From IMG/VR virus record IMGVR_UViG_3300031707_000090, positions 1 through 34,678 of that record: a DNA stretch of 34,678 bases; one strand, given 5' to 3'. Shown here piece by piece: positions 1 to 34,678 of the stretch (positions within the stretch are counted from its first letter, which is position 1; every line of letters begins with the position of its first letter). This DNA comes from a virus. Made by a program: the position numbers and the translations under genes. The notes under the pieces were generated by a model. It was not told the origin of the DNA. It saw only the letters and a list, made by a program, of their open reading frames with translations, and made no database searches.

Positions 1-222
1 ATGGAGGCTGGCTGGAAGGGCCGCGCGGACAGCGTCCCGGAGTTCCCGGTGAAACTGTCGATCAACGTCTCCTGGAAGAAGAACCCGCGCATCGACGCCT
101 CGAACGTCCTCAAGGGGATCGAAGATGCCCTGTTCGAGCAGGACCGCTGGATCCTGGACGTCCGCGTGATCATGTTCCCGAAGCAGAAGGAGGAGTCGGC
201 GGTCGTGGAGGTGGGCTGGTGA
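1..222 (+). CDS. RusA-like Holliday junction resolvase, C-terminal part (partial at window edge)
   Basis: The 73 readable residues match the C-terminal half of the RusA family, which are dimeric, metal-dependent endonucleases that resolve Holliday junctions. The visible signature is a basic strand, then PRIDASNVLKGIEDAL, then an EQDRW segment and a final strand. In RusA the corresponding acidic residues (D.DN..K...DAL....DD) bind catalytic metal. The family is usually about 120-140 residues, so the N-terminus probably lies left of the window and the ATG at position 1 is likely internal. The stop overlaps the next gene's GTG (GTGA), indicating co-translation. This is a reading of motifs only; the DD pair is reduced to a single clear Asp, so the assignment is tentative. 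Confidence 0.6.
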   Translation: MEAGWKGRADSVPEFPVKLSINVSWKKNPRIDASNVLKGIEDALFEQDRWILDVRVIMFPKQKEESAVVEVGW

Positions 223-608
223 ACTGCATCGAAGGCTGCATCCAGACGTACCCGAAGGACGCCGCGCAAATAGCGGAGGCCCTGCGGGAAGGGCCGGTCA
301 TGTTCTCCTGGACGGATGGGTCTACCCAATACGACCTCTACATGGTGCCCGTCTCGTCCTTCAAGACCCGGTTCGAGGCGCCCGAGAAGATCCACCGGTG
401 GTTCTCCTACGACCACGTCATCGTCGGCATCGAACGGAAGGGTTGCTTCTTCTTCGATCTCCTGAGCGGGACCCAGGCGTATTCCCCGGAATACGTCGCC
501 GAGAAGCTCGGCCTCGACCCCATGGAGAAGGACAGCGCGGGCGTTGCCCACCTCTTCAACATGATCGTCGAAGCCGGAAAGAAGTTCGGCCGGAACATCG
601 TGATTTAG
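219..608 (+). CDS. Hypothetical protein, 129 aa
   Basis: Not recognised. It starts at a GTG that overlaps the stop of the preceding gene and reads to a TAG, 7 nt before the next ATG. The protein is soluble-looking, with mixed charge, a Phe-rich strand (KGCFFFDLL) near the middle and a C-terminal amphipathic segment; no signal peptide or membrane segment is visible. GC-rich third positions and the tight spacing support it being real. It is one of the genes here that end in TAG, which matters because the window also encodes an amber-decoding tRNA. Confidence 0.7.
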   Translation: MNCIEGCIQTYPKDAAQIAEALREGPVMFSWTDGSTQYDLYMVPVSSFKTRFEAPEKIHRWFSYDHVIVGIERKGCFFFDLLSGTQAYSPEYVAEKLGLDPMEKDSAGVAHLFNMIVEAGKKFGRNIVI

Positions 609-615
609 GAGAAAT

Positions 616-915
616 ATGGCCTGCCTCATCTCGAAGGACGGCAATATGGCCGTCTGCGGCGTCTCCCGCAGGAAGAATTATTACTTCGACAAGGGGTACC
701 GCGGCGTCTGGTCCCAGCCGTCGCTCTGGTACGAACCGGCGCTGGCGAAGAACCTGAAGCGGAAGAAGTTCGCCCGGATCGACCTGTTCATCAAGAAGGC
801 CAGGAAGAAGTTGGGATTCCGGCCCCTGTCCCAGGAAAGATGGTGGAAGACCGTCGCCCTTCCAGAAATCAAGGCGACCATGAAGTACGAACGCCAATGG
901 AGGAAGAAGAAATGA
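616..915 (+). CDS. Hypothetical basic protein, 99 aa
   Basis: Not recognised. The ATG follows a GGAG ribosome-binding sequence that overlaps the TAG of the upstream gene. The protein is strongly basic, with KNLKRKKF and KKARKKLGF in the centre and RQWRKKK at the C-terminus, and has several aromatic residues in the first half. A nucleic-acid-binding role would fit the charge, but nothing specific can be assigned. It ends in TGA overlapping a short 17-codon ATG frame that I did not accept as a gene. Confidence 0.65.
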   Translation: MACLISKDGNMAVCGVSRRKNYYFDKGYRGVWSQPSLWYEPALAKNLKRKKFARIDLFIKKARKKLGFRPLSQERWWKTVALPEIKATMKYERQWRKKK

Positions 916-946
916 TCGGCATACCCTGCATCAGTGAGGCCAAAAG

Positions 947-1549
947 ATGGAAAACCATAAAGTAGAGTTCATCGTGGTCCGCGCCAGCATAAGCGAGCTG
1001 ACCTTCGCCAGGATCGACGCGACCGTCACCCGCGAGGAATTGACCCGGGAGGTCGTATTCCTGAAGGCCCTCCAAGGGGCGCTCACCCAATGGGCGGCCG
1101 GAACCTCGGAGGGCAAGGAGGCCTGGGAGGATTCATCTGAGGACTTCAACGTTGGGGACCTCTCCTACGAGATCGGCGACGAGAGCATGAAGCCCTACCT
1201 GGAGAAGGCTGGCATCGCGTACCTCAACATCGGGGTCGAGTGCCACGTCATCCGCACGTTGGCCTGGTCCTACGACACGGTCCTCATGGACCGGGAAACC
1301 CTCAAAGCCGAAAGGGGGGGGAGTGGTGGTCATAAAACTGAGAAGCAAGCGGTCCGGCCCGCACGTCCACGAGGACGTTTTTGTGGGGCCGGACAAGGAC
1401 CACATGGGCCTGGCCGGGAGGCTCACGTTCAGCGTCGGGGAGTGGCAGCTCTTCGGGGCGGCGCTCAAGCTCGGCGCGTCGAAGACCGGTGGCCAGCTCG
1501 AAGTGGTGTTCGAGGGCGACCGCGAAGTGGTCGAGGGAAAGCCCGATGA
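947..1549 (+). CDS. Hypothetical protein; coding signal convincing only to about 1320
   Basis: Not recognised. The frame opens with ATG at 947 and looks like genuine protein for about 123 codons: an acidic, helix-rich domain with segments such as LTREVVFLKALQGAL and MKPYLEKAGIAYLNIGVE. After a run of eight G residues (1314-1321) the frame stays open to 1549, but the translation becomes Arg/Gly/Pro-rich and overlaps the better-supported gene at 1323 in another frame. One extra G would end the protein at a TAA at about 1331-1333, in the usual overlapping layout. One G fewer would fuse it to the next gene. The true C-terminus is therefore uncertain. Confidence 0.6.
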   Translation: MENHKVEFIVVRASISELTFARIDATVTREELTREVVFLKALQGALTQWAAGTSEGKEAWEDSSEDFNVGDLSYEIGDESMKPYLEKAGIAYLNIGVECHVIRTLAWSYDTVLMDRETLKAERGGSGGHKTEKQAVRPARPRGRFCGAGQGPHGPGREAHVQRRGVAALRGGAQARRVEDRWPARSGVRGRPRSGRGKAR

Positions 1550-1556
1550 AGGTTAA
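1323..1556 (+). CDS. Hypothetical protein, 77 aa
   Basis: Not recognised. It starts at GTG immediately after the GGGGGGGGA run, which can serve as a Shine-Dalgarno sequence, and ends TAA at 1556, overlapping the next ATG at 1546. The composition alternates hydrophobic and charged residues with predicted beta strands (HEDVFVGPDKDHMGLAG, GQLEVVFEGDREVVEG). Codon use fits the neighbours, unlike the competing frame over the same bases. It may be the continuation of the 947 gene if the G-run contains an indel. Confidence 0.6.
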   Translation: MVVIKLRSKRSGPHVHEDVFVGPDKDHMGLAGRLTFSVGEWQLFGAALKLGASKTGGQLEVVFEGDREVVEGKPDEG

Positions 1557-1758
1557 GTTCCTGATGATCGCGGAGATCGAAGTCGGGGACACCGCAAACC
1601 CAACCGAAGGCGCCCAGGCCAAGCTGGACGCCTTCCGCGAGTCGGTCGCGCCCAGCCAGAACTACGGGATCACGCTCTACCGCGTCCGCGCCGGAGACCC
1701 GGAGCTCGACAACGATCCGGACATCCTGCGGGACGGGACCGCCGTCAAGGATAGGTGA
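1546..1758 (+). CDS. Hypothetical protein, 70 aa
   Basis: Not recognised. I chose the ATG at 1546 because GAGGGAAAG precedes it at good spacing and because upstream residues in the same open frame are the shadow of the previous gene. The first residues (MKVKFLMIAEIEVGD) form a beta strand, followed by a short helix and a second strand (YGITLYRVRAGD), and the C-terminus is acidic. It overlaps the upstream gene by 11 nt and is followed after 1 nt by the next ATG, so it belongs to the same plus-strand operon. Confidence 0.65.
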   Translation: MKVKFLMIAEIEVGDTANPTEGAQAKLDAFRESVAPSQNYGITLYRVRAGDPELDNDPDILRDGTAVKDR

Positions 1759-1759
1759 G

Positions 1760-2092
1760 ATGGCCCAGACCCACGAGAACACCAACTGCCTGGCCGGCCT
1801 GAAGTGCCCGAAGTGCGGAAGCTTAGGGCCGCTCTGGATCCAGTGCAGCGTCGCGGTGGTCGTCCACGACGACGGGACCGACGAGGAATGCGCCCACGAG
1901 TGGGACGACAAGAGCGCCTGCTCCTGTAGGGACTGCAAACTCAACGGGAAGATCAAGGACTTCCGGGTCGAAGGTGCCGGGAAGTTCTGCCACGACCCAA
2001 GGCACGAGAAACCTTGCCCGCTTCCCTGCGAGGCGTGCAAGGAGGAGTGCGATCCGGAACTCTGGAAGACCGTGAAAGGAGAACAGAGATGA
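1760..2092 (+). CDS. Cys-rich, probably zinc-binding protein, 110 aa
   Basis: Function not recognised. The protein has an unusually high number of Cys residues, arranged as an N-terminal CPKCGSLGPLWIQC, a central CSCRDC and a C-terminal cluster CPLPCEACKEEC, plus several His residues (HEN, HDD, AHEW, CHDPRHEK). This pattern suggests two or more zinc sites. It is one of several small zinc-finger-like proteins in this cassette; in phages such proteins often bind nucleic acid or host enzymes, but the role here is inference. The stop overlaps the ATG of the next gene (ATGA). Confidence 0.7.
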   Translation: MAQTHENTNCLAGLKCPKCGSLGPLWIQCSVAVVVHDDGTDEECAHEWDDKSACSCRDCKLNGKIKDFRVEGAGKFCHDPRHEKPCPLPCEACKEECDPELWKTVKGEQR

Positions 2093-2337
2093 AGTGCGAC
2101 ATCTGCGGAATCAACCCCGCGACCATCAAGAACTACGTGGAGATCGGCGACACCATCCACAAGATGCCGGCCTGCGGCCCCTGCATGAGCCTGAACGGGA
2201 AGTCGGTGAACACGCTCATGAACTCCCGCCAGGACAGAAGGCTGCGGCTTCTCAAGAGGTGGTGGAGTCCCGACACCCGGGGCACGCTCCTGCCGAAGGC
2301 CTATCCTGCCGTGGAGTGGACCAAGGTCAGAATCTGA
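2089..2337 (+). CDS. Small zinc-finger protein, 82 aa
   Basis: The ATG at 2089 overlaps the upstream TGA and follows AAAGGAG. The N-terminal half carries CDICG (residues 3-7) and, about 25 residues later, CGPC, together a plausible four-Cys zinc ribbon enclosing a beta hairpin (NYVEIGDTIHKMP). The C-terminal half is basic (RQDRRLRLLKRWW), suited to nucleic acid contact. The length is typical of small phage regulatory proteins, but no named family was recognised. It ends in TGATG with the next gene. Confidence 0.65.
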   Translation: MKCDICGINPATIKNYVEIGDTIHKMPACGPCMSLNGKSVNTLMNSRQDRRLRLLKRWWSPDTRGTLLPKAYPAVEWTKVRI

Positions 2338-2738
2338 TGAGAATCCCGCTCAACGACGACCAGCTCAAGACCGTCAAGCTGGCCCTCAGCACCCTGGCCA
2401 CAGAGGACATCTCCAGGGAGAAGCCCGTGGCGGAAATTATGGAGCGCATCGAAAACTGCGAAAAAGAATTCAAGGACAAGGGTCTTCGGCAGTACGCGAA
2501 GGCCGCCCAGAAACGTCAGCGAGACGGCGAGATCGAGATCGACGACGACGCCGTCGTCTCCAAGGGAGAGGACGCGGGCGCTTACGTCGGGGCCTGGCTC
2601 TGGGTCGGAGACGACGAGCTGGAAGAGAAGGAGGACGAGGAAGCCTGTCGGGAATGCGGCAAGAAGTACGCAACCTGCGGAGACGGGTACGACGGGATGT
2701 GTCCGGACTGCGCGGACAAGGCGGAGGACAAGAAATGA
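2337..2738 (+). CDS. Acidic protein with C-terminal zinc ribbon, 133 aa
   Basis: The start overlaps the preceding stop (TGATG). The first about 60 residues are helical and charged (PVAEIMERIENCEKEFKDK). A strongly acidic stretch (EIEIDDDAVV, then DDELEEKEDEE) leads to a C-terminal ribbon with CRECGKKYATC and CPDC spacing, a likely zinc site. No enzyme motif is visible. A role as a small zinc-dependent regulator or adaptor is only inference. The gene ends in an ATGA overlap with the next gene. Confidence 0.65.
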   Translation: MRIPLNDDQLKTVKLALSTLATEDISREKPVAEIMERIENCEKEFKDKGLRQYAKAAQKRQRDGEIEIDDDAVVSKGEDAGAYVGAWLWVGDDELEEKEDEEACRECGKKYATCGDGYDGMCPDCADKAEDKK

Positions 2739-3223
2739 TCGCCATCCCCTGCGTGATCTACATCGACGGAATCCACAAGCCGGAGGACGCCTGCGCCCTC
2801 CGCAGGATGCTCGACCGGAATCCCGTCATGGTCAATGGGCCCGCCCTGAAGGGCGAGCTCCTGCCCGACATGGGCCGGGAACCCTACCCCGTCGGGAACT
2901 ACGAGACGGTTCCGGGCCCCAAATGCTACAACGTGAGGGTCCACCTGAACCACTACGACCCCAAGGAGGTGGAGCCGGACGACGCCAAGCCGGGAGAGTA
3001 CCCGACGTCGGTGTACGCCACCAACTCGTTCGAGGCCCAGGAACTCGCGCTCGACCGATTCCACGAGACCCACGCCATCGGGAACCTCGACAACGCGGAG
3101 GTGACCACAGGCGTCATCTGGCCCGAGGACTGCCAGCACAACTGGCAGATCTTCGAGAATCAGGCCGTGGAGAAATGCACGGTCTGCATGAAATGCGGAA
3201 GCATCAAACCGGAGGAGAAATGA
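2735..3223 (+). CDS. Hypothetical protein with Cys pairs, 162 aa
   Basis: Not recognised. The ATGA start overlap places it in the same operon. The N-terminus is hydrophobic (MIAIPCVIYIDGI) but short and followed by charged residues, so it looks like a buried strand rather than a signal. The C-terminus holds CQHNW and later KCTVCMKCGS, a likely zinc-binding knuckle. The middle section (YPTSVYATNSFEAQELALDRF) resembles a mixed alpha/beta domain. The stop overlaps the following ATG. Confidence 0.65.
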   Translation: MIAIPCVIYIDGIHKPEDACALRRMLDRNPVMVNGPALKGELLPDMGREPYPVGNYETVPGPKCYNVRVHLNHYDPKEVEPDDAKPGEYPTSVYATNSFEAQELALDRFHETHAIGNLDNAEVTTGVIWPEDCQHNWQIFENQAVEKCTVCMKCGSIKPEEK

Positions 3224-3558
3224 AGCTGATCGACACGGTCAAGGCCACGATCAAGCAAGACACTCCGACCGAGGAGGTCGAAGAGGCCGCCCGGTGGCTG
3301 TGGGACGAGTTCCGGTTCCGGAAGGGCCGCCAGGACCAGATGGCGGCGATGGAGTTTAGGCCCGGTCAGAAGGTGGAGTTCACTGGGAAGAGCTCCAGGA
3401 AACTGCCCCACGGAGCGATCGGGGTGGTCGAGAAGGTCAACACGAAGAGCATCTCCGTGAGCTTCGGGAGATACTTGATGTGGAAGGTCAACGCCACCTT
3501 CCTCAAGCCGGCCGCGAAGGACGCGAAGGTTATCCCGTTCCTGGCGAAGGAGGCGTGA
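3220..3558 (+). CDS. Hypothetical protein with KOW/SH3-like barrel, 112 aa
   Basis: An N-terminal helical segment (about residues 1-45, with EEVEEAARWLWDEFRFRKG) is followed by a stretch resembling a small SH3/KOW-type barrel. The sequence F-R-P-G-Q-K-V-E-F, a basic turn, then GAIGVVEKVN and SISVSF resembles the pattern in which a Gly-X-V-V strand follows a G-x-K-V strand. Such barrels often bind RNA or ribosomal and transcription proteins. I see the pattern but cannot assign a family. It is coupled to both neighbours by overlap or very short spacing. Confidence 0.6.
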   Translation: MKLIDTVKATIKQDTPTEEVEEAARWLWDEFRFRKGRQDQMAAMEFRPGQKVEFTGKSSRKLPHGAIGVVEKVNTKSISVSFGRYLMWKVNATFLKPAAKDAKVIPFLAKEA

Positions 3559-3560
3559 AG

Positions 3561-3785
3561 GTGAAGAAGAAAACTCTAACCAACGGCGACGTGGCCACGG
3601 CTGTCGAATACAGCCTCCTGATGGGAATGACCGAAAAGAAGCACAAGGCGGCCCTCAAGAAGCTCCATATTTCGGAGAGGCAGCTCTGGGAGGCCACGGG
3701 GTGCCTCTTGATGTTCTGCGCCAAGAAAGGGAGACGCGGGCTCTCGGAGTTCAGCGCTCCGGTGGTCACGCTTCGACCCAAGTGA
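3561..3785 (+). CDS. Small basic protein, 74 aa
   Basis: Not recognised. GTG codons at 3555 and 3561 are both possible starts. I prefer 3561 because the AGGAGG ending at 3553 then has a normal 7-nt spacing. The protein has a helix-turn-helix-like middle (MTEKKHKAALKKLHISERQLWEA) and a basic end. A DNA-binding role would fit but is only suggestive. It is the last gene of the tightly packed run; the next 320 nt contain RNA structure rather than protein. Confidence 0.6.
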   Translation: MKKKTLTNGDVATAVEYSLLMGMTEKKHKAALKKLHISERQLWEATGCLLMFCAKKGRRGLSEFSAPVVTLRPK

Positions 3786-3792
3786 AGATCGT

Positions 3793-3875
3793 GGGGCGCC
3801 CGGAAGGCGGCATACGGCCGGGGATTCGTTTACAACGATAATCACCCGCCCAATAACCCGCCGGAAGGGCGCCCC
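3793..3875 (+). ncRNA. Candidate structured RNA: long hairpin with a symmetric GGAA/GGAA internal loop
   Basis: Bases 3793-3801 pair perfectly with 3867-3875 (nine GC pairs). A symmetric internal loop GGAA (3802-3805) opposite GGAA (3863-3866) follows, then GGCGG/CCGCC (3806-3810 with 3858-3862), then an inner hairpin of about 12 pairs between 3819-3830 and 3834-3848. There is no U-run after it, so it is not a simple terminator. It sits between the end of a coding run and a tRNA/Pth2 cluster. It is not a normal tRNA cloverleaf. Function unknown. Confidence 0.45.
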
Positions 3876-3897
3876 GCCCATTATCCCGAGACACGTG

Positions 3898-3986
3898 GAC
3901 CTCGGACGAAGGGGCGGTTCGACTCCGCATCGTTGGCCGAGGCCCGGTGGGACGGGAGCTGGGTTCGACTCCCAGGCAGTGGCTCC
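3898..3986 (+). other. Two T-loop-capped hairpins, tRNA-like remnants or RNA elements
   Basis: Two hairpins carry the canonical tRNA T-loop TTCGACT. The first (loop 3918-3924) has a GCGG/CCGC stem, extended by ACGA/TCGT and then CCTCGG/CCGAGG. The second (loop 3964-3970) has a perfect CTGGG/CCCAG stem. I searched upstream for matching 5' acceptor strands and D-arms at normal distances and did not find complete cloverleafs. They may be degenerate tRNAs or parts of a larger RNA that also includes the 3793-3875 hairpin. Confidence 0.35.
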
Positions 3987-4057
3987 GGTGAGCCGAATGG
4001 CCCGGCTGGCCCGGCCGTTAACGCCGCGGCGGAATCTGCGGCAGGGGCATATTTTCC

Positions 4058-4086
4058 TTGAAGACCGGAAGATCGCGGGGTACACT
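4058..4086 (+). promoter_or_regulatory. Sigma70-like promoter for the Pth2/tRNA island
   Basis: TTGAAG (4058-4063) and TACACT (4081-4086) are separated by exactly 17 nt. The predicted start at about 4093 lies just before the GGAGG (4097-4101) that serves the ATG at 4107. It follows the structured non-coding stretch and would drive the Pth2-like gene, the tRNA at 4494 and the gene at 4594. Confidence 0.5.
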
Positions 4087-4106
4087 TCAGGCATACGGAG
4101 GCTCGA

Positions 4107-4436
4107 ATGACATAGGAAGCACGGCACTTCTTCACGGTGGTCCGCACGGACCTTTCCGTGGCACAACAGCTCGTCCAGTCCATCCACGCGGCCCACGAGG
4201 CCGGCATCCGCTTCGGAGATCCCAACAACGTCGCCTCGGTCGTCGTCTGCCGCGTCTCCAGCGAGGAAGAGCTTCTCAAGACGAAAGAGCGGCTCGACTC
4301 CAGGGAGATCCGGAGCTACCTCTTCCACGAACCGGACATCGGAGGCCAGGCGACCGCTCTGGCCACAGAGCCCGTCTCGGGATCCAAAAGAAAGGTCCTG
4401 TCCAAGTATCCGCTCTGGGAACTTCAGGAGGCGTGA
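4107..4436 (+). CDS. Pth2-like peptidyl-tRNA hydrolase with in-frame TAG at codon 3
   Basis: The protein resembles the Pth2 (archaeal/eukaryotic-type) peptidyl-tRNA hydrolase family, which frees tRNA from prematurely released peptidyl-tRNA. Visible features are an N-terminal strand leading to VVRTDLS, a helix AQQLVQSIHAAHEAG (compare the Pth2 helix containing AAQ.aHA), central strands, and a C-terminal EPDIGGQATALAT. The ATG at 4107 has GGAGG five nt upstream, but its third codon is TAG. The only in-frame alternative, GTG 4137, has no ribosome-binding site and would remove the first beta strand. An amber-decoding tRNA lies about 500 bp downstream, so suppression at codon 3 is plausible. The length (109 codons including the TAG) fits the family. 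The function is by motif; the start is inference. Confidence 0.65.
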
Positions 4437-4493
4437 CATGAGAGACACGTAGAGCCGCGGGCCCCCGTAGGCCATCGGCGCTTCTTCCTTTCC

Positions 4494-4576
4494 GGGGAGG
4501 TAGTGTAACGTCAGCACGGCGGCCAGCCTCGTTGGGGGAGCCGCGGGAGGTGGTTCAACTCCATCCCTCCCCGCCA
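4494..4576 (+). tRNA. tRNA-like gene with encoded CCA and an enlarged anticodon loop
   Basis: Seven perfect acceptor pairs (GGGGAGG 4494-4500 with CCTCCCC 4566-4572) are followed by G and CCA (4574-4576). The T-arm is good (GGTGG, TTCAACT, CCATC). The D-arm is short (GTGT, 7-nt loop, GCAC). A perfect five-pair anticodon stem (4519-4523 with 4540-4544) at the expected place encloses a 16-nt loop instead of 7. An alternative stem, 4526-4530 with 4538-4542, has one mismatch and would present UGG (Pro), but leaves eight extra bases after the D-arm. The anticodon is therefore not assigned. Confidence 0.6.
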
Positions 4577-4593
4577 TTTACAAGGAGAACACG

Positions 4594-4920
4594 GTGGACA
4601 TAAAGACGGCGATCAGGGCCCTGCGAGACCGCGTCAAGAATCTGGCCTCACGGCAGAGGCCGCTCAAGCTGGCACGGAAGACGACCCTTCCGGTACTCGA
4701 TCGCGCGCTCGCGCTCAAGCGGGCCGGGATGGATCCGGCCGCGGAATTCTGGAAGGTCGCGTGGGAGGTGATCGAGAGGCGCGCCCAGATCACGGCGTGC
4801 CTCAACCTCATGCACGAGCTCAAGGGCTCGGAGCACCGCCACAACCCCGGGGAGAAGTGGGTTTACGACAAGTACGACAAGAAGCTCCGGGCGGAATTCC
4901 TCGCCGAGGTCAAAGCCTGA
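4594..4920 (+). CDS. Hypothetical basic helical protein, 108 aa
   Basis: Not recognised. The GTG start at 4594 follows AAGGAG at ideal spacing, 17 nt after the tRNA CCA. The protein is mostly helical and basic (ALRDRVKNLASRQRPLKLARK at the N-terminus), with a conserved-looking WKVAWEVIERRAQ helix and a C-terminal WVYDKYDKKLRAEFLAEVKA. Being flanked by two tRNA genes suggests co-transcription and processing, and perhaps a role around RNA, but no motif proves this. The stop is TGA, 8 nt before the suppressor-type tRNA. Confidence 0.65.
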   Translation: MDIKTAIRALRDRVKNLASRQRPLKLARKTTLPVLDRALALKRAGMDPAAEFWKVAWEVIERRAQITACLNLMHELKGSEHRHNPGEKWVYDKYDKKLRAEFLAEVKA

Positions 4921-4928
4921 AATCTGAC

Positions 4929-5002
4929 GCTCCCGTCGCCCATATTGGCTTGGGCAGCTCTCCCTAAAAGAGCGTATGTGGGTCCGATTCCCACCGGGAG
5001 CG
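4929..5002 (+). tRNA. tRNA with anticodon CUA (amber suppressor type)
   Basis: A complete cloverleaf is readable: acceptor GCTCCCG/CGGGAGC, D-arm GCCC with a 10-nt loop and GGGC, anticodon stem GCTCT/AGAGC around the loop CCCTAAA (4962-4968), a 4-nt variable loop, and T-arm GTGGG, TCCGATT, CCCAC. The discriminator is G and CCA is not encoded (CCT follows). Positions 34-36 are CTA, so it would read UAG. Position 33 is C instead of the nearly invariant U, and T-loop position 55 is C instead of U; both are unusual and may affect efficiency. The charging amino acid cannot be told. Confidence 0.8.
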
Positions 5003-5028
5003 CCTAGTCTCGTGGACCCCCCCCTTTT

Positions 5029-5057
5029 TTGCCTTCGCACCAAGGTTCTGCTATACT
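5029..5057 (+). promoter_or_regulatory. Sigma70-like promoter giving a probable leaderless mRNA
   Basis: TTGCCT (5029-5034) and TATACT (5052-5057) are separated by exactly 17 nt. The first base of the GTG start of the next gene (5064) is 7 nt after the -10 element, where transcription would begin, so the mRNA would have essentially no leader. A T-run (5025-5030) overlaps the -35 box. Confidence 0.55.
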
Positions 5058-5063
5058 TTTATC

Positions 5064-5498
5064 GTGCCCATCAGCGAGGACCGAATCAAGAGGCGCCTGG
5101 CCATCCGGGAACAGCAGGCCGCGGACAAGGACTTCCTCGCCGTGAAGCTCCGGGAGAAGATCAAGGCCGGCTACATCCCCCAGACCAGAGAGGAATTGGC
5201 TGGAGTTCTGCGGATCGTGTCCGAGCACGCCAAGCACGTCGGATACGCCGAAGAGTGCAAAGAGATCCTAGAGAAGCTGTCGGAGGGACAACCCATGATG
5301 GAGAAGTACGGCGTCGAGTGTAAGGGTGACCACGGGATCACGAAGCCGCATATGGAAAAGAAGGCAAGCGGCGAGGTCGTCTGCCGCCACTGCGGGGCCC
5401 GGTTCGCCGACGTCCAGGTGAAGGACGGGATGTCCGTGGAGGACAAGAAGGCCCAGGCCGCCCCGAAGGACACGATCGAGAAGATGCTCGGAATCTAG
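5064..5498 (+). CDS. Hypothetical protein with C-terminal zinc-binding motif, 144 aa
   Basis: Not recognised. It starts at GTG 5064, placed at or next to the predicted transcription start; there is no Shine-Dalgarno sequence, consistent with leaderless initiation. The first about 75 residues are helical and charged (RIKRRLAIREQQAADKDF, GYAEECKEILEKLSEG). A later segment has C-x-G-D-H, a His, and then CRHCGARF, a plausible Cys/His zinc site. It ends in TAG, which also carries the GGAGG used by the next gene. Confidence 0.7.
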   Translation: MPISEDRIKRRLAIREQQAADKDFLAVKLREKIKAGYIPQTREELAGVLRIVSEHAKHVGYAEECKEILEKLSEGQPMMEKYGVECKGDHGITKPHMEKKASGEVVCRHCGARFADVQVKDGMSVEDKKAQAAPKDTIEKMLGI

Positions 5499-5506
5499 GA
5501 GGCACC

Positions 5507-5761
5507 ATGGCCGCCGAATCCCTGGAGAACCTCGTCGCCGCCTTCATGGCCAAGGCTGGCGCCATCGACAACCCCCAGGACCTGCTCAAGGGGTTCGTCG
5601 CCTTCCTCAAGGAACGAGGGCAGTTCCTCGAGCCCGGAGACATGGCGAAGCAGTTCGTCGAGACGCGGACCGTCCTCGACAAGAACAAGGTCCAGATCGC
5701 GATCTCGAAATGCCTGGTCTGCGGGGCGGAAACCTACGAGGTGGCCAAGACGGAAGCCTAG
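5507..5761 (+). CDS. Hypothetical protein, 84 aa
   Basis: Not recognised. The ATG follows TAGGAGGCACC, a strong ribosome-binding site. The protein is largely helical (ESLENLVAAFMAKAGAI, DLLKGFVAFLKERGQF), with a C-terminal CLVCGAE that could be half of a zinc site. It ends in a TAG that shares the palindrome CTAG with the stop of the convergent minus-strand gene, so the two genes finish on overlapping amber codons. Confidence 0.65.
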   Translation: MAAESLENLVAAFMAKAGAIDNPQDLLKGFVAFLKERGQFLEPGDMAKQFVETRTVLDKNKVQIAISKCLVCGAETYEVAKTEA

Positions 5762-6135
5762 ACCTGGGTCTGGATCTCGGCCTCGAACGTCGACCTCCCC
5801 AGCTTCCTCTTCATCTTCCGGCAGGCGGTGTACTCGATCTGCGCCACGCGGGTCTTGGAGTACCCCGTGCCGCGGCTGACCGCGTCCATCGAGAAGGGCG
5901 GGCGCGAGGCGAGCTTGCAGATCGAGACGTGGAAGAACTCCCCGTCGTCCTGCCCGGAGTCCTTGATCTTGAAGGGGCACGCGCCGAACCTCTTCCACTT
6001 CTTGGCGATCTCCATCGCCATCATGAGGTTCTTGAAGTCTGGGGGAACCTCGAGCGCGCAGAGAAGGTCTTCCGGGGACCTGAAGAAGGAGCAGGCTTTG
6101 CGGCCGACGCAGGGCGTGATCAACCGGATGGCCAT
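5758..6135 (-). CDS. Small protein with sigma region 4-like helix-turn-helix
   Basis: This 125-aa protein is encoded 17 nt downstream of the RNA polymerase gene, with a strong AAGGAGGG site six nt before its ATG. Residues about 90-115 (SRGTGYSKTRVAQIEYTAC, then RKMKRKL) closely resemble the recognition part of sigma70 region 4, where a V/T-x-R-V-x-Q-I-E-x-x-A-x-R-K-L pattern forms the DNA-reading helix. The N-terminal part contains Cys and aromatic residues and no recognisable region 2. The natural inference is a promoter-specificity or accessory factor for the neighbouring phage polymerase. It could instead bind host polymerase. The helix match is what I see; the partner is inference. Confidence 0.6.
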   Translation of the reverse strand: MAIRLITPCVGRKACSFFRSPEDLLCALEVPPDFKNLMMAMEIAKKWKRFGACPFKIKDSGQDDGEFFHVSICKLASRPPFSMDAVSRGTGYSKTRVAQIEYTACRKMKRKLGRSTFEAEIQTQV

Positions 6136-6152
6136 GGCTCGCCCTCCTTACT

Positions 6153-9100
6153 TCAGGCCGACGTCTTCTTCGGTTCCTCGATGGCGGCTCCGTAAGCCAA
6201 TCCCGGGATGGGGTTCCAGCCCTTGAGGTCGGACTTCCAGCCCTCGGCGACTCCCTTCGTGATGACGTCCTTCAGGCGGCGGTACGAGAGGCCCGCAATC
6301 CAGTCTTTCCGGGCCATGGGTGTCAGTTCGACACCTTTGAGGATCGGGCGGAACTTCACCGGGTTGGGGTTTGCTATCACCTGGTCCCGGCCCATCTCCT
6401 TGAGCGTGGCGATGTCCTCGTCCGTGAGGATCTTCTCGGCTCCTCCGAGGCGGTCGACCTCTTCCATGAGCATGGCGTTGCGGGCCAGATCGAGCGACAC
6501 CGGGACGGCCCCTTTGCGGTTCTCGGCCCGGACCACGTTGATGGGCACGATGTCGCCCTCGACGAAGTCCGTCCTCTGGCCGGAGTCCGTCACGAGGGCC
6601 GTGTCGGTGACGGACCGGACCACCGTCTCGATGTGCTTCTTCCGGACCTTCCCGCCGAAGATCCCGAAGATCTCGTCGACGAGATACTTCCGGGTGTGGT
6701 CGATCCCCTTGGTTTCGAGGAGGTCCCTGGGGTCCACGAGGCCCTGGGAGAGCCGGTCCCCGGGGTTCACCCTGGCGCCGGCCTTCACCGTGGGCTCGAA
6801 GGCCGTGAAGTGGGTCTTGCCGTCGAGGCGGACGTCCCACCCGCCGGGCGCCTTCTGGACCGACTCGACGATCCCGCCCTCCCTGGCCACGAGGGCCTTC
6901 TGGTCGACCTTCTCTGGCATCTCGAGAAGGGTTTTCAGCTTTTGGAATCCGGTCATCGTGGCCACGGGGGCGGCGCCAGACTCCGTGGTGCGCGCCTGGC
7001 CCGCGAGGCCCTGGACGTGCTTGGAACCCAGGATGAGTTGGGTCATCGGCTCGCCGATCGCCTGGGCGGCGGTCACCCCGATGAACGCGCCGGGCCTCGG
7101 CTGCCGGCCCCGCTCGTCGAGCCCGTAGGACCACAGATAGGTCCCCTGGGGATGGGTCGACATGAGCGGGCTCCCGAGCTCTACCGTCTTCTTCCCGGCC
7201 GCCTTGAGGCGGTTCCGGAGCTGGGCGTCGAAGAGGTCCCCGCGGCGGGCGAGACCCGGATACTCCGCCATGACGTACCGGCCGATCGACTCCCGGTCGT
7301 CTACCGAGAACTCGAGGCCCCGCTCCTCGGCGGGAGGGGCTCCCGGGGCGATCCGGTTCTCGATCGAGGTCTGGACCATGGACTTCGTGAGGGCTCCGGG
7401 TTCGGCCGTCGAGAGCTTCGTCTCGACCGCCCCCTTCCGGGATCCGTAGTTGGCCACCCAGAAGTCCGGAGGGGTCATCCCGTGGGCGTATCCCGTCCTG
7501 ATCGGGTAGGGGTGGATCTTCCCGCGGACGTCCTCCACGAGGACCGGCGCCGTGAGCATCTGGGCCGCCTGGTCGATGTTCCCGCGGCCCCCGGAGGTGA
7601 CCATCTGCCCGAGGGAGGTGTTCCTGTCGGCGAAGTCCTTCGAGGTGAGGACCTTGAGGTCGTCGTAGGCCTTGGAGTAGATCTGGACGACCTTCCGGTC
7701 GAGCTCCTTCCTGTTCTTGGTGGTCCTCGTGGCCTCGGCCGCCTGGGAGTCGTACTTCGACATCACCTCGTCCACGCGGGCCTTCGGGATGTGGAGGTCG
7801 TCGATCCCCACCGAAAGACCCGACAGGAAGGCGTATTCGTTGCCGACGTCCTTGAGGGTGTCCACCACGGGGGCGAGGGCCCTCGGGTTCTCCCGGGCGA
7901 TCGCCCCGACGATCTCGGAGGCCTTCTTCGAGTCGATCACCAGGTCCGGCCGGCGCAACTTCTCGGGCAGGGTCTTGTTGACGAGGACGCGGCCCACGGT
8001 GGTCTCGACCCCGCCCACCTGGACGACGTCGGTCTCGGAGATCTCCCCCTTGTGGAAGGCCATGACCGCCTCGATCTCCGAGACGTAGGTCTTGGACGTC
8101 TTCTTCCCCGCGCTCGTCAGCCGGTAGAGCCCCACCAGGGACTCGTGGCGAGGAACGGTCAGGACCTTCTCCGAGGTCGAGAGCGGCATCGTGGAGGGCA
8201 TCATCTCCTGCGCTTCCCGCACCGCCTCGTCGGTCACCGGGACGTGGATGCCGACGGTGTCTTGGACGACCAGGCCGTCCGCGGTGCAGAAAGTCCAGGC
8301 GCCGGGTACGGTGATGTCGTACATCACCATCTTCTCGCCGGTGTCCTCGGCGGACACGATCAGGTCCCATGCGATGGATTCGTCCTGAACCCAGTCCACC
8401 CAGCGCTCTGGGAGCTCGAGGCACGCCTCGACGGGAAGCGCCGCCAGGATCGCCCTGGCCTGGAAACGGGTGATGTATCCGCACGAAGAACGCCTGACTT
8501 CCGAGTAGAGGCTCTGCGCGCCCTTGTCCCGCTCAGTCACGCGCCTGAACTTCTTCGTCGCCGTAGTGTGGCGGCCCAGGAGCCTGGTGACGGATTCCCG
8601 GACCGAGGGCGGGAACGGAACCTTGTCGTCGCGGTTCGGGCCGATATCGGTCGCCGCGAGGCGGTCTAGGGCGGCCTGTTTCTGGGGGCTTTCCAGCCTA
8701 AGCCAGGGAAGCGCCTTCTTCACCTGGGGCGACGAGAACGTGACGATGTGGTTGGCCTTGTCGCGCCGGCGGTAGCTGGACAGCCCCGACTGGATGCCCA
8801 AGGACATCGCCAGCCCGCGGACGCCGAGGGCAAGGTCGTGGCTGATCGTGGTAAACGAGAGGCTGAATTGGGACTTCTTCGTGGTGGTTCCCCTGGACCA
8901 GCAGGCGCAGCCGTCCGTGTCCATCAGGCCGCAGAAGAGACCGCGGCGGAACGCGAGCGGGGCTCCCAAGACAAAGCCAGGAAGGCGCTTGTTTTCGGCG
9001 AGATGACCGCAGGTTTCCCTCAACCAGGCCGCAAAACCGTGGCAGGAATTCACGGCCTTCGCGCTCGCGCAGCCCTTTCCCTCAAATGTGTGCGGATGGG

Positions 9101-12100
9101 AACTTGTTCCAATAGGGTAGTCCGTGATCCTTGCGAGCTCGGAAGCCCACCGTTGAATGACAGGGTGGTCCTCTCTAGCACCAGCTAGAATGACCTGATA
9201 AAGATTGCTCCGCTCGCTCGTCCATCCGTCTCCGATGAACGCGCCCAAGAGCCATCCGAAACCTGCATCTAGGGGAGTCTTAGACTCAACGCGCCTGGAT
9301 GGCCTCCACAATAAGTCGCCGACAATCTCAATCGAGGAAACCACGGGCTTCTCGTCTATGGATCGGTCGCCGTTGAAGATGGGGGCGCAACGGCCGACGG
9401 AATCGGTGGGCCTGGACTTCTCGCACTCGAGCGTGTCCGGGTTAAACGTGTAGAGCGAGTGGTCCTGGGAAACGATGAGTTCCCGGCGGCGGCGCGTCTT
9501 GACGATCCACTTCCCGCAGTCCGGGTGGATCGACCACTTGGTGACCGGCATGAGACGGATCGTCCGGCCGTCGAAAGCCGGAATGAGGACACCGGGTGGG
9601 ACATCGTACTCGATATTTTTGCCCTTCTGGATCCCCGACTCCGCGATGTGAGGGAAGCCGGCGATGTGGACGCGAGAGGCGCCGCTATTTTGGTGGATGA
9701 AAAGTTCACAAAAATTACTATCGCCATCGAAGTCGGCCCCGAGGCCCACTGTCACCATCTGGTTCAGGTGAACGGACTTGTCGGGCACCAAAGTCGGCTT
9801 GAGGGCGATGATCCCGTGCTTGTGGAGCGTGGGGGCCCGGTTGACGATGACGGGCCGCTCGGCCATGGCCCGGCCGAGGGCGTCCTTCGCGATCATGGTG
9901 CGGTCGGCGATGTGCCTCTCGGCCTCGAGGGGGGCCATGCCCCGCTCGACCATCTTCCGGACCGCGAAGGGCTTGAAGATCACCCAGGCCATGTCCTCCG
10001 GGATCCCGACCTCGTCCATCCCGAGGGTCGGGTCGCCGGAGATGGCCGCCCGCCCGGAGAGTTCCTGCTGCTTGCGGATGACCCGGCTCTGGAAGTAGGA
10101 ACCCTTGGGATATTCCCCGGTGACGATGTCGAGGATCCCCCGGTAGTGCTCCGAGGAGACCGGATCGCCTGTCCCAGCGATCGCCTTGACCGCCTGGTAG
10201 AGGTCGGCGCGCTGCTCCCGGAGGTGCTCCTCAGGGAGCACTTTAGACAAGTCGGCGAGCTGGTTCTTGATGGCGACCAGGTCCCGGTACAGGTAGTTCA
10301 CGTCGGAGACGTTGAGCGTCCCGTCAGGGAGGGGGTACACGGGGCGGTAGATCGGCGGCAGGACGGGGACCTTCTTGATAAAGAGGTCGTCGGTTGAGAT
10401 CTGGTTGGTCCTGAGGTTCGACAGGAACCGGATCGCGCGGTTGAAGTGGTTGAGGTCGCTTCCCTTGGCGATCCTGGCCTGCCTCTTGAGTTCCTGGATC
10501 GCCTTCGGGATGTCGATCTGTCCGAGCATCCTCCGGAGCGCCGCGGGTCCCGTGAGTCCGCCCTGCTCTTTCGGGGTGGGTTTCGCGAAGGCGTCGACCG
10601 AGACGCGCTCCTCGATGATGTCGTCGTACTCTCTCTGCGTGAGGCCCATGACGCCGCGGATGGCCGGCTCGAACACCGGGTTCGGGACCTCGTAGGGGAG
10701 GTCCACGTGGGCCCACCTCTGGCCCGTGAGCCCCCCGGTCACCTCCTCGTCGAAGAGGCCGCCCTTCTCGGGCTTGAGGTTCTTCCCGAGGAGCATCCGG
10801 GAGCTCGAGATGGCCCCGGCGGACATCCCCTCCGTCTGGTCGTCCGTGAGGGGCTTGAGCTGGAACTGCGTCCCGCGCCGCTCGACGTTGATCCCGGCGC
10901 CCTTGAGGAGCGCGACGAACTTGTCGAAAGCGAAGGTCGACGTCGGCGGCGGCAGGGGCTCGTTCATCTGGAGCGCCCGCCAGAACTCGTCGTTCTTCCC
11001 CGCCTTGTAGTTGGTGAAGTCCCTGAGGTTGTAGAGGGCGCCGTGGCTAAGGAGCGCCGACTGCTCCATATGCCCGATCGCCTGGGCCCCCTCGCCGCTC
11101 TTGGCCGGCCGGAGGTCCGCGGTGTAGGCGCCGGACGGCTCCCGGGCGTTGAACTTCTCCTTGGCGGCGTGCTCCAGCTTCATCAGGAACTGGTTGCCGA
11201 CGGTCACCTGGCCCAAGGACCTCCCGGAGACCGGATCTATGACCTCCTCGGTTTCGGAGAGTCCGGCCTTCTTGAGGTCCCCGCGGATCCTCTCGCGGAG
11301 ATCTCCAGGCTCGAAGTTGTCGACGACGTAGGGCTTCCCGGTCTTCACGGCGATCTTCCCGGCGAGCGCCTCGTAGATCTGCGCCGGATTCATCCGCGAC
11401 GGGAGGCCGATGGGGTTGAGGAGAAGCTCGAGCGTCCGGCCGTCCTTCGTGCGGGGCATCTCCTCGTCCGGGACGACCCTGGAGACGAGCCCTTTGGCGG
11501 CGTACCGGGAGACGACCTTGTCGCCAGTCTGGAGCGGCTCCTCGGTCTTCACCAGGACCTTCGCCCGCCCTCCGGCCGTCCTCTGGACGTGCGTGACGAC
11601 GCCGTTGAAGGGTTCCTCCCACGTCTGGGAGGCGTCCGAGTACGGGCGGACCAGGTTCCGGGAGATCTTGCCGAGGACCACGTCCTCCGGGGTGATGTTC
11701 TTCTTGGCAAGGTACACGACCAGGGGATCTCCAGACCGGACGGTGGTCCCGATCTTAACCACGCCGTCGTCGTCGAGCTTCGCGAGCTGCTCCGCCGTGA
11801 AACGGTTCGGGAAGTAGGCGGCGTACCGGTCCCGCCCCGAGAGCCCCTCGGGGGAATCCCGGTGGTCGACCTTGTAGAGATGCTCCGAGGTCATCTTCTT
11901 GGCGGCCGACTCGGACATGACGATCGAGTCCTCGTAGGACCACCCGCGGTAGGGGACCCATCCCATGAGGAGGTTCTTCCCAATGGCGAGGTCGCCGTCT
12001 TTGGTGAAGTTGGAGTCAGCGAGGACGTCTCCCTTCTTCACCTTGTCGCCGACGCCGACCTTGGACTTTGACGTGATGAAGCTCCTGGAGTTCAGCGGGA

Positions 12101-13841
12101 AGTCCTTGTAGAGGTTGACCTTGTGGGACTTCCCGGCCCCGTCCCGGACGGTGATCTGGCGATCGGCCACCTCGTCCACTGTCCCGTCGACCGGGGATTT
12201 CGTCGCCGCGAGCCCCCCAACGATCCTCTCGAAGGTCTCGTCGAGCGCCTTCTTGGGTGTGGAAGCAGACCGCACCAGCGGCGGCTCCGGATTTATCACG
12301 GACACGGCCTGGTCGTACATCTTCGAGGCCATGAGTCCCCGCCCGCCGTGCATGGCGTTCACGAACGGGACCAGGTTCGTCGAGAAGTCGAAGAGGTCCT
12401 GGGGGCGCTCGACTATGAGGTCGACCTCGGCCGGCGAGACGGTCAGGACCTTCCCGCGGTGCATGACCCGGATCGAGGGGTCGACGGGAACGAACCGGCC
12501 CGAGGGTTCGCGCTTATACTCGTTGGGGAAGGCGATCCTCTTGTTGTAGACGTCCGGATGCCCCAAGGTGACGTGCTTCTGGGTCTTCGGGTCCCAGAAG
12601 GTCCTCAGGATGACCCCGTCCCCCTTTTTTGCCCCGACGGTGATGTGCATGACGGCGCCAATATCTCCGCCCTCGGGGCTATGGAGCGGATCAATCGTCC
12701 CCATCATCGACGGGTCCACGCCCCGCTCCACGTTCGTCACGGCCCTCTTGTTCCCGATGGACCCCTCCCCGAAGACCGTCGTGCGGGTGTGCCCGGAGAG
12801 GAAGTTGATGGGGTTGGACTGGGTCGGGTAGTTCGAGAGCTGGGATCGGTTGAAGAAGGACGTGACGACGTCGGACAGCTTGTCGGGCTGGATGATGTCC
12901 CGGATAGCGGTCTTCTCCCGCATCCGCTGCTTGATCCTGCCCTGGAGGAGCGGCGTGGTCTTCTCGATCCGCTCCACGAGGATGTCGTCGAAGGTCCGGA
13001 ACTCCTTGAAGCGGGAGTTGTCGATGTCGGGCTCCTCCTCGCCGGAGAGGACCCCCTGGAGGTTACCGAGGGCGTCGAGGACGAGCCCCTTGTCGAACTT
13101 CTTGTACTCCTTGCCGTACTTGAGCCTGGGGACGTCCGGTCCCATAGGGAGCGCGTAGAGGACCTCCCGGATCCGGTTGGCGTTCGTGGCGGGCTCCCCG
13201 GGGAGGCCCTTCTCTCCCGTCACGACGGTCCGGATCTTGGCGAGATCCTTCCTGAGGTCGGCATCGGCCTTCATCTTGTCCAGATGTTCCTGGCCGAGCT
13301 TCTCCGAGATCTCCTCGTCGGTCAGACCGAGCGCGTTGAGGTACGAGTACAGGGGAACGGTCTTCCCGTCGAGAAAGGCCGTCCACTTCTTCTCGGCGGG
13401 GTCGTAGTCCATCGAGAAGTTCCGCTTGGAATACCCGATGGGGAACTTGAAGTGGGCGGAAGTCTCGCTCGGGACAGACTTCACGTAGACGCCGGACTTC
13501 AGGCGGAGCTGGTTGGCGACCTGGAACTCTTCTCCGCCCACGATAAAGCTCTGCCTCGGAGTGATCTTCGGGATCTCCATGAGGCGGATCTTCTTCGCCC
13601 GGTCGATCTCCTTCCCGGAAGCGGGGTCCACGAGGGAGATGTCGGCGTACACGGGGATGGCCCAGCTCCTCATGTTGAGCTTGGCGTCGAGCTGGCCCTG
13701 GAAGTCCTGCGGATCCAGGTTGTCGTCGGCCCAGACCCTGTTCACTTTGAGGGTCTTGATGCCGGTCACGCCGAGGGACTTCCGCAAGGTCGTCGTCAGG
13801 CGGCCTTTGAGGCTCTCGTAGATTTCCCCGGCGTCGATCAT
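6153..13841 (-). CDS. Fused beta-beta' DNA-directed RNA polymerase with LAGLIDADG intein
   Basis: A single 2562-residue chain carries both catalytic RNA polymerase subunits in bacterial order. Beta-type segments: an N-terminal FIVGGEEFQVANQL, the fork region with NPINFLSGHTRTTVFGEGS (about residue 340), KNLLMGWVPYRGWSYEDSIV, and GDKVVSRYAAKG (about 773), keeping both active-site lysines. Beta'-type segments start near residue 1026 (GGLFDEEVTGG), where the usual zinc ribbon is absent. They continue with PVLPPIYRP, NRAPTLHKHG, the catalytic GADFDGD (Asp 1370, 1372, 1374), the trigger loop SRKGAVETKLSTAEPG and TAAQAIGEPMTQ. Residues 1375-1861 are an intein, so the spliced enzyme is about 2075 residues, shorter than host beta plus beta'. 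The start ATG follows the portal stop by 6 nt with only a weak ribosome-binding site, suggesting coupling. Beta-beta' fusions are known in a few bacteria; here the phage context is clear. Confidence 0.93.
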   Translation of the reverse strand: MIDAGEIYESLKGRLTTTLRKSLGVTGIKTLKVNRVWADDNLDPQDFQGQLDAKLNMRSWAIPVYADISLVDPASGKEIDRAKKIRLMEIPKITPRQSFIVGGEEFQVANQLRLKSGVYVKSVPSETSAHFKFPIGYSKRNFSMDYDPAEKKWTAFLDGKTVPLYSYLNALGLTDEEISEKLGQEHLDKMKADADLRKDLAKIRTVVTGEKGLPGEPATNANRIREVLYALPMGPDVPRLKYGKEYKKFDKGLVLDALGNLQGVLSGEEEPDIDNSRFKEFRTFDDILVERIEKTTPLLQGRIKQRMREKTAIRDIIQPDKLSDVVTSFFNRSQLSNYPTQSNPINFLSGHTRTTVFGEGSIGNKRAVTNVERGVDPSMMGTIDPLHSPEGGDIGAVMHITVGAKKGDGVILRTFWDPKTQKHVTLGHPDVYNKRIAFPNEYKREPSGRFVPVDPSIRVMHRGKVLTVSPAEVDLIVERPQDLFDFSTNLVPFVNAMHGGRGLMASKMYDQAVSVINPEPPLVRSASTPKKALDETFERIVGGLAATKSPVDGTVDEVADRQITVRDGAGKSHKVNLYKDFPLNSRSFITSKSKVGVGDKVKKGDVLADSNFTKDGDLAIGKNLLMGWVPYRGWSYEDSIVMSESAAKKMTSEHLYKVDHRDSPEGLSGRDRYAAYFPNRFTAEQLAKLDDDGVVKIGTTVRSGDPLVVYLAKKNITPEDVVLGKISRNLVRPYSDASQTWEEPFNGVVTHVQRTAGGRAKVLVKTEEPLQTGDKVVSRYAAKGLVSRVVPDEEMPRTKDGRTLELLLNPIGLPSRMNPAQIYEALAGKIAVKTGKPYVVDNFEPGDLRERIRGDLKKAGLSETEEVIDPVSGRSLGQVTVGNQFLMKLEHAAKEKFNAREPSGAYTADLRPAKSGEGAQAIGHMEQSALLSHGALYNLRDFTNYKAGKNDEFWRALQMNEPLPPPTSTFAFDKFVALLKGAGINVERRGTQFQLKPLTDDQTEGMSAGAISSSRMLLGKNLKPEKGGLFDEEVTGGLTGQRWAHVDLPYEVPNPVFEPAIRGVMGLTQREYDDIIEERVSVDAFAKPTPKEQGGLTGPAALRRMLGQIDIPKAIQELKRQARIAKGSDLNHFNRAIRFLSNLRTNQISTDDLFIKKVPVLPPIYRPVYPLPDGTLNVSDVNYLYRDLVAIKNQLADLSKVLPEEHLREQRADLYQAVKAIAGTGDPVSSEHYRGILDIVTGEYPKGSYFQSRVIRKQQELSGRAAISGDPTLGMDEVGIPEDMAWVIFKPFAVRKMVERGMAPLEAERHIADRTMIAKDALGRAMAERPVIVNRAPTLHKHGIIALKPTLVPDKSVHLNQMVTVGLGADFDGDSNFCELFIHQNSGASRVHIAGFPHIAESGIQKGKNIEYDVPPGVLIPAFDGRTIRLMPVTKWSIHPDCGKWIVKTRRRRELIVSQDHSLYTFNPDTLECEKSRPTDSVGRCAPIFNGDRSIDEKPVVSSIEIVGDLLWRPSRRVESKTPLDAGFGWLLGAFIGDGWTSERSNLYQVILAGAREDHPVIQRWASELARITDYPIGTSSHPHTFEGKGCASAKAVNSCHGFAAWLRETCGHLAENKRLPGFVLGAPLAFRRGLFCGLMDTDGCACWSRGTTTKKSQFSLSFTTISHDLALGVRGLAMSLGIQSGLSSYRRRDKANHIVTFSSPQVKKALPWLRLESPQKQAALDRLAATDIGPNRDDKVPFPPSVRESVTRLLGRHTTATKKFRRVTERDKGAQSLYSEVRRSSCGYITRFQARAILAALPVEACLELPERWVDWVQDESIAWDLIVSAEDTGEKMVMYDITVPGAWTFCTADGLVVQDTVGIHVPVTDEAVREAQEMMPSTMPLSTSEKVLTVPRHESLVGLYRLTSAGKKTSKTYVSEIEAVMAFHKGEISETDVVQVGGVETTVGRVLVNKTLPEKLRRPDLVIDSKKASEIVGAIARENPRALAPVVDTLKDVGNEYAFLSGLSVGIDDLHIPKARVDEVMSKYDSQAAEATRTTKNRKELDRKVVQIYSKAYDDLKVLTSKDFADRNTSLGQMVTSGGRGNIDQAAQMLTAPVLVEDVRGKIHPYPIRTGYAHGMTPPDFWVANYGSRKGAVETKLSTAEPGALTKSMVQTSIENRIAPGAPPAEERGLEFSVDDRESIGRYVMAEYPGLARRGDLFDAQLRNRLKAAGKKTVELGSPLMSTHPQGTYLWSYGLDERGRQPRPGAFIGVTAAQAIGEPMTQLILGSKHVQGLAGQARTTESGAAPVATMTGFQKLKTLLEMPEKVDQKALVAREGGIVESVQKAPGGWDVRLDGKTHFTAFEPTVKAGARVNPGDRLSQGLVDPRDLLETKGIDHTRKYLVDEIFGIFGGKVRKKHIETVVRSVTDTALVTDSGQRTDFVEGDIVPINVVRAENRKGAVPVSLDLARNAMLMEEVDRLGGAEKILTDEDIATLKEMGRDQVIANPNPVKFRPILKGVELTPMARKDWIAGLSYRRLKDVITKGVAEGWKSDLKGWNPIPGLAYGAAIEEPKKTSA
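8259..9719 (-). other. Intein (487 aa) with LAGLIDADG homing endonuclease inside the polymerase active site
   Basis: Removing residues 1375-1861 joins GADFDGD directly to TVGIHVPVTDEAV, which restores the normal beta' sequence. The insert starts with Ser (SNFCELF) and ends GLVVQD before Thr+1. It has a block B-like LIVSQDHSLYTFN (His 87 of the intein), endonuclease motifs LLGAFIGDG (157-165) and GLMDTDG (264-270), and block F YDITVPGAWTF (467-477). Ser-1 and a C-terminal Asp preceded by Gln, instead of His-Asn, are atypical but have precedents among inteins. Its base composition is visibly less GC-rich than the flanking polymerase sequence. Confidence 0.9.
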
Positions 13842-13847
13842 CGGAGG

Positions 13848-16637
13848 TTACACCCGGCTCGGGGATGGCGTCTTTCCCGGATTCCTGGTTGGAGGCCTCT
13901 GGTCCGGATTCGGCCGCGTGTCGATCCCCTGGAGCTCCATCAACTTCTGCTGCACGATGGCGTGGAGGCTCTGATCCCGGAGCTGAAGGTCCATGAGCAT
14001 CTTCTCCCGATCGGCCTCCCCCGCCTGCATGAGGGTCGAGGCGAACTGCCCGGCCCACATATCCGGGTTGAGGGCCGGCTGGCCCGCCTGGGAGACGCCC
14101 GGCTTGTTGGGCTCCTTCCCGAGGATCCCTTTGGGCGTGAACTGCCCTCCCTGGGGCTGCTGGACCTGCGTCTGCATCATCATGGCGTTGATCTGCTCGG
14201 GGCTGTAGCCCATCGCCTGGTACTCCGCCATGAGGTTCTTCTGGGCCTTGGCCATCTCCATCTGGGCCTTCTGCTGATACTGCATCTGGACCAGCATGGC
14301 CTCGCCCTCGGCCTCTGCCTGCTTCTTGGCCATGGCGATCTGGATCTTGGAGCGCTTCTCGACCTCTTCCTGCATCTTCTCGTACTCTTTGGCCATGACG
14401 TGGCCGACTTCCGAGATGAACGTGTCGTCGGAGACCTTCCCCTGGACGTTCGCCTGCATGAGGAGGCTCTTCTGCTGGATGTCGTCCACCCACCGGAGGC
14501 GGGTCATCGAGACGTCGACCTTCCGCAGCTTCGTCGCGACGGACACCTTCTCGATGACGAACCGGACCAGGGTCTTGAGGCCCCGGACGTGGTTCATGAA
14601 GAAGTTCTCCAGCATCCGGAAGGTGACGCTGGAGCCGCTCCAGGACGCGCCCCCGAGGAGGAATTCCCTGGGAACCTGGAGGCCGACGATCATGGTCTCC
14701 TGGAGGAAGCGCATCTCGTCGATGACCGAGAGCGCACGAGCATCCCCGCCGATCTGCTGGAACCCCGTGGGAATCGGGAAGGTCGCGATGTAGTTGGGGT
14801 CCCGGCGCCACTTCTTAATGGCGTTCTCGACCTCCTGGCGCCACTTGGCCATCGCGAGGTGACCGTGCGGGTCCAGGTTCGCCTGGGGCAGCGGATACAG
14901 CATCCAGAGGGGAAGGATGTGCTGCTGGAGCAGGGCTTCGCGGGCCTTGAGAAGGAGCTGGAAGTAGAACTTGCTCTTGAGGAGAGGCACGATGAGCGGC
15001 ATCCCCCAGCCGTTGTCGAAGTAGCTGAAGCTGGGCCGGCGGATGTGGATCAGGTTCGCCGTGTCGAGCTCCACCCGGGCGCCCTCCTTGGCGGCCATGA
15101 TGAAGCTCATCGGGGTCTCTTCGAGGACCTTCCGGCGGCCGGCCCAGATCTGCCGCTTGAACTGGTTGGGGATGTTGTAGTAGTACGTCGAGTTCCCGGA
15201 TATGGGGTTGAACTCGATGTCGATGTTCGCGGGGTCCCACCGGACGATGTTCATACCCTGGGTGGTCCGCGTCATGGGCTTGTCGACGACGTTGAAGGGG
15301 ATCAGCTCGTCCGGAGAGCAGGACTTGCACTTGGACAGGAAGCGGAAGTCCTGGAGCCTGAAATGAAACTTCATCGACCGGATGGGGGACTGTTTCTTGC
15401 AGTGGGGACAGACCAGGAAGCGGATGAAGGGGACGTAGAAGCTGGCGATGTAGTTCCCGTAGCAGTTCCCCGTGAGAACGCCATTGTCGATCGTGAAAGT
15501 ATGCGTCTGCTCCTCAACGCAACAGAAAACCTCGTCGACAATCCCCGTCTCGCGGACATCCACCACCCGGACGTGGCGCCCGTAGTTGGTGGGCTTGAAG
15601 TTTTCCTCGAAACGAGCCCTGTGATGAGACAGCAGAAAATCCTGGGGCAGCAGGTATTGCCTGTACAGGGAAAGGTAATGCTGGACCCCATCGCCGTATG
15701 ACGTTTGCGCGAAGTGGCCCCTGACAACCCCGGCAATCATCCCGATTCGGGGAAGCTGGGCCTCGATAGCCCTCAAGGGTGCCTCGGCCCTTTGTGTCAG
15801 CACGGCGTATCCAGCGACGTCCACCGATCCGTCGGCCGCAAGGAACCCACAGACGAAGCCATACCAATAACTGGCTGAGGATTCGTTCTTGGGGATCGAC
15901 TTGTAGTGCGGCGGGAGTCCGTGGATAAACATCACGCCGGGCTGGGATTCGTACGGCGCCGACCCGTGGCCCTCGAAATACTTAATCATCTCGAGGTCTT
16001 TTTTGCCGAAGAACGCGGCACGCGACTGTTTCCCGTCGTTGTAAAGGGTTCCATCGCCGTAGACAAATCCGTGCCGAACACCCTCCAGGAAATCTTCGTT
16101 CTGCTCGGGACGTGGGGCAACATTCCTGATCAAGGTCAGACCTTGGATGTCGGTGGTTGGCCTCGTTATTATGTTGCCAGTCGTTGTCAGGATGGGCCAT
16201 TGGTGCTCTTTTGTCGCCAGGACGGTCCGGCCGTCGCTGAATTCGACCTCAAGAAGCTCTTGGCGTCCGAACGACTTGAACATGGCCGGGCGGTACACTC
16301 CGTCCCTGGAAAGGACGTCCGCGGTTTTCCCCGCCAGGTCGCGGAGTCGGAACACCCCATCCCTGGTTATGGCCCTCACGTCACCGTGGAAGCAATAATA
16401 GTCCAGCCCGGCCTCCTCGAGGCGCGTTCGAATCGAGAGGTCGACTTCCAGGATCCGTGTCCAGCGGTCCCTCAGATCGCCGTCTTTCGTGTCGTAGATG
16501 AAGTCCGTGATGGGGAACTGAGCCAGCTTGTAGACCGTCGCGGAGATGATCTCGTCGGAGAAGGCGTAGAGCTGGCAAAATTTAAAGAGATCCTTGAGAC
16601 GCGGAGGGATGAATAAGCTCGCGATGTCAAAGAAAAG
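13848..16637 (-). CDS. Portal protein (T4 gp20-like) with intein; 5' end unresolved
   Basis: The portal forms the dodecameric ring through which DNA enters the head. Family-like features are DIASLFIPPRLKDLFKFC, YKLAQFPITDFIYD, EAGLDYY joined to CYGNYIASF after intein removal, a four-Cys ribbon (CPHC and CKSC), GGASWSGSSVTFRMLENFF, and a long Gln/Met/Ala-rich coiled-coil C-terminus. The open frame begins just after a TAA at 16638-16640, but there is no ATG, GTG or TTG before the intein, so the frame cannot start by itself. Adding one T to the T4 run at 16633-16636 would join it to a frame opened by an ATG at 16759 with a good ribosome-binding site, which then holds one TAG (16664-16666). The mature extein is at least 619 residues. 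It sits immediately upstream of the polymerase gene. Confidence 0.85.
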   Translation of the reverse strand, partial: LFFDIASLFIPPRLKDLFKFCQLYAFSDEIISATVYKLAQFPITDFIYDTKDGDLRDRWTRILEVDLSIRTRLEEAGLDYYCFHGDVRAITRDGVFRLRDLAGKTADVLSRDGVYRPAMFKSFGRQELLEVEFSDGRTVLATKEHQWPILTTTGNIITRPTTDIQGLTLIRNVAPRPEQNEDFLEGVRHGFVYGDGTLYNDGKQSRAAFFGKKDLEMIKYFEGHGSAPYESQPGVMFIHGLPPHYKSIPKNESSASYWYGFVCGFLAADGSVDVAGYAVLTQRAEAPLRAIEAQLPRIGMIAGVVRGHFAQTSYGDGVQHYLSLYRQYLLPQDFLLSHHRARFEENFKPTNYGRHVRVVDVRETGIVDEVFCCVEEQTHTFTIDNGVLTGNCYGNYIASFYVPFIRFLVCPHCKKQSPIRSMKFHFRLQDFRFLSKCKSCSPDELIPFNVVDKPMTRTTQGMNIVRWDPANIDIEFNPISGNSTYYYNIPNQFKRQIWAGRRKVLEETPMSFIMAAKEGARVELDTANLIHIRRPSFSYFDNGWGMPLIVPLLKSKFYFQLLLKAREALLQQHILPLWMLYPLPQANLDPHGHLAMAKWRQEVENAIKKWRRDPNYIATFPIPTGFQQIGGDARALSVIDEMRFLQETMIVGLQVPREFLLGGASWSGSSVTFRMLENFFMNHVRGLKTLVRFVIEKVSVATKLRKVDVSMTRLRWVDDIQQKSLLMQANVQGKVSDDTFISEVGHVMAKEYEKMQEEVEKRSKIQIAMAKKQAEAEGEAMLVQMQYQQKAQMEMAKAQKNLMAEYQAMGYSPEQINAMMMQTQVQQPQGGQFTPKGILGKEPNKPGVSQAGQPALNPDMWAGQFASTLMQAGEADREKMLMDLQLRDQSLHAIVQQKLMELQGIDTRPNPDQRPPTRNPGKTPSPSRV
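15465..16394 (-). other. Intein (310 aa) with LAGLIDADG endonuclease in the portal gene
   Basis: The insert starts with Cys (CFHGDVRAIT) and ends VLTGN before Cys+1. It carries block B ATKEHQWPI (His 64), endonuclease motifs GFVYGDG (109-115) and GFLAADG (183-189), and a block F region DEVFCCVEEQTHTFT. Excision joins LDYY to CYGNYIASF in the conserved portal core. The penultimate residue is Gly instead of His. The boundaries are precise by motif and by the restored portal sequence. Its GC content is lower than that of the flanking extein. Confidence 0.9.
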
Positions 16638-16812
16638 TTATTCCATCGCTCGAAGCCCCCCCTCTATGCGAGGAGGGGCCTCGTACTTGGCGACGGATAG
16701 CGAAGTCCCGCTTTCAGGCCAGTGTCTGCGGCCCTCGGATCCGCGAGTGGATCAGCCATTGTTCACCTCGCGGCCGGCGGGACAACGCATCCGTCGCTTA
16801 GCGCGCACCTCG
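16638..16812 (-). other. Structured leader between the HNH gene and the portal frame
   Basis: The minus-strand RNA folds strongly. Bases 16797-16789 pair with 16698-16690 (nine pairs), then GCG/CGC with one bulge, then GTCCCGC (16783-16777) with GCGGGAC (16711-16705). Inside, CCGCGAG (16773-16767) pairs with CTCGCGG (16747-16741). The last helix encloses a GAGGTG site and an ATG (16759-16757), which opens 31 codons to a TAG. A second GC-rich hairpin with a G7 run lies at about 16656-16681. I could not match it to group I or group II intron core sequences. It may be an intron remnant, a translational control element or part of the portal coding region with an indel. Confidence 0.4.
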
Positions 16813-17892
16813 TTAGATGGCGACATATACGTGCCCATGTGCAATCCGCCATATCGTGGACTGAGTCACGCCGAATTCTCCTGCCATCTGGAGCTGGGTG
16901 GCGTTCCTGCCCCAATAGCGTCTCCGGATTTCGGCGGCCTGCTTGTTGGTGAACTTCGCCTTCGTTCCCTCCTCGCCGCGCAGGATGCGGCCGTTGAACT
17001 GAATAAATTTCGAGCGGCCCTTAGAGATCATGTCCTGGGTATTATCCTTCATCGTTCCAAGTCGGAGGTGTTCGGGGTTTACGCATTTTGGGTTATCGCA
17101 CTTGTGAAGAATGCACATCCCTTTCTTGACGGGGCCGTAATGGATCAGGTACGAGAACCTGTGCGGAAGAAGGCATTGGCCGAGCACGCGGAACTGTCCG
17201 TAGTTTCTGTTGTTGCGGCAACCACCCCAAACCCAGCACGAGGGTCCCCTCTCGACCTTGGCCCAGAACCTCTCCAGATCCGACGGAGACGGTTTCCCGG
17301 AGAGTTCGCGGCCCGCGGACTGCCATCTCCTTGGAGGCTTAGTGCCGCGCTTCTTCCAATAATCCTTCAGGTTGTCCGACGGCGTCCCCAAGAACAAGTG
17401 AGAGGGCCGCACGCAGGAGGGGTTGTCGCACTTGTGGCAGACGTCCATTCCCTTGGGGATGCGGCTTCTGTGAAGCTCGAACGAAAAGCGATGGGGCGCC
17501 ACGAATCCGCCCCCAGCCGAGAAGATTCCGTATCGCTTATTCCCATCCCTCGCCCCAGTCCAGATCCAGCAGGTTTTTGTCTTTCGGACCTTCACCCAAA
17601 ACCTTTCCTCGGGCGTCATGTGGGTCCGATCGCCAGCCACGATCAAGGCGAGGTGTTTCGGGTTAACGCAGAGGCGGTTTCCGCAGGTCCACCACAGGGT
17701 CTTTCCGGCCGGGATCTCGCGTCCGGCCAACAGCCACGACGTTCGGTGTGCCGAGACCGGACTTCCGTGTTGGCCCTGGATCACTCCGTATCCGCCGGAG
17801 ACCGCGCCTTTCCAGGGCCAGCAGCCGTCCGTCTTGCGGACTTTCTCCCAGAATCGCTCCAGGAAAGGCTTGTACTGGTTCGGGTAGGCCAA
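16813..17892 (-). CDS. HNH homing endonuclease with three tandem HNH repeats
   Basis: The 359-aa protein contains three copies of an HNH unit built on C-W-x-W-x-G, an APHR/LPHR-type motif, and C/L-H-K-C-D-N-P-x-C-V-x-P-x-H-L-x-L-G-T. Copies lie at about residues 20-75, 105-180 and 220-295. The second (VCHKCDNPSCVRPSHL) and third (LHKCDNPKCVNPEHL) look intact. In the first the leading His is replaced (LWWTCGNRLCVNPKHL), so it is probably inactive. The C-terminus has a helix-turn-helix (NATQLQMAGEFGVTQSTIW) typical of target-binding domains in intron endonucleases. The start is TTG after GAGGCGAGGAGAG. It is inserted between the phosphoesterase and portal genes and has less GC-biased codon use than its neighbours, as expected for a mobile endonuclease. 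Confidence 0.85.
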   Translation of the reverse strand: MAYPNQYKPFLERFWEKVRKTDGCWPWKGAVSGGYGVIQGQHGSPVSAHRTSWLLAGREIPAGKTLWWTCGNRLCVNPKHLALIVAGDRTHMTPEERFWVKVRKTKTCWIWTGARDGNKRYGIFSAGGGFVAPHRFSFELHRSRIPKGMDVCHKCDNPSCVRPSHLFLGTPSDNLKDYWKKRGTKPPRRWQSAGRELSGKPSPSDLERFWAKVERGPSCWVWGGCRNNRNYGQFRVLGQCLLPHRFSYLIHYGPVKKGMCILHKCDNPKCVNPEHLRLGTMKDNTQDMISKGRSKFIQFNGRILRGEEGTKAKFTNKQAAEIRRRYWGRNATQLQMAGEFGVTQSTIWRIAHGHVYVAI

Positions 17893-17933
17893 AGAGTTCT
17901 CTCCTCGCCTCTAGGGCCATAAGGCCCGACTTT

Positions 17934-18422
17934 TTACTTGGGCCCCGGCGGAGTTCTATTTAGAAGAAGCCAAGATTTCCCTTCCCGGCCCGAGGTCCTC
18001 ACCAATGAGTATATCTCATGGGGGCCGGCATGGAAAGTGATTTTGTCCGGATTCGCCGAAACGACGTCGATCGCCCTGCGGTCGGCCACCTCAACTCCGC
18101 CGGCCCCGTAGCCCTTCAGAATCACCCCCGACCAGTCCATGTACGAGATCGAGTGGGTGGGTTGCCGGATCGCGAGCACTTTTTCGCCCGGTTTCGGCCA
18201 CTTCCGGAGCGCCCAGGAGTGGGCGTGGCCTTCCAGGGGGTCTCCGACTCTCAAGTCGAGGTGCAGGCCGGCCCTAGAAGCCTCATGTTTTTGGACGGAC
18301 AGCTCCCACTTCTCGGGTTTCGGGATCAGGCGGATGGGGTGGGTCACCTTCTTCTGGGGGATCCCTATGATCTCCTCGCCCTTGGAGGCGTAGGGTTTGC
18401 CTTTGACCGGGTATTCGGGCAC
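17934..18422 (-). CDS. LigD-type DNA 3'-phosphoesterase domain protein
   Basis: This 162-aa protein matches the 3'-phosphoesterase module of bacterial LigD, which trims 3'-phosphate and ribonucleoside ends for end joining. The active-site landmarks are all visible: His in SVQKHEASR, His-Asp-Arg in GLHLDLRVG, SWALRKWPKPGEK, His and Tyr in THSISYMDW, then GYGAGGVEVADRR. It is encoded alone, without ligase or polymerase domains; a separate polymerase-domain gene lies at 21730-22494. The GTG start is one nt after the upstream stop and the frame has no earlier start codon. A general DNA-end repair role is likely; a link to packaging is only suggested by the portal neighbourhood. Confidence 0.85.
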   Translation of the reverse strand: MPEYPVKGKPYASKGEEIIGIPQKKVTHPIRLIPKPEKWELSVQKHEASRAGLHLDLRVGDPLEGHAHSWALRKWPKPGEKVLAIRQPTHSISYMDWSGVILKGYGAGGVEVADRRAIDVVSANPDKITFHAGPHEIYSLVRTSGREGKSWLLLNRTPPGPK

Positions 18423-18423
18423 G

Positions 18424-18603
18424 TCATCGTCCCATCGGCATTTCCATGGGCCCGCGGGACTTTAGGATTCTCTTCCAGAGCTCGGGATCTCCGGCCGACC
18501 TGAGTTTGGCCTGCAAGGGAGCCACCAAGGAGGTGCTGATGATGTTGAGCCGAGAGGCGTTCTTCTTGAGTTCTTCGACGAATCCCCTGACGAAAGGGCT
18601 CAC
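18424..18603 (-). CDS. Small hypothetical protein, 59 aa
   Basis: Not recognised. The GTG start at 18603 is preceded by GAGGAATAGG, in which the TAG ends the upstream gene. The frame ends TGA one nt before the phosphoesterase GTG. The protein is basic and helical (FVEELKKNASRLN, LQAKLRSAGDPELWKRILK). The codon use, ribosome-binding site and the exact fit between two genes argue that it is real despite its size. Confidence 0.65.
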   Translation of the reverse strand: MSPFVRGFVEELKKNASRLNIISTSLVAPLQAKLRSAGDPELWKRILKSRGPMEMPMGR

Positions 18604-18604
18604 C

Positions 18605-18937
18605 CTATTCCTCGTGCTTCTTCTTCATGAGGTAGGCCGCGCCGAGGGCGCCCGCGCCGCCCGCGGCGGCGAGACCCTTCCAGCCGAAGCCCTTCTTGGC
18701 CACTTCCGCGGCGGCCTCGGCCGCCGGCTTCGCCCCAAAGAGGGGTTTCCCGCCCTGGAGGGCGCGGAGGCCCTTGACGGTGCCTAGCCCAGCCAGGAGT
18801 CCTGCTCCGGCAACCCCGGCCGCGAGCGCCGGATGAGCCATTGCCATTGCCGGGACGGCGGCGAGCGTGTCCCAGATGCCCTGCTTCTGGAATTCGTCCT
18901 GGACGCCCTTCCAGAAGGGGTGCAGTTCCTGGCTCAT
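18605..18937 (-). CDS. Ala/Gly-rich membrane-like protein, 110 aa
   Basis: A soluble N-terminal segment (about 22 residues) is followed by an Ala/Gly-rich hydrophobic stretch (MAMAHPALAAGVAGAGLLAG, about residues 31-50), a basic loop, and a second hydrophobic segment (LAAAGGAGALGAAYLM, about 88-103) before a charged KKKHEE tail. This suggests two membrane-interacting helices or a structural glycine-zipper protein. The ATG overlaps the upstream stop (TGATG). Location among head and portal genes makes a virion protein possible; nothing more can be assigned. Confidence 0.65.
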   Translation of the reverse strand: MSQELHPFWKGVQDEFQKQGIWDTLAAVPAMAMAHPALAAGVAGAGLLAGLGTVKGLRALQGGKPLFGAKPAAEAAAEVAKKGFGWKGLAAAGGAGALGAAYLMKKKHEE

Positions 18938-19620
18938 CAGAAGCTCCTCACGTATTCCTGGATCGCGGCCATTTTGGCGAGGTGGACCCCCGTAGGGGTC
19001 TCCGCGTAGAGACCCTCCGGGGAGCCCTTGGATTCCTCCCAGCGGCGCCGGATGTCGTCCTTCAGGTGCTGTCCCACCACGGGGCGGCAGAGCTCGTCCA
19101 GGTGCCCCTGGGCGACGTCCAGGGGCTCCGGCAGGACCACTAGGCCGTCCTGGTAGGCGACCACCGCGATGTACCGCAGGACCTCCCCGGAGAACTCCGC
19201 CTTGCGGATCTTCGAGGCCTCCTCCAGGGCGTTGGCAATCATCGCCGGGGAGGGGTTCTGGTACTGGTCGAAGAGCGGCGCGTGCCCGTTCAGGGCCATC
19301 ACGATCTTCTCGAACGCCAGGTGGTCCCTCCAGAAGGCGTTCGTCACGAGGAGGGACTTCGCGGCCTGGATCTTGTCCCTGAAGGGAGCCGCCAGGGTTG
19401 CGCCGGTGGTCCTCTTGAGCTCCGACCAGAGGGTCTCCGGCTCCCAGGAGATCCAGTGGGGACCGAGCTTCGCGGTGATCGCCCTGAGGAGGTCGATGGG
19501 CTTGGCGTCCAGCTTCACGGACTCCGGCTGGGCCGACTTCTCGCCGTTCCCCGAGAAGAAGATCTCGGAGACGGCGTCGGTGAACCCCAGGTCAGACGGC
19601 TTCGGAGGTGGCGTTGTCAC
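18937..19620 (-). CDS. Hypothetical protein, 227 aa (probable virion-associated)
   Basis: Not recognised. The open frame extends further upstream, but that part is the shadow of the 19592 gene; the GTG at 19620 gives the usual short overlap (29 nt) and a sensible N-terminus. The protein is helical, with conserved-looking segments LLRAITAKLGPHWISWEPETL, FRDKIQAAKSLLVTNAFWRD and IMVALNG-like hydrophobic patches around residues 105-125. No enzyme motif, signal or membrane segment is seen. Placement upstream of the portal suggests a head or connector function, which is inference only. Confidence 0.65.
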   Translation of the reverse strand: MTTPPPKPSDLGFTDAVSEIFFSGNGEKSAQPESVKLDAKPIDLLRAITAKLGPHWISWEPETLWSELKRTTGATLAAPFRDKIQAAKSLLVTNAFWRDHLAFEKIVMALNGHAPLFDQYQNPSPAMIANALEEASKIRKAEFSGEVLRYIAVVAYQDGLVVLPEPLDVAQGHLDELCRPVVGQHLKDDIRRRWEESKGSPEGLYAETPTGVHLAKMAAIQEYVRSF

Positions 19621-20617
19621 GGGCCTGCTCGATGTGGGCCTTGACGAACCGGCGGCTGGCGTTCGGCAGGCCCCAGATCGCGTCGGGGTCCTTTTTCGCC
19701 TTGGCGGCGAAGTCCTTCCCGAACATCTTCTCAAGGAGGTCGCCGCTCGAGGAGACGAAGGCCTTGACCTCGTCCTTCGTCGGGAGACTGTCCGGGTGCC
19801 CGACGGGGCAGGCTGACATGGCGACCTTCTCCATGAGGACGCCGTAGGGCTCGAGGTCCCGGTCCCACCGGGACGTGAGGTCGAACTGGCGGTCGAAGGT
19901 CTCGAGGAGCTGGACGATCTCTTTCGGTTCGAACGTCGCGCGCTTCTCGATGAGCTCGTCGAGGAGGCCCACGGCCTCGGGGTGGTCGGGGACGAGGCGT
20001 TTCCTCTGTGCGCACTGCATGAAGAGGGCTTCCTGGTCCACCACGGGGTCCTTGAGGGCGAAGGGCCGGAGGTCCTCGTGGACCTCGAAGCCGAACTTCT
20101 CCGCGGCCGGGGCCATCGCGGCGGCGAGCTTCTTCTTCTCCTCGCGGCTGTACTGCTCGCGGTGGGCGACGTACTCCTGCTGGAGGTGCCCCAGGACGTC
20201 CTCGGAGCCGGCCGTGGACTCGGCGATCTTGTCCAGGCGGACGTAGTTGCCTTCCAGGGTCGCGTCGACGGCGTACTTCTCGACCGCGGGGAGGGCTTTC
20301 ATCCCGAAGAGGGTCGACGCCTCCTTGATCTTGGTCGCGGCGGCGACTTTCGCCTCCGGGGGGAGCTTCTCGTGGGTCAGCTCGAAGTAGACGTTGGCCA
20401 GGACCGTGTTGGGGAGGTCGTTGACGGGGTACTTCCGGATGGCCTCGCCCTTCTTGGTCAGGAAGACCACCCCGAACTGGGAGTCTTCCAGGACGGGGAT
20501 GACCGTGGGGTCGCCGATGGGAAGGTGGGCAACCTTCGCGAAGTAGGGGGACGCCGCCAGGGCCTTGAAGCCCAGGTCGTCCACGAAATCCAGCGTCTTT
20601 CCGCCAAGGCTAAACAT
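19592..20617 (-). CDS. Hypothetical protein, 341 aa (359 with an amber-containing extension)
   Basis: Not recognised. It is a mostly helical, charged protein with an N-terminal beta-rich portion (SQFGVVFLTKKGEAIRKYP). The ATG at 20617 has no ribosome-binding site at a normal distance. Eighteen codons upstream in the same frame an ATG (20671) has AAAGGGG at good spacing and lies just below a promoter-like pair. The extension contains two TAG codons (20660-20662 and 20627-20629). Either translation starts inefficiently at 20617 or amber codons are read through. It is the first gene of the unit leading to the portal and polymerase. Confidence 0.75.
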   Translation of the reverse strand: MFSLGGKTLDFVDDLGFKALAASPYFAKVAHLPIGDPTVIPVLEDSQFGVVFLTKKGEAIRKYPVNDLPNTVLANVYFELTHEKLPPEAKVAAATKIKEASTLFGMKALPAVEKYAVDATLEGNYVRLDKIAESTAGSEDVLGHLQQEYVAHREQYSREEKKKLAAAMAPAAEKFGFEVHEDLRPFALKDPVVDQEALFMQCAQRKRLVPDHPEAVGLLDELIEKRATFEPKEIVQLLETFDRQFDLTSRWDRDLEPYGVLMEKVAMSACPVGHPDSLPTKDEVKAFVSSSGDLLEKMFGKDFAAKAKKDPDAIWGLPNASRRFVKAHIEQARDNATSEAV

Positions 20618-20671
20618 GGCGTTATTCTACCTGATGAGGGCCTCCTCGTTCACCCGATCCTACCGGCTCAT
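20618..20671 (-). other. Possible N-terminal extension with two in-frame TAG codons
   Basis: ATG 20671-20669, preceded by AAAGGGG (20677-20683), is in frame with the 19592 gene. Codons 4 and 15 are TAG; no TAA or TGA occurs. The predicted residues are M-S-R, amber, D-R-V-N-E-E-A-L-I-R, amber, N-N-A-M. Real use would need the amber tRNA found at 4929. Confidence 0.4.
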
Positions 20672-20685
20672 TATGCCCCTTTCCA

Positions 20686-20713
20686 GGTATAAGAACCATG
20701 TTCTGGAGCCCAA
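20686..20713 (-). promoter_or_regulatory. Promoter-like pair for the portal/polymerase unit
   Basis: On the minus strand TTGGGC (20713-20708) and TATACC (20691-20686) are 16 nt apart. The predicted start falls just before AAAGGGG and ATG 20671. The match to consensus is moderate. The 226 nt between this gene and the divergent plus-strand gene hold no other convincing gene. Confidence 0.35.
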
Positions 20714-20897
20714 TGTTTCAGTGTCGACCTTTTGGCGGCCTCTGGCGCTGTTTCTGCCCGCCAGCAGGCCTACCCGTCAGGGGATGGCAGAAGGAAAGGA
20801 GGGCTGTATCTACGATCCCGACGCCGAGTACGAAAGACTGCTCGGCAGGTAAGGTCGAAGGGCTCGTTTCTAGGACCCCCATTTTCATGGAGGCCTT

Positions 20898-21599
20898 ATG
20901 TCTCAAGGCAAGGTTACTCCCACTTTTGCCGAGTACTTCCGTACTCGGCAGTCGGCCGCGTGCGTCTTCTGCGGCCGGCGCCCGGAAGAGGGGAAGAACG
21001 GCGAGTTCTTCCCGACCTGCCGGCCCTGCCACCGGCAGGAGCTGGACGCCCTGGCGCAGTTCGCCCAGGGCCACCTGACGTTCGGGCAGTTGAAGGCCGT
21101 CCCGGTGACGGCCGCCACCCTGCTGAGCAGGGGCATGGTCGAGAGCCTGGCCAGGAACTTCGAGAGCTGGTCGGGCCACGTCGACCCCCAGCGGCTCCAG
21201 GAGTGGATGGACTCCCCCAGCATCCACAGGACGTGGAAGGGGAGCGTCTACGACCAGTTCCTCCGGAAGATGGAACTGGCCGTGAAGGTGATCGACACCG
21301 CCCAGAAGGCGGCGGCCCCCGAGCCGGCCGCCCTGCCCGACATCAACGCCCTGGAGCCCGCCCCCGAGGCCCCGGCGGTCGCCGACTCGAAGTCGGCCGA
21401 CGCGCCGGCCCCCGAGCCGGCCGCGCCCGAGGCGGCCACCGTCGAGGGCACGGTGGTCGTGCCCGACATCAACGCCCTCTCAGAGGGCGAGCTCGAGGCG
21501 CTCACCGCGCCCGAGCCGGTCGCGGAGCCCGTCCCCGCCGCGCCCGCGGCGGAGCCCGTCGAGGTCAAGAAGGCCCGCGCGAAGCGGGCCAAGAAGTAA
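20898..21599 (+). CDS. Zinc-finger protein with Ala/Pro-rich tail, 233 aa
   Basis: The ATG follows TGGAGG at four nt. Residues about 22-46 contain CVFCGRRP and CRPCH, a four-Cys zinc ribbon. A helical middle domain (QRLQEWMDSPSIHRTWKG and neighbours) follows. The C-terminal about 95 residues are a low-complexity Ala/Pro/Glu linker in which the short motif PDINAL occurs twice, ending in the basic tail VKKARAKRAKK. No family was recognised. It is the only plus-strand gene inside a 29-kb minus-strand region, has its own strong terminator and a higher GC content than its neighbours, and so is probably expressed independently. The layout resembles a DNA- or RNA-binding protein tethered by a flexible linker. 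Confidence 0.75.
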   Translation: MSQGKVTPTFAEYFRTRQSAACVFCGRRPEEGKNGEFFPTCRPCHRQELDALAQFAQGHLTFGQLKAVPVTAATLLSRGMVESLARNFESWSGHVDPQRLQEWMDSPSIHRTWKGSVYDQFLRKMELAVKVIDTAQKAAAPEPAALPDINALEPAPEAPAVADSKSADAPAPEPAAPEAATVEGTVVVPDINALSEGELEALTAPEPVAEPVPAAPAAEPVEVKKARAKRAKK

Positions 21600-21613
21600 C
21601 CTCTGAAAATCTG

Positions 21614-21639
21614 GGCGGGACCTCTAACGGGGTCCCGCC
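21614..21639. terminator. GC hairpin downstream of the zinc-finger gene
   Basis: GGCGGGACC (21614-21622) pairs perfectly with GGTCCCGCC (21631-21639) around an 8-nt loop. There is no T-run on the plus side; on the minus strand CAGATTTTC follows. It may act as a weak bidirectional terminator together with the stronger one at 21695. Confidence 0.45.
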
Positions 21640-21694
21640 ATTCCGCTCCTCGTGCGTCGAGGGGCGAAATGGAAACCCCAGATATTTAAAGTAA

Positions 21695-21720
21695 GGGGGC
21701 GAGAGATCGCCCCCTTTTTT
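21695..21720 (+). terminator. Strong intrinsic terminator
   Basis: GGGGGCGA (21695-21702), a GAGA loop and TCGCCCCC (21707-21714) are followed by six T. This is a textbook rho-independent terminator for the plus-strand gene. It lies between two convergent transcription units and may also slow minus-strand transcription. Confidence 0.85.
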
Positions 21721-21729
21721 GCCTTAGCG

Positions 21730-22494
21730 TCAGTCTCCGAGGACTTTTTTTATCGTCGCGTCGGTCTTCTGGAAGACGTCGAGGCTCTTCACGGGGATCG
21801 AGACGAGCCCCGTCCTGCGGTTGATCGAGTACTCCGCGCGGAGCGACCCCTTGTCATGGAGGGTCGAGACGTCGAGGCGCACCTGTGACGGTCCCGGGAC
21901 GCCGAGAGTGGTCATGGGGATCTCTTTCGTGATCTCCCCAAGGACCCGCTTCAGGCGCTCCCTGGCCTTGTTGGTCCCCATCTCCTCCTCGAGCTGCGCC
22001 TTGACGTAGAACCCCCGGCCGCCGGAGTAGATCGTGCGGACCCCCTTCACGTCGGGCTCCTGGCGGAGCCGGTGCGCGACGAGCTTGGTGATCTCCTTCG
22101 TTTTGTCCCAGGGGACGTTGCCCTTCGGGTCCACGTCCACATACAGGTGGTCCACGTTCTCCCCGTGGACTGGGTGGAACTCGACCGTGTGCTGGCTCAC
22201 CCAGTTCATGTAGTCCGAAGGGTCGCCGGGGCCCTTGGCGCCCTCCTCGATCACGATCTCTTTCCCTTCGGGGGTCTTCCGGCGGACTACCGGTTCGGCG
22301 TGCTGTTGGACCAGCATCACCGGGCGGCCAGAGAGCTGAGGCAGGAGGCGCTTTCTCGTCTTAGGATGCAGATAGTAGTCCTGGATCTGGGATTTGGTGA
22401 GCTTCGCGTGTTCGCCCTCGACCAGGACCTCGTCGGGATCTCCCGCCGCGGCCTTGATGAGCTCCGACAGGAAGCCGGCCAGGAACTCGTCCAT
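21730..22494 (-). CDS. LigD-type polymerase/primase domain protein
   Basis: This 254-aa protein matches the polymerase (archaeo-eukaryotic primase fold) module of LigD, which adds nucleotides during end joining. Visible landmarks are LTKSQIQDYYLHPKTRKRLL with LSGRPVMLVQ, the catalytic DVD in HLYVDVDPKG, YSGGRGFYV, the third acidic motif in QVRLDV, and LRAEYSINRRTGLVSIPV. In LigD the second motif is normally SGGKGLHV; here the His is replaced by Tyr, a substitution that may reduce activity. The first about 20 residues are extra. It is encoded alone; the ATG overlaps the upstream stop (TGATG). Together with the phosphoesterase gene at 17934 it forms a split LigD pair. No Ku or ATP-dependent ligase is in the window. 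Confidence 0.85.
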   Translation of the reverse strand: MDEFLAGFLSELIKAAAGDPDEVLVEGEHAKLTKSQIQDYYLHPKTRKRLLPQLSGRPVMLVQQHAEPVVRRKTPEGKEIVIEEGAKGPGDPSDYMNWVSQHTVEFHPVHGENVDHLYVDVDPKGNVPWDKTKEITKLVAHRLRQEPDVKGVRTIYSGGRGFYVKAQLEEEMGTNKARERLKRVLGEITKEIPMTTLGVPGPSQVRLDVSTLHDKGSLRAEYSINRRTGLVSIPVKSLDVFQKTDATIKKVLGD

Positions 22495-24581
22495 CAGAGG
22501 ACCGATTCGCTCACATCAAACCAAAAGCTTGGCGACACGAGCGTCCCCGTGCCGGGGATCTCGAGGACGACCTGCGCGGAGAGCCTCCGGGCGACCTCCG
22601 TGTCCGACGCGGTGAGCTTCACGCGCGCCTGGCCCGTGCGCCCGTCGACGACTTCTCCCGTCCGGTCGATGATGAGGACGGGGCTCGCCAGGTTGATCTT
22701 CGCCTTGAAGAAGACGGCGGCCCCCGAGATGTCGATCGGGAACCGGCGGTCCGCGTCGTAGACGACGATGTCGATGGCCGGCGTGGACCCCTTCGGCGTG
22801 GTCTGGGTCGAGACGTCGACGATGATCGACTCCAGGCAGATGCCGCGCTGCCCCTGGACGCCCGCCCGGACGACGTGGACGTCCTTCTGGATGTCGTTGA
22901 GGCGCTCGAAGATGAACCCGCCGATGGTTCTCGGGTCGGGGAAGCTCCCCGCCGGGGCGCTCATGACGGGGTCGGCCCGGTTGATGAGCTCCGTCACCAT
23001 CGTGTGGATTTCCTGCACCAGGCGCCCGTCCGCGGGCGGCGGCACCACCACGAAGTGGTCCGTGTAGGGCGGGGAGTCCTTCACGATGAAGGTCATGGCC
23101 CCGTCGGTGTCCGGAGGGAAGGTCACCGCGGCGAACCAGTTCTGACCGTCCGAATCGAAGGACGGCTGGATGTAGTCCCCGTTGTCCGCCACGAAGGACG
23201 TCCCGTTGAACCACTTCCCGTCGAGGTCCCGCTTGAGGCGGAACACCGGGAAGACGGTCGGGGAGGGCGGGACGACGACCCCGAGGGCGTCGTACACTTT
23301 CACCTTGAACCGGGTCATCATCCCCGCGAAGGCGTACGGAGCCGTCAGGAACTGCGTGGTGAACCCGACGGGAAGGTTCCGGGGCTGGGAGTTGACCGCC
23401 GTGTTGACGACCTGGATCCCGTTCACCGACTTCACGGTGCAGGGCTCCCCGAGGGGGTTCGCCGCCCCGGCTCCGGCCGTGACGGAGAAGCTGCCGTCCG
23501 CGTTCGGGACCACCGTCCCCACCGGGACCAGGGGAACCGCGTCCAGGAAGCACTGGACTTCCGTGGCGTCGAAGACGAACCCGGGCCGGCCGGTGAAGGT
23601 GATCGACCCGTCCGTCTTGACGTAGACGTCCAGCTTGTTCGGATCCACGACCGGGACGATGGGCACCGGGAGGACGTTGATCCGGGTGAGCTTGACGTGG
23701 TGGTACCCGAGGGGGTCCCCCTGGAACGTCCCGATGCTCGTCCCCGCAGTGGTCGAGATCGTCGTCCCGTTCGCGCGGCTCACGATCCGGGTCTTCGTCC
23801 CGGCGAAGGCGAACGTGCCGTCGTCCACGAGGACGAGGTCGTTGGCGTTGGTGAAGGTCACGACGTCGATGACGCCTCCGGGCGCGAGCGGCTCGTAGAA
23901 GGCGTCGAAGGCGTTGACCGAGATCGACTCGTTGTACCGGAAGATGCCCCCGTGGAGGGTCGCGGCGAAGATGCAGCCGGCGTTGTCCGCGCCCACCGCG
24001 ACGACCGGGACATCCTCGGCCGCCTCGAGCATGAGCGGAGTGAAGGTCCCCGTGCCCGCGGGCTCGAACTTCACCAGGGCCGGCAGGTACCTCCGGGTCG
24101 GGTCGATGAACGCCCCGAACCAGATCGTCCCTGAGAGGGACGAGGCGATCTGGGAGGTGAACATCCCGTCGATGTACCCGGGGATCACGACCGAGAGGTC
24201 GAAGCTTCGGTTGAGGACCTTCGTGGCCTTCGGGATCTCGTAGAGGATCCCGCGGGAGGTCGATAGGGCGTACATCGTGAGGCCGCCCGTCTGCGGGACG
24301 ATGACGTTCGCCGCGGTTCCCAGGACCTCGTTCATGTGGAGACCGATGGACCCGGAGCGGACCTCGATGTTCAGGGTGTCCGAGAAGGTGAGCCAGACGT
24401 TGTTGTCGAGGTCCAGGACGGCGTGGTTGGCGTAGACGTAGGTCCCGGTCGTCGGTTCCTGACGGGTCTGTTGGCTCCAGACGAGCGCGTTCAGGGGGTC
24501 CCGCTTCTCCAGGATCCCGTCGTCCTTGAGCAGGTAGAAGTTCCCCTGCTCGTCGATCGCCTGCGAAACGATTCTGGCCAT
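22494..24581 (-). CDS. Large beta-rich structural protein, tail-fibre or baseplate type, 695 aa
   Basis: The N-terminal about 280 residues have the periodic strand pattern of a beta-propeller, with repeated motifs such as GNFYLLKDDG, NNVWLTFSDT and GCIFAATLHGGIF. The middle part looks Ig-like (KLDVYVKTDGSITFTG). The C-terminus (VFFKAKINLASPVLIIDRTG to VVLEIPGTG) resembles the N-terminal domain of phage baseplate BppU-type proteins. It is probably a virion protein in host contact. The ATG at 24581 is exactly two codons after the TAG that ends the 24585 gene, in the same frame, so amber read-through would fuse the two. Its own ribosome-binding site is weak. Confidence 0.7.
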   Translation of the reverse strand: MARIVSQAIDEQGNFYLLKDDGILEKRDPLNALVWSQQTRQEPTTGTYVYANHAVLDLDNNVWLTFSDTLNIEVRSGSIGLHMNEVLGTAANVIVPQTGGLTMYALSTSRGILYEIPKATKVLNRSFDLSVVIPGYIDGMFTSQIASSLSGTIWFGAFIDPTRRYLPALVKFEPAGTGTFTPLMLEAAEDVPVVAVGADNAGCIFAATLHGGIFRYNESISVNAFDAFYEPLAPGGVIDVVTFTNANDLVLVDDGTFAFAGTKTRIVSRANGTTISTTAGTSIGTFQGDPLGYHHVKLTRINVLPVPIVPVVDPNKLDVYVKTDGSITFTGRPGFVFDATEVQCFLDAVPLVPVGTVVPNADGSFSVTAGAGAANPLGEPCTVKSVNGIQVVNTAVNSQPRNLPVGFTTQFLTAPYAFAGMMTRFKVKVYDALGVVVPPSPTVFPVFRLKRDLDGKWFNGTSFVADNGDYIQPSFDSDGQNWFAAVTFPPDTDGAMTFIVKDSPPYTDHFVVVPPPADGRLVQEIHTMVTELINRADPVMSAPAGSFPDPRTIGGFIFERLNDIQKDVHVVRAGVQGQRGICLESIIVDVSTQTTPKGSTPAIDIVVYDADRRFPIDISGAAVFFKAKINLASPVLIIDRTGEVVDGRTGQARVKLTASDTEVARRLSAQVVLEIPGTGTLVSPSFWFDVSESVL

Positions 24582-24584
24582 GGC

Positions 24585-24791
24585 CTATCCGATCGTTCCC
24601 GTGAGGATGGGGTTCGCCGGGTTGGTCACATCATACACGTAAAGGACGTCCCCGTTCGCCACCGTCATGGTCTTCACGGCCTGGGTGTCGAACTGGCGGG
24701 GCCGGCTGAGCACCGTGTTGGGGTTGATGTCCAGTCCTCCCCGGACGTAGAAGAGCCTGGGGTCCACCACGAGTTCGTTGTAGTCGGGCAT
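24585..24791 (-). CDS. Small beta-rich protein, 68 aa, ending at an in-frame TAG
   Basis: The ATG overlaps the upstream stop. The C-terminal segment NGDVLYVYDVTNPANPILTG matches the LVIVD-type beta-propeller repeat pattern (a strand, then D-V-x-N-P-x-x-P). The following gene begins, after TAG and one Ala codon, with more strands of the same style. It may therefore be the first blade of the 22494 protein, separated by a suppressible amber codon. As an independent gene it would be a tiny structural protein. Which is true cannot be told from sequence alone. Confidence 0.6.
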   Translation of the reverse strand: MPDYNELVVDPRLFYVRGGLDINPNTVLSRPRQFDTQAVKTMTVANGDVLYVYDVTNPANPILTGTIG

Positions 24792-25447
24792 CAGACGGCG
24801 CTCCCCAGGGTCGTGATGGGCTCGATCACGTTGAAGGAGCTGGCGCCGACCACGAAGACGGCGTCCACCAGGTAGATCCGGTTCGGCACCAGGTTGACGT
24901 TCGGGAAGATCTTCCGGTGGAGCCCGGTGGTGGACGTCGAGGTCCCCGAGAACTGGATCCGCCCCAACTCGTCCTTGACCGTGAAGGTCGCCGACGTCGC
25001 CGGCAGGAGGCCTGAAACGGCGTTCTTGACTCCCGCCACGATGGTCAGGGTGCGGTTGGTCTGGTCGAAGACCGCCTGGCTGAATCCGTTGATGATCGTC
25101 GTCGTCCCGGCCCCGGCCGTCTGGAAGCTGATCGGGTCGTCGTAGATGAACGGCGCCGAACCCACGGATTCGTAGATGACGATGACGTCGGAGTCCGTGA
25201 CGATCGAGGTGCTGTTCCACAGGTAGAAGTAGATCGCCGGGTAGCTCCCCCATTCGGTCAGGGTGACCGTCGGGGTCACGACGGACCCGAACGGCTTGAA
25301 GGTGTTGTCCGAGAAGTCGAAGGCGTAGTTCGTCCAGGGCACGATGATCCTGGCGGTGACCACGAGGCCGCTCACGGGGCCCTCGCGGTCGATCGTGAGG
25401 ATGAGGGGGACCTGGGAGGTTCCTACGGGATATGTTCTCTGGCTCAT
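24791..25447 (-). CDS. Beta-rich structural protein, 218 aa
   Basis: Not recognised by name. It consists of repeated beta strands rich in Thr, Ser and Val (VSGLVVTARIIVPWTNYAF, ATFTVKDELGRIQFSGTST), which looks like two Ig-like or similar sandwich domains. No signal peptide is visible. The position in a run of overlapping structural genes supports a virion role. The gene starts at ATG 25447, overlapping the stop of the upstream gene, and ends in TGATG with the next. Confidence 0.65.
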   Translation of the reverse strand: MSQRTYPVGTSQVPLILTIDREGPVSGLVVTARIIVPWTNYAFDFSDNTFKPFGSVVTPTVTLTEWGSYPAIYFYLWNSTSIVTDSDVIVIYESVGSAPFIYDDPISFQTAGAGTTTIINGFSQAVFDQTNRTLTIVAGVKNAVSGLLPATSATFTVKDELGRIQFSGTSTSTTGLHRKIFPNVNLVPNRIYLVDAVFVVGASSFNVIEPITTLGSAV

Positions 25448-25821
25448 GTCAGGACCGTCGCATCCGTGTCAACCTTGATCAGGATGTCCGTGGTCGTGAG
25501 GGCGATCCCCAGCTCCTGGACCATCTCTCCAGGGTTGACGGGCGCCACCTGGCTGATCCCGCCGGTGGTCGTGGACAGGAAGACCGGCTGGGCCGGGGTG
25601 AGGCCGGAGAAACCCGTCATGATCCGGTCCGTCCGGACCCGGACGTTGGCTCCGGCGATCTGGACGGCGAACCCGATGGCCGAGTGCGGAGTCGGCGAGG
25701 CGGCCGTCGCCTGGAAGACGGTGTTCGCCGCGCCGACGTAAACCGCGTCCAACAGGTTCACCGCGGGATCGCGCGTCAGGAAGAGGTCGTTGTCGGCGTC
25801 GTTCAGTCGGACCGTGGCCAT
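25444..25821 (-). CDS. Structural protein with a PVFLS-type beta domain, 125 aa
   Basis: A compact beta-rich protein with AVYVGAANTVFQATA, LTPAQPVFLSTTTGGISQ and LGIALTTTDILIKVDTD. The last portion is clearly related to the N-terminal part of the 27999 gene product (LTPGAAYCLSQSSAGEITA and GVARSATTLDIAIQVDA). The pattern is common in phage virion decoration and fibre-attachment proteins. The ATG follows the TAG of the upstream gene directly and in frame. Confidence 0.65.
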   Translation of the reverse strand: MATVRLNDADNDLFLTRDPAVNLLDAVYVGAANTVFQATAASPTPHSAIGFAVQIAGANVRVRTDRIMTGFSGLTPAQPVFLSTTTGGISQVAPVNPGEMVQELGIALTTTDILIKVDTDATVLT

Positions 25822-26106
25822 CTACGTTCTCGCTTTCGCTATGGGCGGCCGTTCCAGGTTGGGGTCGAACACCATGCTCTTGATCTGCTGGAAGCTCCAA
25901 AGGAGCTTGGAGGCCGAGATCTGGTCGTCGTGGTTGTAGAAGCTCAGGGCCGTCTTTTGGGTGCCGCCTTCGTCGTTGGTGAAGACGAATACGGTCTTGT
26001 TGGCCTCGTTCTTCCGGACGTCCGTGATCTTCACCTCTCTGGCGTGGAGGTACGCCGCCAGTTCGATGTCCTTGGTCGCGAACGTCCGTCCGTTGGTTTC
26101 ACTCAT
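25822..26106 (-). CDS. Small hypothetical protein, 94 aa
   Basis: No experimentally characterised family was recognised. It starts with a polar segment, then FATKDIELAAYLHAREVKI, an alpha-plus-strand layout, a strand KTVFVFTND and a C-terminal helix with Lys and Trp (SASKLLWSFQQIKSMVF). Short proteins with a similar beginning (F-x-T-x-D, then A-x-Y-L) are common in phage structural regions, where they follow tail genes. It ends in TAG directly before, and in frame with, the next ATG, and starts in an ATGA overlap with the upstream gene. Confidence 0.6.
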   Translation of the reverse strand: MSETNGRTFATKDIELAAYLHAREVKITDVRKNEANKTVFVFTNDEGGTQKTALSFYNHDDQISASKLLWSFQQIKSMVFDPNLERPPIAKART

Positions 26107-26597
26107 GGCAGATACGTGAAGACCTGGAAAGCAGGCCTCAGCGTGTCGTTGAACACCACGATGGTCTCCTGGCCGGGGGCTACCCCGGTGGCGATCCTGA
26201 ACTGCCCCGCCCCCGAGACGAGCGCCGTCTGGAGGATGTTGAAGAAGGCCGACCGGTTCGCCTGGCTGAACGACTGGTTGGGCTGCCTGGCGGACAGGAG
26301 GACCGCCTCGTTGTCCGCGGGGGTCCCCTTGAGGGCGTTGGTCTCCCCGTCGCGCTTGGTGAAGACCACCGTCTGGACGGTCGAACGGCCGACCGACGTG
26401 GCGCTGTCCACCTGGAGGTAGTCCTTGTCGACCAGGTTCGAGGTGGCCAGGTCCACCCTCTTGCCGAAGATGCCCTGGAAGGGCTCCACGTCCCGACTGA
26501 CGATGGCGTACCCGGCCGGCACCGGGGAAGGGGAATTCATGCCGGCCATCAGGATCCGGCCCGTGGTCGTGTTGTAGAGGACGTTGACGTTCACCAT
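26103..26597 (-). CDS. Hypothetical structural protein, 164 aa
   Basis: Not recognised. The N-terminal strands (MVNVNVLYNTTTGRILM) lead into a loop-rich body with VDKDYLQVDSATSVGRSTV and a C-terminal beta part (ETIVVFNDTLRPAFQVFTYL). No enzyme motif is visible. Low charge and strand periodicity resemble the neighbouring tail-type proteins. It follows the peptidase-like gene by 44 nt with no strong promoter in the gap. Confidence 0.6.
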   Translation of the reverse strand: MVNVNVLYNTTTGRILMAGMNSPSPVPAGYAIVSRDVEPFQGIFGKRVDLATSNLVDKDYLQVDSATSVGRSTVQTVVFTKRDGETNALKGTPADNEAVLLSARQPNQSFSQANRSAFFNILQTALVSGAGQFRIATGVAPGQETIVVFNDTLRPAFQVFTYLP

Positions 26598-26641
26598 GTC
26601 TGGACCTTCATCCTATCACACAACGACCGTTCCGTTCCCCG

Positions 26642-27163
26642 CTACGATTCAGCCGGAAGCATCCTGAACTTCGGGTGCCCCGAGATCTCCACGAAGAGGT
26701 CCTCCGGGGAGGTCGTGTTCCTGTCCATTTTGTCCCACTTCGCGCCCGGCTCCAGGGCCCTGAGGAAGAGGAGGACCAGCTCCGAGCAGATGATCCCGCC
26801 CTTGGCCGGGTTCGAGATCTTCAGGCCGAAGAGCCGCCTGAAGACGACCACCGGGATGAACCCGAGGAGCTGGAGCCACCCGTAGTGGACCTCGATCTTC
26901 TGGCGGACCTTGGCGATCCCCCGCTCGATCTCCTCGGAGGAGAACCCCACCGGCTCGAAGTAGGCCGTGACGTAGTGGTGGGTGTCGTACTTCTTGGGGA
27001 GGTCGATCAGGACCTCGAAGGTCCCGGCCTCCACCACCAGGGGCTCCGGCTCCACCTGGTACATGATGAACGTGTGGCTCCACTTCGACCCCGTGAACCA
27101 CCGGATGGCCTTGGAGATGAAGTTGCCCTTCTTGGTCGTGAACCCTACCGTTCCTTTCAGCAT
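26642..27163 (-). CDS. Permuted NlpC/P60-like (YiiX-type) cysteine hydrolase, 173 aa
   Basis: The order of catalytic-type motifs fits the permuted papain-like group: His in SKWSHTFIM near residue 28, a strand and Glu-containing loop (LVVEAGTFEVLI), and Cys in GGIICSELVLLF near residue 130. Members hydrolyse amide or ester bonds; in phages they can degrade peptidoglycan peptides or act on lipids. A basic, hydrophobic middle (FIPVVVFRRLFG) could touch membranes. I chose ATG 27163 because GAAAGAG precedes it and the upstream frame is the shadow of the previous gene. Both lysis and tail-entry roles are possible. Confidence 0.6.
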   Translation of the reverse strand: MLKGTVGFTTKKGNFISKAIRWFTGSKWSHTFIMYQVEPEPLVVEAGTFEVLIDLPKKYDTHHYVTAYFEPVGFSSEEIERGIAKVRQKIEVHYGWLQLLGFIPVVVFRRLFGLKISNPAKGGIICSELVLLFLRALEPGAKWDKMDRNTTSPEDLFVEISGHPKFRMLPAES

Positions 27164-27173
27164 GAGCTCTTTC

Positions 27174-27989
27174 CTAATAGAGGTAGGAAAGGTCGCCCCG
27201 TACCCGTACAGCGCTATCTGAGGTGTTCTGGTAACCCGTGCGGATGCACCGACCGGCGGGGAGGTTTCCTCCCTTCTCCGTCTCCTCGCCGAAGCTGTAA
27301 TCGACCCCAGCGACGATCTCGATGGACTCCTGGATGAACCGGCAGACGAGGTTGGCCGCCGCCCCCTGGGCGACATCCGCCTGTAGGGCGGTCATGAGCG
27401 TGATCTCGCAGGTGGACATTCCGCCGCCGACGGGGGTCTCGGCTCCGATCCGCTTGATCCGGTACTCCGTCAGTTCCGACCCTCCCTGGTTCAGGGTCTC
27501 GTCCGTCACGTTGTCGGTCCCGAACGAGAAGTAGAACCCCTCGTCGATGACGCCCCCCATCGCGGTGGCGCGCAGGATCCCGGTGTTGGAGGCGAGCGTG
27601 ATGGTGGTCGCCCCGGCCAGCGCGGCTACCGCCACCTGGGCGATCTGGCCGATCATGCACTTCCCGGCGACGATCTTGTCCCCCGTGGAGAGCTCGGACG
27701 TGCTGAAGTTCACCTGGAGGATGTCCACCCCCAGGGTGAGTTCCGGCGCGACCCAGTCCTTGTGCCGGGTGGAGTTTGCCGGAACGTCGAACGCGATCTG
27801 GACCGCTCCGTAGTGCGCGTTCGTTCCCTGGTCCTGCTTGATGGAGATCGACTCCTCGCTGATCGCGTCGATGACGACGACGTCGGTCCCGGTCGGGGCG
27901 GGATCCGTGGAGAGGCGCCACTCGTACGTGAAGCTGGGAGGCACTTCCCCCGGCTTCAGATATCTGTACTCGACGGCTTTCCTGTCCAT
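27174..27989 (-). CDS. Structural protein, 271 aa
   Basis: Not recognised by name. It is a beta-rich, Thr/Ser/Gly-rich protein with a central Ala/Thr stretch (AVAALAGATTITLASNTG) of the kind found in phage fibre and baseplate proteins and a C-terminal region of alternating strands. The ATG has AGGAG seven nt upstream. The codons between the upstream TAG (27999-28001) and this ATG are in frame with it, so amber read-through would produce a fusion with the 27999 product. It ends in TAG. Confidence 0.65.
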   Translation of the reverse strand: MDRKAVEYRYLKPGEVPPSFTYEWRLSTDPAPTGTDVVVIDAISEESISIKQDQGTNAHYGAVQIAFDVPANSTRHKDWVAPELTLGVDILQVNFSTSELSTGDKIVAGKCMIGQIAQVAVAALAGATTITLASNTGILRATAMGGVIDEGFYFSFGTDNVTDETLNQGGSELTEYRIKRIGAETPVGGGMSTCEITLMTALQADVAQGAAANLVCRFIQESIEIVAGVDYSFGEETEKGGNLPAGRCIRTGYQNTSDSAVRVRGDLSYLY

Positions 27990-27998
27990 TTTGGACTC

Positions 27999-28820
27999 CT
28001 ATGACGTGGCGTAGAAGTCGGCATCGACGCAGACGACGTAGAGCCGTTGGCCGCTGTTTCGGCGGATCTGGCACTCGATGAGCTTGACCCCGCTCGCGGG
28101 GATCGAGCTCAGTGTGGCCGACTTCGTCGTGGCCGATCCCTCGGTGAAGTTGACAGCCCCGAGTTCGACGTTGTCGGTGGCGTTGTAGAGCCGGACATCC
28201 CCGTTGGGGCTGCTTCCTGTGACGTAGGCCCTGGCGTGCAGGTCTCCGGCACGGCTTCCGGCCCCGAGGTGGCTGAAGTCCACGAGAATCTTCTGCCGGA
28301 TCTCGTAGTTGGCGTTGTTGGTGTAGGCCTCCTCCGGGGCGTTGGTCGTACCGGCGTTCGGGATGAAGTGGGCGTCGATCATCCTTCCGGACGCCCCAGA
28401 TCCGATGTAGGTGTCGACCCGGTTCTTGTCGTCGGCGGACATGACCCCGGCGACCGACGCCGTCGCCGTGGCGTCGACCTGGATGGCGATGTCCAGGGTC
28501 GTCGCGGACCGGGCCACCCCGACCATCTGGATCTCGCCGGAGGTCGGACGAGTGGCTGTGATCTCTCCGGCGGACGACTGGGAGAGGCAGTAAGCGGCCC
28601 CAGGCGTCAGGCTCGAGAACCCGTCGAGAATGCCCAGCGAGCAGACAACAACCTCCTCGTTGTTGCCCACGGCGTACGTGGTGAACCCGGCGACCCTCTT
28701 GCGAGACCCGTCGGCGATCGCCAATTCGACTTTGTTTCCGGCCGAGCTGTGACAGACCGCCTTCCGGTCCCCGAGGGCCCCGGACGACGTCGTCAGGAAG
28801 TCACACTCGGCCGTCCTCAT
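27999..28820 (-). CDS. Structural protein with repeated beta modules, 273 aa
   Basis: The first about 115 residues contain the same beta module as the 25444 product (LTPGAAYCLSQSSAGEITA and the following strands). Next come a short linker with MSADDKNRVDTYI, a phrase typical of phage tail-fibre shafts, and a C-terminal jelly-roll-like domain rich in Asn, Ala and Thr. It is most likely a tail-fibre or adhesion component. The start overlaps the upstream gene's stop. It ends at a TAG. Confidence 0.7.
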   Translation of the reverse strand: MRTAECDFLTTSSGALGDRKAVCHSSAGNKVELAIADGSRKRVAGFTTYAVGNNEEVVVCSLGILDGFSSLTPGAAYCLSQSSAGEITATRPTSGEIQMVGVARSATTLDIAIQVDATATASVAGVMSADDKNRVDTYIGSGASGRMIDAHFIPNAGTTNAPEEAYTNNANYEIRQKILVDFSHLGAGSRAGDLHARAYVTGSSPNGDVRLYNATDNVELGAVNFTEGSATTKSATLSSIPASGVKLIECQIRRNSGQRLYVVCVDADFYATS

Positions 28821-29320
28821 AGCACCTCATGCTCCGCGGAGACGACGATCTGCGAAACGCCCACGGCTACGGTATCGCCCGGTTTGTCGATGACGAAATA
28901 AAGCGCGTCCGAGTTGGCTAGGATTCCTGACTTCGAGGGGTTGGCCCCATCCGACACGAGCTGCTGCCGAATGTGGTACGTGTTGCTTCCGGGGTTCCCG
29001 TCCACGGTGTTGCTCATCTGAACCACGGCCAGCTCGTACAGCAGGCCGTCCGCGGCGTGGTACTTCATCAGCCGGACCCTGATGCTGTAGTTGTTCCCGG
29101 CGTCGACCTTGAAGCTTGCCCTGAGGCGCAGCATATTCCGGCTGACGCTGAATATGAGGCCGCGGGCGGTCGCTCCTCCGTCGCCGTGGATCTTGATGAC
29201 GCTGTTCGGGGTCGACTGGATGACCGTCTCCAGGAAGTCCTTCCTGGAGTTATCCATGCCATCCTTGTCGTTGGGAGTCACGATCCCCGCGATGTCAACG
29301 GTTGCCGGGAAATGGCTCAC
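28817..29320 (-). CDS. Tail-fibre-type beta protein, 167 aa
   Basis: The GTG at 29320 overlaps the upstream stop (GTGA); the longer open frame upstream is shadow. A short linker (GIVTPNDKDGMDNSRKDFL) is followed by a beta-sandwich-like domain with LIFSVSRNMLRLRASFKVDAG and YSIRVRLMKYHAADG. This domain resembles the C-terminal part of the 27999 gene product in layout, so the two may be paralogous fibre domains. No catalytic motif is present. Confidence 0.65.
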   Translation of the reverse strand: MSHFPATVDIAGIVTPNDKDGMDNSRKDFLETVIQSTPNSVIKIHGDGGATARGLIFSVSRNMLRLRASFKVDAGNNYSIRVRLMKYHAADGLLYELAVVQMSNTVDGNPGSNTYHIRQQLVSDGANPSKSGILANSDALYFVIDKPGDTVAVGVSQIVVSAEHEVL

Positions 29321-29844
29321 GAGTACTGGACCTCCACGATGACGCTGACGTCCTGAGGATTCCCGCCCTCGGCCTGGTCCACGTCCACCTGGAACTGGTC
29401 GTTCTGGGCGAAGGCCGTGACGTCCATGTTCGTGTGGGCGTCGATGGCGTTGTTGCCCGCGCCGAAGGCCACCGTGGGCCGGTTGGCCTGAGTCGTGAAG
29501 ACGGTCACTTGGTTCTTGTTCACGTCCACAATCGTCGAGCTGCCCGTCCCGGCCACGCGACGGTGGAGCGTGATCCGGAGGATGGTCCCGGCCTGCGGGG
29601 CGACCCACGCGCCATCCAGGAACGTCTGCGCGACGACCTTTCCGGTTCCGACCCACCGCGGGGTGTCCTTGGAGGACGCCGCCGACAGGTTGTCGAGCTT
29701 CGTCTTGTCGGTGGCCGACATGAAACCGGGCGTGACCGTGGTGGCCGCCGAATGCAGGGTCCCGCCGGAGCGACTCCCGTGCTGGGTATCGCTGATGGTC
29801 CCAGTGTGGTTGTCCGAGTCGAGAGCGTGTTCTCGTTCGTGCAA
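29317..29844 (-). CDS. Tail-fibre protein, 175 aa
   Basis: The N-terminal part has the classic phage fibre-shaft pattern: HALDSDNHTGTISDTQHG, GTLHSAATTVTPGFMSATDK and TKLDNL. This is followed by a C-terminal beta domain (GTILRITLHRRVAGTG to VSVIVEVQYS). Such proteins trimerise and bind host receptors. The start is TTG 29844 with AGGGG upstream, after a tandem TAG-GGG-TAA stop of the previous gene. The stop overlaps the next GTG. Confidence 0.75.
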   Translation of the reverse strand: MHEREHALDSDNHTGTISDTQHGSRSGGTLHSAATTVTPGFMSATDKTKLDNLSAASSKDTPRWVGTGKVVAQTFLDGAWVAPQAGTILRITLHRRVAGTGSSTIVDVNKNQVTVFTTQANRPTVAFGAGNNAIDAHTNMDVTAFAQNDQFQVDVDQAEGGNPQDVSVIVEVQYS

Positions 29845-29853
29845 AGTTTACCC

Positions 29854-30762
29854 CTACATCTGAACGGAGTCCACGTTGAGGGCCGCCCGGTACCACACCC
29901 ACCAGGACTTCGAGTTCGTGGTGGTACGGTAGAACCCGTAGTCCCCCGCCACCCAGCCCAAGCCGGTCAGGACCGCCTCGGTCGGGACGTTGTTGGCGGC
30001 GTCCACGACTGGCGCCTTCATCTTCGCCAGCTCCGTGTGCTGGGCCGACGTGAAGTGGTAGTACTGGCCCGGCGTGCCTCCGTCGAGCCCGGAAAGGCTG
30101 TTGTGCGGGACGGCCGACCCCATCACGACCCAGTTGCCGGGGACGGTGTCGAAGATGTACATCTGGTTCTCGTAGATCGACCCCTCGCCGACGACGGCGG
30201 CCTGGTCGCCATCGTTGGGGGCCGTGAAGGACCAGCCGATCGCCGTCTTCTGGGCGATCTTAGTCCCCTGCCCGGCGAAGGAACCGGCCGCCCCGGCTGT
30301 CTTGACGATGGCCCGGGTCCCGGTCGGGACTACGCCGCCGACCTGGGTAACGATGACCGTCCAGACGTCCGGACCGGTGGAGGTGAGCTCCACGAGGTCG
30401 CCGTTGGTGTAGCCGCCGCCCCAGTTGTTCACCACCCAGGCGTCCCCCTGCGCCTGCCCGGCGGGGGGAGCCCCGGCCTGCGCCGCGTCGCTCTTCAGGT
30501 TCCTGACCGACACGGGCGCGCGGTGCCCGGTCACGAGGCTGTCCACGTAGTTCTTGTTGACGGCCGCGGCGCCGGATCCCACGTTGTCGGCGACGAGGAC
30601 GTCGCCGGAGAGGTCGCGCTGAACGATCGTGCTTCCAGCGGCAGCGGTCCCGTACGAGACCTCCGTGACGGCCGGGGCGGCGCTCGTCCCGAGAAGGGTG
30701 CTGGCGGTTCCTGCGGTATGGTCCGACGTGCTGTTCAGCGCGTGGTCTTTTGCGTGTGCCAT
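29854..30762 (-). CDS. Tail-fibre protein, 302 aa
   Basis: It begins HAKDHALNSTSDHTAGTAST, a fibre-shaft type start, continues through GSGAAAVNKNYVDSLVTG (a phrase shared by many phage tail fibres), and contains beta/Gly-rich segments similar to the DUF2793 type of receptor-binding regions (NWVVMGSAVPHNSLSGLDGG). The C-terminus ends with aromatic-rich strands (SKSWWVWYRAALNV). It is probably a receptor-contacting fibre. The ATG has AGGAG upstream within the end of the preceding gene. The stop is TAG followed one codon later by TAA. Confidence 0.75.
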   Translation of the reverse strand: MAHAKDHALNSTSDHTAGTASTLLGTSAAPAVTEVSYGTAAAGSTIVQRDLSGDVLVADNVGSGAAAVNKNYVDSLVTGHRAPVSVRNLKSDAAQAGAPPAGQAQGDAWVVNNWGGGYTNGDLVELTSTGPDVWTVIVTQVGGVVPTGTRAIVKTAGAAGSFAGQGTKIAQKTAIGWSFTAPNDGDQAAVVGEGSIYENQMYIFDTVPGNWVVMGSAVPHNSLSGLDGGTPGQYYHFTSAQHTELAKMKAPVVDAANNVPTEAVLTGLGWVAGDYGFYRTTTNSKSWWVWYRAALNVDSVQM

Positions 30763-30770
30763 AAGGTCTC

Positions 30771-32174
30771 CTAAGGCAACGGATTCAGCTCAACCGCGTA
30801 CATGGTGCCGCCCCTGTTGCGGACCTGCCACATTTCGGAAAGATTCGTATCCCACCAGAACCCCCACTTCCCGTCGGGGATCTGGATGATGGTCGGCTTG
30901 GCGCCCTGCTCGAACTTCCCCACGTAGTCGCTCGCCGGGCTCACGAACGTCACGTCCAGGCGGTCCGCGCCGACGTTGTCGGCGACCGTCACGTCCGCGC
31001 CGATGAAGTTGATCTTCGGGCGGAACCCCACGGCGACGCCTTCCTCCTGGCCCTCGAGGAGGAGGCGGTGGACGTGGTCCGCGCGGGCCAGCTTCGTGCT
31101 GGCTCCGCCGTTGTTGGCGGTGCCCGTCGGCTGGATGTCGGCGGTCAGGCCTGTGTTGACGGGGTGCTCGTGATCGGACAGGGAGACCTTGGTGGTCGTC
31201 CCGGGCGATCCGGTATCCCCGGCGTCGATCTGAGCGGGGTTGGCGACCGTCTCGGCCTGGTAGAGCTGTTCCGGCTTGGTGAACAGCGCGTTCAAGACTA
31301 GGGGCGCATCCACACAGGTGCGAACCTCGGGTATTGACCACGGATGCCACCCTGGATTCGCTAGGGATTTCCGAATGACGAGTTCTGCCGTGTGCGGCCC
31401 ACTGACCAGGTCGAGCGCATAGTTTGCGTTCAGGCAGTCTTCGCCGAACGAGTCCAGGTTCCCGGCCCCGCTTCCGGGATAATCGGTCCCATCAACCCGA
31501 AGGCCGATCTCGACGCCGGTCCATCCGCCGCCGGACGCTCCAGTGCCAGTCCCGGTCCCGGAGAAGAACACCGTCTGGTTGACCGGAAGGGTGAAGCTGA
31601 TTTGAGATCCAGGAACGGGGACAAAAGTTTGATAGTTCGGAATTCCGGGATGGATGTATGTTGTTCTCGGGGGACCCGCGACGACGCTCTGAAGTTTCGT
31701 GAGCGACCCGACGCCGTAGACCGGATCCATCCAGGCGGCGGAGATCCGGGTCGGGGAAAGGGCGGACGAATTCAGCGCCGCCGGGGCGAGCCCGCCGCTC
31801 TTGAACACGACTTCCGCCGTGTGCGGGCCCGACACGAGAGGAATCGCGAAAGTGCAGGAGACCCCTCCGATGTCCGGAACCGCGGCGTTGTGGCATCTCG
31901 TCCCCGCGTAGTCGGTTGCGCCGTCCACGCGAATTCCGACCACGGTGTCGAACACCTCCGGAGTGGAGCCGTAGGCGGCCAGGAAAACTGTGGCGTCGTT
32001 CTGGAGCGTGAAGCTGATCAGGGTCGCCCCGGGGGCGCCCACGGGAACGAAGGCGAGGGACGGAGTGACGTCGGGTCCGGCGACCCGCGCGCTGGTCGCG
32101 GACTGGAGGATCGAGGCCCCGCCTCCCCCGGAAGTGAATGGGACCTGGTTTGCCGCAAGCCGTTTTTCCGCCAT
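30771..32174 (-). CDS. Tail-fibre protein with duplicated beta domain, 467 aa
   Basis: Two copies of a domain of about 120-130 residues are visible. Each has a SFTL strand, a VGIRVDG/IGLRVDG strand with D-Y, and a closing LVSGPHTAEVV or LVSGPHTAELV strand. After them comes a fibre-shaft region (KVSLSDHEHPVNTGLTADIQ, ADHVHRLLLEG). The C-terminal strand region is Trp-rich (GKWGFWWDTNLSEMW). The same domain appears a third time in the gene at the right edge. The protein is likely a receptor-binding or adhesin fibre. It ends in TAG. Confidence 0.75.
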   Translation of the reverse strand: MAEKRLAANQVPFTSGGGGASILQSATSARVAGPDVTPSLAFVPVGAPGATLISFTLQNDATVFLAAYGSTPEVFDTVVGIRVDGATDYAGTRCHNAAVPDIGGVSCTFAIPLVSGPHTAEVVFKSGGLAPAALNSSALSPTRISAAWMDPVYGVGSLTKLQSVVAGPPRTTYIHPGIPNYQTFVPVPGSQISFTLPVNQTVFFSGTGTGTGASGGGWTGVEIGLRVDGTDYPGSGAGNLDSFGEDCLNANYALDLVSGPHTAELVIRKSLANPGWHPWSIPEVRTCVDAPLVLNALFTKPEQLYQAETVANPAQIDAGDTGSPGTTTKVSLSDHEHPVNTGLTADIQPTGTANNGGASTKLARADHVHRLLLEGQEEGVAVGFRPKINFIGADVTVADNVGADRLDVTFVSPASDYVGKFEQGAKPTIIQIPDGKWGFWWDTNLSEMWQVRNRGGTMYAVELNPLP

Positions 32175-32177
32175 GTC

Positions 32178-32633
32178 TTACTCGATCTTGAACCCGCCGC
32201 CCGCGCCGGGGACCACGTTGATGGGGTAGAACGTATTGTTCGCCACGTTGTAGCCCACGATCATCACCGGCCGGACGTCCTGCTCGAGGAGCTGTTCCAG
32301 GGACCATCCCTTGATCGTGGAAGGCGTCACGGTCAGGGCAGGGCTCGCCGCGCCCATGAGGTCCTGCTCCTGGTTCCCGATCATCGCCACCGCGCGGAGG
32401 TAGAACGGCCGAGTCGGGGTGATCAGGAAGAGGTCCGCGTAACGGAGCGGACCCAGGGCGATGACGCCCACCCCCGGGTTCGCGACCACGGTGACCAGCC
32501 GGTACGCGCCCTTCACCTCCGCGTTCTGGGCGCAGTAGAGCCGGTAGGACGTGATCCCCGTGCCGGCCGCGTCGGCCGGGATGGTCCCGGACCAGATCGC
32601 GTTGGCGTTCGAGACCTGCGTGATGAGCGGCAT
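32178..32633 (-). CDS. Beta-rich structural protein, 151 aa
   Basis: Not recognised by name. The strands ITSYRLYCAQNAEV and YRLVTVVANPGVGVIAL, followed by LFLITPTRPFYLRAVAMIGN, resemble a fibronectin type III-like fold often seen in phage tail proteins. The C-terminus is Gly-rich (VVPGAGGGFKIE). It ends in TAA three nt before the ATG of the large fibre gene. No signal or enzyme motif is seen. Confidence 0.6.
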   Translation of the reverse strand: MPLITQVSNANAIWSGTIPADAAGTGITSYRLYCAQNAEVKGAYRLVTVVANPGVGVIALGPLRYADLFLITPTRPFYLRAVAMIGNQEQDLMGAASPALTVTPSTIKGWSLEQLLEQDVRPVMIVGYNVANNTFYPINVVPGAGGGFKIE

Positions 32634-32635
32634 GA

Positions 32636-32926
32636 CTATTCTCCCTTGATTCCGACTTTATAACCCCTCCACGCGGCCGTCGCCACGGCCCCGTAGATCA
32701 CCGTCGACTTCATGAGCGCCCAGTCCAACTTCGTCCCCTGGGACAGGAAGCACAGCGCGAAGGCCACCATGAACGGCACCAGAAAGTAGAGCCGGGCGAA
32801 CTTGTCGTCCCAGGTCCACTCCTTGAGCTTCTCCTTGACCATGTTGGTGGCATGGCTCACGGCCGTCACCATCATGACGTCCAGCCCAAGGCCGCCCAGG
32901 ACCCCGGTCAGGTCGAAGCCGTCCAC
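32636..32926 (-). CDS. Holin-like small membrane protein, 96 aa
   Basis: A charged segment (MVKEKLKEWTWDDKFARL) is followed by hydrophobic stretches YFLVPFMVAFALCFLSQG and, after a short charged loop, MKSTVIYGAVATAAWRGY; a weaker hydrophobic stretch lies at the N-terminus. Two or three membrane spans, small size and a basic C-terminus fit phage holins, which permeabilise the inner membrane at lysis. The start is GTG 32926 with AAGG upstream in an unusually AT-rich 38-nt leader. The lipoprotein genes upstream support a lysis cassette, but the assignment is by topology only. Confidence 0.5.
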   Translation of the reverse strand: MDGFDLTGVLGGLGLDVMMVTAVSHATNMVKEKLKEWTWDDKFARLYFLVPFMVAFALCFLSQGTKLDWALMKSTVIYGAVATAAWRGYKVGIKGE

Positions 32927-32964
32927 AACAAAAACCTTACACAGAATGTAAGTTTATTGCGCCC

Positions 32965-33552
32965 CTACACCGGGGGCGCCCCCGGATCGGGTGGTTGTCC
33001 AGGATCTGCCGGAGGAGCCGGATCCCCGCCTCCGTTTCCATTCGCGGGTTTCTTTTTCACCACGGCCCCCACGCCCTTCGAGGCACCCCAGAGGGCCAGG
33101 AGGGCCGCCAGGGAGAATCCGACGTTCTTCCCGGTTTTCCCAATGTCGTCCTTGGACATCTCTCCGGAAGCGATCTTCTTGGCCAGCTCCGTCGTCACGA
33201 AGAATCCGACTGAGGACAGCTCCGAGGGACTCAATTTCCCGTCGCCGTCGGAGTCGAACTTCTTCCAGGTGATCTTGCTCTCGACGCCGGTCACGGGGTC
33301 CTTCGTGGAGAAGATCGAGAGTTGCTGGTCCAGTTCGTCCAGCTTCCTCTTCTCCAGCTCGGCGATCTTCGCCTCGGCGACCTCCGCGGCCTTCTGGGCG
33401 GCGGCCGTCAGGATCTTGGCCCCCTCCGCCTTGACGTAGGTGCCGACCTCATCCATCAGCTCCTTGCGCTGTGTGGCCGTGCATCCGTAGCTAAAGAAAG
33501 TGGTCAAGACCAGCAGGATCGGAATCCCCAGCGCCTTCAGTCTGTCCTTCAT
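32965..33552 (-). CDS. Lipoprotein with EF-hand and coiled coil, 195 aa
   Basis: A signal peptide (about residues 1-23, hydrophobic core IPILLVLTTFF) ends in the lipobox-like SYGC. A coiled coil rich in Ala/Glu/Lys (KAAEVAEAKIAELEKRKL) follows, then a textbook EF-hand calcium loop (DSDGDGKLSPSE), a hydrophobic segment (VGFSLAALLALWGASKG) and a Pro/Gly-rich tail. Start ATG 33552 has AAGGAGG and overlaps the upstream gene by 62 nt. An outer-membrane lipoprotein with coiled coil next to a holin-like gene resembles spanin-type lysis proteins, but the EF-hand is unusual for them. Confidence 0.7.
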   Translation of the reverse strand: MKDRLKALGIPILLVLTTFFSYGCTATQRKELMDEVGTYVKAEGAKILTAAAQKAAEVAEAKIAELEKRKLDELDQQLSIFSTKDPVTGVESKITWKKFDSDGDGKLSPSELSSVGFFVTTELAKKIASGEMSKDDIGKTGKNVGFSLAALLALWGASKGVGAVVKKKPANGNGGGDPAPPADPGQPPDPGAPPV

Positions 33553-33754
33553 CGACTGCCTCCTTTTTCTTATCCGGAAACGACTTCATGAAGCCGACGG
33601 ACACCTTGAGGTGTACGTCGGCGATATATCCGAGGATTCCTCCAAGGCCGAAATCTAAGTCGGCCCCGAACTTGTCGGACCGAGCCGCGATCGCGCAACC
33701 CCCGAGGGTCGCGGACATCCATAGTACCATGGCGACCAAGACACGTTCAGGCAT
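33491..33754 (-). CDS. Small putative lipoprotein overlapping the next gene, 87 aa
   Basis: A short N-terminal hydrophobic stretch (RVLVAMVLWMSATLGGC) ends in the lipobox LGGC at about residue 20, then a beta-type segment (FGADLDFGLGGILGYIADV) and a charged tail. The last 62 nt overlap the start of the 32965 gene in another frame and contain that gene's ribosome-binding site, an arrangement also used by overlapping spanin genes (Rz/Rz1). Both proteins appear to be lipoproteins, however, so the match to a spanin pair is incomplete. Confidence 0.6.
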   Translation of the reverse strand: MPERVLVAMVLWMSATLGGCAIAARSDKFGADLDFGLGGILGYIADVHLKVSVGFMKSFPDKKKEAVDEGQTEGAGDSDPAGLDHFL

Positions 33755-33756
33755 CC

Positions 33757-34248
33757 CTAGACGAACCTCACCATCAGACTTCCCGAAACCAGGTTCCCGG
33801 CCTGATCCACGACCTTTAGGGTGATCGTCCCGATCATCGTCGTGGGGCCAACGGAGATTCTTCCGATCCCGTCCACAAGGGACGTGATGTGGGGATTCGC
33901 CGCGATCATCTGGGAGGGCTGTATGCGAACGACCTCGGACCCGGGAACCGTGACGCCCCCCCAGTCCTTTTTGTAGATGGTGATGCTGTGCGTGTCCTGG
34001 CCGTCCCCAAAGGCTTCCGGAATGCCGTCCGTTCCGACGGGTTTATCCGACGCCATTGTCAGCTTATTAGGATCCACGTAGGCGTTGACCGCCGATGACG
34101 GATCTCCTTGTTCGGAGACCGTCACCCAGACTTTTGGGGTCTCCCCGCACGAACTGATTACGCCCGCCGACGGAAATCCGGATGCCGCCAGCGTGGATCT
34201 GAGGCGATCCGGGCAGTAGACCAGCTTCTGATACTCGTAGGTCGTCAT
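33757..34248 (-). CDS. Beta-rich structural protein, 163 aa
   Basis: Not recognised. Ser/Thr/Val-rich strands (KVWVTVSEQGD, HSITIYKKDWGG, MIGTITLKVVDQAGN) suggest a beta-sandwich or Ig-like tail protein. The C-terminal segment resembles a bacterial Ig-like domain end (GTITLKVVDQAGNLVSGSLM). It starts in an ATGA overlap with the gene at the window edge and ends TAG, directly before the small lipoprotein gene. Confidence 0.6.
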   Translation of the reverse strand: MTTYEYQKLVYCPDRLRSTLAASGFPSAGVISSCGETPKVWVTVSEQGDPSSAVNAYVDPNKLTMASDKPVGTDGIPEAFGDGQDTHSITIYKKDWGGVTVPGSEVVRIQPSQMIAANPHITSLVDGIGRISVGPTTMIGTITLKVVDQAGNLVSGSLMVRFV

Positions 34249-34678
34249 TTGTAAAGCACCGCCATAACAAGGGGGCTCGCGGGATCCGCCGAGATCGCCG
34301 CCGTGGCTCCAGCCGCATTAATGGTCAGCCTAAGCTTGATGGTGTGGGGAGCAAGCGAAAGCCCCGTCAGCGGATAGGAAAAGTTCAGACTTCCACCGGC
34401 CGCCCGCGTGACCGTATCGAAAAAGTCTCCCCAGTATGCCATCCCTGCGTACTCGTACGTCGCCGGGATCCCGGTCGCGAAACCTCCGCCTGTCGTCGGC
34501 CCGATCGACGTTCCCACGCAGAGGTCCGTTCCGTCCAGCATGAGGGATATGTTGGCCACCCTGAAGCTGGAGTCTATAGCGCAGTTCGCCACCACATAAA
34601 CCATGGCGTCCGGGTAGGCCGGGGTGAACGTGATTGAGTTTGGGGGAGGGGCATCCAGCCAGATTCCCGACGGGGTCG
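34245..34678 (-). CDS. Tail-fibre-type protein, C-terminal part (runs off the window)
   Basis: The frame is open to the right edge, so the ATG at 34604 is probably internal. The visible 143 codons form one more copy of the domain duplicated in the 30771 gene: SITFTPAYPDAMVYVVA, then ISLMLDGTDL and a closing LSLAPHTIKLRLTI. The aligned order of strand, D-G-T-D and P-H-T-x-x-x-x-L is the same. It is likely a fibre or adhesin tip; the start and length cannot be given from this window. Confidence 0.7.
   Translation of the reverse strand, partial: TPSGIWLDAPPPNSITFTPAYPDAMVYVVANCAIDSSFRVANISLMLDGTDLCVGTSIGPTTGGGFATGIPATYEYAGMAYWGDFFDTVTRAAGGSLNFSYPLTGLSLAPHTIKLRLTINAAGATAAISADPASPLVMAVLYK

Follow-up and report, generated by a model that had tools for sequence, protein, structure and literature searches.

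A 487-codon insert in the gene for a phage RNA polymerase is very probably a class-1 LAGLIDADG homing intein that sits in the DFDGD loop, is spliced out to leave an ordinary polymerase, and was spread by homing. The sequence analysed, hereafter the window, is the complete IMG/VR virus record IMGVR_UViG_3300031707_000090 (34,678 bases). Our reading draws on the borders of the insert, its family, its catalytic residues, an empty allele, and a cluster of silent differences, all of which were observed, and on a predicted fold.

The precursor gene (6153..13841, minus strand) encodes a fused RpoB-RpoC (beta-beta') phage RNA polymerase of 2562 aa, with RpoB preceding RpoC. The ORF was matched by RNA_pol_Rpb2_6 (5e-54), Rpb1_2, and Rpb1_5 from Pfam, and by the beta/beta' entry PRK09603 from NCBIfam (6e-128). 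An N-extein of 1374 aa ending in GADFDGD (9720..13841, minus strand) and a C-extein of 701 aa beginning with TVGIHVPV (6153..8258, minus strand) enclose the insert, which is in frame and stop-free; translation of the minus strand from 9740 to 8240 reads GADFDGD/SNFCELF...DGLVVQD/TVGIHV, with slashes at the borders. The DFDGD codons directly adjoin the insertion (9720..9734, minus strand). This motif has a catalytic role in RNA polymerase (PMC4996933), and it is the Mg-binding catalytic loop that is split by the intein. The preliminary description of this DNA had placed a 487-aa intein at 8259-9719, separating DFDGD from the next residue, with a Ser start, a Gln-Asp end, and Thr+1; translation showed these coordinates to be exact and confirmed the residues. 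A second intein lies on the same contig in an adjacent gene, which is probably the portal gene.

The intein (Ser1 to Gln486-Asp487; 8259..9719, minus strand) was recognized by translation, Pfam, a sequence profile, and a structural model, and is absent from three related contigs (L004, L005, and L006). Pfam searches of the insert returned LAGLIDADG_3 (PF14528, E = 1e-7) and Intein_splicing, the latter with an E-value of 1.4e-4 that is weaker than the curated cut-off. A profile built from 13 relatives matched PI-PkoII (E = 5e-18) and other inteins. An AlphaFold2 model, built from the alignment behind this family profile, reached a pLDDT of 83.6 and a pTM of 0.81. Structure comparison of the model with PI-PkoII resulted in a Z of 28.6 over 395 residues at 17% identity; several VMA inteins and PI-PfuI were matched as well (Z 14-29 to solved inteins), as was the Aes123 PolB1 intein (Z 17.2), which has Ser-1 and is cysteine-less. 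These alignments cover model residues of about 9-494, i.e., approximately intein residue 3 to Asp487, and Asp487 is aligned to the last residue of the chain in solved inteins (2cw7 537, 1dq3 454). The intein is thus predicted by the model to adopt the HINT fold of class-1 inteins.

The residues expected of such an intein are largely in place (all coordinates on the minus strand). The putative N-terminal nucleophile Ser1 (9717..9719) has a Ser counterpart in most aligned inteins of the site: 12 of the 14 carry Ser and the other two carry Cys. Block B (residues 80-92, ELIVSQDHSLYTF; 9444..9482) carries SQDH at the canonical TxxH, with Ser replacing Thr and His retained, and both Ser84 and His87 are invariant in alignment A1. 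Blocks F and G comprise residues 464-487 (MVMYDITVPGAWTFCTADGLVVQD; 8259..8330), of which Asp468 and Asp487 are invariant in A1, while Trp takes the place of the block F His (F13) and Gln that of the penultimate His (G6). A LAGLIDADG homing endonuclease region extends over about residues 148-437 (8409..9278), as judged from PF14528 and the model alignment; I-Tsp061I and I-DmoI align with the model. It has the two motifs of its class, with the cores LLGAFIGDG and FCGLMDTDG: motif 1 (WLLGAFIGDGW; 9222..9254) keeps the catalytic Asp164, and motif 2 (RRGLFCGLMDTDGC; 8907..8948) keeps the catalytic Asp269. Removal of the insert restores a conserved host protein, and Thr+1 (8256..8258) is available as the C-extein nucleophile. 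Assignment to class 3 was rejected, as Ser1 is present and F4 is Asp468 rather than Cys. The C-terminus is Gln-Asp instead of His-Asn, Asp being, like Gln and Glu, an accepted substitute in class-1 inteins; those ending in Asp, Gln, or Glu use the standard route with the terminal residue cyclising, and other routes are possible (PMC4031507). On the strength of these sequence features, the element is probably a full-length, splicing-competent class-1 LAGLIDADG homing intein. Its GC3 of 0.79 is lower than that of every stretch of extein of equal length (0.90-0.95), which suggests a foreign origin.

To place this intein in a family, viral contigs were searched for ADFDGD codons followed by Ser or Cys, with the far end left unconstrained. 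Unrelated and intein-free matches were removed, and C-terminal ends were read either by a profile of the downstream polymerase or directly. About 30 further viral contigs proved to carry an intein at the site, and 25 of these inteins are distinct. Contiguous Asp-ended members terminate in QD/T (the window, L250, and L108, the last with Cys1), WD/T (L100, L060, L044, L212, L183, L236, L038, L133, and L232), WD/C (the L073 group), YD/T (L068), or ND/T (L249). In the other Asp-ended members, the intein is split or its gene is fragmented into separate ORFs (L042, L245, L087, L157, L069, L158, L089, and L082). Ends other than Asp occur in L213 and L036 (HN/T, with a classical ..DT block A) and in L124 (HQ/T). 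The lack of Cys-1 and of a terminal His-Asn, which the preliminary description had singled out as unusual, is therefore real in this copy but no oddity at this site, since 23 of the 26 distinct inteins, the window included, end in Asp; a Ser-1 start with an Asp end is the family norm rather than a sign of decay. An alignment of 13 inteins (window numbering) showed Asp487, Asp468 in block F, and Ser84 and His87 in block B to be invariant. In the relatives, F13 is Trp, Lys, Pro, Leu, or Tyr, and none of the Asp-ended members has the penultimate His. As both histidines are missing, C-terminal release would have to use other residues. For two close members, L073 and L026, a dN/dS of 0.13 indicated purifying selection; the window intein itself is too diverged for an informative dN/dS. 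Peptide patterns revealed no close relatives of it in viral contigs, and tblastn against named phages gave weak matches only (E about 0.05), mostly to terminase inteins. A scan of genome contigs for NADFDGD followed by Ser (AGY) or Cys returned L124, a contig of a bacterial MAG that is possibly phage-derived, as the sole relevant one. Salmonella phage Arash and Vibrio phage D181 were considered as interrupted near DFDGD and rejected: their genes, read directly, end without intein sequence and represent an ordinary two-gene split further downstream.

Several polymerases are divided within the intein. In L042, L245, L087, L157, and L069, the N-part of RpoC through DFDGD is followed by 129-139 intein residues including block B and then by a stop; a separate gene with a Met start encodes about 42-58 residues of the intein C-part (YDFTVEDYFTF..DGVFVQD or similar) and continues into RpoC. 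L042 and L245 have, between the two halves, an ORF of 377-397 aa that may encode a free endonuclease. In L157 the halves are on opposite strands, separated by about 78 kb, and the break in L158 is located earlier, between blocks A and B. An intact polymerase can arise in these cases only through trans-splicing, a point in favour of, though no proof of, activity of the Asp-ended chemistry. We consider it reasonably likely that phage multisubunit RNA polymerases have in their catalytic DFDGD loop a site that inteins occupy recurrently, mainly those of a Ser-1/Asp-end lineage lacking both the block F His and the penultimate one, and that in some split forms, one with its halves on opposite strands and separated by roughly 78 kb, the active site is built only by trans-splicing.

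The preliminary description had proposed a search for intein-free homologues with the same site, and three were found. In L004 (IMGVR 3300031952_004568) the insert is missing precisely and DFDGD is directly followed by Thr; the protein around the site is identical to the window exteins. The two DNAs are 99.9% identical over 11.4 kb, with 10 differences in 11,589 bp, a comparison that spans 220 bp downstream of the site, where L004 ends. Six of the ten differences fall within 92 bp of the insertion (9771, 9750, 9726, 9720, 8256, and 8166; presumed co-conversion tract within 8166..9771) and all six are silent. The other four are grouped about 10.3 kb from the site, and the approximately 10.2 kb before the flank cluster contain none. 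Five of the ten lie within 75 bp, for which P is about 8e-8 if uniform placement is assumed. This clustering at the insertion is the pattern of homing or recombination, in which an intein is copied with its flanks, and an empty allele whose differences concentrate at the flanks is what a homing intein leaves. L005 and L006, from other samples, are empty as well, with contiguous DFDGD-T, and their polymerases are 84% and 75% identical to that of the window just upstream of the site. Polarised by these two, the six silent sites comprise two that look derived in the window, two that look derived in L004, and two ambiguous ones; they point both ways and fit gain of the intein as well as its loss by recombination. 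In the near-identical intein-plus/minus pair with its short silent tract, nature has recorded recent homing or recombination among uncultured phages; the pair also offers a clean way to test the effect of an active-site intein on transcription.

The history of the intein also departs from that of its host gene. The nearest inteins (L100, L060, and L044) are 37-39% identical to that of the window and reside in polymerases just 37-48% identical near the site, whereas the nearest polymerases, those of L005 and L006, are intein-free. The grouping of the polymerases was rejected by the intein data (p-AU 0.002). The test on the polymerase tree is partly trivial, as in it the window is parted from the intein-free contigs closest to it; several intein branches are weak or long, and the trees were used for grouping tests only.

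From these observations we infer splicing, its chemistry, DNA cutting, transfer, and dependence of the polymerase on splicing, as follows. Polymerase and intein would be made as a single precursor, in which Ser1 would attack the bond following Asp(-1) and the acyl group would be transferred to Thr+1. Asp487, replacing Asn, would then cyclise and release the intein, and ligation of DFDGD to TVGIHV would yield the ordinary polymerase. Because 487 residues occupy the catalytic loop and DFDGD-T is contiguous in all empty relatives, transcription likely depends on splicing, and there is strong reason to consider the unspliced precursor unable to transcribe. Splicing could be slow or partial, as cyclisation of Asp is slower chemistry than that of Asn, both histidines are missing, and Asp(-1) favours N-terminal cleavage. 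During co-infection, the endonuclease would cut the DNA of related phages at uninterrupted DFDGD-Thr codons, and repair would copy the intein together with its flanks, in whichever direction the present pair arose. The intein would persist because its site is nearly invariant and any inexact excision of its DNA would ruin the polymerase.

A catalytic-loop insertion leaves a precursor that is almost surely inactive, and with Asp as the last residue and both histidines missing, the final steps of splicing may well be slow. Splicing held back by slow Asp chemistry, redox, or temperature might hence time phage transcription and be kept for this benefit, as the preliminary description had proposed in terms of a control switch; other inteins are reported to splice conditionally (PMC6195587). 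We consider this improbable: L004, although nearly identical, and two other relatives do without the intein, the patchy distribution, flank pattern, and intact-looking endonuclease fit a mobile parasite, and there is no Cys-1 for simple redox control. The intein thus has the look of a parasite that is spreading, not of a switch that the phage needs. Even less probable is a decaying intein, in which Ser-1, the Asp end, and the lost histidines would mean that splicing is lost and that the polymerase gene is defective or has been superseded by another copy. The missing His-Asn and the Pfam splicing-domain score below the cut-off would agree with decay, but the ORF is fully open, the near-invariance of the Asp end holds among divergent inteins, and the low dN/dS of the two relatives argues against it.

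The exact border and the integrity of the contigs leave very little room for doubt. With an Asp at either end, the DNA sequence by itself does not fix whether the intein runs from Ser1 to Asp487 or from Asp to Gln486 with Asp as +1, and the spliced product would be unchanged. However, Asp is no nucleophile at position 1 or +1, the inteins of the site always have Ser or Cys at position 1 (a condition of the search) and Thr, Ser, or Cys at +1, and Asp487 coincides in the structural alignment with the final residue of solved inteins, which makes the shifted border highly implausible. A chimeric assembly of the empty or the filled contig, for which the end of L004 shortly beyond the site could be taken as a hint, seems just as remote in view of the codon-exact borders, the same empty site in L005 and L006 from other samples, flanking differences confined to silent third positions, unlike errors, and the neighbouring second intein, which L004 also carries.

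The class-1 homing intein inferred here resembles several known systems. PI-PkoII (the Thermococcus kodakarensis DNA polymerase intein, PDB 2cw7), PI-PfuI, and TliVMA share its HINT and LAGLIDADG layout, and PI-PkoII was its best match both by structure and by profile; this group differs in host protein and site. PI-PkoII and other archaeal LAGLIDADG inteins end in the canonical Asn. Inteins with a C-terminal Asp or Gln were reportedly described by Amitai and colleagues in 2004. Reviewed cases (Pab PolII; CIV RNR; PMC4031507) combine the class-1 mechanism with a non-Asn last residue, as proposed for the window intein, but are scattered in ribonucleotide reductase and PolII, whereas an Asp end is the rule for the family found here at a single site in RNA polymerase. 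Archaeal rPol A' and A'' and eukaryote/virus RPB2 inteins likewise occupy conserved multisubunit RNA polymerase positions near the active site, in line with a preference of RNA polymerase inteins for the most conserved of such positions (PMC1635734), which the DFDGD loop location fits. P0001 matches NCBIfam PRK14898 (A'') at 2e-11. The residue that usually follows DFDGD is Gln in bacteria and Glu in archaea, neither of which can act as a nucleophile. Mycobacteriophage terminase inteins are also phage elements in active centres that splice and whose endonucleases cut intein-free partners (PMC5050341). Their host is terminase and their insertion sites are others, whereas the window intein resides in RNA polymerase. 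L042 and L245 are split similarly to fractured genes with split inteins of the gp41-1 and NrdJ type, including an ORF between the halves; the host here is an RNA polymerase broken at its catalytic loop. Such fractured genes were reportedly described by Dassa and colleagues in 2009.

The intein as such is ordinary; what is new, as far as the open literature shows, is where it is inserted, how consistently the family ends in Asp, and that some of the polymerases are split. We found no prior report of the site in a phage RNA polymerase in the open literature, which mostly leaves out subscription journals, so that one is possible, and no report of an RNA polymerase split at the catalytic loop in the open literature searched. 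Terminal-Asp inteins have so far been isolated curiosities; this family, whose more than 20 contiguous or split members share a single insertion site, allows splicing to be studied without Asn and without either histidine, and may be a source of new split inteins for protein engineering.

The window carries a second intein of 310 aa (15465-16394, minus strand), which begins with CFHGDVRAITRDG directly behind DYY and ends with VLTGN ahead of C. Its host is the gene next upstream of the RNA polymerase gene and, by a weak match to phrog_64, probably the portal gene. The intein is also present in L004, the nearly identical contig, and its site is empty in the more distant relatives L005 and L006. 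An ORF encoding an HNH endonuclease lies at 16813-17892 on the minus strand (PF13392, 7e-31) and, since about 1.1 kb at this position is missing in L005, is probably a free-standing homing endonuclease. Together with the two inteins, this putative homing endonuclease would bring the mobile elements to three within some 10 kb of the window.

Salmonella phage Arash (OQ632216, 128120-134670) has a portal gene, a small ORF, and the RNA polymerase in much the same order as the window; the two viruses may therefore share a portal-polymerase block.

At the DFDGD site of the RNA polymerase, naturally split inteins were found in six contig pairs (L042/L258, L245/L257, L087/L261, L157/L259, L069/L260, and L158/L262), all ending in Asp (VQD or VFD) and followed by Ser, Cys, or Thr at +1. 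The virus record of L069 contains a second, intein-free RpoC (L263) reading DFDGDQ, which suggests that this virus, like jumbo phages, has two RNA polymerases. In contigs L213 and L036, the inteins at the same site end in the canonical His-Asn and have a block A of the classical type; they apparently represent a second, independent occupation.

Regarding other features of the window, an ORF with a LigD-type primase-polymerase domain is located at 21730-22494 (minus strand; PF21686, 9e-12). Four differences from L004 form a second, small cluster at 19997-20121, approximately 10.3 kb from the RNA polymerase intein site and away from both inteins.
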